Shown here piece after piece: positions 1 through 64,000 of a stretch of 64,000 bases of DNA; position 1 is the first letter of the stretch, and each line of letters begins with the position of its first letter. Under the pieces are notes generated by a model, which did not search any database, was not told the DNA's origin, and was given only the letters and a program-made list of their open reading frames with translations. Position numbers and translations under genes: made by a program. The stretch covers positions 62,001-126,000 of the forward strand of contig NZ_RJJT01000013.1 in assembly GCF_003938655.1 (NCBI RefSeq), read 5' to 3'. This stretch comes from Rhizobium pisi. GTDB lineage: Bacteria; Pseudomonadota; Alphaproteobacteria; Rhizobiales; Rhizobiaceae.

Positions 1-742
1 GCACACGCAGCAGAACGCGGCGGCCGACCATCAGCTCGGCGAGCTCCTCCACGGTCGTTTCCGCCGTCGTGCGGGTCGCGACCATTTCGCCGCGGCGCAT
101 GACGGAGACCGTATCGGTAATCGCCATGATCTCGCGCAGCTTATGGGTGATGAGGATGATCGTCTTGCCCTGGTCGCGCAGCACCTTGAGAATGCGAAAG
201 AGGTGATCGGCCTCCGCCGGCGTCAGCACGCCTGTGGGCTCGTCGAGGATCAGGATCTCGGCGCCGCGATACATGGCCTTGAGGATTTCGACGCGTTGCT
301 GCAGGCCGACCGGAAGCTCTTCGATGAGCGTATCGGGATCAACCTCGAGGCCATATTCCGTTTCCAGCCGTTTGAGTTCGGCGCGAGCCGATGCGACGCC
401 CCTCGCCAGCAGCATGCCGCCTTCGGCTCCGAGCATGATGTTCTCGAGCACCGTGAAATTATCGACCAGCATGAAATGCTGGTGCACCATGCCGATGCCG
501 ACAGCGATCGCCGCCTGGCTGTCACGGATGGTAACAGGGCTGCCGTTAACGCGGATCTCGCCGCTATCGGCATGGTAAAAACCGTAGATGATCGACATCA
601 GGGTCGATTTGCCGGCACCGTTTTCACCGATGATGCCGTGGATCGTCCCCTTGGCAACGGTGAGGTTGATGTCCTTGTTGGCATGGACGGCACCGAATTT
701 CTTATCGATGCCGACAAGCTCGATAGCGGGCTTATCTGTCAC
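1..742 (-). CDS. ABC transporter ATP-binding protein, BMP/nucleoside import type (5' part, cut by window edge)
   Basis: This ATPase would energise import of nucleosides or similar substrates bound by the BMP-family protein encoded just upstream on the same strand. I read the reverse strand by hand from a GTG start at 742, preceded by GGAG eight bases upstream. Walker A is GENGAGKST (about residues 39-47), Walker B is ILILDEPT, and the signature is the divergent LPVGLQQRVEI form typical of sugar/nucleoside ATPases that carry two nucleotide-binding domains. Only the first domain (about 247 residues) is inside the window, so a second is expected beyond position 1. Substrate is inferred from the neighbour. 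Confidence 0.9.
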   Translation of the reverse strand, partial: MTDKPAIELVGIDKKFGAVHANKDINLTVAKGTIHGIIGENGAGKSTLMSIIYGFYHADSGEIRVNGSPVTIRDSQAAIAVGIGMVHQHFMLVDNFTVLENIMLGAEGGMLLARGVASARAELKRLETEYGLEVDPDTLIEELPVGLQQRVEILKAMYRGAEILILDEPTGVLTPAEADHLFRILKVLRDQGKTIILITHKLREIMAITDTVSVMRRGEMVATRTTAETTVEELAELMVGRRVLLRV

Positions 743-763
743 TGCAGGCTCCAAATAAGAAAA

Positions 764-798
764 GGGCGTATGGCGAAAATCCCCTCCGCCATACGCCC
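764..798 (-). terminator. Intercistronic hairpin between the binding-protein and ATPase genes
   Basis: GGGCGTATGGC (764-774) and GCCATACGCCC (788-798) form a perfect 11-bp stem with a 13-base loop. Read on the minus strand it is followed by a T-rich run (TTTTCTTATTT). It lies after the binding-protein stop and before the ATPase start. This is the usual place for a partial terminator or mRNA-stabilising hairpin that lets the binding protein be made in excess of the membrane parts. Confidence 0.65.
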
Positions 799-830
799 GA
801 TCTCAATCGTCGATCACTTTCGGGCGCGGA

Positions 831-1823
831 TCACTTCGGGCAAGCGTTGTCCGAGGTGTAATCGTGAACCTTGATGGTTCCCGCGATGATGTCGGCCTTG
901 GCCTTGTCGACGGCGGCCTGCATTTCGGGCGTGATCAGCGACTTGTTGTTGTCGTCCATCGCAGCGCCGACGCCGTTTTCCTTGACGCCGAGCGCCTGGA
1001 CGCCGCCGGTGAACTTGTCGTTCTTGGTGTCGGTATAGGCGTTGTAGACGGCGAGATCGACGCGCTTGACCATCGAGGTCAGGACCGAGCCCGGGTGCAG
1101 ATGGTTCTGGTTGGAGTCGACGCCGATCGAAAGCTTCTTGTTGTCGGCCGCAGTCTGGAGAACGCCGAGACCGGTCGCGCCGGCTGCCGCGTAAATGACG
1201 TCGGCGCCCTGGTCGATCTGGTTCTTGGTCAGCTCACCGCCGCGAACCGGGTCGTTCCAGGCCGCACCGGTGGTGCCGGTCATGTTCTGGAAGACTTCGA
1301 TACTGGCCTTGGCAGCGCGCGCGCCCTGCTCGTAGCCGCACTCGAACTTGCGGATCAGCGGAATGTCCATGCCGCCGACGAAACCGACCTTGCCGGTCTT
1401 GGAGGCCATGCCGGCGAGAACGCCGACGAGGTAGGAGCCTTCTTCTTCCTTGTAGACGACGGAGCGGACGTTCGGCTTGTCGACGACGGAGTCAACGATG
1501 ATGAATTTGGTATCGGGGAATTCGGCTGCGACCTTCTCGATGGCCGAGGTCCAGGCGAAGGAAACGGCAACCACGGGATTGAAACCGCGGCTTGCGAAGT
1601 TGCGGATGGCCTGTTCACCCTGGGTGTCGCCGGTCGGCTCGAAGTCGCGATAGGCGATGCCGGTCTCGGCCTTGAACTTTTCCGCGCCGTTGTAGGCCGC
1701 TTCGTTAAAGGACTTATCGAACTTCCCGCCAGTGCCGTAAACCAGCGCCGGCTTGACATCGGCGGCAAGCGCCGTCGTCGACATGGCAGCCATGGCAAGG
1801 AGGGTAAGAAGGGATTTTTTCAT
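831..1823 (-). CDS. BMP family ABC transporter substrate-binding protein
   Basis: Periplasmic or lipid-anchored binding protein of the BmpA/Med family, usually specific for purine nucleosides or related compounds. The 330 residues begin with a typical signal peptide (MKKSLLTLLAMAAMSTTALA, cleavage after ALA). The family core follows: LVYGTGGKFDKSFN near residue 28, an FIIVDSVV strand, and a GFVGGMDIPLIRKFECGY segment that lines the ligand cleft. It is first in an operon with the downstream ATPase, which fits the gene order of these importers. The exact ligand cannot be read from the sequence. Confidence 0.9.
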   Translation of the reverse strand: MKKSLLTLLAMAAMSTTALAADVKPALVYGTGGKFDKSFNEAAYNGAEKFKAETGIAYRDFEPTGDTQGEQAIRNFASRGFNPVVAVSFAWTSAIEKVAAEFPDTKFIIVDSVVDKPNVRSVVYKEEEGSYLVGVLAGMASKTGKVGFVGGMDIPLIRKFECGYEQGARAAKASIEVFQNMTGTTGAAWNDPVRGGELTKNQIDQGADVIYAAAGATGLGVLQTAADNKKLSIGVDSNQNHLHPGSVLTSMVKRVDLAVYNAYTDTKNDKFTGGVQALGVKENGVGAAMDDNNKSLITPEMQAAVDKAKADIIAGTIKVHDYTSDNACPK

Positions 1824-2130
1824 GAGTTGCAGCCCTGTTGTTGCTATTTGTTAGGGGTCCTCCCGCAAGCCCTTTTCGGACATGTCTGCGGAACCACCGA
1901 CCTCCCCCCGGAGGCCTGGCTGCGCGCATCCTTGCATGGCTCAAGGAAAAATTCACCAGAAATTTTTCGGTTGGTAAAGATTTGCAGAGATTGCCGAAAA
2001 TCAACTCTTTCGGCCTGATCTTTGGACATTTCCTCCGCCTGGATGCGGATTTTCTAGCCAGTTTGGCGGAAAATGCAGAGCGCACGGAAGCGGCGGCAGC
2101 CACCCGGATCGCGCCGGCAAAACCGTCTTT
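1824..2130. other. 307-bp upstream region of the BMP importer operon
   Basis: No convincing gene lies here. It must hold the promoter and leader of the importer operon (minus strand). The one clear structure is an AT-rich inverted repeat, GAAAAATT (1946-1953) and AATTTTTC (1961-1968) with a 7-base spacer, which could be an operator. I looked for a purine-riboswitch-like fold and did not find one. Confidence 0.4.
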
Positions 2131-2448
2131 CTATGCTGTGAAACGGCCGGCTACCGGCGGCTTCTTGTAGCCGATCATCCAGAGCAGCAGCGCGATCACC
2201 AGGAAAACGGCAAAGGCCGGCTGGAGCATCAGCCACTGGAAGATGAAGGCGTAGAATCGCGGATGGACATAGTAGGAAAGGGAGGATTGCAGCGAGGTCA
2301 GCGTCGCCGGGCTCACATCCTGCCAGGCATCGGAAATCGGCGTCATCACCACGGCGGAGGCCGCAACCGACTGTATCGAATCGATGGTCCCGGCAATAAC
2401 GGCCGCCGCAAGCGCGACAAGACTCGCCAGACGCAACAGGAAACGCAT
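2131..2448 (-). CDS. Small membrane protein of unknown function
   Basis: A 105-residue protein with two hydrophobic segments: an N-terminal one (LLRLASLVALAAAVIAG, about residues 4-20), possibly an uncleaved signal, and a C-terminal one (AFAVFLVIALLLWMIGY, about 79-95). The region between them is polar and begins with Ser/Thr-rich sequence. A longer reading to 2541 exists, but the ATG at 2448 is preceded by GGAGGA six bases away, which decides the start. I do not recognise a named family; proteins like this are common and uncharacterised in rhizobia. Confidence 0.75.
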   Translation of the reverse strand: MRFLLRLASLVALAAAVIAGTIDSIQSVAASAVVMTPISDAWQDVSPATLTSLQSSLSYYVHPRFYAFIFQWLMLQPAFAVFLVIALLLWMIGYKKPPVAGRFTA

Positions 2449-2599
2449 CAATTCCTCCGACGCTCGATATGCCGGACAATTCCGGCCGGCCGCGCCATTC
2501 TCCACCTTGAGAATTACATAATCGTCGATGAGGTGAAGCACAATGGGATGGGCCGAGGGGAGTTTTATCGGAAGAAGTCAAAAAACTGTTAGATTTGGG

Positions 2600-2627
2600 T
2601 TGATCGGCGAAAATTCATCGGTATATA
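2600..2627 (+). promoter_or_regulatory. Probable sigma-70 promoter of tRNA-Ser
   Basis: TTGATC (2600-2605) and TATATA (2622-2627) are separated by 16 bases, about 50 bases upstream of the mature tRNA 5' end. Spacing and sequence suit a housekeeping promoter for a stable RNA. Confidence 0.55.
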
Positions 2628-2676
2628 TCGCGCCGTTCCGACGATTTGCTCCTATCCGGGCGCGAACGCCAAAAAA

Positions 2677-2766
2677 GGACAGGTGGCCGAGTGGTTTAAG
2701 GCGCACGCCTGGAACGCGTGTGTACGTGAAAGCGTACCGTGGGTTCGAATCCCACCCTGTCCGCCA
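2677..2766 (+). tRNA. tRNA-Ser (anticodon GGA)
   Basis: Full cloverleaf: acceptor stem GGACAGG/CCTGTCC with discriminator G and encoded CCA, anticodon stem CACGC/GCGTG enclosing CTGGAAC (anticodon GGA at 2711-2713), a long class II variable arm (GTACG/CGTAC) and a TTCGAAT T-loop. The long variable arm confirms serine. It reads UCC and UCU codons. Confidence 0.97.
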
Positions 2767-2851
2767 TTTCAGTTGATTCTCGCCACACGGCGTGACAGCA
2801 ACGCAAACCCCGCCGATTGCCGCACGGTTGCGGTCACACCAAATTCCGCGC

Positions 2852-2872
2852 TGCCACTATTTAGCAGTGGCA
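2852..2872. promoter_or_regulatory. Palindrome upstream of the YafY/WYL regulator
   Basis: TGCCACT (2852-2858) and AGTGGCA (2866-2872) form a perfect 7-bp inverted repeat with a 7-base spacer, 21 bases before the regulator start. The half-site TGCCA/TGGCA is shared with the palindromes upstream of both VOC genes in this window, so an autoregulatory operator is inferred. Confidence 0.5.
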
Positions 2873-2893
2873 AGCAGATATAAGCTTGCCTGC

Positions 2894-3589
2894 ATGTCCC
2901 GTTCCGAACGCCTCTTCGACCTTCTTCAGGCGCTGCGCCGCCACCGCCGGCCGGTGAGCGGCAAGTTGCTGGCCGACGAAATCGGCGTCAGCATTCGCAC
3001 GCTCTATCGGGATATCGCCAGTCTTCAGGCTCAGGGCGCAACCATCGAGGGCGAACCGGGCGTCGGCTATATCTTGAAGCCGGGGTTCCTTCTGCCGCCG
3101 CTCATGTTTCCGCCGGAGGAGATCGAAGCGCTCGTGCTGGGTTCCCGATGGGTGGCGGACCGGGCGGACGGTCGCTTGAGCGATGCGGCGCGAAGCGCGC
3201 TGGCACGCATCGCTGCCGTGCTGCCATCTGATCTGCGCGACGAACTGGACGCTTCGGCCCTTTTGATCGGGCCGGGTGTCAAAATCCCCGCCGACGCGTT
3301 CGATCCGGTGCTTTTGCGCAAGGCGATCCGCACCGAACGAAAACTGTCCTTGTCCTATCGCGATGGAGCAGGCGCAGGGTCGGAGCGTGTGGTCTGGCCC
3401 TTCGCACTCGCCTTCTTCGATCAGGTACGCGTGCTGCTCGGCTGGTGCGAACTGCGCCAGGACTTTCGCTCTTTCCGCACGGACCGGATCGCCGACGTGC
3501 AGGTGCTCGACACGCGCTATCCCAAGCGTCAACAGGCATTGCTCAAACAGTGGCGGGACATGCAGGGAATTTCCGGCGGGAACGCATGA
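2894..3589 (+). CDS. YafY/DeoR-type transcriptional regulator with WYL domain
   Basis: Predicted DNA-binding regulator of 231 residues. An N-terminal winged helix of the HTH_11 type (about 5-60, with VSIRTLYRDIASLQAQGA as recognition region) is followed by a linker and a WYL-type ligand-sensing domain (about 140-215, with LSLSYRDG and FRSFRTDRI). An upstream in-frame extension to 2792 is possible, but the ATG at 2894 matches where the family begins. It lies 68 bp before a VOC-protein gene and is flanked on both sides by TGCCA-type palindromes, suggesting autoregulation and control of that gene. The effector is unknown. Confidence 0.85.
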   Translation: MSRSERLFDLLQALRRHRRPVSGKLLADEIGVSIRTLYRDIASLQAQGATIEGEPGVGYILKPGFLLPPLMFPPEEIEALVLGSRWVADRADGRLSDAARSALARIAAVLPSDLRDELDASALLIGPGVKIPADAFDPVLLRKAIRTERKLSLSYRDGAGAGSERVVWPFALAFFDQVRVLLGWCELRQDFRSFRTDRIADVQVLDTRYPKRQQALLKQWRDMQGISGGNA

Positions 3590-3590
3590 T

Positions 3591-3609
3591 ACTGCCAGAA
3601 ACTGGCAGT
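3591..3609. promoter_or_regulatory. Palindromic operator candidate upstream of the first VOC gene
   Basis: ACTGCCAG-AAA-CTGGCAGT is a perfect 8-bp inverted repeat directly after the regulator stop codon and about 48 bp before the VOC start. It contains TGCCA-N5-TGGCA, the same half-sites and spacing as the palindrome at 63656-63682. Confidence 0.55.
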
Positions 3610-3656
3610 GTCTCATCATAGGGTCCTACCAGTCCAACAAACGACTGGAGCCTCTT

Positions 3657-4031
3657 GTGACCGATACCAACAACATTCTTCTCTATGTGACGAACCCCAC
3701 CGCCAGCGCGCAATTTTATGCAGGGCTTTTCGGGAGCAAGCCGGTAGAGGTGAGCGCGACTTTCGTTCTGTTCGTTCTTCCATCCGGTCTCGCCTTGGGG
3801 CTGTGGGACAAGACGGGCGTGGAGCCTGCACCCACGACCTCCGGCGGCGGCTGCGAGATCGGCTTCAAGGTGAAGGGCCGCGATGCCGTCGATGCCACTC
3901 ATGCGGAATGGCGGGCGAAGGGGGCCACCATCGCCCTGCCGCCGACCGAACTTGATTTCGGCCGGAGCTTCGTCGCGGTCGATCCCGACGGACATCGTCT
4001 GCGTGTCTACGCCCTGACCGAGGAGATGTGA
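3657..4031 (+). CDS. VOC (glyoxalase/bleomycin-resistance fold) family protein
   Basis: A 124-residue single VOC module: [19 protein letters not shown] at the start, then ALGLWDKTG, and a C-terminal [21 protein letters not shown] strand. The GTG at 3657 has GGAG seven bases upstream. The usual glyoxalase metal ligands are not obvious: Asn replaces the first His and no Glu follows [10 protein letters not shown] ligand-binding or drug-binding role is therefore at least as likely as metal-dependent catalysis. It follows the WYL regulator and is closely similar to the protein encoded at 63243-63611. The substrate is unknown. Confidence 0.85.
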
Positions 4032-4033
4032 GC

Positions 4034-4528
4034 ATGGCGCACGCCTGGATCGCCGTTGCCTCGGCGGAGCATGTCCGGATCGGTCGCCGCGCCGGCTTTA
4101 TGCAGGTTTGTCACGGAAAGGCTGCACCGCTCAGGCGGATCAGGCCGGGCGACCGGGTGATTTATTATTCCCCGACTGTGACTTTTGGCGGCAAAGACCG
4201 TCTGCAGGCCTTTACCGCGATCGGCATGGCGCGCGATGTATCGCCCTATCAGGTGGAGATGGAAACCGGGTTCAGGCCCTGGCGGCGGGACGTCGATTGG
4301 CAGCCCGCCGAGGAAACCCCGATCCGACCTTTGCTGGGGCGGCTCTCCTTCACGCAGGCCGGCACCAATTGGGGCTATCAACTCCGCTTCGGCCTGTTCG
4401 GCATCGACGACAGGGATGCTGACGTGATTGCAGAGATGATGATGCAAACGCGCCGGGACGGCATCCCGAATATCGCCCCCTTGCAAAGGGCCACGGCCGA
4501 AATGAGCTTATATCAGACGATGTACTGA
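4034..4528 (+). CDS. EVE domain-containing protein (UPF0310 type)
   Basis: A 164-residue protein consisting of one EVE domain, a PUA-like fold that binds modified bases in nucleic acids. Recognisable parts are [10 protein letters not shown] at the N terminus, [23 protein letters not shown] (about 27-49) and the C-terminal [11 protein letters not shown]. The start has GGAG eight bases upstream and lies two bases after the VOC stop codon, so the two are co-transcribed; a GTG at 4028 overlapping that stop is an alternative. The cellular target is not known. Confidence 0.8.
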
Positions 4529-4581
4529 AATCGCTCGAAGCCAAGCGTTCGCCTATCGTCCTGAGCAGGGCGAAAAGTAAT

Positions 4582-4606
4582 GGCGCTCCACCGGGAGCGG
4601 AGCGCC
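4582..4606. terminator. Hairpin between convergent genes
   Basis: GGCGCTCC (4582-4589) and GGAGCGCC (4599-4606) form an 8-bp stem with a 9-base loop between the EVE gene (plus) and the membrane-protein gene (minus). T-runs are weak on either side, so terminator function is only likely. Confidence 0.4.
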
Positions 4607-4645
4607 CTTGGCCTAATCAGCCGAACCTGAAGGGCCTATGGATAC

Positions 4646-5386
4646 CTATCGGAATATTTCCGAGATCTCGCTTGTCGCTGAGACTGTCCCACCTTGAGGC
4701 CCTCCTTCGGACATCTGAAATTTACGAGCCAGAACGGTGGAGGCATAGCAGATTCCAAATGTCTGCAGGCTTTGCGAAACAATAAGGAGCGCCAATGCGA
4801 TAAGGCTTATTTTTCCACCCTGAAAGATAGCATCCGTTTCGTATGACGACGCCGCCGCTATGGCTATCAATAGAAACGAAACAATGGGGGGAAGAATCAT
4901 CCCCGCAAACAGGCGCAAAAAGGTTGGAAGGAAATTACGCTGGCCCCTGGCAAAGGCGTTTGCAAGCCCGCTAGTTGAACCCGCTATTCCAGCAGTCGGC
5001 CAGGTTCCGACAAGAGCGAGGAGCAACGGATAGAAAATTGCGAACAGCCCGCCGCATAGCAGTACCAATGCACCCCTCGAAAAAGAAGCAGCGCCAAATG
5101 CCAGAGGGACGATTACGATACCCATTGCGACAAGCAGGATAAGAAAATTTTTCCAGATATAGCTGCCAAACCCAACCATGCCCCGGTTGATCTGCACCCG
5201 TCCGGTTCTGCTCAATATGGTATTTTGAACGCAATATCCTATATATAGCGCAATAAAAAACTGAGTTGAGCCGCCGACACTACTTTCATTGTACTCAGAA
5301 AAGACTATTGCAGAACAAGTTATTGCAACAAATAGACAAACTAGAGATAGATTATGTCTTATGAAGGAATTCGTTTCACGTAGCAT
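4646..5386 (-). CDS. Multi-pass membrane protein of unknown function
   Basis: A 246-residue protein with about six predicted membrane helices (around residues 11-30, 40-56, 74-96, 98-124, 160-184 and 194-218). Its C-terminal tail is short and polar. I chose the ATG at 5386, preceded by AGGGG. A TTG at 5452 would add 22 residues without a ribosome site. The DNA is much more AT-rich than its neighbours, especially in the 5' half, and uses codons such as ATA and TTA that are rare nearby. This suggests a more recent arrival. No family is recognised. Confidence 0.65.
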   Translation of the reverse strand: MLRETNSFIRHNLSLVCLFVAITCSAIVFSEYNESSVGGSTQFFIALYIGYCVQNTILSRTGRVQINRGMVGFGSYIWKNFLILLVAMGIVIVPLAFGAASFSRGALVLLCGGLFAIFYPLLLALVGTWPTAGIAGSTSGLANAFARGQRNFLPTFLRLFAGMILPPIVSFLLIAIAAASSYETDAIFQGGKISLIALALLIVSQSLQTFGICYASTVLARKFQMSEGGPQGGTVSATSEISEIFR

Positions 5387-5609
5387 TGTACCCCTGCCAT
5401 CTGCCGTCGCTGCTGAGTCGAAGATATCGTCATCAAAATATAAGGCTGTCAAATGCGGGACGGGTCATCAACGTGCCCGGGAACCAGGAATATGTCGAAG
5501 GTTGACAGCGCACCGCAAGATTCCTGAATTTTTACCATGCGGCTTCACCGCGTCTTTGCACGTTTGGGTTTACCTTCTGCCAAAATTCAAAAAAACAGAG
5601 GTAAAACAG

Positions 5610-5819
5610 GTGGAAGAACTTTCGGTAAAGTCGAAGATCATCAAATCCGTCTATTTCAGCCAGGAAGACGGGCGGCTCAGGATTTGTTTCAAGAACGGCG
5701 AGGAACGTCTGTTCGAAGGCGTTCCCTCCTCGGAAGCCCGTGCGATGACGGCAGCGCCGTCTCCCGGCCATTACTATCTCGACCGGATCAGAACGCGGTT
5801 TCGCAGACTGGCTGCCTAA
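5610..5819 (+). CDS. KTSC domain-containing protein
   Basis: A 69-residue protein made almost entirely of one KTSC domain: VKSKIIKSVYFSQEDGRLRICFKNGEERLFEGVP and the terminal GHYYLDRIRTRFRRL. KTSC domains are small folds of unknown role, often fused to nucleic-acid enzymes or standing alone. The GTG at 5610 is preceded by AGAGG. A longer upstream reading runs back through the AT-rich patch with no family similarity, so I reject it. Confidence 0.75.
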   Translation: MEELSVKSKIIKSVYFSQEDGRLRICFKNGEERLFEGVPSSEARAMTAAPSPGHYYLDRIRTRFRRLAA

Positions 5820-6201
5820 ATTCGAGAGGATGCCCGCCGGTCTGTGCTGAGGGGTTGAACTGGATTGAGACGAGGCCGGTGGATATTAACCTCCGGTTAA
5901 CTCTCGCGTTCATAACAGTTGGATCGGCACGAGCGGAAAGCGGCAATTTGTCGGCGCTGCCGCCTTTCAAAAGATTCGGTCAGCCGGGAGGCTTGGCGGC
6001 GGACCCCAGCCAGGAAGCCAAGCCTCCCCGTCACGCCATTTCATTGATCGCGATCGAATGGCCCGAGCCGGTTCGGCTGAGCTCATCCCCGAAATAGCGA
6101 ATTGGGGCTAATCCTGTGAAAAACCGGAACAGTCATATCCGGACTCGACAATGCTTCATTAGCATGATTGCATAAACCCCATGGAACGGGAGACCGGGGT
6201 G
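5820..6201. other. 382-bp intergenic stretch with a long hairpin
   Basis: No gene is supported here. The main feature is GGGAGGCTTGGC (5986-5997) paired with GCCAAGCCTCCC (6017-6028), a perfect 12-bp stem with a 19-base loop. No T-run follows on either strand. It could be a palindromic repeat or part of a transcript's secondary structure. Confidence 0.45.
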
Positions 6202-6444
6202 ATGATGTTCGAGACTCTGCTTGAGATGCAGGAGCGCGGCGTGCGCGACCGTGCCCTTGGCCGCAGCCTGGCCGACAATCCGATGTCGAAGCCGGATGTT
6301 TTGCCGATCACCGATCTGCAGGAATGGTATTCGATGTTCGACGCCTGGCGCTTCGGCTGGTCCATCGAAGATGCGATGGCTGGTCATGCCGATGCACCGC
6401 GGGATGGCGCCGTGCCGTCCCGGACTTACACCAGGACGGTCTGA
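6202..6444 (+). CDS. Small conserved-type protein, possibly Rmf/CrpP-like
   Basis: An 80-residue protein starting at tandem ATGs (6202/6205) with GGGAG nine bases upstream; an ATG at 6181 is an alternative without a ribosome site. It has the pattern [16 protein letters not shown] followed by [11 protein letters not shown]. This resembles the layout of ribosome-modulation-factor/CrpP-type small proteins (G..A..G, NP, then WR.GW), but the resemblance is by eye and weak. Its 3' end overlaps the convergent pncB by 19 bp. Confidence 0.55.
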
Positions 6445-7730
6445 TCGACCCTGTCCTCTGTGCCGAAGAATTTCAAGTAACGTTCGACCTCCGCCGGCTC
6501 TCCGGTTGCCTTCTGCGGGTTGTCGGAGAGTTTTACCGCCGGGCGGCCGTTGGCGTCGCTGACCTTGCAGACGACGGAGATCGGGTTGAGGCCTGATATT
6601 TCGGTGGGCGCGCAGCCGGCAAAATCATTGGTCAGGTTCGTGCCCCAGCCGAAGCTCATGCGCACGCGGCCTTCGAAATGTCGGTAGGTATCGATGATGG
6701 CATCGACATCGAGGCCATCGGAGAAGATCAAGAGCTTCTGGCGCGGATCGCGGCCCATCTTCTTCCACCAGTCGATGATCTTCTCGCCACCTTCGATCGG
6801 CGGGGCGCTGTCCGGGCGGAAGCCGGTCCAGTCGGCAACCCATTCCGGCGCGTCGCGCAGGAAGGCCGCGGTGCCGAAAGCATCCGGCAGGACGATCAGA
6901 AGATTGCCGCCATAGAGCTTGTTCCAATCGCGCAGGATCTTGTAGGGCGCGTTGCGCAGCTGCTCGTCGGTTTCCGCTAGGGCGGCGGCCACCATCGGCA
7001 ACTCGTGGGCGTTGGTGCCTACGGCCTCGAGATCGGAATCCATCGCCAGCAATACATTGCTGGTGCCGGTAAAGGCCGGACCGATACCTTCCTTGAGCGC
7101 CTCGACGCACCAGCGCTGCCAGAGGAAGCTATGACGGCGGCGGGTGCCGAAATCCGAGATGCGCAGGCCCGGCAGCTCCTTCAACCGTTCGACCTTCGAC
7201 CACATCCTCGCCTTGGCGCGGGCATAGAGGACATCGAGGGTGAAGGGGCCGAGAGCCCTCATCGCCGATCGCGAACGCAGCTCGTTGACGATGGCAAGTG
7301 CGGGGATCTCCCACATGGTGGTTTCTTTCCAGGATCCATGAAAATCCAGGACATATTGCCCGTCCTTCTTTGACAGCTCGTATTCGGGAAGCTGGAAGTT
7401 GGAAAGCCAGGCCAGGAATTCCGGCTCGAAGATCTGCGCGCGGCCGTAGAAACTGTTACCCGCAAGCCAGATCATCTCCTTCTTGGAGAGCCTCAGGGTA
7501 CGGGCATGGTCTAGCTGTTCGCGCAATTCGCCTTCGTCGATCTCCTCGGCCAGGCGCACGCGCTTGGTCCGGTTGATGAGCGTGAAGGAAGCGTTCACGT
7601 CCGGATAGAGCTTCCAGATCATCTGAAGCATCAGGAGCTTATAGAAGTCGGTATCGATCAGACTGCGGACGATCGGGTCGAGTTTCCAAGCGTGATTGTA
7701 GACGCGTCTCGCGATATCAGTCTTGGCCAT
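6426..7730 (-). CDS. pncB: Nicotinate phosphoribosyltransferase
   Basis: Catalyses nicotinate + PRPP (+ ATP) to nicotinate mononucleotide, the salvage entry to NAD. The 434 residues match full-length Pnc[15 protein letters not shown] near the N terminus, the [14 protein letters not shown] segment with the histidine phosphorylated during the ATP-coupled cycle, GTSNVLLA, and the phosphate-binding [11 protein letters not shown] and [12 protein letters not shown] segments. It stands alone on the minus strand, separated from the next gene upstream by a strong terminator. The start ATG at 7730 fits the family N terminus. Confidence 0.96.
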
Positions 7731-7866
7731 AATTCCTGCCCCCGTCCACTCCGGTCAGGCGCTGCCAAGTTCTCATGGGCTGCTAAGCTCCGGCCGGGCG
7801 CACGAAACCGGCTCGTGCGCCTTCTTATCGAAAAATCGGCAGAGAAAGTCCAGACAAAACAATAAA

Positions 7867-7894
7867 CATCCCGCCGCAGCACTGCGGCGGGATG
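7867..7894 (-). terminator. Rho-independent terminator
   Basis: CATCCCGCCGCAG (7867-7879) and CTGCGGCGGGATG (7882-7894) make a perfect 13-bp stem. On the minus strand it is followed by TTTATTGTTTT. It terminates the gene at 7916-8278 just after its stop codon. Confidence 0.85.
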
Positions 7895-7915
7895 CGAGAG
7901 GTCTCACTCGAACGC

Positions 7916-8278
7916 CTATTGGGCCGGTGCTGGCTGTTGGGCTGGTGCTGCGGGCGCGACACCAGAAGAGGGCGGTGTCGTGTTCTCAGTCTCGGTCGGA
8001 ATTGTTTTGCCGTTCTGCAGCGTCGGCGCAGGCGCCGCGTCGGGCTGCTGCGACTGGAGTTGCTGCCCTGGCTGTTGCGGCGCCACCTGGTTCGCCTCAC
8101 GCTTGCCCCAGATCTCGACCGGTATCCACACCAAGAAAGCAAGCACCAGAGCGGCGAGCAGCACTATCAGGATGCGATATCCCATCCGCCCCTGCCTTGC
8201 CTTCACCGGCGGGATCTGTTCTTCCCGGTGAAGCTTGCCATCGGACTTTTCCCAGCGTGTTTCCGTCTGATGCGCCAT
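7916..8278 (-). CDS. Single-pass membrane protein with Pro/Gln/Ala-rich tail
   Basis: A 120-residue protein: a polar N-terminal cytoplasmic part (about 35 residues), one membrane helix (ILIVLLAALVLAFLVWIPV, about 37-55), then a low-complexity tail rich in proline, glutamine and alanine that probably lies in the periplasm. The start is the second of two ATGs (8278/8281), preceded by GGAG. No catalytic motif is visible. It resembles uncharacterised rhizobial proteins that may contact the cell wall, but that is a guess. Confidence 0.65.
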   Translation of the reverse strand: MAHQTETRWEKSDGKLHREEQIPPVKARQGRMGYRILIVLLAALVLAFLVWIPVEIWGKREANQVAPQQPGQQLQSQQPDAAPAPTLQNGKTIPTETENTTPPSSGVAPAAPAQQPAPAQ

Positions 8279-8370
8279 CATCGTCTCCTTCCGCTGTCCT
8301 GGCGGCCGATCCGGCCGCAAAAACTCCACAGAGGAAACGGGTGGTCGTCTGGAAGGTTCCTGGAAAGGGC

Positions 8371-9330
8371 CTAATAGCCGGCCGCGCGGTCGACCACGAA
8401 TTGCAGCGGCTCGCCGCGCTCGAAGCGGGCAATCTGTGCCTCAACGTGACGGAACAACGCGTTTTCTTCGGAGACGGCCGCGTCGTGTGGCGTGATGAAG
8501 ACGTTCTCCAAGCCCCATAACGGATTGTCGGCGGCAAGCGGCTCCGTTTCGAAGACATCGAGGGAAGCGCCGTCAAGGGTGCCCTCACGGATCGCGGAAA
8601 CGATATCGGCCTCCACCTGGCTCTTGCCACGGCCGGCATTGATGAAGACCGACCGCCCGAGCGCGCCATCGCGGCGGAGCTTCTTGAAGAGCCCGCCATC
8701 ATAGAAACCTGTCGTCTCCGCAGTCAGCGGCAGCAGGCCGACGAGGATATCGGTCCTTGCCAGGAAGCTGTCGAGTTCGCTTGCGTCGAAGGTTTCGACG
8801 CCGTCGATGTGCTTGCGGCTGCGTGACCAGCCGATGACGTCGAAACCCATCACTTTCAGCTTGGCGACCGCATCCTGACCGAGAATGCCGAGGCCCATGA
8901 CGCCAACCGTGACCTCCGCTGCCTCCGGCGCGTCGAGCTTGGCCCATTGGCGCTGCCGCTGGCTGATGTCATGGGCGTATTGCGCGCGCAGATGCATCAG
9001 GCATTGCATGACGACCCATTCGCTCATGCGGGTCGTCAGACTGCGGTCGACGAAACGGACGATCGGGATCTCGGGCAGGCCGGCCATGCCGATGATATGA
9101 TCGACGCCGGCGCCACCGGAAAAGATCGCCTTGAGGTTTGGCGCCCGCTGGAAGAGGTCGGCATCCGGCTTCCAGAGAAGCGCGTATTCGACATCACCGA
9201 GATCACGCGCCCGGTTGGCGGGATCGGCGAGATTGATGCTGCCGCGATCGGCAAAGGCCGTCTTCAGCACGCGGGCGACGCCTTCGGGATTGAACTTGAT
9301 ATCGACGAGAACGGGAGGGCGTGCGGACAT
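8371..9330 (-). CDS. 2-hydroxyacid dehydrogenase, glyoxylate/hydroxypyruvate reductase A type
   Basis: NAD(P)H-dependent reductase of glyoxylate, hydroxypyruvate or a related 2-keto acid. The 319 residues show the GhrA subgroup features: GAGVDHI, the dinucleotide-binding GLGILGQDAVAKL (about 146-158), INAGRGKSQ with the substrate-binding Arg, the catalytic Glu in DVFETEPL, and the His in FITPHDAA. The gene starts eight bases after the stop of yejF and is probably the last gene of the yej operon. Whether it serves peptide use or is only co-transcribed is unclear. Confidence 0.88.
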   Translation of the reverse strand: MSARPPVLVDIKFNPEGVARVLKTAFADRGSINLADPANRARDLGDVEYALLWKPDADLFQRAPNLKAIFSGGAGVDHIIGMAGLPEIPIVRFVDRSLTTRMSEWVVMQCLMHLRAQYAHDISQRQRQWAKLDAPEAAEVTVGVMGLGILGQDAVAKLKVMGFDVIGWSRSRKHIDGVETFDASELDSFLARTDILVGLLPLTAETTGFYDGGLFKKLRRDGALGRSVFINAGRGKSQVEADIVSAIREGTLDGASLDVFETEPLAADNPLWGLENVFITPHDAAVSEENALFRHVEAQIARFERGEPLQFVVDRAAGY

Positions 9331-9338
9331 GGTCTTCT

Positions 9339-10972
<1,634 letters not shown>

Positions 10973-10976
<4 letters not shown>

Positions 10977-12121
10977 TGAAACGTCTTCCTCGGATCGAAG
11001 GCGTCGCGCACGGCTTCGCCGATGAAGATCAGCAGGGAAAGCATGATCGACATGGCGAAAAAAGCCGTCAGCCCCAGCCAGGGCGCCTGCAGATTGGTCT
11101 TGCCCTGGGCGATCATCTCGCCGAGCGAGGGGGAACCCGGCGGCATGCCGAAGCCGAGAAAGTCAAGCGAGGTCAGCGTCGTGATCGAGCCGGAGAGGAT
11201 GAAGGGCAGGAAGGTGAGCGTCGCGACCATGGCGTTCGGCAGCAGGTGGCGCCACATGATGGTGCGGTTGTTGACGCCGAGCGCGCGGGCGGCGCGGACG
11301 TATTCGAAATTGCGGGCGCGCAGGAACTCGGCGCGCACGACGCCGACGAAGCTGACCCAGGAGAAGAGCAGCATGATGCCGAGCAGCACGAAGAAGCCGG
11401 GCGGCAAAATGGCGGCAATGATGAGCAGGATGTAGAGCACCGGCATCGACGACCAGATTTCGATGAAACGCTGCAGCAGCAGGTCGGTCAGCCCGCCGAA
11501 ATAGCCCTGCACCGCGCCCGCCGTCACGCCTATGACAGCCGAGCAGATGGTGAGCGCCAGGCCGAACAGCACCGATATGCGGAAACCGTAGATGACGCGG
11601 GCCAGCACGTCGCGCGCCTGGTCGTCGGTGCCGAGCCAGTTGAGATTGCCGAGGGTGCAGCCGGGATCGTTCACCCCTTGGGGATAACCGGAGCAGCGCT
11701 CCTCCTTGGTCATCAGCCAGAAGGGGGCGGTCGGCGCCGAATGCGGAATGTTTGAATTGACCGAGCGGTAGGAATAACGGATCGGCGGCCAGATCATCCA
11801 GCCATTGGCATTGATTTCATCCGCGATCACCGAGGAACGGTAGTCGGTTTCGGCGAGGAAGCCGCCGAACTTCTCCTCGGGATAATCGACCAGCACGGGA
11901 AACAGGATCTCGCCCTTGTAGGAGGCGACGATCGGCCGGTCGTTCGCGAGGAATTCGGCAAACAGGCTGAGCACGAACAACAGCAGGAACAGCCACAACG
12001 ACCAGTAACCGCGGCCATTCGCCCGGAAATTCTTCCAGCGGCGGATATTGGTCGGCGAGAGCAGGCCCTTGCGCGGCGGCTTGACGGGAGTTGCAGTGGC
12101 GGGATTTGCGGCGGCGTCCAT
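10973..12121 (-). CDS. yejE: Oligopeptide ABC transporter permease
   Basis: Inner-membrane permease, 382 residues. It starts with a cytoplasmic stretch ending in NIRRWKNFRANGRGYWSLWLF. A first membrane helix and a long periplasmic segment (about 55-165) follow, then the permease core with NWLGTDDQARDVLARVIYG, the DppC-type signature. The coupling loop RAARALGVNNRTIMWRHLLPNA meets the ATPase. The stop of yejB overlaps its start by one base. Confidence 0.93.
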
Positions 12122-13209
12122 CAGACATCCCTCCGCTCGAAATCGATGCGCGGATCGATCCAGGTGTAGATCAGGTCGGAAATCAGGCTGACGAAGAGGC
12201 CGAGCAGCGAGAAGATGTAGAGTGTCGCGAAAACGATCGGGTAATCCCGATTGACGACCGAGAGATAGCCGAGGCGGCCGAGGCCATCCAGCGAGAAGAT
12301 GTTCTCGATCAGCAGCGACCCGGTGAAGAAGGCGGAAATGAAGGCGCCGGGAAAACCGGCGATGATGATCAGCATGGCATTGCGGAAGACATGACCGTAG
12401 AGCACCTGCCGCTCATTCAGGCCCTTGGCCCGGGCTGTGACGACATATTGCTTCTTGATCTCCTCGATGAAGGAATTCTTGGTCAGCAGCGTCGTGGTGG
12501 CGAAGGCAGCAAGAGAAAGCGAAATCAGCGGCAGGGTGAGGTGCCAGAAATAGTCGAGCGGCTTCTGCCACCATGCGAGCTGGTCGAAATTGTCGGAAAC
12601 GAGACCGCGCAACGGAAACCAGTCGTAGAAGGAGCCGCCGGCGAAAAGCACGATCAGCAGGATGCCGAAGAGAAAGCTCGGCACGGCGTAACCGACGACG
12701 ATGACGCCCGACGTCCAGACGTCGAAGGTCGATCCGTCCTTGACCGCCTTGCGGATGCCGAGCGGAATAGAGATGGCGTAGGAGAAGATCAGGATCCAGA
12801 TGCCGAGCGAGATCGACACCGGCAGCTTTTCCTTGATGAGTTCGAGCACGGAGGTGTTGCGGAAGAAACTTTCGCCGAAATCGAAGCGGATGTAATTCCA
12901 CATCATCTCGCCGAAGCGCGTCAGCGGCGGCTTGTCGAAGCCAAACTGCTTTTCGAGCTTGGCGATCAGTTCCGGATCGAGCCCCTGGGCGCCGCGGTAT
13001 TTGGAGCCTTCGTCACTGCCGCCGCCTCCCAGGAGGTCGCCGCCGCCGGACAGGCGCTGGTCGGCGCTATCGGCCTGGCCGGTCAATTGGGCGATCACCT
13101 GCTCGACCGGGCCACCCGGCGCGAACTGAATGACGATGAAGGAAATCGCCATGATGCCGACGATGGTCGGTATCATCAAAAGCAGGCGGCGAATGACATA
13201 GGCGCCCAT
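12121..13209 (-). CDS. yejB: Oligopeptide ABC transporter permease
   Basis: Partner permease of YejE, 362 residues. The N terminus [19 protein letters not shown] is the typical DppB-type first helix. [14 protein letters not shown] follows, then a Gly/Asp-rich periplasmic insert (about 44-72), and the core with the coupling sequence [21 protein letters not shown]. The C terminus ends on [11 protein letters not shown]. It is the first permease of yejB-E-F and lies 150 bp from yejA, with no clear terminator between them. Confidence 0.93.
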
Positions 13210-13359
13210 CAGCCTTCAGCCTCCGGAAATGTTCTTCTTGTCTGCCTGCCGTTCAGTCCAATGCCGCTCAATCCGCCAGCCTTCCCTTGCCGGCCCTGCC
13301 GGCTTGTCGTGATTCGCTTGTGCCATTTGGAGCCGAGGGCCCCTGCATTGCAAGCCCGC

Positions 13360-15192
13360 TCATTTTGCCGAGGTGGACCACCAGGCTTCGGGGAAACCCA
13401 GGCCGTAAGCCGGGAATTCGGCTGGATGTGTGATCGTGTTCCAATAGGCGATGTTGTAAGTATCGCGGTAGAACAGCGGAATGACGTAGTAGTTTGCGAG
13501 CAATACCCGATCCATCGCCTTGATCGCCGCAACCTGTTCATCACGGTTCGGCGCGAAGATGATCATGCGGATGAGCTCATCCACCGCCGGATTGGCGATG
13601 CCCGCATAGTTGCGAGAGCCCTGCTGATCAACCGAGCCGGATCCCCAATAGTCGGCCTGTTCGTTGCCAGGGTTCATCGTCTCTGCCCAGACATTCCAGA
13701 TCATGTCGTAGTCGAAGCTGCGTTGGCGGTTGACCGCTTGCGAGGCATCGACTGTCCGCACCCGCGCATCTATGCCGATTTTCTTCAGATTGTTGGCATA
13801 GGGCACCGCCCAGCGCTCTAGTATGGGGCTCGACAACAGGATCTCGAAACTCATCGGCTGGCCGGTCTTGGTATTGACCATGCGATTGCCCTTGAGGTCC
13901 CAGCCGGCTTCCTTCAGCAGGGCAATCGCCTTGCGGAGGTTGTCGCGGCTTTTCTGTGGGTCGCCGCCGACAGGATTGGTATAGGGCGTCGTGAAGACCT
14001 CGGGCGGAACCTTATCCTTCATGCCCTGCAGTATTTCAAGTTCACGCCCCTGCGGCAGGTCGGAAGAAGCGAGCTCGGTGTTCCAGAAGTAGCTGTCGAT
14101 GCGCTTGTAGGTGTTGAAGGCAACCGTGCGATTCAATTCCTCGAAGTCCAAACCGTAGTTCAGTGCCTCGCGGACCCGCTCGTCCTTAAAGAGGTCGCGT
14201 CGCATATTGGGCACGAGAGCCTGCATGATACCGGTGGCGCGCAACGGATTTGCAACTTCTTCCTTCTTGATGCGTCCTTCCTTCACAGCAGGGAAATCAT
14301 ATCCCGTTGCCCAGCGGGCGGCCGTTGTCTCTTGCAAATAGTCGCTATTGCCGGCGCGAAACGCTTCGAATTCGACATCCCGATCGCCGAAATAGCTATA
14401 GATAACGTTACGGAAATTGTTCTGGCCGACATTCACATTGAGGTCTTTGCCCCAATAGTCATCGCGCAGTTCATAACGGATCGTCGCACCCGGCGCGAAG
14501 GCTGCAATCTTATAAGGTCCCGAACCCATCACGGGCTCGAGCGTCGTCTTCGAGATATCGCGCGGTTTGCCGTCCGGTCCCTGCCCCTCCCACCAGTGTT
14601 TCGGCACGACCACCAACTGACCGAGAATATTCGGGAGCTCGCGGTTGTTCTTTTCGTCGAAGGTGAAGGTAACGTCGCGATCGCCGGTCTTTTCGGCCTT
14701 CACGACGTGGCGATAATAGTTCCCAGTGAGGGGATTGAGTTCCTTTGTCTTATCGAGGCTGAAGATGACGTCCTCGGGCGTTACCGGCTGACCATCCGCC
14801 CATTTCGCTTCCTTGCGCAGGCGAAAGGTCGCGCTCGATACGTCAGCGGGAAAGGACAGCCCCTCGGCAAGCAGGCCATAGGAGACGAGGAGCTCGTCAT
14901 CGGCCGGTTTCATCAGGGTGTCGTATACGAGCGTCAGGCCGACCGCTATCTGGCCTTTGGCAAGCAGCAGATTGAAGGTGTCGAAGGCGCCGCTTGCGGA
15001 AAGGCGCAGATCTCCGCCTTTGGGGGCATCAGGATTGACATAGTCGAAATGAGCAAAGCCCGGCTTGTATTTCATCTCGCTGACGACCGAGCTGCCGATC
15101 TGAAACGGCTGCTCCTCAGCGATTGCCGTCAATGGCGCCAAAGCACCCGCAAGTGACAGAAACAGGCCAATTTTCGACCACAGAGCCGGCAT
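13360..15192 (-). CDS. yejA: Oligopeptide ABC transporter substrate-binding protein
   Basis: Periplasmic peptide receptor of the SBP family 5, 610 residues. A signal peptide ends near AIAEE (about residue 26). Family marks follow: FAHFDYVNPDAPKGGDLRL, the YDTLMKPADDELLVSYGLLAEG segment, WADGQPVTPEDVIFSLDK and MGSGPYKI. YejA proteins take longer or modified peptides such as microcin C. It is the first gene of the yejABEF cluster, and its promoter must lie in the 229-bp divergent region shared with mepA. Confidence 0.93.
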   Translation of the reverse strand: MPALWSKIGLFLSLAGALAPLTAIAEEQPFQIGSSVVSEMKYKPGFAHFDYVNPDAPKGGDLRLSASGAFDTFNLLLAKGQIAVGLTLVYDTLMKPADDELLVSYGLLAEGLSFPADVSSATFRLRKEAKWADGQPVTPEDVIFSLDKTKELNPLTGNYYRHVVKAEKTGDRDVTFTFDEKNNRELPNILGQLVVVPKHWWEGQGPDGKPRDISKTTLEPVMGSGPYKIAAFAPGATIRYELRDDYWGKDLNVNVGQNNFRNVIYSYFGDRDVEFEAFRAGNSDYLQETTAARWATGYDFPAVKEGRIKKEEVANPLRATGIMQALVPNMRRDLFKDERVREALNYGLDFEELNRTVAFNTYKRIDSYFWNTELASSDLPQGRELEILQGMKDKVPPEVFTTPYTNPVGGDPQKSRDNLRKAIALLKEAGWDLKGNRMVNTKTGQPMSFEILLSSPILERWAVPYANNLKKIGIDARVRTVDASQAVNRQRSFDYDMIWNVWAETMNPGNEQADYWGSGSVDQQGSRNYAGIANPAVDELIRMIIFAPNRDEQVAAIKAMDRVLLANYYVIPLFYRDTYNIAYWNTITHPAEFPAYGLGFPEAWWSTSAK

Positions 15193-15421
15193 TCACACTT
15201 TCCCCCAGTTATTGATGGATTCGACAATACGAGAAATACTGGCGAAAAACAGGAGAGAGTAGGGTTTTTACCAGGCTCGCAAAGTTTTGACCCGTGGGAT
15301 TGCTGCGGCGATCCGTCACCATCGCTTCCTGCATCTGCCCGCCAAAACATCGATTCACCTAAATCGCTTTTCACGATAGGTTCGAACGCAAATCACTTCG
15401 GCAGCGATTCAAGGAAATGGC

Positions 15422-16498
15422 ATGGCTTTCGGCTTCGCTCAGGCTTTCAGGACATTCGGCAAACTGGCGCTTGCCGGCGCAATCGGCGCGAGCCTTGCCG
15501 CCGGCGACGTCGGCGCGGAGCAGAAGACGCCGAGCCCGGGCAGCGCCAAGGGGCGGTTCGGCGCCGTCGGTCTGCCGACGCAGGGACCGGCGCAGCCGAT
15601 CGGTTTTTACGCAAAGGGCTGCATGACGGGTGCGGTGGCGCTGCCGACCGACGGGCCGACCTGGCAGGCGATGCGGCTGTCGCGCAACCGCCGCTGGGGC
15701 AATCCGGCAATGATCTCACTGCTCGAACGCCTTTCGCAGGATGGGGCCAAATATGCCGGCTGGCCGGGCATTCTCGTCGGCGACATCGCCCAGCCGCGCG
15801 GCGGCCCGATGTTCAACGGCCATGCCTCGCACCAGATCGGCCTCGATGCCGACGTCTGGTTTACGCCGATGCCCGCGCGCCGCATGACGGCGGAGGAGCG
15901 CGAGGACATGCCCTTCACCACCATGCTGCAGAAGGATAAATTCCTGACCGTCGATCCCAGAGTCTGGACGCAGTCGCGGGCGCGGCTCCTGATGCTGGCG
16001 GCAAGCTATCCCGAGGTGGAGCGCATCTTCGTCAACCCCGCGATCAAGAAGAAGATGTGCGACACCTGGACAGGCGATCGCACCAATCTCGGCAAGCTCC
16101 GGCCGGAATACGGTCATGACTCGCATTTCCACATCCGTATCAAATGCCCGCCCGGCGCTTCGGGATGTACGCCGCAGGCCCCTGTTGCCGCAGGCGACGG
16201 ATGCGACAAGTCGCTCGCCTGGTGGTTCACGCCGGCGCCCTGGGCGCCGCCGAAACCGCCCAAACCCGGCGCCAAGCCGCCGAAGCCGCCACGCGAGATG
16301 ATGGTCTCCGACCTGCCGAAGGCCTGCGCCGCCGTGCTCGACGCCACTCCCGTCACCTCGATGCAGGCCGCCACCTATGGCGGGGCTTCCGCCGCAAGCG
16401 CGCTCACTGCTGTTCCCGCTGCAGAACCGGCCGCCGAGACCGACGGGGCGCTGCCTGATCTCGGCCCGGTTCCGAACGACAAGCCGGCGATACAGTGA
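15422..16498 (+). CDS. mepA: Penicillin-insensitive murein endopeptidase
   Basis: Cleaves D-Ala-meso-DAP cross-links in peptidoglycan in the periplasm (peptidase family M74). The 358 residues have an N-terminal signal region (about 1-36). The zinc motif is HASHQIGLDADVW (H, H, D ligands, about 137-149), and the second motif is YGHDSHFHIRI. The C terminus is a proline/lysine-rich extension (PPKPPKPGAKPPKPP) beyond the usual E. coli length, probably a wall-contacting tail. AAGGAAAT precedes the ATG. It is divergent from yejA. Confidence 0.92.
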   Translation: MAFGFAQAFRTFGKLALAGAIGASLAAGDVGAEQKTPSPGSAKGRFGAVGLPTQGPAQPIGFYAKGCMTGAVALPTDGPTWQAMRLSRNRRWGNPAMISLLERLSQDGAKYAGWPGILVGDIAQPRGGPMFNGHASHQIGLDADVWFTPMPARRMTAEEREDMPFTTMLQKDKFLTVDPRVWTQSRARLLMLAASYPEVERIFVNPAIKKKMCDTWTGDRTNLGKLRPEYGHDSHFHIRIKCPPGASGCTPQAPVAAGDGCDKSLAWWFTPAPWAPPKPPKPGAKPPKPPREMMVSDLPKACAAVLDATPVTSMQAATYGGASAASALTAVPAAEPAAETDGALPDLGPVPNDKPAIQ

Positions 16499-16590
16499 CC
16501 GAGGCCCTGGATTGCACTGTCTTTCAAATCGCAAATTCTTGGTATAGAAGCGGTCAAATCGATTGAATTGTTGGGGTGGAGATTGGGTTC

Positions 16591-16971
16591 ATGGCCGGCG
16601 GCAAATGCCTTGCTTTGATTGCGCATGACCAGAAAAAGGACGATATGGCGGAATTCGCCCGCGCCAACAGGGACATTCTCTCCCGCTGGAAGATCGTCGC
16701 CACCGGCACAACAGGCGGGCGCGTGCTCGACGCCGCCCCCGATCTCGATGTCACCAGGTTGAAAAGCGGGCCGCTCGGCGGCGACCAGCAGATCGGCGCG
16801 CTGATCTCGACCGGCGAGGTCGTCGCCCTGATTTTCTTTGTCGACCCGCTGACGCCGATGCCGCATGATGTCGACGTGAAGGCGCTGATGCGGCTGGCGA
16901 TCGTCTACGACATTCCGATGGCGCTCAACCACGCGACCGCTATAAAGCTCCTTCCCACACTCGAAGCCTGA
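16591..16971 (+). CDS. mgsA: Methylglyoxal synthase
   Basis: Converts dihydroxyacetone phosphate to methylglyoxal and phosphate, a phosphate-releasing bypass of lower glycolysis. The 126 residues include [13 protein letters not shown]-like phosphate-binding sequence near the start ([12 protein letters not shown]), [10 protein letters not shown], and [12 protein letters not shown] with the catalytic Asp. I start at the ATG at 16591; a GTG at 16576 would add five residues. glk follows 17 bp downstream, so both probably share a transcript and concern hexose metabolism. Confidence 0.94.
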
Positions 16972-16988
16972 TCAGCACGGAACCGGCC

Positions 16989-18014
16989 ATGCCAAAACCG
17001 AACCACAGCTCCGCTCCGCTGCCCTTCCCGATCCTGATCGGCGATATCGGCGGTACGAATGCCCGCTTTTCCATCCTTTCCGATGCCTATGCCGAGCCGA
17101 AGCAGTTTCCGAACGTGCGTACGGCGGATTTCGTCACCATCGACGAAGCGATCCAAAAGGGCGTGCTCGACAAGACCGCGGTGCAGCCGCGCTCGGCGAT
17201 CCTCGCCGTCGCCGGCCCGATCAACGACGACGCGATCCCGCTGACCAATTGCGACTGGGTGGTGCGGCCGAAGACGATGATCGAAGGCCTCGGCATGGAG
17301 GACGTGCTCGTCGTCAATGATTTCGAGGCGCAGGCGCTGGCGATCGCCGCCCTTTCGGATGAAAATCGCGAACGCATCGGCAACGCCAGCGGCGACATGA
17401 TCGCTTCCCGCGTGGTGCTCGGACCCGGCACCGGCCTCGGCGTCGGCGGGCTCGTGCATGCCCGGAACAGCTGGATCCCGGTTCCCGGCGAAGGCGGCCA
17501 TATCGATCTCGGGCCGCGCAGCAAGCGCGACTATGAAATCTTCCCGCATATCGAGACGATCGAAGGCCGCGTGTCGGCCGAGCAGATCCTCTGCGGCCGC
17601 GGCCTCGTCAATCTCTATAACGCCATCTGCGTCGTCGACGGCATCCAGCCGACGATGAAGGACCCTGCCGACATCACCTCGCATGCGCTTGCCGGCAGCG
17701 ACAAGGCGGCTGTCGAAACCGTCTCGCTGTTTGCCACCTATCTCGGCCGCGTGGCGGGCGACATGGCGATGGTCTTCATGGCGCGCGGCGGCGTCTATCT
17801 CTCCGGCGGCATCTCGCAGAAGATCATCCCGGCGCTGAAGAAGCCGGAGTTCCGTTTGGCCTTCGAGGACAAGGCGCCACACACCGCGCTGCTTCGCACC
17901 ATCCCGACCTATGTGGTGACGCATCCGCTGGCAGCCCTTGCCGGGCTTTCCTCCTATGCACGCATGCCGGGGAATTTCGGCGTCTCGACGGAAGGCCGGC
18001 GCTGGCGGCGCTGA
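16989..18014 (+). CDS. glk: Glucokinase
   Basis: Phosphorylates glucose with ATP in the cytoplasm. The 341 residues belong to the bacterial Glk family: phosphate-binding [15 protein letters not shown] (about 16-30), [38 protein letters not shown], and [10 protein letters not shown] around the catalytic region. It starts 17 bp after mgsA. The C terminus carries a short basic tail (RRWRR). Confidence 0.95.
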
Positions 18015-18167
18015 GGCTGTCTGACGCACGGAGCATTAGGAGCGTCCTTGCTGCGCCTTGCCGGCGGAGGCGGTGCTCTAGCCAAACCAGTCCCAACTCT
18101 TTATAGAGCCGGCGAAAGCACGCGTCGTCCTTGCGCCGCGTCTAGTCCAAGACAGGAAAGCTCATTT

Positions 18168-19955
18168 TTGGAAGCCGCGGAAAGCAAAAAGCAGAGCGTC
18201 AACAGCGATACCGTGACCGGCATCCTGAAGCGCATCATCGCTGAAAACGGCCGCGACCATCTCTGGGGCTACGTCTTCGCCATCGCCTGCCTCGTGATCG
18301 TGGCGCTTTCGACGGCGTTCACGGCCTGGATCATGCGGTCGATCATCGACGAGGCCTTTGCCAACCGGCGCGCCGATGTCGTCTGGATCATCTGTCTTTC
18401 GATCTTCGTCGCCTTCGTGCTGCGCGGTTTTGCCGGTTACGGCCAGGCTGTGGCACTTTCCAGGGTGGGCAACGATATCGTCGCCCGATATCAGCGCCGC
18501 CTCTATACGCATCTCATGACGCTTTCCGTCGGCTTCTTCAACGAGGCGCGCTCGGCCCATATCGCCGCGCAGGTGAGCCAGAACGTCAGCGGCATTCGCG
18601 ACGTGCTCAACCTGACGATCACCTCGACGGTGCGCGATCTCCTGACCTTTGTTTCGCTGATCGGGGTGATGGTCCTTCAGGACCCGCTGCTCAGCCTTGC
18701 CGTATTCGTCATGGCGCCGCCGCTGCTCTATGCGCTGCGTTACGTTTCCAAGCGGCTGCGCTCTGCAACCCGCGAGGCCGTGCATCTGAACAGCCACGTT
18801 CTCGGCGCCATGCAGGAGACGATCCAGGGTATTGCCATCGTGAAGGCCTTCACGATGGAAGAAGAGCTGGAGCGCAAGGTCAACAAGCTCATCAAGGGCG
18901 CTGAAAGCCGGGCGAACCGGATTGCCCGGCTTTCCGAACGCACCTCTCCGCTGACGGAGAGCTTCGCGGGCTTTGCCGTCGCCAGCGTGCTTGCCTATGC
19001 CGCCTACCGCTCGATCTACTACAATGTGCCGCCGGGCGCCTTCTTCTCCTTCGTGACCGCGTTGCTGCTCGCCTATGATCCGGCCCGCAGGCTTGCTCGC
19101 CTGCAGGTGCAGATGGAGCGCGCCGTCGTCAATGCCCGGATGATCTACGAATTGCTCGACATGGAGCCGCGCCAGCGCGACCTGCCGGATGCCCGGCCGC
19201 TGACGGTGACGCAGGCGCGGATCGAATTCCGCAACGTTTCCTTCGGCTACGGCAACGAGAGCGTTCTGAACAGTGTCAGCTTCACCGCCGAGGGCGGCGC
19301 GACCACCGCGCTGGTCGGCCCCTCGGGCGCCGGCAAATCCACCGTCATCAGCCTCATTCCGCGCTTCTACGATCCGGGTGAAGGCGAAATCCTGATCGAC
19401 GGACAGGATATCGCCCATATCACCAAGAAGTCGCTGCGCCAGCAGCTCGCCTATGTCTCCCAGCAGCCCTACCTGTTCGAAGGCACGATCCGCGACAATA
19501 TCCGCTATGGCAGGCCAGAGGCGACCGATGCCGAGGTAGAAGAGGCGGCGCGGCTTGCCTATGCGCATGATTTCATCTGCGGGCAGCCACAGGGCTACGA
19601 GACGCCGGTCGGCGAAAACGGCGTGACGCTTTCGGGCGGACAGCGCCAGCGGCTATCGATCGCGCGCGCTTTGGTGCGCAATGCGCCGATCCTGCTTCTC
19701 GACGAGGCGACCTCCGCGCTGGACACCGAATCCGAGGCCGCCGTGCAGAAGGCATTGGACGAGGCAATGACCGGACGCACCGTCGTCGTCATCGCCCACC
19801 GGCTGTCAACCGTGGTGCGCGCCGACAAGATCGTCGTCATGCAGCAGGGCCGGGTCGTCGAGGAAGGCAATCACGAGACGCTTGCGAAGGTGAGCGACGG
19901 TCTTTACGCTCGCCTCAACAATCTGCAGAGGCCTTCGGCCTCCGATTCAAACTGA
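18168..19955 (+). CDS. ABC exporter, MsbA/lipid-A-like half-transporter
   Basis: A fused membrane plus ATPase half-transporter that should act as a homodimer. The six-helix membrane domain spans about residues 30-320 ([23 protein letters not shown] is helix 1). The ATPase follows: Walker [11 protein letters not shown]-loop SQQPYLF, signature LSGGQRQRL, Walker [13 protein letters not shown] and H-loop IAHRLS. I choose a TTG start at 18168 (EAAESKKQ follows); the frame stays open upstream to 18048 but shows no family sequence there. Substrate is unknown; lipids or glycans are typical of the family. Confidence 0.85.
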
Positions 19956-19974
19956 CCGGATACAAGAGACGGAC

Positions 19975-20799
19975 ATGAGCGATGCTGCGATGAAACTGGT
20001 GGTGGTCGGCGCAGCAGGGCGCATGGGACAGACGCTGATCCGCCTTATCCATTCCATCGAGGGCGCAACGCTGCATGCCGCGGTCGAACGCGCCGGCTCG
20101 CCCTTCATCGGCAGGGATGCCGGCGAGATCGCAGGGCTTGGCCCGACCGGGATCATCATCGGCGACGATCCGCTCCAGGCCTTCCTGCATGCCGAAGGCG
20201 TGCTCGACTTCACCTCGCCTGCAGCAACGGCAGAATTCTCGGGCCTTGCCGCCCAGGCCCGCATCGTCCATGTCATCGGTACCACCGGCTGCTCGGCAGA
20301 CAACGATGCCAGGATCGCCGCTGCGGCCCGCCATGCCCGCATCGTCAAGTCGGGCAATATGAGCCTCGGCGTCAATCTGCTCAGCGTGCTTGCGGGGCAG
20401 GCGGCGCGAGCGCTCGATCCTATTGACTGGGATATCGAGATCCTGGAAATGCACCACAAACACAAGGTGGATGCGCCTTCCGGCACCGCACTCCTCCTCG
20501 GCGAGGCGGCGGCCAAAGGGCGCGGCATCGATCTTGCCTCGAAATCGGTGCGGGTGCGCGACGGCCATACCGGCGCCCGCGAAGCCGGCACGATCGGCTT
20601 TGCGACGCTGCGCGGCGGCTCCGTCATCGGCGAACATTCCGTGCTTTTCGCCGGCGAAGGCGAAATCGTCACCCTGTCGCACAGCGCGGCCGACCGTTCG
20701 ATCTTTGCGCGCGGCGCCATCAAGGCGGCCCTCTGGGCGCGCGACAAGAAGCCGGGTCTGTATTCCATGCTCGACGTGCTCGGGCTTTCTTCCCAATAA
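19975..20799 (+). CDS. dapB: 4-hydroxy-tetrahydrodipicolinate reductase
   Basis: Reduces 4-hydroxy-tetrahydrodipicolinate with NAD(P)H in the DAP/lysine pathway. The 274 residues show [17 protein letters not shown] (Rossmann GxxGxxG, about 5-21), DFTSPAA, GTTGCS and the family signature [19 protein letters not shown] with catalytic His and Lys. ATG at 19975 is 19 bp after the exporter stop. gpmA follows 21 bp downstream, so the three genes may be one operon. Confidence 0.97.
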
Positions 20800-20820
20800 G
20801 GATATTACGGAGGCATATTC

Positions 20821-21456
20821 ATGAGTGGTACCCTCGTCCTCGTTCGCCACGGCCAGAGCGACTGGAACCTGAAGAATCTCTTCACCGGCTGGAAGGATCC
20901 CGATCTGACGGAGCTCGGCATCCAGGAAGCCAATACCGGCGGCGAGGCGCTTGCCGCTTACGGGATCAAGTTCGACGTCGCCTATACTTCGGCGCTCGTG
21001 CGCGCGCAGCACACGCTGAAGCTCATCCTCGACAAGGTCGGCCAGCCGAACCTTGAAACGATCCGCGACCAGGCGCTGAACGAGCGCGATTACGGCGATC
21101 TCTCCGGCCTCAACAAGGACGATGCGCGCGCCAAATGGGGCGAGGAACAGGTGCATGTCTGGCGCCGTTCCTATGACGTGCCGCCTCCGGGTGGCGAAAG
21201 TCTGCGCGACACCGGCGCCCGCGTGTGGCCCTACTACCTCACCGAGATCCTGCCGCGCGTGCTGAGGGGCGAGAAGGTGTTGGTCGCCGCCCACGGAAAT
21301 TCGCTGCGTTCGCTTGTCATGGTTCTCGACGGGCTGACCCGCGAAGGCGTGCTCGCCCTTAACCTCGCGACCGGCGTTCCCATGGTCTACAAGCTGAACG
21401 CGGATTCCACCGTGGCGTCCAAGGAAGTGCTCGGCGACATGTCCGGCGCACACTGA
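20821..21456 (+). CDS. gpmA: 2,3-bisphosphoglycerate-dependent phosphoglycerate mutase
   Basis: Interconverts 3- and 2-phosphoglycerate. The phosphohistidine motif [10 protein letters not shown] is at residues 6-15 and the acid/base region is [10 protein letters not shown]. The second histidine lies in [13 protein letters not shown]. At 211 residues it is the shorter alphaproteobacterial form that lacks part of the C-terminal tail of the E. coli enzyme (about 250). GGAGG precedes the ATG. Confidence 0.95.
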
Positions 21457-21465
21457 AATCGGTAT

Positions 21466-21495
21466 GGCGTGCCGGCCGGAACTGTCCGGCGCGCC
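21466..21495. terminator. Hairpin between convergent gpmA and phnF
   Basis: GGCGTGCCGG (21466-21475) pairs with CCGGCGCGCC (21486-21495) with one G-T wobble and a 10-base loop, in the 46-bp gap between the two convergent genes. T-runs are short, so it is a probable but not classic bidirectional terminator. Confidence 0.5.
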
Positions 21496-21502
21496 ACCCG
21501 CT

Positions 21503-22240
21503 TCAATTCTCGATGGTGAACTGCACCCGGTCGGCCGCGAAGCGGCTGATCGAATATTGCACCGGCACGCCGTCGAGATCGGTATTCATCGCCTTGGCGA
21601 TCAGCAGGATCGCGCCGGGGGTGAGTTCCAGATCGGTCAGGTCGGCCGTGTTTGCATGGGCGGCCGTCACCTCGGTCGTCGCTCTTATATAGTCCGACAG
21701 GCCGAGTTCAGCGAAAGCCTTGGTGATCGATTCGTGCTTGCGATAGGCCTCGCCAATCCCCGCGAAACGGCCGGCGGGAAACCAGCTCGTCGCCTTTGAC
21801 ACCGGCCGCTTGTCGGCATGGCGCAATGTTTCCAGCCGGATCACTTCCTCCCCCTGCCTCAGGCCCAGCCAGCGAGCGACCTCGGCGCTCGCCTCCTCGT
21901 TCGCCTCATCGAGCAGAAGGCTGCGCATCTCACGCGCCTGATCGCCGATGCCGGCGGTGAACCGTGTACGCCGGGTGATCGGGAAATTCAGCCGCTCCTT
22001 GCGCTCGATCAGCGTGCCGCGACCTTGTACCGCACGCACGATCCCCTCTTGCGCCAGTGCCGCCAAAGCGCTGCGCACCGTATGCCGGTTGACGCCGAAT
22101 TGCAGCGCCAGGACCGTTTCCGGCGGCACCATTCCCGTTTCGTCATAGGCTCCGCTGCTGATCGCCTCGCGAATGCGATCGGCGATCTGGCGCCAGAGCG
22201 CCACGCCGGTCTGTCTTTGTACCTGCTTCAATCCCGCCAT
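21503..22240 (-). CDS. phnF: GntR-family phosphonate regulator
   Basis: Predicted repressor of the phn operon, 245 residues. An N-terminal GntR winged helix (about 10-75, with GVNRHTVRSALAALAQEGIVRAVQGRGT) is joined to a UTRA ligand-binding domain (about 95-240). It is transcribed away from phnG, and a perfect palindrome lies in the gap between them (22324-22341). GntR/HutC-type members bind operators of this sort; the effector is probably a phosphonate or phosphate metabolite. Confidence 0.93.
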   Translation of the reverse strand: MAGLKQVQRQTGVALWRQIADRIREAISSGAYDETGMVPPETVLALQFGVNRHTVRSALAALAQEGIVRAVQGRGTLIERKERLNFPITRRTRFTAGIGDQAREMRSLLLDEANEEASAEVARWLGLRQGEEVIRLETLRHADKRPVSKATSWFPAGRFAGIGEAYRKHESITKAFAELGLSDYIRATTEVTAAHANTADLTDLELTPGAILLIAKAMNTDLDGVPVQYSISRFAADRVQFTIEN

Positions 22241-22270
22241 GCAGCCCTACCCTGCCATTTTACCCTCACG

Positions 22271-22288
22271 ATGTCACACGCTTGTCAC
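22271..22288 (+). promoter_or_regulatory. PHO box upstream of phnG
   Basis: ATGTCAC (22271-22277) and TTGTCAC (22282-22288) are direct repeats separated by four bases, an 11-bp period matching the PhoB box (two 7-bp repeats, consensus CTGTCAT or CTGTCAC, spaced by 4). This implies phosphate-starvation induction of the phn operon. TCAATTTAAGG and TAGGTATAG, possible core promoter parts, follow. Confidence 0.65.
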
Positions 22289-22323
22289 GACATCAATTTA
22301 AGGCTAGGTATAGCTTGTATGGT

Positions 22324-22341
22324 TGTCTATATCAATAGACA
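22324..22341. promoter_or_regulatory. PhnF operator candidate
   Basis: TGTCTAT (22324-22330) and ATAGACA (22335-22341) form a perfect 7-bp inverted repeat with spacer ATCA, 17 bases before the phnG start. The half-site resembles GntR/HutC operators (GT..TA core). Position over the leader fits repression by the divergently encoded PhnF. Confidence 0.6.
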
Positions 22342-22358
22342 TTTTAAGGAAAGCGGCG

Positions 22359-22835
22359 ATGATATCAGCGGACAGGAAAGACGCTGCGTCACAGACGGCA
22401 TCCGGGCGCAAACGCGCCGCCGATCTGCTGGCGCGGGCGGAACGGAGCGAACTCTCGGCGGTCTGGGATGCATTGCCGGAAAAGCCCACGGCACATCCGG
22501 TGCGCGGGCCGGAGACCGGGCTGGTAATGGTGCGCGGCCGCATCGGCGGCGGCGGAGCGCCCTTCAATCTCGGTGAAGTGACGGTGACGCGCGCCACGGT
22601 CCGGCTCGAGTCCGGCTCCATCGGCCATGCGCAGGCGCTTGGTACGGATCGTGAAAAGGCGCGGCTTGCGGCGATCTTCGACGCGCTCTGGCAGGAGGAA
22701 GCGACGAGGGATTTCGTCGAGCAGGCGCTGCTTTCGCCGATCGCCGAACGGATCGCCGCCGCCGATCGCCGCAAGGCGGACGAGACGGCAGCGACCCGGG
22801 TCGATTTCTTCACGATGGTGCGGGGAGACAACTGA
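22359..22835 (+). CDS. phnG: C-P lyase core subunit PhnG
   Basis: Part of the PhnGHIJ core complex, which couples the phosphonate to ribose. The 158 residues start at an ATG preceded by AAGGAAAG. A TTG at 22323 would add 12 residues but runs through the operator. Family features include a Lys/Arg-rich N terminus, RGRIGGGGAPFNLGEVTVTRATVRL in the middle and GHAQALGTDREKARLAAI. Its stop overlaps the phnH start (TGATG). Confidence 0.94.
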   Translation: MISADRKDAASQTASGRKRAADLLARAERSELSAVWDALPEKPTAHPVRGPETGLVMVRGRIGGGGAPFNLGEVTVTRATVRLESGSIGHAQALGTDREKARLAAIFDALWQEEATRDFVEQALLSPIAERIAAADRRKADETAATRVDFFTMVRGDN

Positions 22836-23443
22836 TGGCTCTCAAGACAGAAGCCCTGACCGGCGGCTTTGGCGAGCCGGTCTTCCATGCCCAGAGTGTC
22901 TTCAAGATGCTGATGGACGGCATGGCTCGCCCCGGTACGATCCAGACGGTCCAGCCCGATGTCACCCCGCCGGCGCCGCTCGGCATCGCCGCAGGCGCGA
23001 TCGCACTGACGCTTTGCGACCACGACACACCGGTCTGGCTTGCCTCCGGGCTGGCGAAATCCGGCGTAGCGGAATGGCTCGGCTTCCATACCGGCGCGCC
23101 GTCGACGGCTGAAAAGGCCGAGGCCCGCTTTGCCTTCATCGAGGCCGGCACAGCGCTTTGCTCTTTCGGCCTGTTTGCGTCAGGCACGCAAGAATATCCC
23201 GACCGCTCGACGACCGTCGTCATGGAGCTCGCCGAACTCGAAGGCGGGCGCAGGCTGGCGCTGATGGGGCCTGGCATTCAGAGCGTGACGGAAATGGCGC
23301 CGATCGGCCTGCCGGACACTTTCCTCAGGCTCTGGACCGAGAACCGCGCGCTGTTTCCGCGCGGCGTCGACATCGTGCTGACATCGGGCAAACGTTTCCT
23401 CTGCCTGCCGCGCACCACCAAGATCACAGCAACGGAGATCTGA
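22835..23443 (+). CDS. phnH: C-P lyase core subunit PhnH
   Basis: Structural subunit of the C-P lyase core complex, 202 residues, usual family length. PVFHAQSVFKMLMDGMARPGTI near the N terminus is the conserved PhnH segment. LALTLCDHDTPVW-like sequence (ALTLCDHDTPVWLA) and the FPRGVDIVLTSG C-terminal region also match. Translation is coupled to phnG by the one-base stop/start overlap. Confidence 0.95.
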   Translation: MALKTEALTGGFGEPVFHAQSVFKMLMDGMARPGTIQTVQPDVTPPAPLGIAAGAIALTLCDHDTPVWLASGLAKSGVAEWLGFHTGAPSTAEKAEARFAFIEAGTALCSFGLFASGTQEYPDRSTTVVMELAELEGGRRLALMGPGIQSVTEMAPIGLPDTFLRLWTENRALFPRGVDIVLTSGKRFLCLPRTTKITATEI

Positions 23444-23447
23444 GCTC

Positions 23448-24554
23448 ATGTATGTTGCCGTCAAGGGTGGCGAGGCCGCCATCGCCAATGCCCACCGCCT
23501 GCTTGCCGACCGCCGCCGCGGCGACCGTTCGCTGTCCGCGATCGGCATCGAACAGATCGTCGCGCAGCTGGCGCTCGCCGTCGACCGCGTCATGGCCGAG
23601 GCCTCGCTTTTCGACCGCACACTCGCAGCCCTCGCCGTGCGCCAATCGCGCGGCGATATGATCGAGGCGATCTTCCTCTTGCGCGCCTATCGCACGACGC
23701 TGCCGCGCTTCGGCTATTCGAAGCCGCTCGACACGGCTGCTATGACGATCGAACGCCGCATCTCGGCGACGTACAAGGATCTGCCGGGCGGCCAGCTTCT
23801 CGGGCCCACCTTCGACTATACGCACCGCTTGCTCGATCCCTCGCTGCTTTCGGACGAGGCCGTAGAGGAGCCGGCACAGCGTCCGGCCGAGACCGGCCGC
23901 GTCATGCGCGTCTCCGAAATCCTCGGCGAGGAAGGCCTTATCGAGGCTGACGGCGACATGCCCGAAGATCACGAGATCGGCGACCTGACCCGCGAGCCGA
24001 TGGAATTCCCGATGACCCGGGATCTCCGCCTGCAGGCGCTTGCCCGCGGCGACGAGGGCTTCCTGCTGGCGCTCGGTTATTCCACCCAGCGCGGCTATGG
24101 CCGCAACCACCCTTTCACCGGCGAAATCCGCATCGGCGAAGTCGAGGTGGAATTCGATGTGCCGGAACTCGGTTTCGCCGTCTCGCTCGGCGTAATCCAG
24201 ATCACCGAATGCCAGATGGTCAACCAGTTCAAGGGGTCCGCCAAGGCGCCGCCGCAATTCACCCGCGGCTACGGCCTGGTGTTCGGCCAGAGCGAACGCA
24301 AGGCGATGGCGATGTCGCTGGTTGATCGCGCGCTCCGCGCCGAGGAGCTCGGCGAGGATATCACCGCGCCGGCACAGGACGAGGAATTCGTCATTTCCCA
24401 TTCCGACAACGTCCAGGCGACGGGCTTCGTCGAGCACCTGAAGCTTCCGCATTATGTGGACTTCCAGGCCGAACTCGATCTCGTCCGCCGCATGCGCCGC
24501 GAATTCGAAGCTGCCCGCAACGGCGGCGAAGACATGAAGGAAGCAGCCGAATGA
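23448..24554 (+). CDS. phnI: C-P lyase core subunit PhnI (nucleosidase)
   Basis: With PhnG, H and L it exchanges adenine of ATP for the phosphonate, giving ribose 1-phosphonate 5-triphosphate. The 368 residues match the family length. The start is MYVAVKGGEAAIANAH. Conserved stretches are TDMP-type DGDMPEDHEIGDLTREP, RDLRLQALARGDEGFLLALGYSTQRGYG, HPFTGEIRIGEVEV and SDNVQATGFVEHLKLPHYVDFQAE. The stop overlaps phnJ by four bases. Confidence 0.96.
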   Translation: MYVAVKGGEAAIANAHRLLADRRRGDRSLSAIGIEQIVAQLALAVDRVMAEASLFDRTLAALAVRQSRGDMIEAIFLLRAYRTTLPRFGYSKPLDTAAMTIERRISATYKDLPGGQLLGPTFDYTHRLLDPSLLSDEAVEEPAQRPAETGRVMRVSEILGEEGLIEADGDMPEDHEIGDLTREPMEFPMTRDLRLQALARGDEGFLLALGYSTQRGYGRNHPFTGEIRIGEVEVEFDVPELGFAVSLGVIQITECQMVNQFKGSAKAPPQFTRGYGLVFGQSERKAMAMSLVDRALRAEELGEDITAPAQDEEFVISHSDNVQATGFVEHLKLPHYVDFQAELDLVRRMRREFEAARNGGEDMKEAAE

Positions 24555-25426
24555 CCGATCTCGCCAGCTACAACTTCGCCTATCTCGACGAACAGACCAA
24601 GCGGATGATCCGCCGCGCCATCCTGAAAGCGATCGCCATTCCGGGCTACCAGGTGCCCTTCGCCTCGCGCGAAATGCCGATGCCCTACGGCTGGGGCACC
24701 GGCGGCGTGCAGGTGACCGCCTCGATCATCGGACCTGATGACGTGCTCAAGGTCATCGACCAAGGCGCCGACGACACGACCAACGCCGTTTCCATCCGCG
24801 CTTTCTTCCAGAAGGTCGCCAACGTCGCGGTGACGACCCACACCAGCGATGCAACGATCATCCAGACGCGCCACCGCATTCCGGAAGAAAAGCTCGGAGC
24901 CGGCCAGGTGCTGGTCTACCAGGTGCCCATCCCCGAGCCGCTGCGCTTCCTCGAGCCGCGCGAGACCGAGACGCGCAAGATGCATGCGCTGGAGGAATAC
25001 GGCCTCATGCATGTGAAGCTCTATGAGGACATCGCCCATAACGGCCGCATCTCCAGGACCTACGCTTATCCGGTGAAAGTCCACGGCCGCTATGTCATGG
25101 ATCCGTCGCCGACGCCGAAATTCGACAATCCGAAGATGCACATGTCGGACGCGCTGCAGCTCTTCGGCGCCGGCCGCGAGAAGCGCATCTACGCGGTTCC
25201 GCCCTATACCGACGTCGTCAGCCTGGATTTCGAGGACTACCCCTTCGACATCCAGCGCTTCGACAAGCCCTGCGCCCTTTGCGGTGCGGAGGATGTCTAT
25301 CTCGACGAGGTGATCCTCGACGACAAGGGCGGGCGCATGTTCGTCTGCTCCGACACTGATCATTGCGAAGACCGCCGCGCGCACGGCCACGCGGGCGAGA
25401 TGCTGGCCCGGGAGGCTGCAGAATGA
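24551..25426 (+). CDS. phnJ: C-P lyase catalytic subunit PhnJ, radical SAM
   Basis: Cleaves the C-P bond by glycyl/thiyl radical chemistry, releasing the alkane and ribose 1,2-cyclic phosphate 5-phosphate. The 291 residues keep the four key cysteines, which I place from the codons at 241, 244, 266 and 272, the same numbers as in E. coli PhnJ: CALCG, then FVCSDTDHC. GTGGVQVTAS and HTSDATIIQTRHRIPE are also family hallmarks. It should therefore be active. Its end overlaps the phnK start (ATGA). Confidence 0.98.
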   Translation: MTDLASYNFAYLDEQTKRMIRRAILKAIAIPGYQVPFASREMPMPYGWGTGGVQVTASIIGPDDVLKVIDQGADDTTNAVSIRAFFQKVANVAVTTHTSDATIIQTRHRIPEEKLGAGQVLVYQVPIPEPLRFLEPRETETRKMHALEEYGLMHVKLYEDIAHNGRISRTYAYPVKVHGRYVMDPSPTPKFDNPKMHMSDALQLFGAGREKRIYAVPPYTDVVSLDFEDYPFDIQRFDKPCALCGAEDVYLDEVILDDKGGRMFVCSDTDHCEDRRAHGHAGEMLAREAAE

Positions 25427-26199
25427 GCGATATCCCACTTCTCAAAGTCCATGACGTTTCGAAATTCTACGGCAACCGCATCGGCTGCCGCGACGTCTCC
25501 TTCGAGCTCTGGCCCGGCGAAGTGCTGGCCATCGTCGGCGAATCCGGCTCCGGCAAGACGACGCTGCTCAACTGCCTCTCGACCCGGCTGCTGCCGAGCA
25601 CCGGCAGCGTCGAATATCACATGCGCGATGGCAGCTACCGCGACCTCTACCGCATGAACGAGGCCGAGCGGCGCTTCCTGATGCGCACGGACTGGGGCTT
25701 CGTGCACCAGAACTCGGCCGACGGCCTGCGGATGGCTGTTTCGGCCGGCGCCAATGTCGGCGAAAGGCTGATGGCGATCGGCGACCGGCACTACGGCAAG
25801 ATCCGCGCCTCGGCGATCGACTGGCTCGAACGCGTCGAGATCGACGCCGGCCGCATCGACGACCAGCCGCGCGCCTTTTCCGGCGGCATGCGCCAGCGCC
25901 TGCAGATCGCCCGCAACCTCGTCACCGGCCCTCGCCTCGTCTTCATGGATGAACCCACAGGCGGCCTCGACGTTTCGGTGCAGGCGCGCCTGCTCGATCT
26001 CGTGCGCGGCCTCGTCAACGATCTCGGTCTTTCGGCCATCATCGTCACCCACGATCTTGCCGTCGCCCGCCTGCTCTCGCACCGCATGATGGTGATGAAG
26101 GACGGCTACGTCATCGAACACGGGCTCACCGACCGCGTGCTCGACGATCCGCACGAACCCTACACGCAGCTGCTCGTCTCCTCGATCCTGCAGGTCTGA
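25423..26199 (+). CDS. phnK: C-P lyase ATP-binding protein PhnK
   Basis: ABC-type ATPase that binds the C-P lyase core at PhnJ rather than a membrane transporter. The 258 residues have Walker A GESGSGKTTLLN (about 39-50), the signature FSGGMRQRLQIA and Walker B LVFMDEPTGGLD. WGFVHQNSADGLRM is a PhnK-specific stretch. The ATG at 25423 overlaps the phnJ stop. A repeat element follows before phnL. Confidence 0.96.
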   Translation: MSDIPLLKVHDVSKFYGNRIGCRDVSFELWPGEVLAIVGESGSGKTTLLNCLSTRLLPSTGSVEYHMRDGSYRDLYRMNEAERRFLMRTDWGFVHQNSADGLRMAVSAGANVGERLMAIGDRHYGKIRASAIDWLERVEIDAGRIDDQPRAFSGGMRQRLQIARNLVTGPRLVFMDEPTGGLDVSVQARLLDLVRGLVNDLGLSAIIVTHDLAVARLLSHRMMVMKDGYVIEHGLTDRVLDDPHEPYTQLLVSSILQV

Positions 26200-26256
26200 G
26201 CAATTCAAAGTGTTACAGCGTCCTTTGCGCGTCTTTTCAGACGCGCGGCGCTGTAG
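26200..26256. repeat. Rhizobial intergenic palindromic repeat, copy 1 (between phnK and phnL)
   Basis: CAATTCAAAGTGTTACAGCG starts the element. GCGCGTCTTTTCAGACGCGC follows as a stem, then GGCGCTGTAG. A second copy lies at 53120-53171 with the same order (CAATTCAAAGTG, AGAGCGCC, GGCGCGTC...GACGCGC, GGCGCT). I know this family as a common intergenic repeat of Rhizobium genomes. Here it separates two genes of one operon. Confidence 0.8.
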
Positions 26257-26281
26257 GTCCGAAACCTAGAAAGAAGAAATC

Positions 26282-26989
26282 ATGGCAACGCCCCTCGTCG
26301 TTTCCGAAGTCTCGAAGAGCTTCACCATGCACCTGCGCGACGGCATCAAGCTGCCGGTCGTCTCCGATGTCGCCTTCTCGGTCGCATCGGCCGAATGCGT
26401 CGTGCTCGGCGGCCCCTCGGGCATCGGCAAGAGCTCACTGCTCAAGATGATCTACGGCAATTACGCCGTCGACACCGGCCAAATCCTCATCCGCCATGAT
26501 GGGCGCATCGTCGATCTCGCCTCTGCCGATCCGCGCACCGTGCTCAACGTCCGTCGCGATACGCTCGGCTATGTCAGCCAGTTCCTGCGCACGGTGCCGC
26601 GCGTGGCGGCGATCGACGTGGTTGCCGAGCCGCTGGTCGCGCGCGGCGAGGAGACCGCCGTGGCACGAGAAAAGGCGGGCGCCCTGCTCGCCAAACTGAA
26701 CCTGCCGGAGGCGCTCTGGCAGCTTCCGCCCGCCACCTTCTCAGGCGGCGAGCAACAGCGCGTCAACATCGCCCGCGGCTTCATCACCGATCACACGATC
26801 CTGCTGCTCGATGAACCCACTGCCTCGCTCGATGCGAGGAATCGTACCGTCGTCGTCGGCATGATCGCGGAAAAGAAGCAGGCGGGTGTCGCACTTCTCG
26901 GCATCTTCCACGATGAGGAGGTGCGTGAAGCCGTCGCCGACCGCATCCTCGACGTCCAGCAGTTCTCGCCGAGAAAGATCGCCGCATGA
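26282..26989 (+). CDS. phnL: C-P lyase ATP-binding protein PhnL
   Basis: Second ABC-type ATPase of the pathway, needed for ribose 1-phosphonate 5-triphosphate formation with PhnGHI. The 235 residues show Walker A GGPSGIGKSSLLKM (about 40-53), a Q-loop in LGYVSQFLRTVPRV, the signature FSGGEQQRVNIA and Walker B ILLLDEPTASLD. An 82-bp gap with a repeat element precedes it, unlike the overlapping genes upstream. The stop overlaps the next start by four bases. Confidence 0.95.
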   Translation: MATPLVVSEVSKSFTMHLRDGIKLPVVSDVAFSVASAECVVLGGPSGIGKSSLLKMIYGNYAVDTGQILIRHDGRIVDLASADPRTVLNVRRDTLGYVSQFLRTVPRVAAIDVVAEPLVARGEETAVAREKAGALLAKLNLPEALWQLPPATFSGGEQQRVNIARGFITDHTILLLDEPTASLDARNRTVVVGMIAEKKQAGVALLGIFHDEEVREAVADRILDVQQFSPRKIAA

Positions 26990-27603
26990 GCCGCAAGCTG
27001 GGCATTGAGCCCTATGTCCACGAGACGGCATCCGTCAGCGATTCCACCTTCGGACGCTATACGGAGGTCTCCGAACGCTGCCGCATCAGCGAGGCCACGT
27101 TCGGCGACTATTCCTACATCATGCAGGACGGCTCGGTCTGGTGCGCGACGATCGGCAAGTTCGTCAACATCGCCGCCGCGGTGCGCATCAACGCCACCAA
27201 CCATCCGACCTGGCGCGCGACGCTGCATCATTTCACCTATCGCGCCGCCGATTACTGGCCGGACGGCGACATGGAGACCGAATTCTTCGAATGGCGGCGC
27301 TCCAACCGCGTGACGATCGGCAACGACGTCTGGATCGGCCATGGGGCGACCATCCTGCCCGGCGTCAGCGTCGGCAACGGCGCGGTGATCGGGGCCGGCG
27401 CCGTCGTGTCCAAGGACGTTGCGCCCTACACGATCGTCGGCGGCGTTCCGGCCAAACTCATCCGCGAGCGCTTTCCGAAAGAGATCGGCGAACGGATGGA
27501 CAGGCTTGCCTGGTGGGACTGGGAGCACGAGCGGCTGCGCCTGGCGCTAGCCGATTTCCGCAACCTGAGCGCGGAAGATTTCCTGTCCCGCTACGGTGGC
27601 TAA
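26986..27603 (+). CDS. Phosphonate-operon hexapeptide-repeat transferase
   Basis: A 205-residue left-handed beta-helix protein of the family found only in C-P lyase operons (TIGR03308 type). Hexapeptide repeats run from about 15-65 and 105-155, with TIGNDVWIGHGATILPGVSVGNGAVIGAGAVVSKDV as the classic acyltransferase coil. A loop (about 66-104) contains NHPTWRATLHHF, resembling the active-site region of such acetyltransferases. It may N-acetylate aminoalkylphosphonates in place of PhnO; this is inference. Many C-P lyase operons lack it. Confidence 0.85.
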   Translation: MSRKLGIEPYVHETASVSDSTFGRYTEVSERCRISEATFGDYSYIMQDGSVWCATIGKFVNIAAAVRINATNHPTWRATLHHFTYRAADYWPDGDMETEFFEWRRSNRVTIGNDVWIGHGATILPGVSVGNGAVIGAGAVVSKDVAPYTIVGGVPAKLIRERFPKEIGERMDRLAWWDWEHERLRLALADFRNLSAEDFLSRYGG

Positions 27604-27637
27604 ACCCCCGATATAGGGGCGGAGAATTGTGACAAGA

Positions 27638-27655
27638 CTTACACAAATATGACAC
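27638..27655 (-). promoter_or_regulatory. PHO-box-like repeat upstream of phnC
   Basis: On the minus strand GTGTCAT (27655-27649) and GTGTAAG (27644-27638) are spaced by ATTT, and a third unit GTCACAA follows with the same 11-base period. This fits the PhoB box apart from strand orientation. It lies 63 bp before phnC, so phnCDE may have its own phosphate-starvation promoter. Confidence 0.45.
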
Positions 27656-27717
27656 GCGAGCTTCATCAAGCGGGACTAATGCGATGCTGATCAAGGCCTG
27701 GATCGCAAGGAAAAAGC

Positions 27718-28566
27718 ATGATGTTCGAGCTGAAGAATGTCACCCGTCGTTTCGGAAAAAAGCTCGCCGTCGATTCCGTCACGCTCGACATTCCTCAGGG
27801 CCAGATGGTCGGCATCATCGGCCGCTCCGGCGCCGGCAAGTCGACGCTGCTGCGCATGATCAACCGCCTTCAGGAGCCGAGCTCCGGCTCCATTCATTTC
27901 GCCGGCGTCGAGGTCTCCGGGCTTCGCGGCCGGGCGCTGCGCAACTGGCAGCGCGATTGCGCGATGATCTTCCAGCAGTTCAACCTGGTACCGCGCCTCG
28001 ACGTTCTCACCAATGTCATGCTCGGCCGCCTCAATCACCGCTCAACGCTCCTGAGCCTGCTTAACATCTTCACCCGCGAGGAGCGCGTGCATGCCATCGC
28101 GGCGCTCGAACGCCTCGGCATCGAGCAGACGGCGCTGCAGCCGGCCGGCACGCTGTCCGGCGGCCAGCAGCAGCGCGTAGCGATCGCCCGCGCGCTGATG
28201 CAGAACCCGAAAATGGTGCTCGCCGACGAACCGATCGCCTCGCTTGACCCGCTGAACGCGAAGATCGTCATGGATGCGCTGCGCGATATCAACGAGCGCG
28301 AGGGCATCACCGTCATCACCAACCTCCACACGCTCGATACCGCCCGCAATTATTGTGAGCGCATCGTCGGCATGGCCGGAGGCCGCGTCGTCTTCGACGG
28401 CAAGCCCTCGGAGCTGACGGCCGAAGCGGTGAAGGAAATCTACGGGACAGACAAGGACGGCGCCGGCATCGACGAAACGATGACCTCGACGTCAACCAAT
28501 ATCGCTCCCGAACGTGCAGACAATCAAACCGCCGGCGCCCAACCGCTGGCGCTAGCCGGTCTCTGA
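27718..28566 (+). CDS. phnC: Phosphonate ABC transporter ATP-binding protein
   Basis: Energises phosphonate import with PhnD and PhnE. The 282 residues carry Walker [15 protein letters not shown] (about 36-49), Q-loop [14 protein letters not shown], signature [12 protein letters not shown] and a Walker [13 protein letters not shown]. The C-terminal 35 residues are a Ser/Thr/Asn-rich tail not found in E. coli PhnC. AAGGAAAAAGC precedes tandem ATGs (27718/27721). Confidence 0.95.
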
Positions 28567-28653
28567 GCGAGGCGGCCGCGATCGAGCGCCCGCGTCAAGG
28601 GCACACTTCTTCGTAACGGAAGGCCGGGGATACCGGTCAATAGGAGAGAACTC

Positions 28654-29559
28654 ATGTTGAAGAAAGCACTCTTTGCGGCAACGGCGCTCTTCGCGCTCGC
28701 CGGCGCCGCCAATGCTGCAGACCTCAAGGAATTCCGCATCGGCATCCTCGGCGGCGAAAACGAAACCGACCGCCTGCGCAACTATGCCTGCCTTGCCGAC
28801 CACCTGAAGCAGGAATTTGGCTTCGGGAAGGTTTCGCTCTTCCCGGCCGCCGATTATGACGGCGTTATCCAGGGCCTGCTCGGCGGCACGCTCGACTTCG
28901 CCGAACTCGGCGCTTCCGGCTACGCAGCTGTCTACATCAAGGATCCGAAGGCTGTCACGCCGATCCTGACGACGCAGCAGAAGGACGGCTCGACGGGCTA
29001 CCACTCGATCGGCCTCGCTCTGAAGTCCTCCGGCATCAAGACCATCCTGGACGCCAAGGGCAAGAAGCTCGGCTACGCCGATCCGGACTCGACCTCGGGC
29101 TACCTCGTTCCGCTGACGCAGATCCCGAAGGATACGGGCATGCCGAACGACAAGTTCTTCGCTTCGACGCAGTTCAACGGCGGCCACGAGAACAACCTTC
29201 TCGCCGCCTATGACGGCAAGGTCGACGTTGCCGTCGACGATAGCTCGGGCATCGGCAATTTCAAGGACGGCTATACCTCCGGTACCTTCCGCAAGGAAGT
29301 CGACAAGGGCGCCGTCGACCCGAACAAGCTGGTTGAAGTATGGCGTTCGCCGCTGATCCCGAACGGCCCGCTCGTCGTTCGCAACGCTCTCGGCGAAGAG
29401 TGGCAGACGAAGCTTGCAGCCTTCTTCACGGCTCTGCCGGAGAAGGATCACAAGTGCTTCGCAGCTATCGAAGGCGGCGATTTCAAGGGCTACTCGCCGG
29501 TCAAGCACGACTTCTACAACACTGTCGTTGAAGTCCGTAAAGCTGCCATCGGCGGCTGA
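28654..29559 (+). CDS. phnD: Phosphonate ABC transporter substrate-binding protein
   Basis: Periplasmic phosphonate receptor, 301 residues, with a signal peptide ending in AGAANA (residue 22). Recognisable are FRIGILGGENETDRLRNYACL and LDFAELGASGYAAVY. Also clear are YADPDSTSGYLVPL, a key binding loop, and AVDDSSGIGNF. GGAG precedes the ATG. A hairpin downstream probably raises its level relative to the permeases. Confidence 0.96.
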   Translation: MLKKALFAATALFALAGAANAADLKEFRIGILGGENETDRLRNYACLADHLKQEFGFGKVSLFPAADYDGVIQGLLGGTLDFAELGASGYAAVYIKDPKAVTPILTTQQKDGSTGYHSIGLALKSSGIKTILDAKGKKLGYADPDSTSGYLVPLTQIPKDTGMPNDKFFASTQFNGGHENNLLAAYDGKVDVAVDDSSGIGNFKDGYTSGTFRKEVDKGAVDPNKLVEVWRSPLIPNGPLVVRNALGEEWQTKLAAFFTALPEKDHKCFAAIEGGDFKGYSPVKHDFYNTVVEVRKAAIGG

Positions 29560-29576
29560 TCGGCCTTTTGAATGCG

Positions 29577-29602
29577 GGGCGGCCGGAAACGGCCGCCCTT
29601 TA
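29577..29602 (+). terminator. Intercistronic hairpin phnD-phnE1
   Basis: GGGCGGCC (29577-29584) and GGCCGCCC (29591-29598) form an 8-bp stem with loop GGAAAC, followed by TTTAT. It sits between the binding-protein and permease genes and is likely a leaky terminator or stabilising structure. Confidence 0.6.
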
Positions 29603-29624
29603 TCTTTGACCGGTCGGGGCGTCC

Positions 29625-30584
29625 ATGACTATTGCCGATACACAGCCGCACATGCAGAGCACTGAGGAGATCGGCTCCGCCTGGGACCGGATGGTCGCCA
29701 AGCGCCGCTTCTACACCGTGCTTGGCCTGGTTATCCTCATTGCGGCTTTTGTGAGCTCCGTCCGCTTCGCCGACGAAAGCAATGCCGGCCATTTCTTCGA
29801 CCGCCTGCCGCATCTCTTCGATTTCCTCAGCTGGCTCATCCCCAAGGATTGGAACGACGTCTGGCGCGCGCTGTTCGACATAGCGAGCGTGAACGACAAG
29901 GGCGGCGAGGAATTCAATTTCGACAAGGGCCGCGTCTATGTCTGGGGCGCCTTCTACATTCCCGAATATTTCGAGCTGATGATCGTGACGATCAACGTGG
30001 CGCTGATCTCGACGATCATCGCCTTCGTCTTTGCCCTTCCCTTGAGCTTCTTTGCCGCGCGCAACCTGACGAGTTCCTGGCCGCTGCGCGTCTTCACCAA
30101 GCGCCTGATGGAATTTTTGCGCGCCTTCCCCGAAATCGTCATCGCCGGACTGTTCTCGGCGATCCTGTCGATCGGACCGGTCGCCGCCATCATCGCTATT
30201 ACCCTGCACACGATCGGCGCGCTCGGCAAACTCTTCTACGAGGTGGCCGAGAATATCGACATGAAGCCGCATGAAGGCATGAAGGCCGTCGGCGCCAACT
30301 GGTGGGAGCGCGTGCGCTTCGCCGCACTGCCGCAGGTGCTGCCGAATTTCACCTCCTATGCGCTGCTGCGCCTGGAGATCAACGTGCGCGCCTCAACCAT
30401 CATCGGCGCCGTCGGCGGCGGCGGCATCGGCGAGGAACTGAAGCTTTCGATCTCGCGCGGTTTCGGCGCCAAGACGATGGCGCTCGTTCTCCTGCTCTTC
30501 GTGACGATCGTCGCCGTCGACCAGTTCTCCGCATGGCTGCGCCGCCGCCTGGTCGGCGAGCAGGCTTTCCTTCTGCAACATTGA
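29625..30584 (+). CDS. phnE: Phosphonate ABC transporter permease 1
   Basis: Inner-membrane permease, 319 residues (first of two PhnE paralogues here). One N-terminal helix (about 28-46) is followed by a loop, then a permease core of about five helices (about 115-310). The coupling loop is EGMKAVGANWWERVRFAALPQV, and GAVGGGGIGEELKLSI follows. Starts 65 bp after phnD and ends seven bases before the second permease gene. Confidence 0.93.
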   Translation: MTIADTQPHMQSTEEIGSAWDRMVAKRRFYTVLGLVILIAAFVSSVRFADESNAGHFFDRLPHLFDFLSWLIPKDWNDVWRALFDIASVNDKGGEEFNFDKGRVYVWGAFYIPEYFELMIVTINVALISTIIAFVFALPLSFFAARNLTSSWPLRVFTKRLMEFLRAFPEIVIAGLFSAILSIGPVAAIIAITLHTIGALGKLFYEVAENIDMKPHEGMKAVGANWWERVRFAALPQVLPNFTSYALLRLEINVRASTIIGAVGGGGIGEELKLSISRGFGAKTMALVLLLFVTIVAVDQFSAWLRRRLVGEQAFLLQH

Positions 30585-30591
30585 GGCTGCC

Positions 30592-31935
30592 ATGACGGTG
30601 ATCGACGCAAACCGTATGAACGAGATCGAAGCGCGCTATCCGGAATATTTCCACCGGTCGTTCCGCCAGCGTTTCGGCGGGTTGATGATCGTGATCGCTA
30701 CGCTCCTCTACGGCTTCTACGCCGTCTGGTTCTTCGACCTGCCCAAGCTCTTTGCCGAAGCCCATTGGGAGCGCGTCGGCATCTATCTCAGCCAATGGGT
30801 GAGCTACGACGTCCAACCGGAATTCCGCATCGAGGACGACGGCACGATACAGACCCGCTACCCCCGCTTCTCGCCGCTCGGCGACAATCCGCACCCGGAT
30901 TGGCTGGTCAACAATCCCGACGGCAGCATCACCGTTTCCATCAGCGGGACCGGCCGTGCGGTTACCGTTTCGAAGAGTGAGACGATCGTGACCGCGCATG
31001 GCGTCAGCGTTCCCGTCGACGTTTCGAGCGGCGCGCCGAAAGTCGTCGGGCCGGTGCCCGGCTGGATGACGGTCTATGACGACAATGTGCTCGCGGATCT
31101 CGGCTTTGCCGGCGACGTCAGCATTTCCGTCGACCGCGTGAAGATCCGCAAGCGTTTCATCGGCTGGGCGAATTTCATCTTCGACACGCAATCGTCCTTT
31201 TTCGACAAGCCGGCCGGCGAGGTAATCAGCCTCATCGTTTCCGGCCCGCGCATCAAGCCCGACCAGTCCAACCTGTCGCTCGCCTTTGACGACATCTGGA
31301 ACAACAGCGAATGGCAGCACGGCGACGTCTGGACCAAGCTTTTCCAGACGATCGTCATGGCGTTCCTGGGAACACTGCTCGGCGCGATCGCCGCCTTCCC
31401 GCTCGCCTTCATGGCAGCGCGCAACATCACGCCGAACCGCTTCCTGAACCAGATCCTGAAGCGCTTCTTCGATTTCCTGCGCTCGGTCGACATGCTGATC
31501 TGGGCGCTGTTCCTGACGCGCGCCTTCGGTCCCGGCCCGCTTGCCGGCAGCGGCGCGATCTTCCTTACCGAGACAGGCACACTCGGCAAGCTCTATTCCG
31601 AAGGGCTCGAAAACATCGACAACAAGCCGCGCGAAGGCATCAAATCGACCGGCGCGCAGACCGTGCTCGTCCATCGTTACGGCATTATGCCGCAGATCGT
31701 TCCGGTCATCGTCAGCCAGACGCTCTATCAATGGGAATCCAACGTGCGCGGCGCGACCATCATCGGCGCCGTCGGTGCGGGCGGCATCGGCCTCAAGCTA
31801 TGGGAGGCCATGCGCACCAACGCCAATTGGGAAAACGTCGCCTACATGGTCATTCTGATCCTGATCGTCGTCTTCCTTTTCGACGCCGCCTCGAATGCGC
31901 TGCGCCACCGGTTGATGGGCACGAAGGCACACTGA
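30592..31935 (+). CDS. phnE: Phosphonate ABC transporter permease 2 (long form)
   Basis: Second permease, 447 residues. It has an N-terminal helix (about 25-46), an unusually long extracytoplasmic region of about 190 residues (60-245), and a core (about 250-440) like the first permease, with EGIKSTGAQTVLVHRYGIMPQI as coupling loop and GAVGAGGIGLKLWEAM. The large periplasmic insert is typical of the second PhnE of rhizobia. The pair probably forms a heterodimer. Confidence 0.9.
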   Translation: MTVIDANRMNEIEARYPEYFHRSFRQRFGGLMIVIATLLYGFYAVWFFDLPKLFAEAHWERVGIYLSQWVSYDVQPEFRIEDDGTIQTRYPRFSPLGDNPHPDWLVNNPDGSITVSISGTGRAVTVSKSETIVTAHGVSVPVDVSSGAPKVVGPVPGWMTVYDDNVLADLGFAGDVSISVDRVKIRKRFIGWANFIFDTQSSFFDKPAGEVISLIVSGPRIKPDQSNLSLAFDDIWNNSEWQHGDVWTKLFQTIVMAFLGTLLGAIAAFPLAFMAARNITPNRFLNQILKRFFDFLRSVDMLIWALFLTRAFGPGPLAGSGAIFLTETGTLGKLYSEGLENIDNKPREGIKSTGAQTVLVHRYGIMPQIVPVIVSQTLYQWESNVRGATIIGAVGAGGIGLKLWEAMRTNANWENVAYMVILILIVVFLFDAASNALRHRLMGTKAH

Positions 31936-32076
31936 TCCGCTGTCAAAAGGCGATGGTGGCGCTGGCGTCATCATCATTCTGTCACGGAAATCTTTTAGCC
32001 GGGAACCTGCTTGCGGTTCGCCGCCAAATCACTGCACATTGCGCTCCCCGTTTCGACGATCCCCAGGATAAAAGCC

Positions 32077-32772
32077 TTGCGCTACGCTCTCTATTTTTCG
32101 CCGCCGAAGGATGATCCCCTTGTCGGCGCGGCCTCGCTTTGGCTCGGCCGCGATGCCTTCACCGGCGAGACTTATCCTGCACCGGACCATGAGAAGCTCA
32201 ACGCAGCGGAGCAGTTCGAACTGACCGCCGACCCGCGCCGCTACGGTTTTCACGCCACGATCAAGGCGCCGTTTTCGCTCGCAACTTCCGTCACCGAGAA
32301 AGATCTCATGACAGTTGCCGAGGATTTTGCCGCCCGTACGCCAGCCTTCGAGATTCCCGAGCTCGTTCTCGGCCAGCTCGGCCGTTTTTTTGCCCTCGTT
32401 CCCGGTTCTCTTCATCAACCTCTTCAGGATTTCGCCGCGAAGGTGGTAAAGTCTTTCGAGCCGTTCCGTGCGGCGCTTTCCGAGGCCGATATCGTGCGGC
32501 GCAGCCCGGAGAAGCTCAGCGACAGCCAGCGCGCCAATCTGCAGCGCTGGGGTTATCCTTACGTCATGGAGGATTTCGGCTTTCACATGACGCTGAGCGG
32601 CCAGGTGCCAGCAGAGCGAGCCGACGTCATGAAGGCGGTCCTGACCGAGCGTTTTGCCGATTTCACCGGCCGGCCGCTTTTGATTTCCGGCCTTGCCGTC
32701 TTCACCGAGGAGGCGCGCGGCGCCCCGTTCAAAGTTCATTCCTGGCTGCCGCTTGCCGGCGCCAAAAGCTGA
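32077..32772 (+). CDS. Phosphonate-metabolism protein, DUF1045 (2H phosphoesterase-like)
   Basis: A 231-residue protein of the family seen beside C-P lyase genes (TIGR03223/DUF1045 type). Two HxT motifs stand out: GFHATIKAP (about residues 64-72) and GFHMTLSGQ (about 168-176). This pair is the hallmark of the 2H phosphoesterase superfamily, which opens cyclic phosphates. No phnP lies in this cluster, so it may hydrolyse the cyclic ribose phosphate released by PhnJ; this is inference. The TTG start at 32077 matches the family N terminus RYALYFSPP. A longer frame to 32011 shows no similarity. Confidence 0.82.
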   Translation: MRYALYFSPPKDDPLVGAASLWLGRDAFTGETYPAPDHEKLNAAEQFELTADPRRYGFHATIKAPFSLATSVTEKDLMTVAEDFAARTPAFEIPELVLGQLGRFFALVPGSLHQPLQDFAAKVVKSFEPFRAALSEADIVRRSPEKLSDSQRANLQRWGYPYVMEDFGFHMTLSGQVPAERADVMKAVLTERFADFTGRPLLISGLAVFTEEARGAPFKVHSWLPLAGAKS

Positions 32773-32785
32773 AAGATCTGACGAC

Positions 32786-33925
32786 ATGAGCAAAGAGACC
32801 GTGTTTTCCAACGCCCGCATCGTTCTCGAGGATGACATCCTCTCGGGATCGATCCTCATTCGCGATGGCAAGATTGCAGACATCTCCGAGGGCAATTCGA
32901 TAGCCGGCGAAGATTTTGAAGGCGACTACGTCATTCCCGGTCTCGTGGAACTGCATACCGACCATCTCGAGGGCCACTACCAGCCACGTCCCGGGATTCG
33001 CTGGAACAAGACGGCGGCAGTCCAGGCGCACGACGCCCAGATCGTCACCTCAGGCATCACCACGGTCTTCGACTGCCTGCGCATGGGCGCAGACGAGGAC
33101 GGCGGCTTCGAACATGGCGAGATGCGCGAAATGGCCGACGCCATCCAGTCGGCGGAGAAGGAAGGAAGGCTGCGCGCCGAGCACCTGCTCCACCTGCGCT
33201 GCGAGGTCTCGGCGGACAATGTTCTCGAACATTTCGCCGATTTCGAAAACGACCGGCATGTCCGGCTCGTCTCGCTGATGGATCATGCGCCCGGCCAGCG
33301 GCAATTCCAGACGATGGATCAATATATCTTCTACTACCAGAAGAAGCGGGGCCTGAGCGACGAGGTCTTCGCTCGTTTCGTCGCCAAGCGGCAGGCGGAA
33401 TCGGCACGCAATTCGACGCCACACCGTAACGCCATCGCCAAGGTCTGCGCCGAGCGCGGCATCACGGTCGCAAGCCACGACGACGCGACGCTTTCCCATG
33501 TCGACGAGGCGATCGACAACGGCGTGCGCCTTGCCGAATTCCCGACCAGTTTCGACGCCGCCCGGGCATCGCACGAGCATGGTATGAGCGTGCTGATGGG
33601 CGCGCCGAACATCGTGCGCGGCAAATCCCATTCCGGCAATATCGCCGCGCGCGATCTCGCCGAGATGGGCGTGCTCGACGTGCTTTCCTCCGACTACGTG
33701 CCGCTCAGCCTGCTGCATGCGCCCTTCATTCTCGCCGACGAAGTCGAGAGCATCACGCTGCCGAAGGCGATCGCCATGGTGACGTCGACGCCCGCCCGCA
33801 CCGTCAGCCTCGATGATCGCGGGCGGATCGCGACAGGGCTGCGGGCCGATCTCGTCCGCGTTCATCGTTCGCACGGCGTGCCGGTGACACGCTCCGTCTG
33901 GCGCCAAGGACGCCGTGTCGCATGA
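32786..33925 (+). CDS. phnM: Alpha-D-ribose 1-methylphosphonate 5-triphosphate diphosphatase
   Basis: Amidohydrolase-family enzyme that removes diphosphate from ribose 1-phosphonate 5-triphosphate before PhnJ acts. The 379 residues contain the metal-binding PGLVELHTDHLEGHYQPRPG (about 51-70) and VSLMDHAPGQRQ. VASHDDATLSHVDEA and FPTSFDAAR lie in the barrel, and SSDYVPLSLLHAPF near the C-terminal side. An upstream in-frame extension overlaps the previous gene and is rejected. The stop overlaps phnN (ATGA). Confidence 0.96.
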   Translation: MSKETVFSNARIVLEDDILSGSILIRDGKIADISEGNSIAGEDFEGDYVIPGLVELHTDHLEGHYQPRPGIRWNKTAAVQAHDAQIVTSGITTVFDCLRMGADEDGGFEHGEMREMADAIQSAEKEGRLRAEHLLHLRCEVSADNVLEHFADFENDRHVRLVSLMDHAPGQRQFQTMDQYIFYYQKKRGLSDEVFARFVAKRQAESARNSTPHRNAIAKVCAERGITVASHDDATLSHVDEAIDNGVRLAEFPTSFDAARASHEHGMSVLMGAPNIVRGKSHSGNIAARDLAEMGVLDVLSSDYVPLSLLHAPFILADEVESITLPKAIAMVTSTPARTVSLDDRGRIATGLRADLVRVHRSHGVPVTRSVWRQGRRVA

Positions 33926-34518
33926 CGCCGCACGAACCCCATGCCGCAGCCGGGGCTGAGCGCGGCATCATGGTCGTCGTTGTCGGGCCGAGCGGCGCCG
34001 GCAAGGACACGCTCATGAACCTCGCCGCCCGGCGCTTTGCCGGCCGTGAAAACGTTCATTTCACCCGCCGTGTAATTACCCGCCACCGTGACGCCGGCGG
34101 CGAAGACCATCTTTCCGTCTCCCTCCAAGGGTTTGCCGCCATGGAGCAGTCGGGCTCCTTCGCCGTCTGGTGGGAAGCACACGGCCTCAAATACGGCATT
34201 CCGGCCGAGGTCTCGGTGGCGCTGTCGAGAGGCCATATCGTCGTCGCCAACGGCTCGCGCTCGGCGCTCCACCGTTTCCAGGCGGCCTTCCCGCGCCTCA
34301 AGGTCATCAATGTCACCGCCCGCCCCGAAGTGCTCGCCGGCCGGCTGGAGGCGCGCGGGCGCGAGACGCATGAGGATATCATGGCCAGGCTCGCCCGCGG
34401 ACCGCTGACGGTTCGCGGCGAATACGACGTGACGGATCTCGACAATAGCGGCTCGCTCGAAGAGGCCGAACAGAAGATGATCAAGATCCTGGACGGGCTG
34501 CTGGCGGAGGTGCGCTGA
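33922..34518 (+). CDS. phnN: Ribose 1,5-bisphosphate phosphokinase
   Basis: Phosphorylates ribose 1,5-bisphosphate to PRPP, which recycles the sugar left by C-P lyase. The 198 residues are guanylate-kinase-like with P-loop GPSGAGKDTLMNLAAR (about 19-34). RRVITRHRDAGGEDHLSVS and WEAHGLKYGIPAEV follow. It is the last gene of the phn cluster, overlapping phnM by four bases. Confidence 0.94.
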   Translation: MTPHEPHAAAGAERGIMVVVVGPSGAGKDTLMNLAARRFAGRENVHFTRRVITRHRDAGGEDHLSVSLQGFAAMEQSGSFAVWWEAHGLKYGIPAEVSVALSRGHIVVANGSRSALHRFQAAFPRLKVINVTARPEVLAGRLEARGRETHEDIMARLARGPLTVRGEYDVTDLDNSGSLEEAEQKMIKILDGLLAEVR

Positions 34519-34537
34519 CCACGATCGAGAGGCAGGG

Positions 34538-35038
34538 ATGCGCGCCATCAAAGTTGTCGACTACGACCCTTCCTGGCCGCTGCTCTTTGCCGACATCAAC
34601 GCCGAGATCTCCACCCTGCTCGGCGGCCTCGCGCTTTCCATCGATCATATCGGCAGCACCTCGGTACCCGGCCTGGCGGCCAAACGGAAGATTGACCTTG
34701 ATGCCGTCATCTCCGAAGAAGCCCTGCCGGCGGCGATCGAAATCGTGCGTGCTGCAGATTTCGTCTTCCATGGCGACACGGGAGAAAATCGATGGGCCTT
34801 CACGCGCGATCATCAAGATTACGGGTTCAGGCTCTATCTGTGCGGACCCGATAATCGCGCACATCGGGAGCGCATCCTGTTTCGCAACTATCTCCGGAAA
34901 CATCCCGAGAGGGCCAAGGCCTATGCCGACCTGAAACGGCAGCTGGCTGCGGAGGCGAATGGCGACTGGGATTTCTACACCGGCGGAAAGACCGAATTTG
35001 TCGCCGAGACAATCCGGCTGGCCGTCCTGAAGACATGA
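34538..35038 (+). CDS. GrpB family protein (UPF0157)
   Basis: A 166-residue protein of the GrpB/UPF0157 family, a nucleotidyltransferase-like fold of unclear function. The family signature VVDYDPSWPLLFADINAEI opens it, then IDHIGSTSVPGLAAKRKIDLDAVI. DYGFRLYLCGPDN and HRERILFRNYLRKHPE follow. It starts 19 bp after phnN. Functional connection with phosphonate use is doubtful. Confidence 0.87.
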   Translation: MRAIKVVDYDPSWPLLFADINAEISTLLGGLALSIDHIGSTSVPGLAAKRKIDLDAVISEEALPAAIEIVRAADFVFHGDTGENRWAFTRDHQDYGFRLYLCGPDNRAHRERILFRNYLRKHPERAKAYADLKRQLAAEANGDWDFYTGGKTEFVAETIRLAVLKT

Positions 35039-35069
35039 ATGGAGTGCGGGCGCTTAGTCGCGCCCGTGA

Positions 35070-37373
35070 TCAATCGCCGTCGCCACGCCCCGATACGATC
35101 TCGCGCTTGCCAACGTGATTGGCCGGGCCGACGAGGCCTTCCTTTTCCATGCGTTCCACCAACGAGGCGGCTCTATTGTAGCCGATGCCGAGGCGGCGCT
35201 GGATGTAGGAGGTGGAGCATTTCTTGTCGCGCATGACGACCTTGACCGCCTGCTCGTAGAGCTCGTTGCCATCCTCGGAAGCCATGGCGCTCTTATCGAA
35301 GACGGCGCCGGCCTCCTCCTCTTCCGTCTCTTCCTCCTCGTCGGCGGTGACGGTGTCGAGATATTCGGGGCGGCCCTGGGTCTTCAGATGGGCAACGACC
35401 TTTTCGACCTCGGTATCCGAGACGAAGGGGCCGTGGACACGAGCAATGCGCCCGCCGCCCTGCATGTGCAGCATATCGCCCTGGCCGAGCAGCTGTTCTG
35501 CGCCCTGTTCGCCGAGGATCGTGCGGCTGTCGATCTTCGATGTCACCTGGAAGGAGATGCGGGTCGGGAAGTTCGCCTTGATCGTGCCGGTGATAACGTC
35601 GACGGAGGGACGCTGTGTCGCCATGATCAAATGGATGCCGGCGGCGCGCGCCATCTGCGCAAGACGCTGGATCGCGCCTTCGATTTCCTTGCCGGCCACC
35701 ATCATAAGGTCGGCCATCTCGTCGACGATGACGACGATATAGGGCATCGGCGTCAGATCCAGCGGCTGGCTTTCCTCGATCGGAGCGCCGGTGCCCTTGT
35801 CGAAACTGACCTGGACCATGACGTTGATGGTCTCGCCCTTTTCGCGGGCCTGCGCCACGCGGTCGTTGTAGCCGTCGATGTTGCGCACGCCGAGGCGCGA
35901 CATCTTGCGATAGCGCTCCTCCATTTCGCGCACGGCCCATTTCAGCGCCATCACCGCCTTCTTCGGGTCGGTGACGACAGGGGTGAGGAGATGCGGAATG
36001 CCGTCATAGACGGTGAGTTCGAGCATCTTCGGATCGACCATGATCAGGCGGCACTGTTCCGGCGTCATGCGGTAAAGCAGCGACAGGATCATCGTGTTGA
36101 TGGCGACCGATTTGCCCGAGCCGGTGGTGCCGGCAACGAGCAGGTGCGGCATCTTGGCAAGCTCGGCGATAACAGGCTCGCCGCCGATGGTCTTACCGAG
36201 GCCGAGCGCCAGCTTATAGCCGCTCTTCTCGAAATCCTGGCTCTCGATCATCTCGCGGAAATAGACGGTTTCACGCATGACGTTCGGCAATTCGATGCCG
36301 ATGACGTTGCGGCCTGGCACGACGGCGACGCGGGCCGAAAGCGCCGACATCGAGCGGGCGATGTCGTCGGCAAGACCGATGACGCGGGACGACTTCACGC
36401 CCGGTGCCGGCTCGAATTCATAGAGGGTGACGACCGGGCCTGGGCGGACATGGATGATCTCGCCCTTGATGCCGAAATCCTCGAGCACGCTTTCCAAAAG
36501 ACCGGCATTCTGCTCCAGCGTCTCCTGCGACATGATCTCGCCGATACGTTCCGGCGGCTCCTGCAAAAGGGCGCGCGGCGGGAATTCATAGCCTGACGGG
36601 TCGATCTTCTCAGGCCTTGCCGCACGGCGCGGCGAGGGCAGAACCGCGGCGACGGGAGGCGTCGGCCGGGGCGCAGGGGCTGCCTGAGGAACCGGCGCGA
36701 TCGGCGCTTCGGCAACAGGCGCGGGCCTTTCCAGCGATATTGCGGCCGGCGGGCGCACGGCAGCCCGCACAGATGTAGAGGCAGGCGGCTGAACCGGGCG
36801 GGATGCGACGGGAGCGGATTTCGGCGCGCCCGGACGCCATTCCATGACGCGGAACAATGAGGTGATCGATTCGGGCGCCGTCTCGATCTTCGGCAGGACG
36901 ATCGCGGGCACACGAACCGGCTCGGCTTCCTCGAAGGCCATGACTTCCCAGAAGGCGAAATCCGAAATCGAAGAAAGTTCGGAAGCGGCACGCAGGCTCG
37001 GCGCATCGGCCCGATCGGAGAGCGGCGGCTGCTGCGGCTCGATCGTATGGACAGGGGCTGCGGCCACCTCGTCCGGCTCGGGCAGGTAGATATCGAACGG
37101 CACGTCGACGGTGACCGGCTCGATTCGTATCGCCTGCTGTGCAATCTGCGAATCATCGCGACCCGGCTCGTTCGGCGCGCGGCGCTTGCTGATCAGCGTC
37201 TCCGGCGTGCGGGTGAAGCGAACGTTCGGCGCCAGGGAGAAATTGCTCTGCCAGACCGGCGCAGCCGGCTTTTCGCCTGCGATTTCCTCCGGAAGTTCCG
37301 TTTCAAGTCCGCCGGAAAAATCCGCGGCATCCGTCAAGTTGGTTCTGGGAAAACGCATGCGTCCGCTACTCAC
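35070..37373 (-). CDS. ftsK: FtsK-type DNA translocase without membrane domain
   Basis: Hexameric DNA pump, 767 residues. The C-terminal half is a complete FtsK motor: Walker [15 protein letters not shown] (about 412-425), Walker [13 protein letters not shown], and [23 protein letters not shown]. The terminal winged-helix gamma domain (about 700-760, [26 protein letters not shown]) would read KOPS sites. The N-terminal 270 residues are Pro/Ala-rich and show no transmembrane helices, unlike canonical FtsK. It is more like soluble SftA-type translocases; a membrane-anchored paralogue is expected elsewhere. The start at 37373 opens on [12 protein letters not shown]. Confidence 0.9.
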
Positions 37374-37529
37374 TCATGCTTGGCAAATTACGACCCTACC
37401 GGGATAGAAAAGGAAGGTTAATAAGTTCCTTCCTGCCGTATCGTTCCGATACGGGTCTCGGAGGTAATTTGGTGCTATTTCAATGATTTGCGTGAGGCAG
37501 AAAAATCTTTGCCGTTTTAAGGGACGGGG

Positions 37530-40529
37530 TTAATGCGCCTCGTCCCAATTGGTGGCGGCGCGCGCATCGACCCTCAGCGGCACGCGCATTTCGAGCGCCG
37601 GCATGGTGGCGTTTTCCATGACCGAGACGATGATCGGCATTGCCTTTTCGACATCCTCGTCCTCGACTTCGAAGATGAGTTCGTCATGCACCTGCAGCAG
37701 CATGCGGACGCGCTCTGCAAGGCCGGCTTCAACAAGCGCCGGCTCCATCTTGATCATCGCCCGGCGGATAACGTCGGCAGCCGAGCCCTGGATCGGCGCG
37801 TTGATCGCGGCGCGCTCGTTGAAGGCGCGCACTGATGGATTGGAAGAGCGGATTTCCGGATAGTTGATTCGCCGGCCGAAGATCGTCTCGACATAACCCT
37901 TGTCGCGCGCCATGGCCTTGCGGCTTTCCATATAGTCGCGAATGCCGGGGAATCGCTCGAAATACTTCTTGATGTAGTCGCCGGCTTCCGAACGCTCGAT
38001 CGAGAGCTGGTTGGCGAGCCCGAAGGCCGAGATGCCGTAGATGATGCCGAAATTGATCGCCTTGGCGCGACGGCGCACTTCGCCCGGCATGCCTTCGACA
38101 GGCACGCCGAACATTTCCGAAGCGGTCATGGCATGGATGTCGACGCCATCCTCGAAGGCCTTGGTCAGCTGCGGGATCTCGGCCACATGGGCAAGCACGC
38201 GCAGTTCGATCTGGCTGTAGTCGGCCGAAATCAGCTTGTGGCCTGGTGTCGAGATGAAGGCCGTGCGGATCTTGCGGCCTTCCGATGTGCGCACCGGAAT
38301 ATTCTGCAGGTTCGGCTCGGAGGAGGACAGGCGCCCCGTCGTCGTCGATGCCAGCGAGTAGGAGGTGTGGACCCGCTTGGTCTCCGGATGGACATAGCCG
38401 GGGAGTGCGTCGGTATAGGTGGATTTCAGTTTGGTTAGCTGGCGCCAGTCGACAATCTTGCGCGGCAGCTCGAAACCGGCGGCGGCGAGATCCTCGAGTA
38501 CCTGCGCGGAGGTGGACCATTGCCCCGTTTTCGTCTTGCTGCCGCCGGCAAGGCCCATCTTGCCGAACAGGATGTCGCCCAGCTGCTTCGGCGAGCCGAT
38601 GTTGAAACGCTCGCCGGCCAGCACGTAGATCTCGTCCTCCAGCCTCGCGGCACCCTGGGCCAATTCGCCGGAGAGGCGCGACAGGATCTGCCTGTCGACG
38701 GTGATGCCGCGCGCTTCCATGCGCGCCAGCACCGGCAGCAGCGGCCGCTCCAGCCGTTCATAGACGCTGGTCAATCCTGCCGCTGCGAGCCTCGGCTTCA
38801 GCACCAGCCAGAGGCGCAGCGTCACTTCGGCGTCTTCGGCGGCGTAATGGGTGGCACGGTCGATATCGACCAGATCGAAGGTAACGTTCGCCTTGCCGCT
38901 GCCCGCCACGTCCTTATAGGCGATCGGCGTGTGGCCAAGGAATTTCTCCGATAGCGGATCCATGCCGTGTGCGCCGGTTCCGGCGTCGAGCACATATGAA
39001 ATCAGCATCGTGTCATCGAAACTCTTCGTCTCGATACCGTAGCGCTTCATTAGCAGGTAATCGTATTTCAGGTTCTGGGCGACCTTCAGAACCGTTTCGT
39101 CCTCCAGCAGCGCCTTCAGCCGCGGCAGAGCATCGCGCATCGGGATCTGGTTTTCGACAAGGCCGCCGCCGAGCAGATCGCCGACGCCGTTCTTATGGGT
39201 AAGCGGTATATAGGCGGCGCGGATCTTCGTGCCCGTGGGATCGGCCATATTGTCGGCGATCGCCATCGAGAAGCCGACAAGCTCGGCCTGCATCGCATCG
39301 AGCGACGTGGTCTCGGTGTCGAAAGCGACGAGGCCGGTATCGCGCGCATCGGCAATCCAGCGGTCGAGCGTCGCCAGATCGCGGATCGCAACGTAGGCCG
39401 AATGATCGAAAGGCAGGCTCGCAAAGGCTTCGGCCCGCGCCTTGGCAAGATCGGCAGGTGCGAAGGCGCCTTCGACCGCAGCCTTCGCTTTTGCGCGCGG
39501 CGGCACGGGCACAGCGTCGCCAGAAACTTCGGGGATGCCGCCGGCAACCGGTTCCGGCTCCGCCACATCGAGATCGGGGCCGTGGGCCGCCTCACCCCAT
39601 TCGATACGGACGACCGCCGGCTCGATGGCGCTTGCATCACAATCGCAGACTTCCGCGACGCGGCGCGTCAGCGTCGTGAATTCCATCGTCTTGAGGAAGC
39701 CGATCAGCTTCGGGCCATTCTGCGGTTCCAGCACCAGCGCGTCGAGGTCGAGATCCAGCGGCACATCGGTGCGCAGCCGCACAAGCTCACGCGAGAGCTT
39801 GGCCATGTCGACATTGGCGAGGATCGTCTCGCGGCGCTTGACCTGCTTGATCTCGGTAGCGCGTTCGAGCAGCGTATCGAGATCGCCGTACTCCTCGAGA
39901 AGCTGGGCAGCGGTTTTCGGGCCGATGCCGGGAATGCCGGGAACGTTGTCGACGGAATCGCCGGTCATCGCCTGCAGGTCGATCATCTTTTCCGGCGGCA
40001 CGCCCCATTTCTCGATGACATCGGGAATGCCGATCTGCTTGTCCTTCATACTGTCATACATGTGGACACTCGAGGTGACGAGCTGCATCAGGTCCTTGTC
40101 GGAGGAGACGATGGTGACGTCGGCGCCGGTCGCTTCCGCCTGGCGGGCGTAGGTGGCGATGATATCATCCGCTTCGAAGCCCTCGGTCTCGATGCAGGGC
40201 AGGTTGAAGGCGCGGGTCGCTTCTCGGATCAGGCCGAATTGCGGAATGAGTTCTTCCGGAGGCGCGGATCGGTTCGCCTTGTAGGCGTCGTAGAGATCCT
40301 TGCGAAACGTCTTCGAGGAATAATCGAAAATCACGGCGAGATGGGTCGGCGTCACGCCGACATCGGTATTGCGCGCATCCCTGAGCAGTTTCCACAGCAT
40401 GTTGCAGAAACCGGAGACGGCGCCTACCGGCAGACCGTCGGTTTTGCGGGTCAGCGGCGGCAGCGCATGAAACGCCCGGAAGATGAATCCGGAGCCATCG
40501 ACTAGGAAGAGGTGATCGCCTTTTTTCAT
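37530..40529 (-). CDS. polA: DNA polymerase I
   Basis: Repair and Okazaki-fragment polymerase, 999 residues. Three domains follow in order: 5'-3' exonuclease (1 to about 290), 3'-5' proofreading exonuclease (about 385-580) and polymerase (about 620-999). The first contains GSGFIFRAFHALP and ETEGFEADDIIATYA. The second has an intact FDTETTSLD near 404 and AAEDAEVTLRLW. The third has motif A DYSQIELR near 771, O-helix RRRAKAINFGIIYG near 826 and motif C VHDELIFE near 950. All catalytic acids are present, so proofreading should be active. A small RNA and marR lie beyond its 5' end. Confidence 0.98.
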   Translation of the reverse strand: MKKGDHLFLVDGSGFIFRAFHALPPLTRKTDGLPVGAVSGFCNMLWKLLRDARNTDVGVTPTHLAVIFDYSSKTFRKDLYDAYKANRSAPPEELIPQFGLIREATRAFNLPCIETEGFEADDIIATYARQAEATGADVTIVSSDKDLMQLVTSSVHMYDSMKDKQIGIPDVIEKWGVPPEKMIDLQAMTGDSVDNVPGIPGIGPKTAAQLLEEYGDLDTLLERATEIKQVKRRETILANVDMAKLSRELVRLRTDVPLDLDLDALVLEPQNGPKLIGFLKTMEFTTLTRRVAEVCDCDASAIEPAVVRIEWGEAAHGPDLDVAEPEPVAGGIPEVSGDAVPVPPRAKAKAAVEGAFAPADLAKARAEAFASLPFDHSAYVAIRDLATLDRWIADARDTGLVAFDTETTSLDAMQAELVGFSMAIADNMADPTGTKIRAAYIPLTHKNGVGDLLGGGLVENQIPMRDALPRLKALLEDETVLKVAQNLKYDYLLMKRYGIETKSFDDTMLISYVLDAGTGAHGMDPLSEKFLGHTPIAYKDVAGSGKANVTFDLVDIDRATHYAAEDAEVTLRLWLVLKPRLAAAGLTSVYERLERPLLPVLARMEARGITVDRQILSRLSGELAQGAARLEDEIYVLAGERFNIGSPKQLGDILFGKMGLAGGSKTKTGQWSTSAQVLEDLAAAGFELPRKIVDWRQLTKLKSTYTDALPGYVHPETKRVHTSYSLASTTTGRLSSSEPNLQNIPVRTSEGRKIRTAFISTPGHKLISADYSQIELRVLAHVAEIPQLTKAFEDGVDIHAMTASEMFGVPVEGMPGEVRRRAKAINFGIIYGISAFGLANQLSIERSEAGDYIKKYFERFPGIRDYMESRKAMARDKGYVETIFGRRINYPEIRSSNPSVRAFNERAAINAPIQGSAADVIRRAMIKMEPALVEAGLAERVRMLLQVHDELIFEVEDEDVEKAMPIIVSVMENATMPALEMRVPLRVDARAATNWDEAH

Positions 40530-40691
40530 GCGTGCATGGATAGCGCGGGCACGGGACGAGGTCCATATAAAGTTCGGCGCGCGAAACGGATTATGGCGTT
40601 CGAACCCCGACGACCCCGCTCACCAAACTGTTACCGATTTGTAACGCGCCTTCTCCCTTGAAAAACCACATTCGCAGCCACAAATCCATGT

Positions 40692-40839
40692 CACCGGCGT
40701 TTGATCGCGCCGCGGGTCTGATTGCCGGCTTGTCCCCCGCCGCATCAGGCTTGGACAAAGGCCTTATCCCCCTCTCCGGGCCTTTGTCCCCATTTTAAGG
40801 TCGCCATGGCCAACCTCCAGGCCATGGCGACTTTGTTTT
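40692..40839 (+). ncRNA. αr7-type small RNA (Smr7C-like)
   Basis: The polA-MarR gap is where the αr7 RNA lies in Sinorhizobium meliloti (established knowledge, recalled). Two perfect 11-bp hairpins are present. One is GGACAAAGGCC (40753-40763)/GGCCTTTGTCC (40779-40789), whose loop holds CCCCCTCTCC. The other is TCGCCATGGCC (40801-40811)/GGCCATGGCGA (40820-40830), whose loop holds CCTCC, followed by CTTTGTTTT as terminator. The C-rich loops could pair with Shine-Dalgarno sequences. The 5' end is an estimate from a TTGAAA at 40659 and the roughly 150-nt family length. Confidence 0.85.
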
Positions 40840-40937
40840 CTCGCGATAGTCGAAATTCGATCGCAGCCTGCATGTTTTGGAGCATCGTCTGCGATTGCTG
40901 CATTGTCTCCGTCAAGCTTTTGAGCCAACTTGCAATC

Positions 40938-41369
40938 ATGGGATTTAACCGCATGGATTCGGGAGCCTACCTTGCCAGCCAGTTGGCGAAGGGTTTTGCC
41001 CGCTCGCTGCATCAGCGCGCGGTCGGGCTCGGTTTTTCCCCCGGCCAGTTTCCCATTTTGCTGGAGCTCTGGGCCGAGGACGGGCTGACCCAGAAACAGC
41101 TTCTTGAGAGGGTCGATATCGAGCAGGCGACTATGGCCAATACGCTTTCGCGCATGGTCCGCGACGGGCTGATCGAACGCCGGCCGCATCCAACCGACAA
41201 ACGGGCGCAACTGATCTTCCTGACGCCGAAGGCCCGCGCCATGGAGGCCGAGGCGATCGAGACCGCTCGCGAGGCCGACCTTGCGCTGTTCAAGGGTTTT
41301 CGGGTTTTCGAACGCGAGCTGACGCTCGAATATATCCGCCGGCTCCTGGAAAACGCCAAGGCGCTCTGA
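40938..41369 (+). CDS. MarR family transcriptional regulator
   Basis: Winged-helix regulator of 143 residues. The MarR core spans about 12-135: FSPGQFPILLELWAEDGLTQKQLLERV, then recognition helix region DIEQATMANTLSRMVRDGLIERRPHPTDKRAQ. A longer frame reaching to 40722 would run through the small RNA and its terminator, so I start at ATG 40938 (ATG 40953 is an alternative). No strong ribosome site is visible. Ligand and targets are unknown. Confidence 0.88.
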   Translation: MGFNRMDSGAYLASQLAKGFARSLHQRAVGLGFSPGQFPILLELWAEDGLTQKQLLERVDIEQATMANTLSRMVRDGLIERRPHPTDKRAQLIFLTPKARAMEAEAIETAREADLALFKGFRVFERELTLEYIRRLLENAKAL

Positions 41370-41391
41370 AAAGACGTGCGGCGCTATAAGA

Positions 41392-43776
41392 TCACTCGCG
41401 GACAAGGTGCGCGCGGCGCAGCGGCAGCACGCCATTCTCGATCTGTTCGGCCAGAAGGCTTTCGCAGGCGGCGAGCTTGACGCTCGGCTCGATATCCGGC
41501 TTGCCGAGCAGAAGCCCCTGCACTTGCGTGCAGCCCTCCTCGACGACGATCCGGCGCTGCATTTCGGTTTCCACACCCTCCGTCACAACAGGCATGCCGA
41601 GGCTATGACCAAGGCCGATGATGGCGCGCACGATCGAGCGCGCCGCCGCATCATGTTCCAGCACGCCGGTAAAACTTCGATCAACCTTGATCTTGTCGAA
41701 GGGAAATGAGCGCAGGTTGGAAAGCGAGGAGAAACCGGTGCCGAAATCGTCCATGACGATGTGCACGCCAAGTTTGTGCAGCCGCAGCAGCGTCGTCATC
41801 ACCCGGTCACGATCACGGATGAGCGCTGCCTCGGTGATTTCGATCTCCAACCGGTCGGGCGCAAGCCCGGTTTCGGCAAGGATCGCCTCGATCCGCTCAC
41901 AGAGGTTCGGCAGCATGAATTGCACGGGCGAAAGATTGACGGCAATCCGCAACGGCAACGGCCAGCGCACGGCCTCCCTGCAGGCCTGCTGCAAGACCCA
42001 TTCGCCGAGTTGGACGATCGAGCCGCTTTCCTCGGCGATCGGGATGAAGATATCGGGCTCGGTCAAACCGTGGCCCGGCCGGTTCCAGCGCATCAAAGCC
42101 TCGTAGCCGCCGATCTCGCCGCTTTGCGCATCGAGGATCGGCTGATAGCTGACATAAATCTGGTTGCGGATGATGGCATGGCGCAGTTCGCTTTCGATCT
42201 GGCGACGGTTCCTTGCCGCCTTGTCCATTTCCGCATCGAAGAAACACACCTTGCCGCGACCGTCATGCTTGACGCGGTAGAGCGCAGTATCGGCATTGTT
42301 GCAGAGATCTTCGGCAGCAGTTCCATCCGCGGGATAGAGCGCAATGCCGACGCTGACGCCGACGGCTGTGGGATCACGCGCCGTGTCCATCTCGGCGGCG
42401 AACTCGTCGAGGATCGTCGTTGCAAGTTTTTGCGCCGCAGCCGGCTGCTGCCCGGCGGGCTGGATGATGGCGAATTCATCGCCGCCGAGGCGGGCGATCG
42501 TATCGCTTTCATCGGCCACGCGGCGCAGGATCGAGGCGACCTTGCCGAGAATGCGGTCGCCTTCGGCATGACCGAAGATATCGTTGACGGACTTGAAGCG
42601 ATCGAGGTCGAGATAGAAGAGGGCAACCTGGCTATTCTTTCGTTCGGCCATCTGCAACGCTTGTCGGATGCGGGTATCGAACAGCGACCTGTTCGGCAGA
42701 TCGGTGAGCACATCGTGGTGGGCGAGATGTTCGATCATCTCCTCGGCCTGCCTGCGCTCGGTGAGATCACGCACTGCAAGCACCTCGCAATTGTGCCCGC
42801 GATAGACGATCCTGCTTGAGGTCACTTCGACGGCGATCTCCCTGCCTTTCCTGGTGTTGAGCAGCGTCTCGCCGGGCCCGTTCTGTCCTGTCCCCTGGGT
42901 AGCGGTCAAAACGGCCGAGGGCGCCTTGCCGGCAAGGTCGGCAAGCTTCCAGCCGGAAAGCCCCTGGAAACGTTCATTGGCATCGATGATCCGGCCATCG
43001 CGCAGGATCAACAGCCCTTCCTGTGAGGCATTCGCGAGCCCCCTCAGATCCGTCAGATGGCTTTCGATAAAGACCACCGCGAGCGCAATCAGAATGAGCG
43101 TCATCGCTGCCACCACGACGATCGTGGCAAGCAGGCTGGCATCGAGCACCGTTGCAGGAACCTGATTGCCGGGATCCGGCACGAGCGTGATGCTGGCCAT
43201 CGAGATGAAATGGAGAGCGCAGATCGCGAGGACGAAAGTGATTGACGAGGCGACGAGCCGCCTCGCTCCCCTCAATTGGAAAAAGGCATAGAAGGCGGCG
43301 CTCGACAGCAGCGCTCCCGCGAGAACCGCACTCAGCGTCATGACGGGATCGTAGAGGATTACCGCCTGCGTTTCGATCGCCTGCATGCCGGTCAGGTGCA
43401 TGGAGGCGATGCCGAACGCCATCAGCACGCCGCCGAAGATGGGAGAAAACCTGCCGCGGCTTTCTGAAGCGACGAGGATCGCCACCCACGAACCGACAAC
43501 CGACAGGAGGAAGGAAAGCGCCGTCAGACCCAGCTGGTAGCCGATCGGCATGCCGCCGTCATAGGCCAGCATCGCGATGAAGTGCGTTGCCCATACGCCG
43601 GTGCCGAAGGCGAAAGCCGAGGCGCCGATCCAGAGTTTGCGCCGCCCGGCATCGCATTCCTGGGCGCGGGAAAGCGGCAGCATCGCCGACATCGCGCCGA
43701 CCAGGCAGACCGCAGCGGCCGCAAGCACCAGCCGCCAATCATGATTGTCCCGAATACATGTAATGACCGAAAACAT
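41392..43776 (-). CDS. MHYT-PAS-GGDEF-EAL cyclic-di-GMP protein
   Basis: Membrane sensor that could make and degrade cyclic di-GMP, 794 residues. The N terminus has seven predicted helices with three MHYT-type motifs (THFIAM, MHLTGM, LHFISM), a domain proposed to sense oxygen, CO or NO through copper. A PAS-like region (about 250-345), GGDEF (LGGDEFAII near 432) and EAL (YEALMRW near 559) follow. The EAL catalytic set is intact: ITEAAL, DDFGTGFSSL, KVDRSF, TEGVE. Both outputs look competent, so net activity cannot be predicted. Confidence 0.93.
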   Translation of the reverse strand: MFSVITCIRDNHDWRLVLAAAAVCLVGAMSAMLPLSRAQECDAGRRKLWIGASAFAFGTGVWATHFIAMLAYDGGMPIGYQLGLTALSFLLSVVGSWVAILVASESRGRFSPIFGGVLMAFGIASMHLTGMQAIETQAVILYDPVMTLSAVLAGALLSSAAFYAFFQLRGARRLVASSITFVLAICALHFISMASITLVPDPGNQVPATVLDASLLATIVVVAAMTLILIALAVVFIESHLTDLRGLANASQEGLLILRDGRIIDANERFQGLSGWKLADLAGKAPSAVLTATQGTGQNGPGETLLNTRKGREIAVEVTSSRIVYRGHNCEVLAVRDLTERRQAEEMIEHLAHHDVLTDLPNRSLFDTRIRQALQMAERKNSQVALFYLDLDRFKSVNDIFGHAEGDRILGKVASILRRVADESDTIARLGGDEFAIIQPAGQQPAAAQKLATTILDEFAAEMDTARDPTAVGVSVGIALYPADGTAAEDLCNNADTALYRVKHDGRGKVCFFDAEMDKAARNRRQIESELRHAIIRNQIYVSYQPILDAQSGEIGGYEALMRWNRPGHGLTEPDIFIPIAEESGSIVQLGEWVLQQACREAVRWPLPLRIAVNLSPVQFMLPNLCERIEAILAETGLAPDRLEIEITEAALIRDRDRVMTTLLRLHKLGVHIVMDDFGTGFSSLSNLRSFPFDKIKVDRSFTGVLEHDAAARSIVRAIIGLGHSLGMPVVTEGVETEMQRRIVVEEGCTQVQGLLLGKPDIEPSVKLAACESLLAEQIENGVLPLRRAHLVRE

Positions 43777-43990
43777 CCGAACCTCGAACAGCTGAATTCG
43801 GTCAGGCTATTTAGGTTGTACTAAATAACTGTAAATTGAATTAGAATTCTCTTCTATATTATCCAGCAAATCTTCCTGCTATCGGTCTATGCTCCGCTGG
43901 CCTTTCGCGCCGCCGATTTTTTGTTTTTCCGCCTCGCCTGCCTTTCTGGTTTGGTCTATCGTCCGGCCGAATTTCAAAAAGGAGTCGAAA

Positions 43991-45379
43991 ATGACCGATA
44001 TCAATCAGGTGCTTGCGCGCGCGGACCAAAACCTTCCATCGAGCCTCGACAAGCTGTTCGAACTTCTGCGCATCGAGTCGATTTCCACCGATCCCGCCTA
44101 CAAAGCCGAATGCCGCAAGGCTGCGGAATGGCTCGTCGCCTATCTTGAAGGGCTCGGATTTACAGCCTCGGTGCGCGACACGCCCGGCCATCCGATGGTT
44201 GTCGCCCACCACGCCGGTGTTTCGACCGATGCGCCGCACGTCCTCTTCTACGGCCACTACGACGTTCAGCCGGTCGATCCGGTCGAACTCTGGGAAAACG
44301 ATCCTTTCGAGCCGTCGATCAAGGATGTCGGCGAGGGCCGCAAGATCCTGACCGGCCGCGGCACCTCCGACGACAAGGGCCAGCTGATGACCTTCGTCGA
44401 AGCCTGCCGCTCCTACAAGGAGATCAACGGTGCGCTTCCCTGCCGCATCACCATCCTCTTCGAGGGTGAGGAGGAATCCGGTTCGCCGTCGCTCAAGCCC
44501 TTCCTCGAAGCCAATGCCACCGAGCTTAAAGCTGATTATGCGCTCGTCTGCGATACCGGCATGTGGGACCGCGACACGCCGGCGATTGCCGCAGCGCTGC
44601 GCGGCCTCGTCGGCGAGGAAGTCGTCGTGACGGCGGCCGACCGCGACCTGCATTCTGGTCTTTTCGGCGGCGCGGCAGCAAATCCGATTCATATTCTCGT
44701 CGAGGCTCTTGCCGGCCTGCACGACGAGACCGGCCGCATCACGCTCGACGGTTTCTACGACGGCGTCGAGGAAACGCCCGACAACATCAAGGCGTCATGG
44801 GAGACGCTCGGCAAGACCGCGGAAAGTTTCCTCGGCGAGGTCGGCCTTTCCATTCCGTCCGGCGAAAAGGGCCGGTCGGTGCTCGAGCTCACCTGGGCGC
44901 GGCCGACCGCCGAAATCAACGGCATCTGGGGCGGATATACCGGCGAAGGCTTCAAGACGGTGATCGCTGCCAAGGCTTCGGCCAAGGTTTCGTTCCGCCT
45001 TGTCGGCACGCAGGACCCCGACGCCATCCGCAAAGCTTTCCGCAGCTATATCAACTCGAAGATTCCGGCCGACTGCTCGGTCGAATTCCATCCGCATGGC
45101 GGCTCGCCGGCGATCCATCTCTCCTATGACTCACCTGTCCTGACCAAGGCGAAAACCGCGCTTTCCGACGAGTGGCCGAAACCCGCCATCGTCATCGGGA
45201 TGGGCGGCTCGATCCCGATCGTCGGGGATTTCCAGAAAATGCTCGGTATGGAATCGCTGCTCGTCGGGTTCGGCCTCAGCGATGACCGCATCCATTCGCC
45301 GAACGAGAAATATGAACTCGTCTCCTACCACAAGGGCATCCGCTCCTGGGTGCGAATCCTTCAGGCGCTCGCTGCCTGA
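43991..45379 (+). CDS. M20 family metallopeptidase (dipeptidase-like)
   Basis: Zinc-dependent cytoplasmic peptidase or acyl-amino-acid hydrolase, 462 residues. The metal-binding YGHYDVQPVDP (about 80-90) and RGTSDDKGQ (about 118-126, Asp bridging) are followed by the catalytic Glu pair in FEGEEESGSPSL. RDLHSGLFGGAA lies before the dimerisation insert (about 200-370). GGAG precedes the ATG; an upstream frame extension to 43889 has no similarity. The substrate cannot be read. Confidence 0.9.
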   Translation: MTDINQVLARADQNLPSSLDKLFELLRIESISTDPAYKAECRKAAEWLVAYLEGLGFTASVRDTPGHPMVVAHHAGVSTDAPHVLFYGHYDVQPVDPVELWENDPFEPSIKDVGEGRKILTGRGTSDDKGQLMTFVEACRSYKEINGALPCRITILFEGEEESGSPSLKPFLEANATELKADYALVCDTGMWDRDTPAIAAALRGLVGEEVVVTAADRDLHSGLFGGAAANPIHILVEALAGLHDETGRITLDGFYDGVEETPDNIKASWETLGKTAESFLGEVGLSIPSGEKGRSVLELTWARPTAEINGIWGGYTGEGFKTVIAAKASAKVSFRLVGTQDPDAIRKAFRSYINSKIPADCSVEFHPHGGSPAIHLSYDSPVLTKAKTALSDEWPKPAIVIGMGGSIPIVGDFQKMLGMESLLVGFGLSDDRIHSPNEKYELVSYHKGIRSWVRILQALAA

Positions 45380-45784
45380 GAGGGAAAAGGGCGCGCCTTC
45401 AAACGGGATGCGCCCTTGCGAAAATCGCGACAACAAAAAGGCCGGTTCAAACCGGCCTTTCGTCGTCCGCTCGTCTCAGTGCCAGTTCATCCGTGGTCAA
45501 GGAGAAAGCGGTATTGCAATGAGACTGCCCCCGAAAGGTTAACGAGGCGTTAACGGCGCCAACTCTCTGCCGGAAACATTGCTTGGAGCTTCAAGGCGCT
45601 GACAGAAATTTCGCCGTTCAAGCTACATTCATCGAGTGCGGCATATAAGCCATTGAAAGATAAGATGAATGATAGCAGCAGCTACCGCTGCGGGCGAACG
45701 TTCTATCTTTTGTTTCAGGGGTATGCGGCCGAGGAAACGCGGCCAAGCGCTGCCTGAAAAACGTGCCAACAAGGACTGAGAAGC
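45380..45784. other. 405-bp gap with terminator, upstream of the SH3/RD protein gene
   Basis: The left part holds the terminator of the peptidase gene (45437-45460). I see no gene in the rest. It is less GC-rich and ends with the promoter/leader of the next gene. Confidence 0.4.
45437..45462 (+). terminator. Terminator after the M20 peptidase gene
   Basis: AAAGGCCGGTT (45437-45447) and AACCGGCCTTT (45450-45460) form a perfect stem around a tiny TTCAAA-type loop, starting with A-run and ending in TTTCG. Symmetric form could stop transcription on either strand. Confidence 0.7.
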
Positions 45785-46465
45785 GTGAGAAACCTCTTTG
45801 TAAAAATTGCAGCAGCCGGCCTGTTCATGCTGGCGCCTGCCCTAGCGCAGGCTGCCGAGGGCTACTCGACGGCGAACGTCAACATGCGTGCGGGTCCGAG
45901 CACCCGATATCCTGCCGTCGCAGTCATACCCGCAGGTTCTTCCGTCGAGATCCGCGGATGCCTTTCCGACCTCAACTGGTGCGACGTCGAATTCTACGGC
46001 GGCCGCGGCTGGGTTTCCGGCCAATATGTGCAGGCTCTCTATCAGCAGCGCCGCATCTATGTCGGTCCGCAATATTACCGTCCGCTGGGCATTCCGGTTA
46101 TCCGCTTCAGCGTCGACAATTACTGGGACCGCTACTACCGCAACCGCGATTTCTATCGCGAGCGTGACCGCTGGAGCCGAGGCCCGGACTATTACTACCG
46201 CGACCGCGACAACCGGGATCGCGATCGAGACCGTGATCGGGACAACCGGGATCGCGACCGGAACTGGCGTGAGCGGGATCGCGACCGAGATTGGCGCGAC
46301 CGCGATGGTGACCGGGACCGGCGCGGCGACAATCAAAGAGATGATCGGCAAAGGGACGATTGGCAAAGGTACGATCGGCAAGGGGACGACCGGAGAGGCG
46401 ATGATCGCAGACCGGACCGCAGGGATTTCGATTGCCGCCCTGGCGATCCCTCCTGCGACCAATGA
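45785..46465 (+). CDS. Secreted SH3-domain protein with Arg/Asp-repeat tail
   Basis: A 226-residue exported protein. A signal peptide (about 1-22, ends ALAQA) leads into one bacterial SH3 domain (about 28-82: VNMRAGPSTRYPAVAVIP, LNWCDVEFYGGRGWVSGQYV). A Tyr/Arg-rich linker follows, then about 85 residues of near-tandem RD/RDRDN/RDW units, ending in a Cys pair (CRPGDPSC). The tail should be disordered and highly charged, suited to binding wall polymers or nucleic acids; this is inference. A GTG start at 45785 is preceded by AAGGA. Confidence 0.75.
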   Translation: MRNLFVKIAAAGLFMLAPALAQAAEGYSTANVNMRAGPSTRYPAVAVIPAGSSVEIRGCLSDLNWCDVEFYGGRGWVSGQYVQALYQQRRIYVGPQYYRPLGIPVIRFSVDNYWDRYYRNRDFYRERDRWSRGPDYYYRDRDNRDRDRDRDRDNRDRDRNWRERDRDRDWRDRDGDRDRRGDNQRDDRQRDDWQRYDRQGDDRRGDDRRPDRRDFDCRPGDPSCDQ

Positions 46466-46524
46466 AACAGAAGAGGACGGCCGGGCCGTCCTCTTTCGAG
46501 GTTTCCCAGCCAACGACAACCACC

Positions 46525-46628
46525 TAGAGCATTTCCGTTTTTCTCCGAGTCACTGAAATGCTCTATCTCTTTGTTTTCACGCAATTCCGGACGCAAAACC
46601 GCCACGCACTTTTGCTGGAATTGCTCTA
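46525..46628. repeat. Rhizobial ~100-bp palindromic intergenic repeat
   Basis: It begins TAGAGCATTTCC and ends GGAATTGCTCTA, complementary ends around GAAATGCTCTATCTCTTTG and an internal CAATTCCGGACGCAAAACCG. I recognise it as a widespread Rhizobium intergenic repeat. Only one full copy is visible in this window. Confidence 0.75.
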
Positions 46629-46630
46629 AG

Positions 46631-46760
46631 AAAAAACCCGGCGCTCCCATGTAGGGATGCACCGGGCCTGATGTCGATCGGCGCGTGTTGAGGGGAGACG
46701 GCCGATCATTCGCGGGACGTGAGGGGGTTGTCCCGCTTCTCCATAAACATTCACGAAGCC
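46631..46760 (-). ncRNA. Candidate trans-acting sRNA with anti-Shine-Dalgarno loops
   Basis: On the minus strand three hairpins follow one another. The first is GCGGGAC/GTCCCGC (46730-46736 with 46712-46718) with AACCCCCTCAC in the loop. The second is GATCGGC/GCCGATC (46701-46707 with 46676-46682) with TCTCCCCTC in the loop. The third is a terminator stem CCCGGTGC.../...GCGCCGGG ending at 46637, followed by TTTTTT. This arrangement is like αr-family riboregulators (for example αr14) with CCUCC-type loops. The 5' end near 46760 is a guess; no promoter is certain. Confidence 0.6.
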
Positions 46761-47034
46761 TATTGGTTCCACCGACCGGACAGAAGATCTGCGGCGCAGG
46801 ATCCCGGAACTCTCGACGATTGCGAGGCCCGTCAGTATTGAAGCGCCTTTCCGGCCTTTAACACCCCGTTAAATCGCCGCAATTACAGTTCAAGCGGATG
46901 ATCACGTCGCCGACTGCATAATTCCTGAGATCGGGATCGATTTATGGGCAAAATTATGCGGCACTCCAGAGTGCTACAGCGCCGTTGTGCGAAGTCGGGC
47001 TTCGCGATCGAACATGGGATGCGACCACTCCGCG

Positions 47035-49362
47035 ATGGCAGGCAGAGGCAGATCAGGCGACAGAATCGAACCGTCCTTCAGCGGCCGCCCGGCACGCGAC
47101 GATGACGAATTCTCGCTCGATGCGGACGATCGCGTCGTTGGAAGCAGATCGGCGCCGCGTGGCGGTTCCAAGCCCCCGCCGCAGCGGGCCGCCTCCCGAC
47201 GGCGGCGCGAGCCACGGGAGCGCGAAGGCGGCGGTATTTTCGGATTCCTGCGCCGCGTGATCTACTGGTGCGTCGTGCTTTTCATCTGGGCCGGCATCGG
47301 CGTTGCCGGGCTTGTGCTCTATTACGGCTCGCGCATGCCGAGCGCCAGCACGTGGGCGATCCCGGAACGGCCGCCGAACGTCAAGATCACTGCCGTCGAC
47401 GGCAGCGTCATCGCTAATCGCGGCGCCACCGGCGGCGAGGCGTTGTCGCTCGAAAACATGTCGCCCTATATTCCGGAAGCCGTCATTGCCATCGAAGACA
47501 GGCGCTTCTATTCGCATTTCGGCGTCGATCCGCTCGGCCTCGGCCGCGCGATCGTGACCAACTTCACGGCCGGCCATATGGTGCAGGGCGGCTCGACGCT
47601 GACGCAGCAGCTTGCCAAGAACCTCTTCCTCTCCCCCGAGAGAACGCTGGAACGTAAGGTTCAGGAGGTGCTGCTCGCGCTCTGGCTCGAGCAGAAATAC
47701 ACCAAGGACCAGATCCTTGCGATGTATCTCAACCGCGTGTTCTTCGGATCGAATGCTTATGGCGTCGAGGCGGCGTCTCGCCGCTACTTCAACAAATCGG
47801 CGCGCGACGTGAACCTTGGCGAGGCCGCGGTTCTGGCCGGCCTGCTTAAGGCGCCATCGCGGCTTTCGCCGGCCCGCGACGCAGACGCAGCGAATGCCCG
47901 CGCCCAACTCGTGCTCGCGGCGATGCGCGAACAGGGTTTCATCACCGATTCCGAGGTGAAGACCGCGATGTCGCAGACCCCGTCTTCTGCCAAGAGCTAT
48001 TGGTCGGGCGCCGGGCACTATGTCGCCGACATGGTGATGGACGAACTGCCGGGCCTGATCGGCGACGTCAAGGAAGACATTATCGTCGATACGACCATCG
48101 ACAAGTCCTTGGAAAAGAAGGCCGAGCAATCGCTGGTCGACGTGCTCGACAAGGAAGGCGGCAAACTCGACGCCTCGCAGGCCGCCCTCGTCTCGATCGA
48201 CGGCACCGGCGCGATCCGCGCGCTCGTCGGCGGCAGGGATTATGCGGCGAGCCAGTTCAACCGCGCCGTCAAGGCGAAGCGGCAGCCGGGTTCCTCGTTC
48301 AAGCCCTTCGTCTATGCCGCCGCGCTGGAAAAGGGGCTGACGCCCTATTCGGTGTTCAACGACGCGCCGATCCGCATCGGCGACTGGACGCCCGAGAACT
48401 ACGAGAAGAAATACAATGGCGAAGTGACGCTTGCGACCGCACTTGCCAAATCGCTGAACACGGTCGCCGCGCAGCTGGTGATGTATGACGGGCCGGACCA
48501 GGTGATCAAACTCGCCCACCGGCTCGGTATCGAAAGCGAGCTGCAGCCGAACGCCTCGATCGCGCTCGGCACGTCCGAGGTCTCGCTGATGGAACTCACC
48601 GCCTCCTACGCCGCCTTCATGAACGGTGGCTACAAGGCGACCCCGCACGTCATCCGCCGGGTGACGACCGCCGAGGGCAAGGTTCTCTATGAAAACACCT
48701 ATGACAGCCCGCCGCGCGTGCTCTCCGAGCAGATCGCCGCCGAGATGGATACGATGATGATGGGCGTCATCGAGAACGGTACCGGCAAGAGCGCCAAGAT
48801 CCCAGGCTGGCAGGCGGCGGGAAAGACCGGCACGACGCAGAATTCACGCGACGCGCTCTTCGTCGGCTTCACCAGCAACCTCACCACCGGGGTCTGGTTC
48901 GGCAATGACGATGGCAAATCGATGAAGAAGGTGACCGGCGGCGGCTTGCCCGCAAAGGCATGGAAGGAATTCATGGTCGCCGCCCATAAGGGTCTTTCGC
49001 CGGCGCCGCTCTTCGGCAACGGCCAGCTGATCGGCGATCCGAACGGCGGCCAGCCGATGGCGCAGGCAACCCCCGACGGCGGAGAGCCGATGACGGCCGA
49101 AGTGCCGCCGTCGACGACGATCGGCGGGATCATTTCCGGCGTCTTCGGCGGCGACGCCAACGCCAACCGCTATCCGCAGGCGCCTGTCCGGCAACAGGCG
49201 GCAACATCAGGAAACGGCCCGGTTCCTCCAGCCGACGTCGCCGAGGACGATGGTTCCGGTTATGGAAGCATCGTGCCGCCTGGCGATGTCGGAGGGGCGC
49301 AGACGACGTCTTCCGTCCGGCCGCGGCGCACGACCCTGCTCGATCTGATCATGGGCCAGTGA
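47035..49362 (+). CDS. Class A penicillin-binding protein, PBP1A type
   Basis: Bifunctional peptidoglycan glycosyltransferase/transpeptidase anchored in the inner membrane. The 775 residues begin with a basic cytoplasmic part and one helix (VIYWCVVLFIWAGIGVAGLV, about 74-93). The GT51 domain has its catalytic Glu in IEDRRFYSH (near 153) and GGSTLTQQLAKNLFL. The transpeptidase has SSFK (near 419), SLN (near 472) and KTGTT (near 596). A Pro/Gly/Asp-rich tail follows. I start at ATG 47035; an in-frame ATG at 47014 is possible. Confidence 0.92.
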   Translation: MAGRGRSGDRIEPSFSGRPARDDDEFSLDADDRVVGSRSAPRGGSKPPPQRAASRRRREPREREGGGIFGFLRRVIYWCVVLFIWAGIGVAGLVLYYGSRMPSASTWAIPERPPNVKITAVDGSVIANRGATGGEALSLENMSPYIPEAVIAIEDRRFYSHFGVDPLGLGRAIVTNFTAGHMVQGGSTLTQQLAKNLFLSPERTLERKVQEVLLALWLEQKYTKDQILAMYLNRVFFGSNAYGVEAASRRYFNKSARDVNLGEAAVLAGLLKAPSRLSPARDADAANARAQLVLAAMREQGFITDSEVKTAMSQTPSSAKSYWSGAGHYVADMVMDELPGLIGDVKEDIIVDTTIDKSLEKKAEQSLVDVLDKEGGKLDASQAALVSIDGTGAIRALVGGRDYAASQFNRAVKAKRQPGSSFKPFVYAAALEKGLTPYSVFNDAPIRIGDWTPENYEKKYNGEVTLATALAKSLNTVAAQLVMYDGPDQVIKLAHRLGIESELQPNASIALGTSEVSLMELTASYAAFMNGGYKATPHVIRRVTTAEGKVLYENTYDSPPRVLSEQIAAEMDTMMMGVIENGTGKSAKIPGWQAAGKTGTTQNSRDALFVGFTSNLTTGVWFGNDDGKSMKKVTGGGLPAKAWKEFMVAAHKGLSPAPLFGNGQLIGDPNGGQPMAQATPDGGEPMTAEVPPSTTIGGIISGVFGGDANANRYPQAPVRQQAATSGNGPVPPADVAEDDGSGYGSIVPPGDVGGAQTTSSVRPRRTTLLDLIMGQ

Positions 49363-49745
49363 GATCCTTGCTGCACGCCCGGCGCAAGCCCGATCCTCTA
49401 AAACATGTCGCGATCTTTCAGATTTGCTTGCCCGCTTTCGGTCGTCTGTTTGCGCGTGCCGTGATCGCAAAATCGCCGCATAGTCTTGCGCGACATGCTC
49501 TGGAAATCAGCCGCTTTCCTGATATGGGGAGACCTTGTTCCCGAGTACTGTCAAAATTGAAGGCAACACATTCGTTTTGCTGGATTCCGGGCCATTTCTC
49601 GCCTTGCAGTCCAGAAAACCGCTCCTTATATACGCCGCATCACCGCAATCACGATTGCGTAATCTTAAGTAGACCCATCCCGTAAGGGGCTGTCAGGGAA
49701 ATGCCTTCTCGGGGTTCCGACAGCTTGCTTCAAGGAGAGAATGAC
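49363..49745. other. 383-bp gap upstream of dnaK
   Basis: No protein gene is supported. The right-hand part carries the dnaK promoter (49602-49632) and a leader of about 105 bp. The left-hand part, after the PBP1A stop, is without clear structure. Confidence 0.5.
49602..49632 (+). promoter_or_regulatory. Heat-shock (RpoH-like) / housekeeping promoter of dnaK
   Basis: CCTTGC (49602-49607) precedes CTTATATA (49625-49632), matching alphaproteobacterial sigma-32 sites (CTTG, about 17-18 bases, C-TATAT). The same bases read as TTGCAG-N17-TATATA, an acceptable sigma-70 promoter. A dual site fits constitutive plus heat-induced dnaKJ expression. Confidence 0.65.
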
Positions 49746-51662
49746 ATGGCAAAAGTAATTGGTATCGACCTTGGAACGACGAATTCCTGCGTCGCAGTCA
49801 TGGACGGCAAGGACGCAAAGGTTATCGAGAATGCGGAAGGTGCGCGCACGACCCCTTCCATGGTGGCATTTTCCGATGATGGCGAACGCCTCGTCGGCCA
49901 GCCGGCCAAGCGCCAGGCAGTCACCAATCCGACGAACACGCTCTTTGCGGTCAAGCGCCTGATCGGCCGCCGCTACGAAGATCCGACCGTCGAGAAGGAC
50001 AAGCACCTCGTTCCCTTCACCATCGTCAAGGGCGACAATGGCGACGCCTGGGTCGAAGCCAATGGCAAGGGCTACTCGCCCGCACAGATTTCCGCGATGA
50101 TCCTTCAGAAGATGAAGGAAACCGCTGAATCCTATCTCGGCGAAAAGGTCGAGAAAGCCGTCATCACCGTTCCCGCATACTTCAACGACGCGCAGCGCCA
50201 GGCAACCAAGGATGCCGGCCGCATTGCAGGTCTTGAAGTGCTGCGCATTATCAACGAGCCGACCGCTGCTGCTCTCGCCTACGGCCTCGACAAGAAGGAC
50301 GGTAAGACGATCGCCGTCTACGACCTTGGCGGCGGCACCTTCGATATTTCGATCCTCGAAATCGGCGACGGCGTCTTCGAAGTGAAGTCCACCAACGGCG
50401 ATACCTTCCTCGGCGGTGAAGACTTCGACATGCGTCTCGTCGAATATCTCGTTGCCGAGTTCAAGAAGGACAATGGCATCGACCTGAAGAACGACAAGCT
50501 CGCCCTGCAGCGCCTCAAGGAAGCATCCGAAAAGGCAAAGATCGAGCTGTCCTCTTCGCAGCAGACGGAAATCAACCTGCCGTTCATCACGGCTGACGCT
50601 TCCGGCCCGAAGCACCTGACGTTGAAGCTGACTCGCGCCAAGCTCGAAAGCCTGGTCGACGATCTCGTCCAGCGCACGATCGCTCCGTGCAAGGCAGCTC
50701 TCAAGGATGCCGGCGTCACCGCTGCCGAAATCGACGAAGTCGTTCTCGTCGGCGGCATGAGCCGCATGCCGAAGGTGCAGGAAGTCGTCAAGCAGCTGTT
50801 CGGCAAGGAGCCGCACAAGGGTGTCAACCCGGATGAAGTCGTCGCTCTCGGCGCCGCCATCCAGGCCGGCGTTCTCCAGGGCGACGTCAAGGACGTTCTG
50901 CTTCTCGACGTAACTCCGCTGTCTCTCGGCATCGAAACGCTGGGCGGCGTCTTCACCCGTCTGATCGAGCGCAACACGACGATCCCGACGAAGAAGAGCC
51001 AGACCTTCTCGACCGCAGACGACAACCAGCAGGCCGTCACCATCCGCGTGTCGCAGGGCGAGCGTGAAATGGCTGCCGACAACAAGCTGCTCGGCCAGTT
51101 CGACCTCGTCGGCCTGCCGCCGTCGCCGCGCGGCGTTCCGCAGATCGAAGTTACCTTCGACATCGACGCGAACGGCATCGTGCAGGTTTCGGCCAAGGAC
51201 AAGGGTACCGGCAAGGAACAGCAGATCCGCATCCAGGCCTCCGGCGGTCTTTCGGACGCCGACATCGAAAAGATGGTCAAGGACGCAGAATCGCACGCTG
51301 CCGAAGACAAGAAGCGCCGCGAAGGTGTGGAAGCCAAGAACCAGGCCGAAAGCCTGATCCACTCCACCGAAAAGTCGCTCAAGGACTACGGTGACAAGGT
51401 TTCGGAAGCTGACCGCACCGCGATCTCGGATGCAATTGCCGCCCTGAAGTCTGCGACCGAAGCAACCGATGCCGACGCCGAAGACATCAAGGCCAAGACC
51501 CAGACCCTCATGGAAGTTTCCATGAAGCTCGGCCAGGCGATATATGAAGCACAGCAGGCCGAAGGCGGTGCTGCTGCCGATGCCTCCGCGGAAGGCGGCG
51601 ACAATGTCGTCGATGCCGACTACGAGGAAATCAAGGACGACGACCGCAAGAAGTCCGCGTAA
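49746..51662 (+). CDS. dnaK: Molecular chaperone DnaK (Hsp70)
   Basis: ATP-dependent chaperone, 638 residues, the normal length. The ATPase domain (1 to about 385) opens with [15 protein letters not shown] and includes [14 protein letters not shown] and [12 protein letters not shown]. The substrate domain (about 390-540) contains [17 protein letters not shown], and the helical lid precedes an acidic tail ([16 protein letters not shown]). Codon use is biased to preferred codons, as for highly expressed genes. AAGGAGAG lies upstream of the ATG. dnaJ follows after 85 bp. Confidence 0.99.
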
Positions 51663-51747
51663 TCCGCGGCGGCGTGGTTATGCTTCAACACCTGATCCGG
51701 CTGCTCACCATGGCAGCCGGAAATCCATTTCCGGGGTTTAATCCTTA

Positions 51748-52875
51748 ATGGCAAAAGCGGACTTTTACGAAACTCTGGGTGTAGCCAAGTCGGCGGACGA
51801 GAAAGAGCTGAAGAGCGCCTTCCGCAAACTGGCGATGAAATACCATCCGGACAAAAACCCGGATGACAAGGACGCGGAACGGAAGTTCAAGGAAATCAAC
51901 GAAGCCTACGAGATGCTCAAGGACCCGCAGAAGCGGGCGGCCTATGATCGCTATGGCCACGCGGCCTTCGAGCAAGGCGGCATGGGCGGCGGTGGCGGCG
52001 GATTTGCCGGCGGCGGTTTCTCCGATATCTTCGAGGATATTTTCGGCGAGATGATGGGTGGCGGCCGCGCACGCCAGCGCTCGTCGGGCGGCCGCGAGCG
52101 CGGCGCCGATCTTCGCTACAACATGGAAATAACGCTGGAAGAAGCCTTCTCCGGCAAAACGGCGCAGATCCGCGTTCCGACGTCGATCACCTGCGACGTC
52201 TGTTCGGGCTCGGGCGCCAAGCCCGGCACGCAGCCGAAGAACTGCGGAACCTGCCAGGGAACGGGGCGCGTGCGTGCCGCACAGGGCTTCTTCTCGATTG
52301 AGCGGACCTGCCCGACCTGCCACGGCCGCGGCCAGATCATTCCCGATCCTTGTCCGAAGTGCCACGGCCAGGGCCGGGTGACGGAAGAGCGTTCGCTTTC
52401 GGTCAATATTCCCTCGGGCATCGAAGACGGCACGCGCATCCGCCTGCAGGGCGAAGGCGAAGCCGGCGCCCGCGGTGGGCCGGCCGGCGACCTCTATATT
52501 TTCCTGTCGGTGAAGCCGCACGAATTCTACCAGCGCGACGGAGCAGACCTCTATTGCGCCGTTCCGATCTCGATGACGACGGCCGCTCTCGGCGGGACCT
52601 TCGATGTGGCGACGCTCGACGGCACGAAGTCGCGCGTGAGCGTGCCCGAAGGCACGCAGGCGGGCAAACAGTTCCGCCTCAAGAGCAAGGGCATGCCGGT
52701 GCTGCGTTCGGCGCAGACGGGCGATCTCTACATCCAGATCCAGATCGAGACGCCGCAGAAACTCACCAAGCGCCAGCGCGAGCTGCTGCAAGAGTTCGAG
52801 CAGCTTTCCTCCAAGGAGAACAACCCGGAATCGACGGGCTTCTTCGCCCGGATGAAGGAATTCTTCGAAGGCTGA
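51748..52875 (+). CDS. dnaJ: Co-chaperone DnaJ (Hsp40)
   Basis: Stimulates DnaK ATPase and delivers clients, 375 residues. The J domain (about 4-70) has the essential HPD in [12 protein letters not shown] Gly/Phe-rich segment (about 73-105) precedes the zinc domain with four CxxCxGxG repeats: [32 protein letters not shown]. The C-terminal substrate domains complete it. A type I DnaJ by layout. Confidence 0.99.
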
Positions 52876-52900
52876 GCCGCCGGTCGACATGCCAATCCCG

Positions 52901-52934
52901 AAAGCCGGGGACGGAAACGTCTCCGGCTTTTTTT
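52901..52934 (+). terminator. Rho-independent terminator of dnaKJ
   Basis: AAAGCCGGGGACG and CGTCTCCGGCTTT pair (one G-T pair) around a GAAA tetraloop, followed by a T-run (TTTTTTT). It begins 25 bases after the dnaJ stop. Confidence 0.9.
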
Positions 52935-53085
52935 GTCCCGCGAATCCTGATTTGCGACACTTGCCGCCCGTTGCCGGGCGATCTGTCTCAGATCGATACG
53001 GCGATGGGACGGCAGACGACTTGCGTTAACGCAGCCACATGATGCCGCTTGCAAGTTTTCCAAATGAATTCAGTCTCTGCGGTCA

Positions 53086-53118
53086 GCGCAGAACCCCTCG
53101 ATAACAGGGGTTCTGCGC
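53086..53118. repeat. 13-bp perfect inverted repeat
   Basis: GCGCAGAACCCCT (53086-53098) and AGGGGTTCTGCGC (53106-53118) with loop CGATAAC. No T-run follows on either strand. It directly abuts repeat copy 2. Confidence 0.75.
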
Positions 53119-53119
53119 C

Positions 53120-53171
53120 AATTCAAAGTGATAGAGCGCCCTTGGCGCGTCCCATCGGACGCGCGGCGCTC
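53120..53171. repeat. Rhizobial intergenic palindromic repeat, copy 2
   Basis: CAATTCAAAGTGATAGAGCG starts the element. The stem GGCGCGTCCCATCGGACGCGC follows with GGCGCT at the end. Same order as copy 1 (26200-26256). Confidence 0.8.
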
Positions 53172-53203
53172 CGGCGGGAACAACCAGAACAAGGGTATCT
53201 AAA

Positions 53204-53404
53204 ATGGCGCCAGCCTTCTCCTCTCAGTCCGAAGACGTCGACGTTCTTGCCGGGGCCATCTACACATGGTGTGCCGAGCGCAACATCAAGCTTCGCAGCC
53301 AGCAGGGCCTCTCCATCGCCAGTATCGCGATCGACCTCTATCATGCCGGCCACCAGACGCAGGACGATCTGCTGACGGCGCTGCACGAGAGCGAGATTCA
53401 CTAA
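53204..53404 (+). CDS. Small hypothetical protein
   Basis: A 66-residue soluble protein (MAPAFSSQSEDVDVLAG...). The sequence reads as mixed alpha-helical with a final acidic/His stretch (HESEIH). AAGGGTATCTAAA precedes the ATG, a moderate ribosome site. Codon use fits the neighbouring genes and position after the repeat element suggests its own short transcript. No family is recognised. Confidence 0.6.
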   Translation: MAPAFSSQSEDVDVLAGAIYTWCAERNIKLRSQQGLSIASIAIDLYHAGHQTQDDLLTALHESEIH

Positions 53405-53565
53405 AGCGACGCATCGAAGCTGACGCGACATGCGTCGGCAGCCCCATCCTCGATTCCGAGAATGCTTCCACCTTTGCGGATATGCAGACCTTCAAGGTCC
53501 GGACATCGTCCATACCTTGAAGACGCTGAGCTCTTCCGGAAATAAACTTGTCCGCCCCGGCGGAA

Positions 53566-53931
53566 TCAGGCGGCGCTTTCGACCGCTTCACCACTCATGA
53601 GAGTGAGAATGGTCTTGACCGCCTCCTTGCCCGCGGTCGAGTTCAGCTTGTCGTAGCTCAGCGCAAGCGCATAGGCATCGGGGCTAAGTTCGATACGGCT
53701 GCCGAATTGCGATATGCCGGTTCCCTCGAAAAGAGCGGAGATCTCGACATCGAGAAAAACAGCGATCTGATGCAGCTTGCTGGCGGAAACGCGGTTCGTT
53801 CCCTTTTCGTATTTCTGGATCTGCTGGAAAGTCAGTCCGAGTGCTTCACCGAGTTCAAGTTGGGAAACACGACGAAGGGCGCGAAGGTGTCTTACGTTGC
53901 GACCAACGATAATATCAACCGGATCTGGCAC
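53566..53931 (-). CDS. XRE-family helix-turn-helix regulator
   Basis: A 121-residue Cro/CI-type DNA-binding protein. The HTH (about 12-66) reads VRHLRALRRVSQLELGEALGLTFQQIQKYEKGTNRVSASKL, close to rhizobial PraR-type regulators, which act in biofilm and quorum-related control (family knowledge). The C-terminal half is a short helical extension probably used for dimerisation. An AT-rich 144-bp upstream region holds its promoter. Confidence 0.85.
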   Translation of the reverse strand: MPDPVDIIVGRNVRHLRALRRVSQLELGEALGLTFQQIQKYEKGTNRVSASKLHQIAVFLDVEISALFEGTGISQFGSRIELSPDAYALALSYDKLNSTAGKEAVKTILTLMSGEAVESAA

Positions 53932-54303
53932 TTCACTACTCTCTCATACATAAACACTTGGTTTACCATATCGTGTTCAGCGAATAACTCAACCCGGAAG
54001 CTGCAAAATTCAACCGACTTTTTTTGGGCTTTACGTTACGTCAGTAATCTCAACCGAATGCGCCAAAGCCTCTGAAATCAGGGCTCGCGGCCGGTGAACC
54101 CTGATGTTGGCAATATCGGCTTAGCAACGTCGAGCCATTGCCTCTGAGGTTGTATTTTTTGCAGTAATTGGGACCGCCGCGGCATTGCTCCACGACCGAT
54201 TTCCGGCATCACCGGCGGTACGCGATCCACCACCGTGAAGCAGCGCGCTTGCCATCAAGACTGCTTCGGCTTAGCTGTCACGCTTAACGATTCCGGACAT
54301 CCG

Positions 54304-55428
54304 ATGCCGCACAAGGTTTCCCTTTCTCGCCTGAAGCTCACCGACTTCCGCAACTATGCGGCGGCAGCACTTGCCCTTGACGGCCGGCACGTCGTGCTGA
54401 CGGGAGACAACGGCGCCGGCAAGACCAATCTCATGGAGGCGGTTTCGCTGCTTTCGCCCGGCCGCGGCCTGCGCCGCGCGGCCTATGGCGATATCACCCG
54501 CGTCGGCGCGCCGGGTGGCTTTTCGATCTTCGCAGCGCTCGACGGCATGGAGGGTGACGTCGAGATCGGCACCGGCATCGAGACGGGCGAAGAGACAACC
54601 GCCCGCAGGCTGCGCATCAACGGTACGCCGGCCAAGACCGCCGACGAGCTGACGGATCACCTGCGTCTTCTTTGGCTGACGCCGGCGATGGATGGCCTGT
54701 TTACCGGCGCCTCTTCCGACCGGCGCCGCTTTCTCGACCGGCTGGTGCTGTCGCTCGATCCCGCCCATGGCCGCCGCGCCAGCGATTTCGAGCGCGCCAT
54801 GCGCAGCCGCAACAAACTGCTCGACGAAGGCCGCTTCGACCCCTCCTGGCTTACCGGAATTGAGGAGCAGATGGCAAGCCTCGGCATCGCGATGGCGCTC
54901 GCCCGCCAGGAAATGCTCGGGCTCTTGACCCGGCTGATCGAGGAAACACTGGAGAGTTCACCCTTCCCCTCGGCATCGCTGCGGCTCTCCGGCTTCATGG
55001 ACGGCCAGTTCTCACGCCCCTCGGTCGACCTCGAGGACGACTACGCCGCGATGCTGGCGGAAAGCCGTTACCGCGATGCCGGCGCAGGACGTACGCTCGA
55101 AGGGCCGCACAGAGCCGATCTCATCGTGCATCACCGCGAAAAGGCGATGGAGGCCGAGCGTTGTTCGACCGGCGAGCAGAAAGCGCTGCTCGTTGGCCTG
55201 GTGCTTGCGCATGCGCGGCTCGTCGGCAATCTCACCGGCCATGCGCCGATCCTGCTGCTCGATGAAATCGCGGCACATCTCGACGAGAACAGACGCGCGG
55301 CGCTGTTCGACCTCATCGACGGGCTCGGCGGGCAAGCCTTCATGACCGGAACGGACCGTGCCATGTTTTCAGCGCTCGGCGACAGGGCACAGGTCTTTAC
55401 GGTGGCTGACGGAAAGGTATTCGAATGA
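54304..55428 (+). CDS. recF: DNA replication/repair protein RecF
   Basis: SMC-like ATPase that loads RecA at gaps, 374 residues. Walker A GDNGAGKTNLMEAV (about 37-50), FLDRLVLSLDPAHGRR in the middle, the signature region CSTGEQKALLVGLVLAHA and Walker B ILLLDEIAAHLD are all present. A frame extension to 54235 lacks similarity, so I start at the ATG of MPHKVSLSRLKLTDFRNY. It is not next to dnaA/dnaN here, as usual for rhizobia. A ThiF/MoeB-type gene follows. Confidence 0.95.
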   Translation: MPHKVSLSRLKLTDFRNYAAAALALDGRHVVLTGDNGAGKTNLMEAVSLLSPGRGLRRAAYGDITRVGAPGGFSIFAALDGMEGDVEIGTGIETGEETTARRLRINGTPAKTADELTDHLRLLWLTPAMDGLFTGASSDRRRFLDRLVLSLDPAHGRRASDFERAMRSRNKLLDEGRFDPSWLTGIEEQMASLGIAMALARQEMLGLLTRLIEETLESSPFPSASLRLSGFMDGQFSRPSVDLEDDYAAMLAESRYRDAGAGRTLEGPHRADLIVHHREKAMEAERCSTGEQKALLVGLVLAHARLVGNLTGHAPILLLDEIAAHLDENRRAALFDLIDGLGGQAFMTGTDRAMFSALGDRAQVFTVADGKVFE

Positions 55429-55475
55429 CCGGAGCAGCTTTTCCCGGCGACGGGCGCCATGATAAGGTCCCCGCC

Positions 55476-56243
55476 ATGGAACCGCTCACCCCTGATGAAA
55501 TCGCGCGCTATCAGCGCCACATCCTGCTCCCCGAGATCGGCGGCGCAGGCCAGCAGAAGCTGAAGGCTGCCCGCGTGCTGGTAATCGGCGCCGGCGGCCT
55601 CGGTGCGCCGATCCTGCAATATCTGGCCGCAGCCGGCGTCGGCACGCTCGGCATCGTCGATGACGACCTGGTATCGCTCTCGAACCTGCAGCGCCAGGTC
55701 ATCCACGATTCCGGCACGATCGGGGAGTTGAAGACGGAGAGCGCCGCCATCGCCATCGCGAGACTCAACCCGCATGTCCGGCTCATCCGCTTCGAGGAAC
55801 GCTTCTCTCCGGAGACTGCCCGACGACAATTGTCCGGCTTCGATCTTCTGATCGACGGCTCCGACAATTTCGACACGCGTTATGCCGCCGCCGATGCGGC
55901 GGAAGGTGCGCGCATCCCGCTCGTCACCGGCGCCGTCGGGCGTTTCGACGGTTCGCTGACAGTAGTGAAACCCTATGAGACGGCCGAGGACGGGACGCCC
56001 AACCCTAGATATCGCGACCTGTTTCCCGAAGCGCCGCCGGCGGGGCTGATCCCCTCCTGCGCCGAGGCCGGCATCATCGGCGCGCTTACCGGCGTCATCG
56101 GCACGATGATGGCGATGGAGGCGATCAAGCTCGTCACCGGCGCCGGCGAGCCGCTGATCGGACGGCTGCTGCTTTACGACGCGCTGTCGGCCCGGTTCGA
56201 AACGATCCGCTACAAACGCCGCCGCTCAAGGCAGGCGGGATGA
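55476..56243 (+). CDS. HesA/MoeB/ThiF family adenylyltransferase
   Basis: E1-like enzyme that adenylates the C terminus of a sulfur-carrier protein such as MoaD or ThiS. The 255 residues contain EIARYQRHILLPEIGGAGQQ, the ATP-binding GAGGLGAPILQYLAAAGVG, LSNLQRQVIH, DGSDNFDTRY and catalytic-type PSCAEAGIIG. The two CxxC zinc pairs of E. coli MoeB are missing. The chosen ATG matches the MoeB N terminus. An ATG at 55425 overlapping the recF stop (ATGA) would add 17 residues. Confidence 0.85.
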   Translation: MEPLTPDEIARYQRHILLPEIGGAGQQKLKAARVLVIGAGGLGAPILQYLAAAGVGTLGIVDDDLVSLSNLQRQVIHDSGTIGELKTESAAIAIARLNPHVRLIRFEERFSPETARRQLSGFDLLIDGSDNFDTRYAAADAAEGARIPLVTGAVGRFDGSLTVVKPYETAEDGTPNPRYRDLFPEAPPAGLIPSCAEAGIIGALTGVIGTMMAMEAIKLVTGAGEPLIGRLLLYDALSARFETIRYKRRRSRQAG

Positions 56244-56713
56244 CGATCATCCGCCTCGACGGAAGCTTCACGCGCTGGGACGAACTACTCGCCCTCATCC
56301 TTGCCGCCTTCGCCTCGATGAACGGCAGGATCGATCCACCATCTTCCGCGCTCCGCCTAACGGCGCAAGCGCTGGCTGAAAAGGCCGAAGCCGAAATCGG
56401 TCACGTCGCGATCGAGCAGGGAAAGCTGACCGGCTGTCTGTTCCTGCGGCCGGAGACCGATTGTCTCTATGTCGGCAAGCTCGCCGTTCTCCCGTCCGTG
56501 CAGGGCAAGGGCCTCGGCAGACGGCTGCTGGCGATTGCCGAGGAAACGGCCGCAGCGCTTGGCCTTCCCGCCTTGCGGTTGGAAACGCGTATCGAACTCA
56601 CGGACAATCACTCCGTCTTCGCCGCCTGGGGATTTTCCAGAACCGCTGAGAAGGCGCATCCCGGTTTTGCCAGGACGACCTTCATCGAGATGCGCAAGGA
56701 CCTTAGCCGCTAA
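56240..56713 (+). CDS. GNAT family N-acetyltransferase
   Basis: Acetyl-CoA-dependent transferase of 157 residues. The acetyl-CoA-binding motif A reads LYVGKLAVLPSVQGKGLGRRLLAIAEE (V-x-P-x-x-Q-G-x-G-x-G/R, about 74-100). It overlaps the preceding gene by four bases (ATGA), so it is co-transcribed with recF and the MoeB-like gene. Substrate unknown. Confidence 0.85.
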   Translation: MTIIRLDGSFTRWDELLALILAAFASMNGRIDPPSSALRLTAQALAEKAEAEIGHVAIEQGKLTGCLFLRPETDCLYVGKLAVLPSVQGKGLGRRLLAIAEETAAALGLPALRLETRIELTDNHSVFAAWGFSRTAEKAHPGFARTTFIEMRKDLSR

Positions 56714-56726
56714 CGCGCAAAATCGC

Positions 56727-57728
56727 TTAACGACCCGGCAGCACCCGGTTCGGCGGCCTGTGGCCGTCGATGAAGGTGCGGATATTGATGATGACCTTGT
56801 CGCCCATGTCGATCCGGCCCTCGATCGTCGCCGAACTCATGTGCGGCAGCAGCACGACCTTGCCCTCATTGGCGAGCTTGACGAGTCTCGGGTTGACGGC
56901 CGGCTCATTTTCGAAGACGTCGAGGCCGGCGCCGGCGATCTTGCCCTCCCTCAGGCACTTGATCAGCGCGGTTTCGTCGACCACGTCGCCGCGCGCAGTG
57001 TTGACGATGTAGGCCGTGGGCTGCAGCAACGCCAGGCGGCGCGCCGAAATCAGGTGGAAGGTCGCAGGCGTCGACGGGCAATTGATCGAGACGATGTCGA
57101 CGCGGGCGAGCATCTGGTCGAGGCTTTCCCAATAGGTCGCCTCCAGCTCGTCCTCGACGGCCGGGTTGACGCGCTTGCGGTTGTGGTAGTGGATCGAAAG
57201 ACCGAAAGCCTTGGCGCGGCGCGCCACCGCCGTGCCGATGCGGCCCATGCCGACAATGCCGATACGCTTGCCGTGAATGCGCCGGCCAAGCATCCAGGTG
57301 GGAGACCAGCCGGCCCATTCGCCCGGCTTGTCGGTCAGCACGCGCGCACCTTCGCCGAGCCTTCTCGGCACGGCGAGAATCAGCGCCATCGTCATGTCGG
57401 CGGTATCCTCGGTCAGAACGTTCGGCGTGTTGGTGACGGTGATGCCCTTGCGCGCCGCCGCCTCGACGTCGATATGATCGGTGCCGTTGGAGAAGCTCGC
57501 AATCAGCTTCATCTGCGGCCCTGCCTCCTCGATCAACGCCGCATCGATGCGATCGGTGACGGTCGGCACCAGCACGTCGGCGGTCCTGACGGCGGCGATC
57601 AATTCAGGAACGGAGCGCGGCGTATCATCGATGTTGAGCTCGGCGTCGAAGAGCTCGCGCATGCGGGTTTCGACGGCATCCGGTAGTTTCCGGGTGATGT
57701 AGACCTTCGGTTTTTTCTTCGCTGTCAT
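56727..57728 (-). CDS. D-2-hydroxyacid dehydrogenase, glyoxylate reductase (GyaR) type
   Basis: NAD(P)H-linked reductase of glyoxylate/hydroxypyruvate, 333 residues. Rossmann motif GIVGMGRIGTAVARRAKAFG (about 159-178), NTARGDVVDE with substrate-binding Arg, the catalytic Glu in DVFENEP and the His in LLPHMSSAT are all present. HYHNRKRV after the second strand, with Arg/Lys instead of Asp, suggests NADPH preference. It is a distant paralogue of the gene at 8371-9330 and is divergent from the next gene. Confidence 0.9.
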   Translation of the reverse strand: MTAKKKPKVYITRKLPDAVETRMRELFDAELNIDDTPRSVPELIAAVRTADVLVPTVTDRIDAALIEEAGPQMKLIASFSNGTDHIDVEAAARKGITVTNTPNVLTEDTADMTMALILAVPRRLGEGARVLTDKPGEWAGWSPTWMLGRRIHGKRIGIVGMGRIGTAVARRAKAFGLSIHYHNRKRVNPAVEDELEATYWESLDQMLARVDIVSINCPSTPATFHLISARRLALLQPTAYIVNTARGDVVDETALIKCLREGKIAGAGLDVFENEPAVNPRLVKLANEGKVVLLPHMSSATIEGRIDMGDKVIINIRTFIDGHRPPNRVLPGR

Positions 57729-57913
57729 GGCTGCCTGCGGTGCCTTGTTCAGAGGTCTTTAACCAAGAGGGGTGATAATTTTCCCATTCCGGGCATTTTC
57801 TACCAGACCCGCACGCGAAGACAAACAAAACTCGTGGTGCAGCGGAAGGATGTCAATGCCCGGACAGCGAGCAGGCCGGGCCTGCCCGCCGATTCGAGCA
57901 AACGGAAGCTTCC

Positions 57914-58453
57914 ATGCGCAGCAAAGTCCTGAAGTCCTGCCTCGCCGTCGCGATCGCTCTGGCCGCATCGCTCGGAGCCGTCGAATTTGCCCACGCGCAG
58001 GCTGCCAAGGGGCCGAGCGGACTGCCGTTGCCGCGTTTCGTCACCCTGAAGTCCAAGCGCGTCAACCTGCGCATCGGTCCCGGGACGGATTACGCCGTCT
58101 CATGGATGTACCTGAAATCCGGTCTGCCGGTGGAGATCATCCAGGAATACGACAACTGGCGCCGCATCCGCGATGCCGACGGCACCGAGGGCTGGGTCAA
58201 CCAGTCGCTGCTGTCAGGCCAGCGCGCGGCGATCGCCGCCCCATGGATGAAGACGAAGGGCAAGGGTATCTACGTCAATCTGCGCCGCGAGGCGCAGCCC
58301 TCCGCCTCAATCGTCGCCAAGCTGGAACCTGGCGTGATGCTGACGATCGGCGAATGCAACGGCGACTGGTGCCGCGCCGGAGCCGACGGCGCCTCGGGAT
58401 GGGTGGCACAGTCGGAGATTTGGGGAGCCTATCCCGGCGAAGCCTTCAAATAA
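57914..58453 (+). CDS. Secreted protein with two SH3 domains
   Basis: A 179-residue exported protein: signal peptide (about 1-31, ending AHAQA), then two bacterial SH3 domains. The first (about 49-106) contains VNLRIGPGTDYAVSW and WRRIRDADGTEGWV. The second (about 115-172) contains VNLRREAQPSASIVAKL and WCRAGADGASGWV. Such pairs bind peptidoglycan or mediate envelope contacts. The last eight bases overlap the convergent adenosine kinase gene. Confidence 0.85.
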   Translation: MRSKVLKSCLAVAIALAASLGAVEFAHAQAAKGPSGLPLPRFVTLKSKRVNLRIGPGTDYAVSWMYLKSGLPVEIIQEYDNWRRIRDADGTEGWVNQSLLSGQRAAIAAPWMKTKGKGIYVNLRREAQPSASIVAKLEPGVMLTIGECNGDWCRAGADGASGWVAQSEIWGAYPGEAFK

Positions 58454-59438
58454 GCCCTGCTTCTCTGGCCGCCTCGGAAAGCGAGGTCATCGGGCGCGGA
58501 CCGATCTGCTGGATGACGATACCGGCGGCGAGGCAACCGAGCTTGCCGCAATCTTCCAGCGACCGTCCCTGCGTATAGCCATAGAGGAAGCCGGAGGCGA
58601 AGAGATCGCCGGCACCCGTCGTGTCCACAACTTCCCTGATCTTGATCGCATCGACGTAGTAGCGTTCCCGTCCCTTCAGGATGACGGCGCCGTTTTCGCT
58701 CATCGTCACGGCGGCGATCTTGCAATCTGCGGCGATCTTGTTCAGCGCCTCTTCGAAATCGTCGGTTTCGTACAGCGACAGCGCTTCCTGGCGATTGGCG
58801 AAGACGATATCGACCTTGCCGGACCGCATCAGATCGAGGAATTCACCGCGGTAGCGGCCGACGCAGAAGCTGTCGGACAGCGTCATCGACATTTCGCGGC
58901 CGTTTTCATGGGCAATGCGGGCGCAATCGAGAATCGCTTCCTTGGCGCGCGGCGGATCCCAGAGATAGCCTTCGAAATAGGTAACCTTGGCATCGGCCAC
59001 GACATCGGCCTCGACATCCTCGGGGCCGAGCTCGACGCAGGCGCCGAGATAGGTGTTCATCGAGCGCTCGCCGTCCTCAGTCACGAAGATCATCGAACGC
59101 GCCGTCGGCGGGAAAGTGCCCTTGGGCCGCGTCTGGTAGTGAACACCCTGGGCGCGGATATCGTGTGTGAAGATATCGCCAAGCTGATCTGCGGCGACGT
59201 TGCCGAAATAGGCCGCCTTGCCGCCGAGGTTGGCAACGCCCGCTGCCGTATTGCCCGCGCTGCCGCCGGAGGCTTCAAGCGCCGGTCCCATGCGCGAATA
59301 CAGGAGTTCGGCGCGTTCGGCATCGATGAGGTTCATCGCCGCCTTGGTGATCTGGTTGTCAATGAGGAACTGGTCGTCGCAACGGGCAATGATATCCACG
59401 ATTGCGTTGCCGACTGTCAGAACGTCGAATCTTGTCAT
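58446..59438 (-). CDS. Adenosine kinase (PfkB family)
   Basis: Carbohydrate-kinase-fold enzyme, most similar by eye to bacterial adenosine kinases; phosphorylates a nucleoside or sugar. The 330 residues show N-terminal DVLTVGNAIVDIIAR, GGSAGNTAAGVANLGGKAAYFG (PfkB signature 1) and DTTGAGDLFASGFLYG with the catalytic Asp (signature 2, about 277-292). Single gene on the minus strand, tail-to-tail with the SH3 gene. Confidence 0.88.
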   Translation of the reverse strand: MTRFDVLTVGNAIVDIIARCDDQFLIDNQITKAAMNLIDAERAELLYSRMGPALEASGGSAGNTAAGVANLGGKAAYFGNVAADQLGDIFTHDIRAQGVHYQTRPKGTFPPTARSMIFVTEDGERSMNTYLGACVELGPEDVEADVVADAKVTYFEGYLWDPPRAKEAILDCARIAHENGREMSMTLSDSFCVGRYRGEFLDLMRSGKVDIVFANRQEALSLYETDDFEEALNKIAADCKIAAVTMSENGAVILKGRERYYVDAIKIREVVDTTGAGDLFASGFLYGYTQGRSLEDCGKLGCLAAGIVIQQIGPRPMTSLSEAAREAGLI

Positions 59439-59860
59439 GAAATGGGGAGTCCCGGATTTGTGATAGCCGGGGTTTGGTCTTAGCGAAATTTCCGCGGTTT
59501 GGAAGGTTAAATGGTGAATGGCGCTACTATTTCTTCGTAAAAGTGCCGCTTATTCGTCATGCCCTTGTCATCTTCAAAATCTAGATATGCTCGCAACAAG
59601 ACCGGCATGAGCAGCCTTCGGTTGCAGCCGGGTGCGCGAGGGATGATCCCTTCGACCTTGCCGACGCGATGCTGACCACGGATGAACTGGCAGCGTCGTG
59701 ATCCGGATATCCGGCGGAGCCGGAGCGGAAAAGCGGGCCGTGCCCGCTTTTTTTGCTTTGCGGATGCCAGGGCTACCGGATCAGGTGGCGTTTGCCTTTT
59801 CAATCCAGGCGGTTTGCTGCTAGAGATCGGACACTCCCCCCGAGCAAAGCAGCCTCCCCC
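59439..59860. other. 422-bp gap with a possible small transcript
   Basis: It contains the promoter region of the kinase and, on the plus strand, a strong terminator (59730-59754). No protein gene on the plus strand precedes that terminator; a small RNA is possible. A palindrome CCGGATATCCGG lies at about 59702-59713. A 98-residue minus-strand open frame crosses the terminator and is not credible. Confidence 0.5.
59730..59754 (+). terminator. Orphan rho-independent terminator
   Basis: AAAGCGGGC (59730-59738) and GCCCGCTTT (59742-59750) make a perfect 9-bp stem with a 3-base loop, followed by a run of seven T. No protein gene lies upstream on the plus strand after the kinase promoter region, so it may end a small RNA. 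Confidence 0.8.
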
Positions 59861-60808
59861 ATGTCAGCCATCATTCTCGACGTCCTTCCCATTTTCATCC
59901 TGATTCTTATCGGCTGGGTGATCGTCCGCAGCGGCTTGATGACGTCGGATGTCGGCGACGGGCTCAGCGAATTCGTCTTCAAGATCGCTGTGCCGCTTCT
60001 GCTTTTCCGCACGATAGCCGAGGCGGATTTCCACGGCGAGTCGCCTTTCCGTCTCTGGATCGTCTATTTCTCTGCCGTCGCCATCACCTGGACCGCCGGT
60101 CATCTCGCCGCCACACGCCTTTTCGGCCGCGACGAACGGATCGGCGTGCTGGCCGGTGTCTCCTCGGCCTTCGCCAACAATGTCTTCATCGGACTGCCGC
60201 TCGTCCAGCGCACCGTCGGCGACGAGGGGCTGGTGGCGTTGTCGATCCTTCTCGCCGTCCATCTGCCCGTGATGATGGTCGCCGGCACAGTGCTGATGGA
60301 GCATGCGGAGCGGAAGATCGCCGGCAAAAGCGACCGCAGCATGGTGTTCGTGCTTCGCCAGATCGCTATCAATCTCATACGCAATCCGCTGGTGATCGGC
60401 CTTGCGGCCGGCATGGCCATGCATCTTTCTGGCCTCACCATGCCGACGGCACTGGCCACGGTCGTCGGGCAGATCGCCGGCATTGCCGGCCCGGCGGCAC
60501 TGATCTCGCTCGGCATGGCGCTGGAGAGATACGGCGTCTCCGGCAATCTCGGCATTGCCAGCGTGACATCGAGTCTCAAGCTGCTGCTGTTGCCGGGCTG
60601 CGTCTGGACAGCGAGCCACCTCCTTGGCCTCAGCAACGAATGGACGGCGGCGATCGTTCTGACCTCCTCGGTGCCGACGGGGGTCAACGCCTGGCTGATC
60701 GCCAATCGTTTCGGCGTCGGTCACAGCCTTGCCGCGTCGACGATTTCGGTGACGACGGCGCTCGGCGCCATTACCGTCTCGCTCTGGGCCTATTTCCTCG
60801 GCGCGTGA
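59861..60808 (+). CDS. AEC (auxin efflux carrier) family transporter
   Basis: Inner-membrane transporter of 315 residues with about ten helices, arranged as two inverted halves. Helix 1 is IILDVLPIFILILIGWVIV. SSAFANNVFIGLPLVQRTVG is the conserved crossing region in the first half, and TSSVPTGVNAWLIANRFG that in the second. Family members export or import organic acids such as malate or malonate. A longer upstream frame lacks membrane segments and is rejected. Confidence 0.88.
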   Translation: MSAIILDVLPIFILILIGWVIVRSGLMTSDVGDGLSEFVFKIAVPLLLFRTIAEADFHGESPFRLWIVYFSAVAITWTAGHLAATRLFGRDERIGVLAGVSSAFANNVFIGLPLVQRTVGDEGLVALSILLAVHLPVMMVAGTVLMEHAERKIAGKSDRSMVFVLRQIAINLIRNPLVIGLAAGMAMHLSGLTMPTALATVVGQIAGIAGPAALISLGMALERYGVSGNLGIASVTSSLKLLLLPGCVWTASHLLGLSNEWTAAIVLTSSVPTGVNAWLIANRFGVGHSLAASTISVTTALGAITVSLWAYFLGA

Positions 60809-60818
60809 ACCTGCACCA

Positions 60819-60852
60819 TGAACTACAAAAGCCCGGCTTGCGGCCGGGCTTC
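60819..60852 (+). terminator. Probable terminator between convergent genes
   Basis: AAAAGCCCGGCTTGCGGCCGGGCTTCC holds AAGCCCGGC/GCCGGGCTT, a 9-bp stem with small loop, between the transporter stop and the cytochrome gene stop. Confidence 0.65.
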
Positions 60853-60879
60853 CGATGTCATGCAACTGTGTAGCGGCTT

Positions 60880-61446
60880 TTACTGCGTCGCCGTCTTCGG
60901 ATCCGGCAGCGGCACCGGCGAATCGGCGAGCGTGTGCAGGTAGAGGATGACGTTGGCGCGATCCTGATCCTTCGGCAGGCCTGCAAAGCCCATCGCCGTA
61001 CCGGGAACGTCCTTCTTCGGCGCAGTCAGGAACTTGTTCAGGTTCTCGAAGGTCCACTTTTCAGAGCTGCCCTTGGAGAAATCCTTCATGGGAGCGGAAT
61101 AGGCGAAGCCCTCATGCGAGGCGATCGGGCGATCTACGACACCAAAGAGGTTAGGACCGACCTTGTTCGGTCCCCCTTTGGTGCCGTCATGACAGGCCTG
61201 ACACTTCTTGAAGACCGTTTCACCGGCCTTGGCATCTGCAGAAGCGAGCAATTGCGCGATCGGAACGGCAGCTGCGGCAGGCGCAGCTTCACCGCCAGCG
61301 GCGGGCGCCTCTTCGGCAACGATCGCGAAACCTTCCTTCTCCGGCGCTTCGGAATGGAAGATCCCTTCGGACGCGATAGAGACCGACATCAGAACGAAAA
61401 TCGTTCCGAGCAGTGCCCCCACGGCCGTATTGACGTATGAATTCAT
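60880..61446 (-). CDS. cycM: Membrane-anchored cytochrome c (CycM type)
   Basis: Class I c-type cytochrome, 188 residues. A hydrophobic N-terminal anchor (about 8-27) faces the heme domain to the periplasm. An Ala/Pro/Glu-rich linker (about 38-65) leads to CQACH (about 83-87, covalent heme) and GTAMGFAG, whose Met is the axial ligand. CycM proteins pass electrons between complex III and aa3 oxidase (family knowledge). A longer frame to 61827 overlaps kdsB and is rejected. Confidence 0.9.
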
Positions 61447-61600
61447 CTGCAATGCTCCCCTTGCAGCCGGCAGACCATAAACCGGACCATCTTGAAATCG
61501 CGCGGAACCTATGTCTTTTGGCGGATCGTTGCAACTGTCTAAATGGTCTCGTGCGTGAGACTTTTTGACACTTTTCAGCCCGGAATAGAAGGCCCGAACA

Positions 61601-62356
61601 ATGAGTGATTCAAATTTAGACGACGTGCTCGTATTGATCCCGGCGCGGATGGCCTCCACCCGGCTTCCGGGCAAGCCGCTCGCCGATATATGCGGTCTGC
61701 CGATGATCGTGCAGGTGGCGATGCGCGCCAGGGAGGCTGCCATCGGCCGCGTCGTCGTTGCCGTCGATGACCAGCAGGTGTTCGATACGGTGGCCGCAGC
61801 CGGCTTCGAAGTCGTCATGACCAGCAAGGATCATCAATCGGGCTCGGACCGGATTTTCGAAGCGCTGACGAAGGTCGATCCTGATGGAAAGGCGGAAATC
61901 ATCGTCAACGTCCAGGGCGATCTGCCGACGATCGATCCCGAAACCGTGCGCGCAGCCCTGCGCCCTCTTCAGAACGAGGCTGTCGATATCGGCACGCTGA
62001 CGACCGAGATCGACAACGAAGAGGACAAGACCGCACCGCACATCGTCAAGATTGTCGGCTCGCCGGTCTCCGAGACCCGTCTGCACGCACTCTACTTCAC
62101 GCGCGCGACGGCGCCCCACGGCCAGGGGCCGCTCTATCACCACATCGGCCTTTATGCCTATCGGCGTGCAGCACTGGAACGCTTCGTCTCGCTCGGCCCT
62201 TCGACGCTCGAACGGCGCGAATCGCTGGAGCAGCTCAGAGCGCTGGAAGCCGGCATGCGCATCGATGCCGAGATCGTTGACACAGTTCCGCTCGGTGTCG
62301 ATACTCCGGCCGACCTTGAAAAAGCGCGGCGCATCCTCTCCGCAAAGTCGAACTGA
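61601..62356 (+). CDS. kdsB: 3-deoxy-manno-octulosonate cytidylyltransferase
   Basis: Makes CMP-KDO for lipid A core assembly. The 251 residues include [20 protein letters not shown] (about 10-29, nucleotide binding), [15 protein letters not shown] and [29 protein letters not shown] closes the fold. It starts 154 bp from the divergent cytochrome gene and shares a transcript with pheA (10-bp gap). Confidence 0.96.
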
Positions 62357-62366
62357 CGGAAACATC

Positions 62367-63221
62367 ATGAACATCAAGACCAACAGGATCGCCTTCCAGG
62401 GCGAATTCGGCGCCAATTCCGACATGGCCTGCCGCGACATGTTTCCGACCATGGAGCCGCTGCCCTGCCAGACTTTCGAGGATGCGTTCACGGCGGTCGA
62501 CAACGGCGATGCCGATATCGGGATGATCCCGATCGAGAACACCATCGCCGGCCGCGTCGCCGACATCCATCATCTGCTGCCGGAATCGCGGCTGCATATC
62601 ATCGGCGAATATTTCATGCCGATTCGCTTCCAGCTGATGGTGCTGCCGGGCGTTACCAAGGACGAGATCCGCACGGTGCACAGCCACATCCACGCACTCG
62701 GGCAGTGCCGCAAGATCGTGCGCGCCAACGGCTGGAAGCCTGTTATCGCCGGCGATACGGCAGGGGCGGCGAAGCTCGTCAAGGAAACCGGCGACCGGTC
62801 GATGGCGGCGCTTGCGCCGCGCCTGGCCGCCGATCTCTACGGGCTTGAGATCGTTGCCGAAAATGTCGAGGATACGGAAAACAACGTCACCCGTTTCGTC
62901 ATCCTGTCGCGCGACGAGGAATGGGCGCAACGCAATTCGGCTGAGGAAAAGGTCGTCACCACCTTCGTCTTCAACGTCCGCAACATTCCGGCCGCGCTCT
63001 ACAAGGCGCTCGGCGGGTTCGCCACCAACAACATCAACATGACGAAACTGGAAAGCTACCAGCTCGGCGGAAAATTCGTGGCGACGCAGTTCTACGCCGA
63101 TATCGAAGGCCATCCGAACGATCCGAACGTCCGCCGGGCTTTGGAGGAATTGCGGTTCTTCTCCGAGAAGGTGCGCATCCTCGGCGTCTACAAGGGACAT
63201 CCGATGCGAGGCCTGCTTTAA
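62367..63221 (+). CDS. pheA: Prephenate dehydratase
   Basis: Converts prephenate to phenylpyruvate in phenylalanine synthesis. The 284 residues form a monofunctional enzyme without a chorismate mutase domain: RIAFQGEFGANSDMA at the start, IPIENTIAGRVADIHHLL, HSHIHALGQCRKIV and NNVTRFVILSRD. An ACT regulatory domain (about 195-280, with NINMTKLESYQLGG) should bind phenylalanine for feedback inhibition. A longer frame overlaps kdsB and is rejected. Confidence 0.95.
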   Translation: MNIKTNRIAFQGEFGANSDMACRDMFPTMEPLPCQTFEDAFTAVDNGDADIGMIPIENTIAGRVADIHHLLPESRLHIIGEYFMPIRFQLMVLPGVTKDEIRTVHSHIHALGQCRKIVRANGWKPVIAGDTAGAAKLVKETGDRSMAALAPRLAADLYGLEIVAENVEDTENNVTRFVILSRDEEWAQRNSAEEKVVTTFVFNVRNIPAALYKALGGFATNNINMTKLESYQLGGKFVATQFYADIEGHPNDPNVRRALEELRFFSEKVRILGVYKGHPMRGLL

Positions 63222-63242
63222 GCAGGCCTCGTCATTCAGTTA

Positions 63243-63611
63243 TTACTTATCCGGCTCACAGACACGCAGCCGATGCCCGTCGGGATCGAGCACGACGAAG
63301 GTCGGGCCGAAATCGAGCTCGGTCAGTTCCTGCGCGATCGGCAGGCCGCGCTTGCGCCAGTCCTCATAGTGATTGGCAACGGCATTTTCCCCCGCGACCA
63401 TGAAGGCCACCTCGCCTCGATTGCCGATGGCGGAGGGCTGCGGCTCGACCTTGCTGCGCCGCCAGAGGCCGAGCGTGAAGCCGCCATCGAGCGGGAAGGC
63501 GACGAAATTCGGCGCCTCCACGACCGGTTCGCGATTCAGCAGGTTCCGGTAGAAGCCGGTGCTTTCGGCCGGATCCTTGACGTAGAGAATTATCATATTG
63601 GGGCTGGTCAT
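63243..63611 (-). CDS. VOC family protein, paralogue of the 3657-4031 gene
   Basis: A 122-residue single VOC module: MIILYVKDPAESTGFYRNLL, TLGLWRRSK and [21 protein letters not shown]. Alignment by eye with the 3657-4031 protein shows matching segments throughout ([28 protein letters not shown]). The same absence of standard metal ligands is seen. The ATG at 63611 suits the family start; a GTG at 63644 would add 11 residues. A perfect 11-bp palindrome lies 45 bp upstream. Confidence 0.85.
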   Translation of the reverse strand: MTSPNMIILYVKDPAESTGFYRNLLNREPVVEAPNFVAFPLDGGFTLGLWRRSKVEPQPSAIGNRGEVAFMVAGENAVANHYEDWRKRGLPIAQELTELDFGPTFVVLDPDGHRLRVCEPDK

Positions 63612-63655
63612 TTCGGTTTTCCCGTTGGCTCGTGAATAAGCCACGACGAGGAATG

Positions 63656-63682
63656 GTCTGCTGCCAAGTTATGGCAGCAGAC
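63656..63682. promoter_or_regulatory. Perfect palindrome upstream of the second VOC gene
   Basis: GTCTGCTGCCA (63656-63666) and TGGCAGCAGAC (63672-63682) with spacer AGTTA. It contains TGCCA-N5-TGGCA, as does the site upstream of the first VOC gene (3591-3609). Confidence 0.65.
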
Positions 63683-63748
63683 AGCAGGGGGACGCTGCCA
63701 AAGCAACGCCCTGTTCTCGCCGGGCAGAATACTGATGATGAGTTGCGG

Positions 63749-64000
63749 CTAAAGCGGGAGCCGATCCTCGTGATGAGGGTTGCGTCCATCCATGAAGCCG
63801 AGATCTCGCTTCAGGTAATCGGGTGTCGCTTCAACATCGAGTTTCGAGCGGCTTTCGCCGGAGATCCGGAAAAAGCTGATGGCCAGGCGCAGCAGGCCGG
63901 AGCGTGCCGACTGCCGGACGTCGGCGAAAGTTTCGGCCGAAATGATGTCGGCAAAGCTATCGGTGACAAAACGATCGCCGGCCTGCTGAATGACGGGGGG
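63749..64000 (-). CDS. Unknown protein, C-terminal part (gene continues beyond the window)
   Basis: An 83-residue open frame read from the window edge to a TAG at 63749-63751. It has a hydrophobic/aromatic patch LLRLAISFFRI and a polar end (DYLKRDLGFMDGRNPHHEDRLPL). Codon use with G/C third positions supports coding. I do not recognise a family. The start lies outside the window. Confidence 0.55.
   Translation of the reverse strand, partial: PPVIQQAGDRFVTDSFADIISAETFADVRQSARSGLLRLAISFFRISGESRSKLDVEATPDYLKRDLGFMDGRNPHHEDRLPL

Follow-up and report, generated by a model that had tools for sequence, protein, structure and literature searches.

Results

The phn cluster and the DUF1045 gene

The window analysed here, a stretch of 64,000 nucleotides of Rhizobium pisi DNA, holds a C-P lyase cluster that is complete apart from phnP. 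The phnF gene on the minus strand is followed, all on the plus strand, by phnG, H, I, J, K and L, a hexapeptide transferase gene, phnC, D, E1 and E2, the DUF1045 gene, phnM and phnN:

21503..22240, minus strand: phnF regulator (TIGR02325, 318.4 bits)
22323..22835, plus strand: phnG (TIGR03293, 164.6 bits)
22835..23443, plus strand: phnH (TIGR03292, 196.2 bits)
23448..24554, plus strand: phnI (PF05861, 547.2 bits, window 23448-24503, G000:C4:85448-86503)
24551..25426, plus strand: phnJ, the C-P bond cleaving subunit (PF06007, 493.2 bits, window 24566-25381, G000:C4:86566-87381)
25420..26199, plus strand: phnK (TIGR02323, 408.5 bits)
26282..26989, plus strand: phnL (TIGR02324, 328.5 bits)
26986..27603, plus strand: hexapeptide-repeat transferase of phn clusters (TIGR03308, 329.2 bits)
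27718..28566, plus strand: phnC (TIGR02315, 318.8 bits)
28654..29559, plus strand: phnD (TIGR03431, 293.7 bits)
29625..30584, plus strand: phnE1 (TIGR01097, 245.4 bits)
30592..31935, plus strand: phnE2 (TIGR01097, 247.9 bits)
32077..32772, plus strand: DUF1045 / TIGR03223 protein, proposed 2H-type phosphoribosyl 1,2-cyclic phosphate phosphodiesterase (HAT 59-61, HMT 170-172)
32786..33925, plus strand: phnM (NF011983, 689.8 bits; TIGR02318, 525.4 bits)
33922..34518, plus strand: phnN, ribose 1,5-bisphosphate phosphokinase (TIGR02322, 220.7 bits; 4-base overlap with phnM)

The DUF1045 protein is thus encoded by a C-P lyase cluster without phnP, and its gene is separated by 141 bases from phnE2 and by 13 bases from phnM (ATG at 32786). 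The original prediction had placed a DUF1045 protein with two HxT motifs next to phnM in a cluster lacking phnP; the profile matches across the phn genes, the 13-base gap and the motifs HAT 59-61 and HMT 170-172 bear this out. On the same strand, 19 bases after phnN, a GrpB-family protein is encoded at 34538-35038. A search of the window for the Pho box CTGTCATNNNNCTGTCAT, allowing up to 3 mismatches, found a single match, at 59554 outside the phn cluster, compared with a chance mean of 2.79.

The DUF1045 reading frame encodes 231 amino acids from a TTG start to a TGA stop. This start is plausible because the first in-frame ATG corresponds to residue 78 only; an alternative in-frame TTG lies at 32011, and the TIGR03223 alignment begins at residue 1 of the 32077 start. 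The protein scores above the cut-offs of PF06299 (193.9 bits, cut-off 24.3) and, over its full length, of TIGR03223 (276.2 bits, cut-off 248.95), and below that of PF13563, the 2'-5' RNA ligase superfamily (21.9 bits, cut-off 27). Hmmscan at E 0.001 returned TIGR03223 as the sole model and no match to TIGR03307 (PhnP). The protein carries the two HxT/S motifs of the 2H superfamily, H59-A-T61 (codon at 32251) and H170-M-T172 (codon at 32584). Its nearest named relatives are those of Rhizobium sp. R634 (91% identity) and R. leguminosarum Norway (89%). It shares the full-length match, the genetic setting and the invariant residues of the TIGR03223 / PF06299 family, shows no difference from it and is an ordinary member.

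Candidates for the PhnP step elsewhere in the genome

The genome of the window (6.67 Mb, 72 contigs) is 99.82% complete. A phnP gene elsewhere, which the original prediction had named as a point to check, did not emerge: no PhnP above cut-off was found genome-wide, and the single match to the PhnP model at E 0.001 reached 24.1 bits versus a cut-off of 272.25. This match is a metallo-beta-lactamase (MBL) fold protein encoded outside the phn cluster, which scores 43.4 bits when the whole protein is taken. It fits NF038231 better (216.1 bits), yet stays below the cut-off of 360 for that model as well. Its neighbour is TatD-like, as judged by reading the open reading frame and not by a profile scan.

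PhnP itself is an MBL-fold protein, and this distant relative could open the cyclic phosphate while DUF1045 has another job in the pathway. No other protein of the genome matches the PhnP model, and such proteins also occur in other DUF1045 genomes. However, its score lies far under the PhnP cut-off, NF038231 describes it better, its gene is not in the phn cluster, and the mutual replacement of DUF1045 and PhnP reported below would be left unexplained, so that we regard this explanation as improbable.

A PHP-family enzyme would offer a different route. PhnPP of Eggerthella, said to have been described by Ghodge in 2013, reportedly removes both ester bonds, and a similar enzyme would yield ribose 5-phosphate and phosphate; the precedent is from another phylum. 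The R. pisi genome has three PHP-domain matches, in open frames 1095, 1188 and 1204 residues long. These lengths approximate that of DNA polymerase III alpha, from which we infer their identity. As all three frames exceed 1000 residues, a small PHP enzyme resembling PhnPP was not seen in this genome. The cluster moreover retains phnN, whose substrate is ribose 1,5-bisphosphate, and we consider the PHP route extremely improbable. Two further 2H-like proteins are encoded in the genome, both outside the phn cluster, which is a point against assigning the step to DUF1045.

DUF1045 and PhnP across C-P lyase genomes

We surveyed 396 Pseudomonadota genomes, among which 108 had phnJ above cut-off (G040, with a phnJ match under the cut-off, was excluded), and a second set of 74 added phnJ genomes, to which the order of G189 contributed 19 and the family of G191 the other 55. 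The counting was asymmetric, with DUF1045 accepted at E 1e-10 even under its cut-off and PhnP above cut-off only. On this basis, 80 of the 108 genomes have DUF1045 without PhnP, 26 PhnP without DUF1045, none both and 2 neither; in the second set the numbers are 67, 4, 1 and 2. Combined, the 182 phnJ genomes comprise 147 with DUF1045 only, 30 with PhnP only, 1 with both and 4 with neither, again with PhnP above cut-off only. The family cut-off was passed in 55 of 91 DUF1045 genomes of the first set and 23 of 68 of the second; G711, where the DUF1045 frame is split in two, was counted as DUF1045-bearing. In the first set, DUF1045 is present in every one of the 75 phnJ genomes belonging to the window's class, and PhnP above cut-off in none of them; the 33 other phnJ genomes have DUF1045 in 5 and PhnP in 26 cases. 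G616, the sole genome with both, contains two C-P lyase clusters (L217 and L218), one with PhnP and one with DUF1045.

PhnP was scored on up to 6 candidates per genome in the first set and on all candidates in the second. Among the candidates scored, PhnP-model matches of 63 to 108 bits, under the cut-off, occur in 10 of the 147 DUF1045 genomes (G016, G032, G190, G212, G288, G292, G448, G482, G493 and G522). They lie on a different contig or more than 150 kb from phnJ, and we read them as probable other MBL proteins. Among the genomes with neither enzyme, G547 has a PhnP-model match of 111 bits, under the cut-off, and its contig ends about 4.2 kb past phnJ, while its genus mate G522 has DUF1045 about 5.4 kb past phnJ. 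In G432, phnJ is found at base 649 of its contig. The clusters of G305 (L005) and G308 (L006) are readable and contain neither DUF1045 nor PhnP, the latter sought by tblastn; both fall among PhnP clusters on the PhnJ tree.

At the level of clusters, 92 phnJ clusters labelled in the fetched stretches divide into 65 with DUF1045, 20 with PhnP, 7 with neither and none with both. Cluster L033, at first labelled as having neither enzyme, was counted with DUF1045 because a fragmented DUF1045 copy lies in the adjoining stretch L032. Three families (f46, f67 and f87) each include clusters of both kinds. Fisher tests gave p values of 5e-23 for the first set and 7e-29 for another count, both ignoring the relatedness of the genomes. 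We had sought many independent swaps between PhnP and DUF1045 and dropped this idea, since the tree of the 92 PhnJ proteins needs only 2 changes between them. The replacement pattern is therefore weaker than it appears; the tree offers 2 independent pairs on starred branches, with a median sign test p of 0.5. Overall, the survey supports that DUF1045 and PhnP substitute for one another across C-P lyase genomes, on few independent events.

Gene neighbourhoods of DUF1045

In 70 of 98 phn-associated loci, a count that omits L032 and L239, phnM or phnN is the same-strand neighbour of DUF1045 within 400 bases, and in 25 of the remaining 28 it is the opposite-strand neighbour. PhnP adjoins phnN in 20 of 21 PhnP loci. 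Of 80 genomes, 62 have the DUF1045 gene no more than 15 kb from phnJ and 18 have it farther away or on another contig; these 18 distant copies comprise 11 beside phnM, phnN or phn transporter genes and 7 that stand alone, all 7 retaining both HxT motifs and Y160. Fragmented DUF1045 copies were seen within the C-P lyase clusters L032 and L239.

Among the 288 genomes that did not count as carrying phnJ, 11 possess DUF1045, at least 7 of them with both motifs intact, and no phnI match was found in these 11 genomes. Intact motifs without phnJ imply that some copies have another job. The DUF1045 protein could act on a different cyclic phosphate, such as nucleoside 2',3'-cyclic phosphates from RNA turnover during phosphate starvation, and be merely co-regulated with the phn genes. 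This would agree with the 11 genomes and with the accessible text of PMC5283653, in which 2',3'-cyclic phosphates are frequent substrates of 2H enzymes. Yet DUF1045 is tightly coupled to phnM and phnN, it replaces PhnP across genomes, and a published fosmid works in a host lacking phnP (PMC3840354, available part; see Discussion). For the copies beside phn genes we give this possibility little credence and favour a role in the C-P lyase pathway itself.

Several loci depart from the usual arrangement. L007, L014 and L016 combine DUF1045 with phnM and phnN in genomes where neither phnJ nor phnI is matched; these trios may be what remains of a pathway since lost, or they may form a module that serves a purpose of its own. 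L034 (G383) has phnL, phnM, phnN and phnP in a genome without a phnI or phnJ match. In L008 and L023, DUF1045 and phnM lie beside a gamma-glutamyltranspeptidase-like gene (identified by a Pfam match in L008, with which the L023 gene groups by BLAST).

Residue conservation and a second copy beside ureide genes

Residues were compared in 106 DUF1045 frames, 79 phn-associated and 27 not; four fragments in L032, where no open frame reaches 200 residues, entered neither these counts nor the tree. Invariant in all 79 phn-associated copies are R2, Y6, G24, Y56, H59, T61, P65, G159, Y160, H170 and L173. R142 is present in 78 of them, and residue 172 is threonine in 77 and serine in 2. Conservation of this degree marks the two HxT motifs as more than a chance occurrence.

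Ten of the 27 other copies form one clade (support 100/99), all in the window's family, the Rhizobiaceae. One of them is a second DUF1045 copy in the R. pisi genome, on contig C7, which had no place in the original prediction:

G000:C7:138704-139384, read as L004:7678-8385, minus strand: second DUF1045 copy in a ureide operon (oxidoreductase, DUF1045, puuE, uraD, allA)

Nine of the ten are grouped with relatives of this genome's genes for the allantoinase PuuE, OHCU decarboxylase and ureidoglycolate lyase, and the remaining one lies close to the end of its contig. All ten share the same oxidoreductase and methyltransferase neighbours. L020 was considered as a second ureide-operon case and dropped, as its polysaccharide deacetylase neighbour matched other NCBIfam deacetylases and not PuuE.

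All ten members of the clade have lost R142 and Y160; Y6, T61 and T172 are missing from 8 each, and H59 and H170 from 3 each. A catalytic histidine or threonine is gone in 8 of the 10 members, and L022 and L050 retain both HxT motifs. With HGV and HMP at these positions, the R. pisi copy is unlikely to function as a 2H enzyme. Each of the remaining 17 lone copies keeps H59, T61, Y160, H170 and T172. By these residue counts the motif is held beside phn genes and decayed in one relocated copy, and lone copies in other families retain it too.

These counts would fit a duplication of the enzyme into the ureide (allantoin) operon of Rhizobiaceae, in which R142 and Y160 were lost first and the catalytic histidines and threonines later in most lineages, leaving a probable pseudoenzyme with a non-catalytic role. 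The contrast would mark Y6, R142 and Y160 as residues by which the phn copy likely recognises the ribosyl cyclic phosphate. We give this scenario about even chances. The decayed paralogue serves as an internal control for which residues matter.

Predicted structure

The structure was predicted from an alignment of 57 of the 79 phn-associated sequences, those less than 80% identical, with a pLDDT of 97.3 and a pTM of 0.92. The predicted fold is the 2H phosphoesterase fold. Best Foldseek matches were YjcG, a 2'-5' RNA ligase-like protein of Pyrococcus and the cyclic phosphodiesterase (CPDase) of Arabidopsis, and most top structural matches are named cyclic phosphodiesterases, LigT or 2'-5' RNA ligase-like proteins. 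VIA-align gave Z 14.9 for YjcG and Z 14.1 for Arabidopsis CPDase (1jh6), a tie by the rule of the tool. Searching solved structures with the single sequence gave chance matches only (best E 0.58), and searching with the alignment gave weak ones (best E 0.34, YjcG).

The Arabidopsis CPDase shares its fold with model residues 1-228 (rmsd 3.2 over 167 residues) and, according to the accessible part of PMC5283653, opens the same kind of bond as proposed for DUF1045. This chemistry of a fold relative would be the strongest mechanistic argument for the proposed step. The two proteins differ in length (181 versus 231 residues), are 12% identical, and the conserved R131, R142 and Y160 of DUF1045 fall between helix 114-130 and the second HxT motif. 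E. coli LigT has the 2H fold as well and is found among the matches listed, with Z 12.0-12.7 against the DUF1045 model; we know of no link between it and phn genes. Its chemistry is different, as it converts 2',3'-cAMP to 2'-AMP in the available text of PMC5283653.

Discussion

The breakdown of phosphonates by C-P lyase supplies bacteria with phosphorus and releases methane from methylphosphonate. In the R. pisi cluster, the DUF1045 protein is very probably the phosphoribosyl cyclic phosphodiesterase that replaces PhnP. The original prediction had seen in it a good candidate for the missing PhnP, and this gains support from the absence of PhnP above cut-off, the replacement pattern, the predicted fold and a published fosmid. 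PhnP of E. coli (TIGR03307) has the step proposed here for DUF1045 and adjoins phnN, as DUF1045 adjoins phnM or phnN, but its metallo-beta-lactamase fold is unrelated to that of DUF1045. The two proteins are analogous, not homologous.

In the mechanism we propose, cleavage of the C-P bond by PhnJ would leave 5-phosphoribosyl 1,2-cyclic phosphate, which DUF1045 would hold between its two HxT motifs (H59/T61 and H170/T172). One histidine might activate a water molecule while the other protonates the leaving O2, so that the ring would open to ribose 1,5-bisphosphate. This expected product would then be turned into PRPP by PhnN. Y6, R142 and Y160 may aid recognition of the substrate.

The hypothesis that DUF1045 stands in for PhnP is already in print. 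In the portions of these sources available to us, Martinez 2013 (PMC3840354) states that a 2H protein named 'RcsF' likely plays the PhnP role, and fosmid B3_TF_MPn_2, which carries the 2H protein and lacks phnP, restores methylphosphonate growth of an E. coli host from which phnHIJKLMNOP had been removed. A 2023 review (PMC10574752) likewise proposes a 2H stand-in for PhnP and describes a SEED survey in which 27 of 54 operons had PhnP and rcsF occurred in 16 of those lacking it; PMC5649143 repeats the RcsF idea. An Aminobacter paper (PMC8235418) credits Hove-Jensen 2014 with proposing DUF1045 as phosphoribosyl cyclic phosphodiesterase, and a Phaeobacter proteomics table (PMC10132767) lists 'Putative C-P lyase DUF1045' among phosphate-stress-induced proteins. 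Judging by family, position and taxon, the 'RcsF' of the phosphonate papers is probably DUF1045. A literature search of titles and abstract openings, covering few subscription journals, found no test of DUF1045 as a purified enzyme. Three elements do not appear in the accessible parts of the cited papers: the mutual exclusion of the two enzymes across whole genomes, together with its phylogenetic limit, the match in fold, and the paralogue that decayed in the ureide operon.

If proven, replacement of PhnP by a 2H protein would complete the C-P lyase pathway in rhizobia and, as the published fosmid suggests, also in marine Rhodobacteraceae. It would also provide a marker gene for surveys that seek phnP only.
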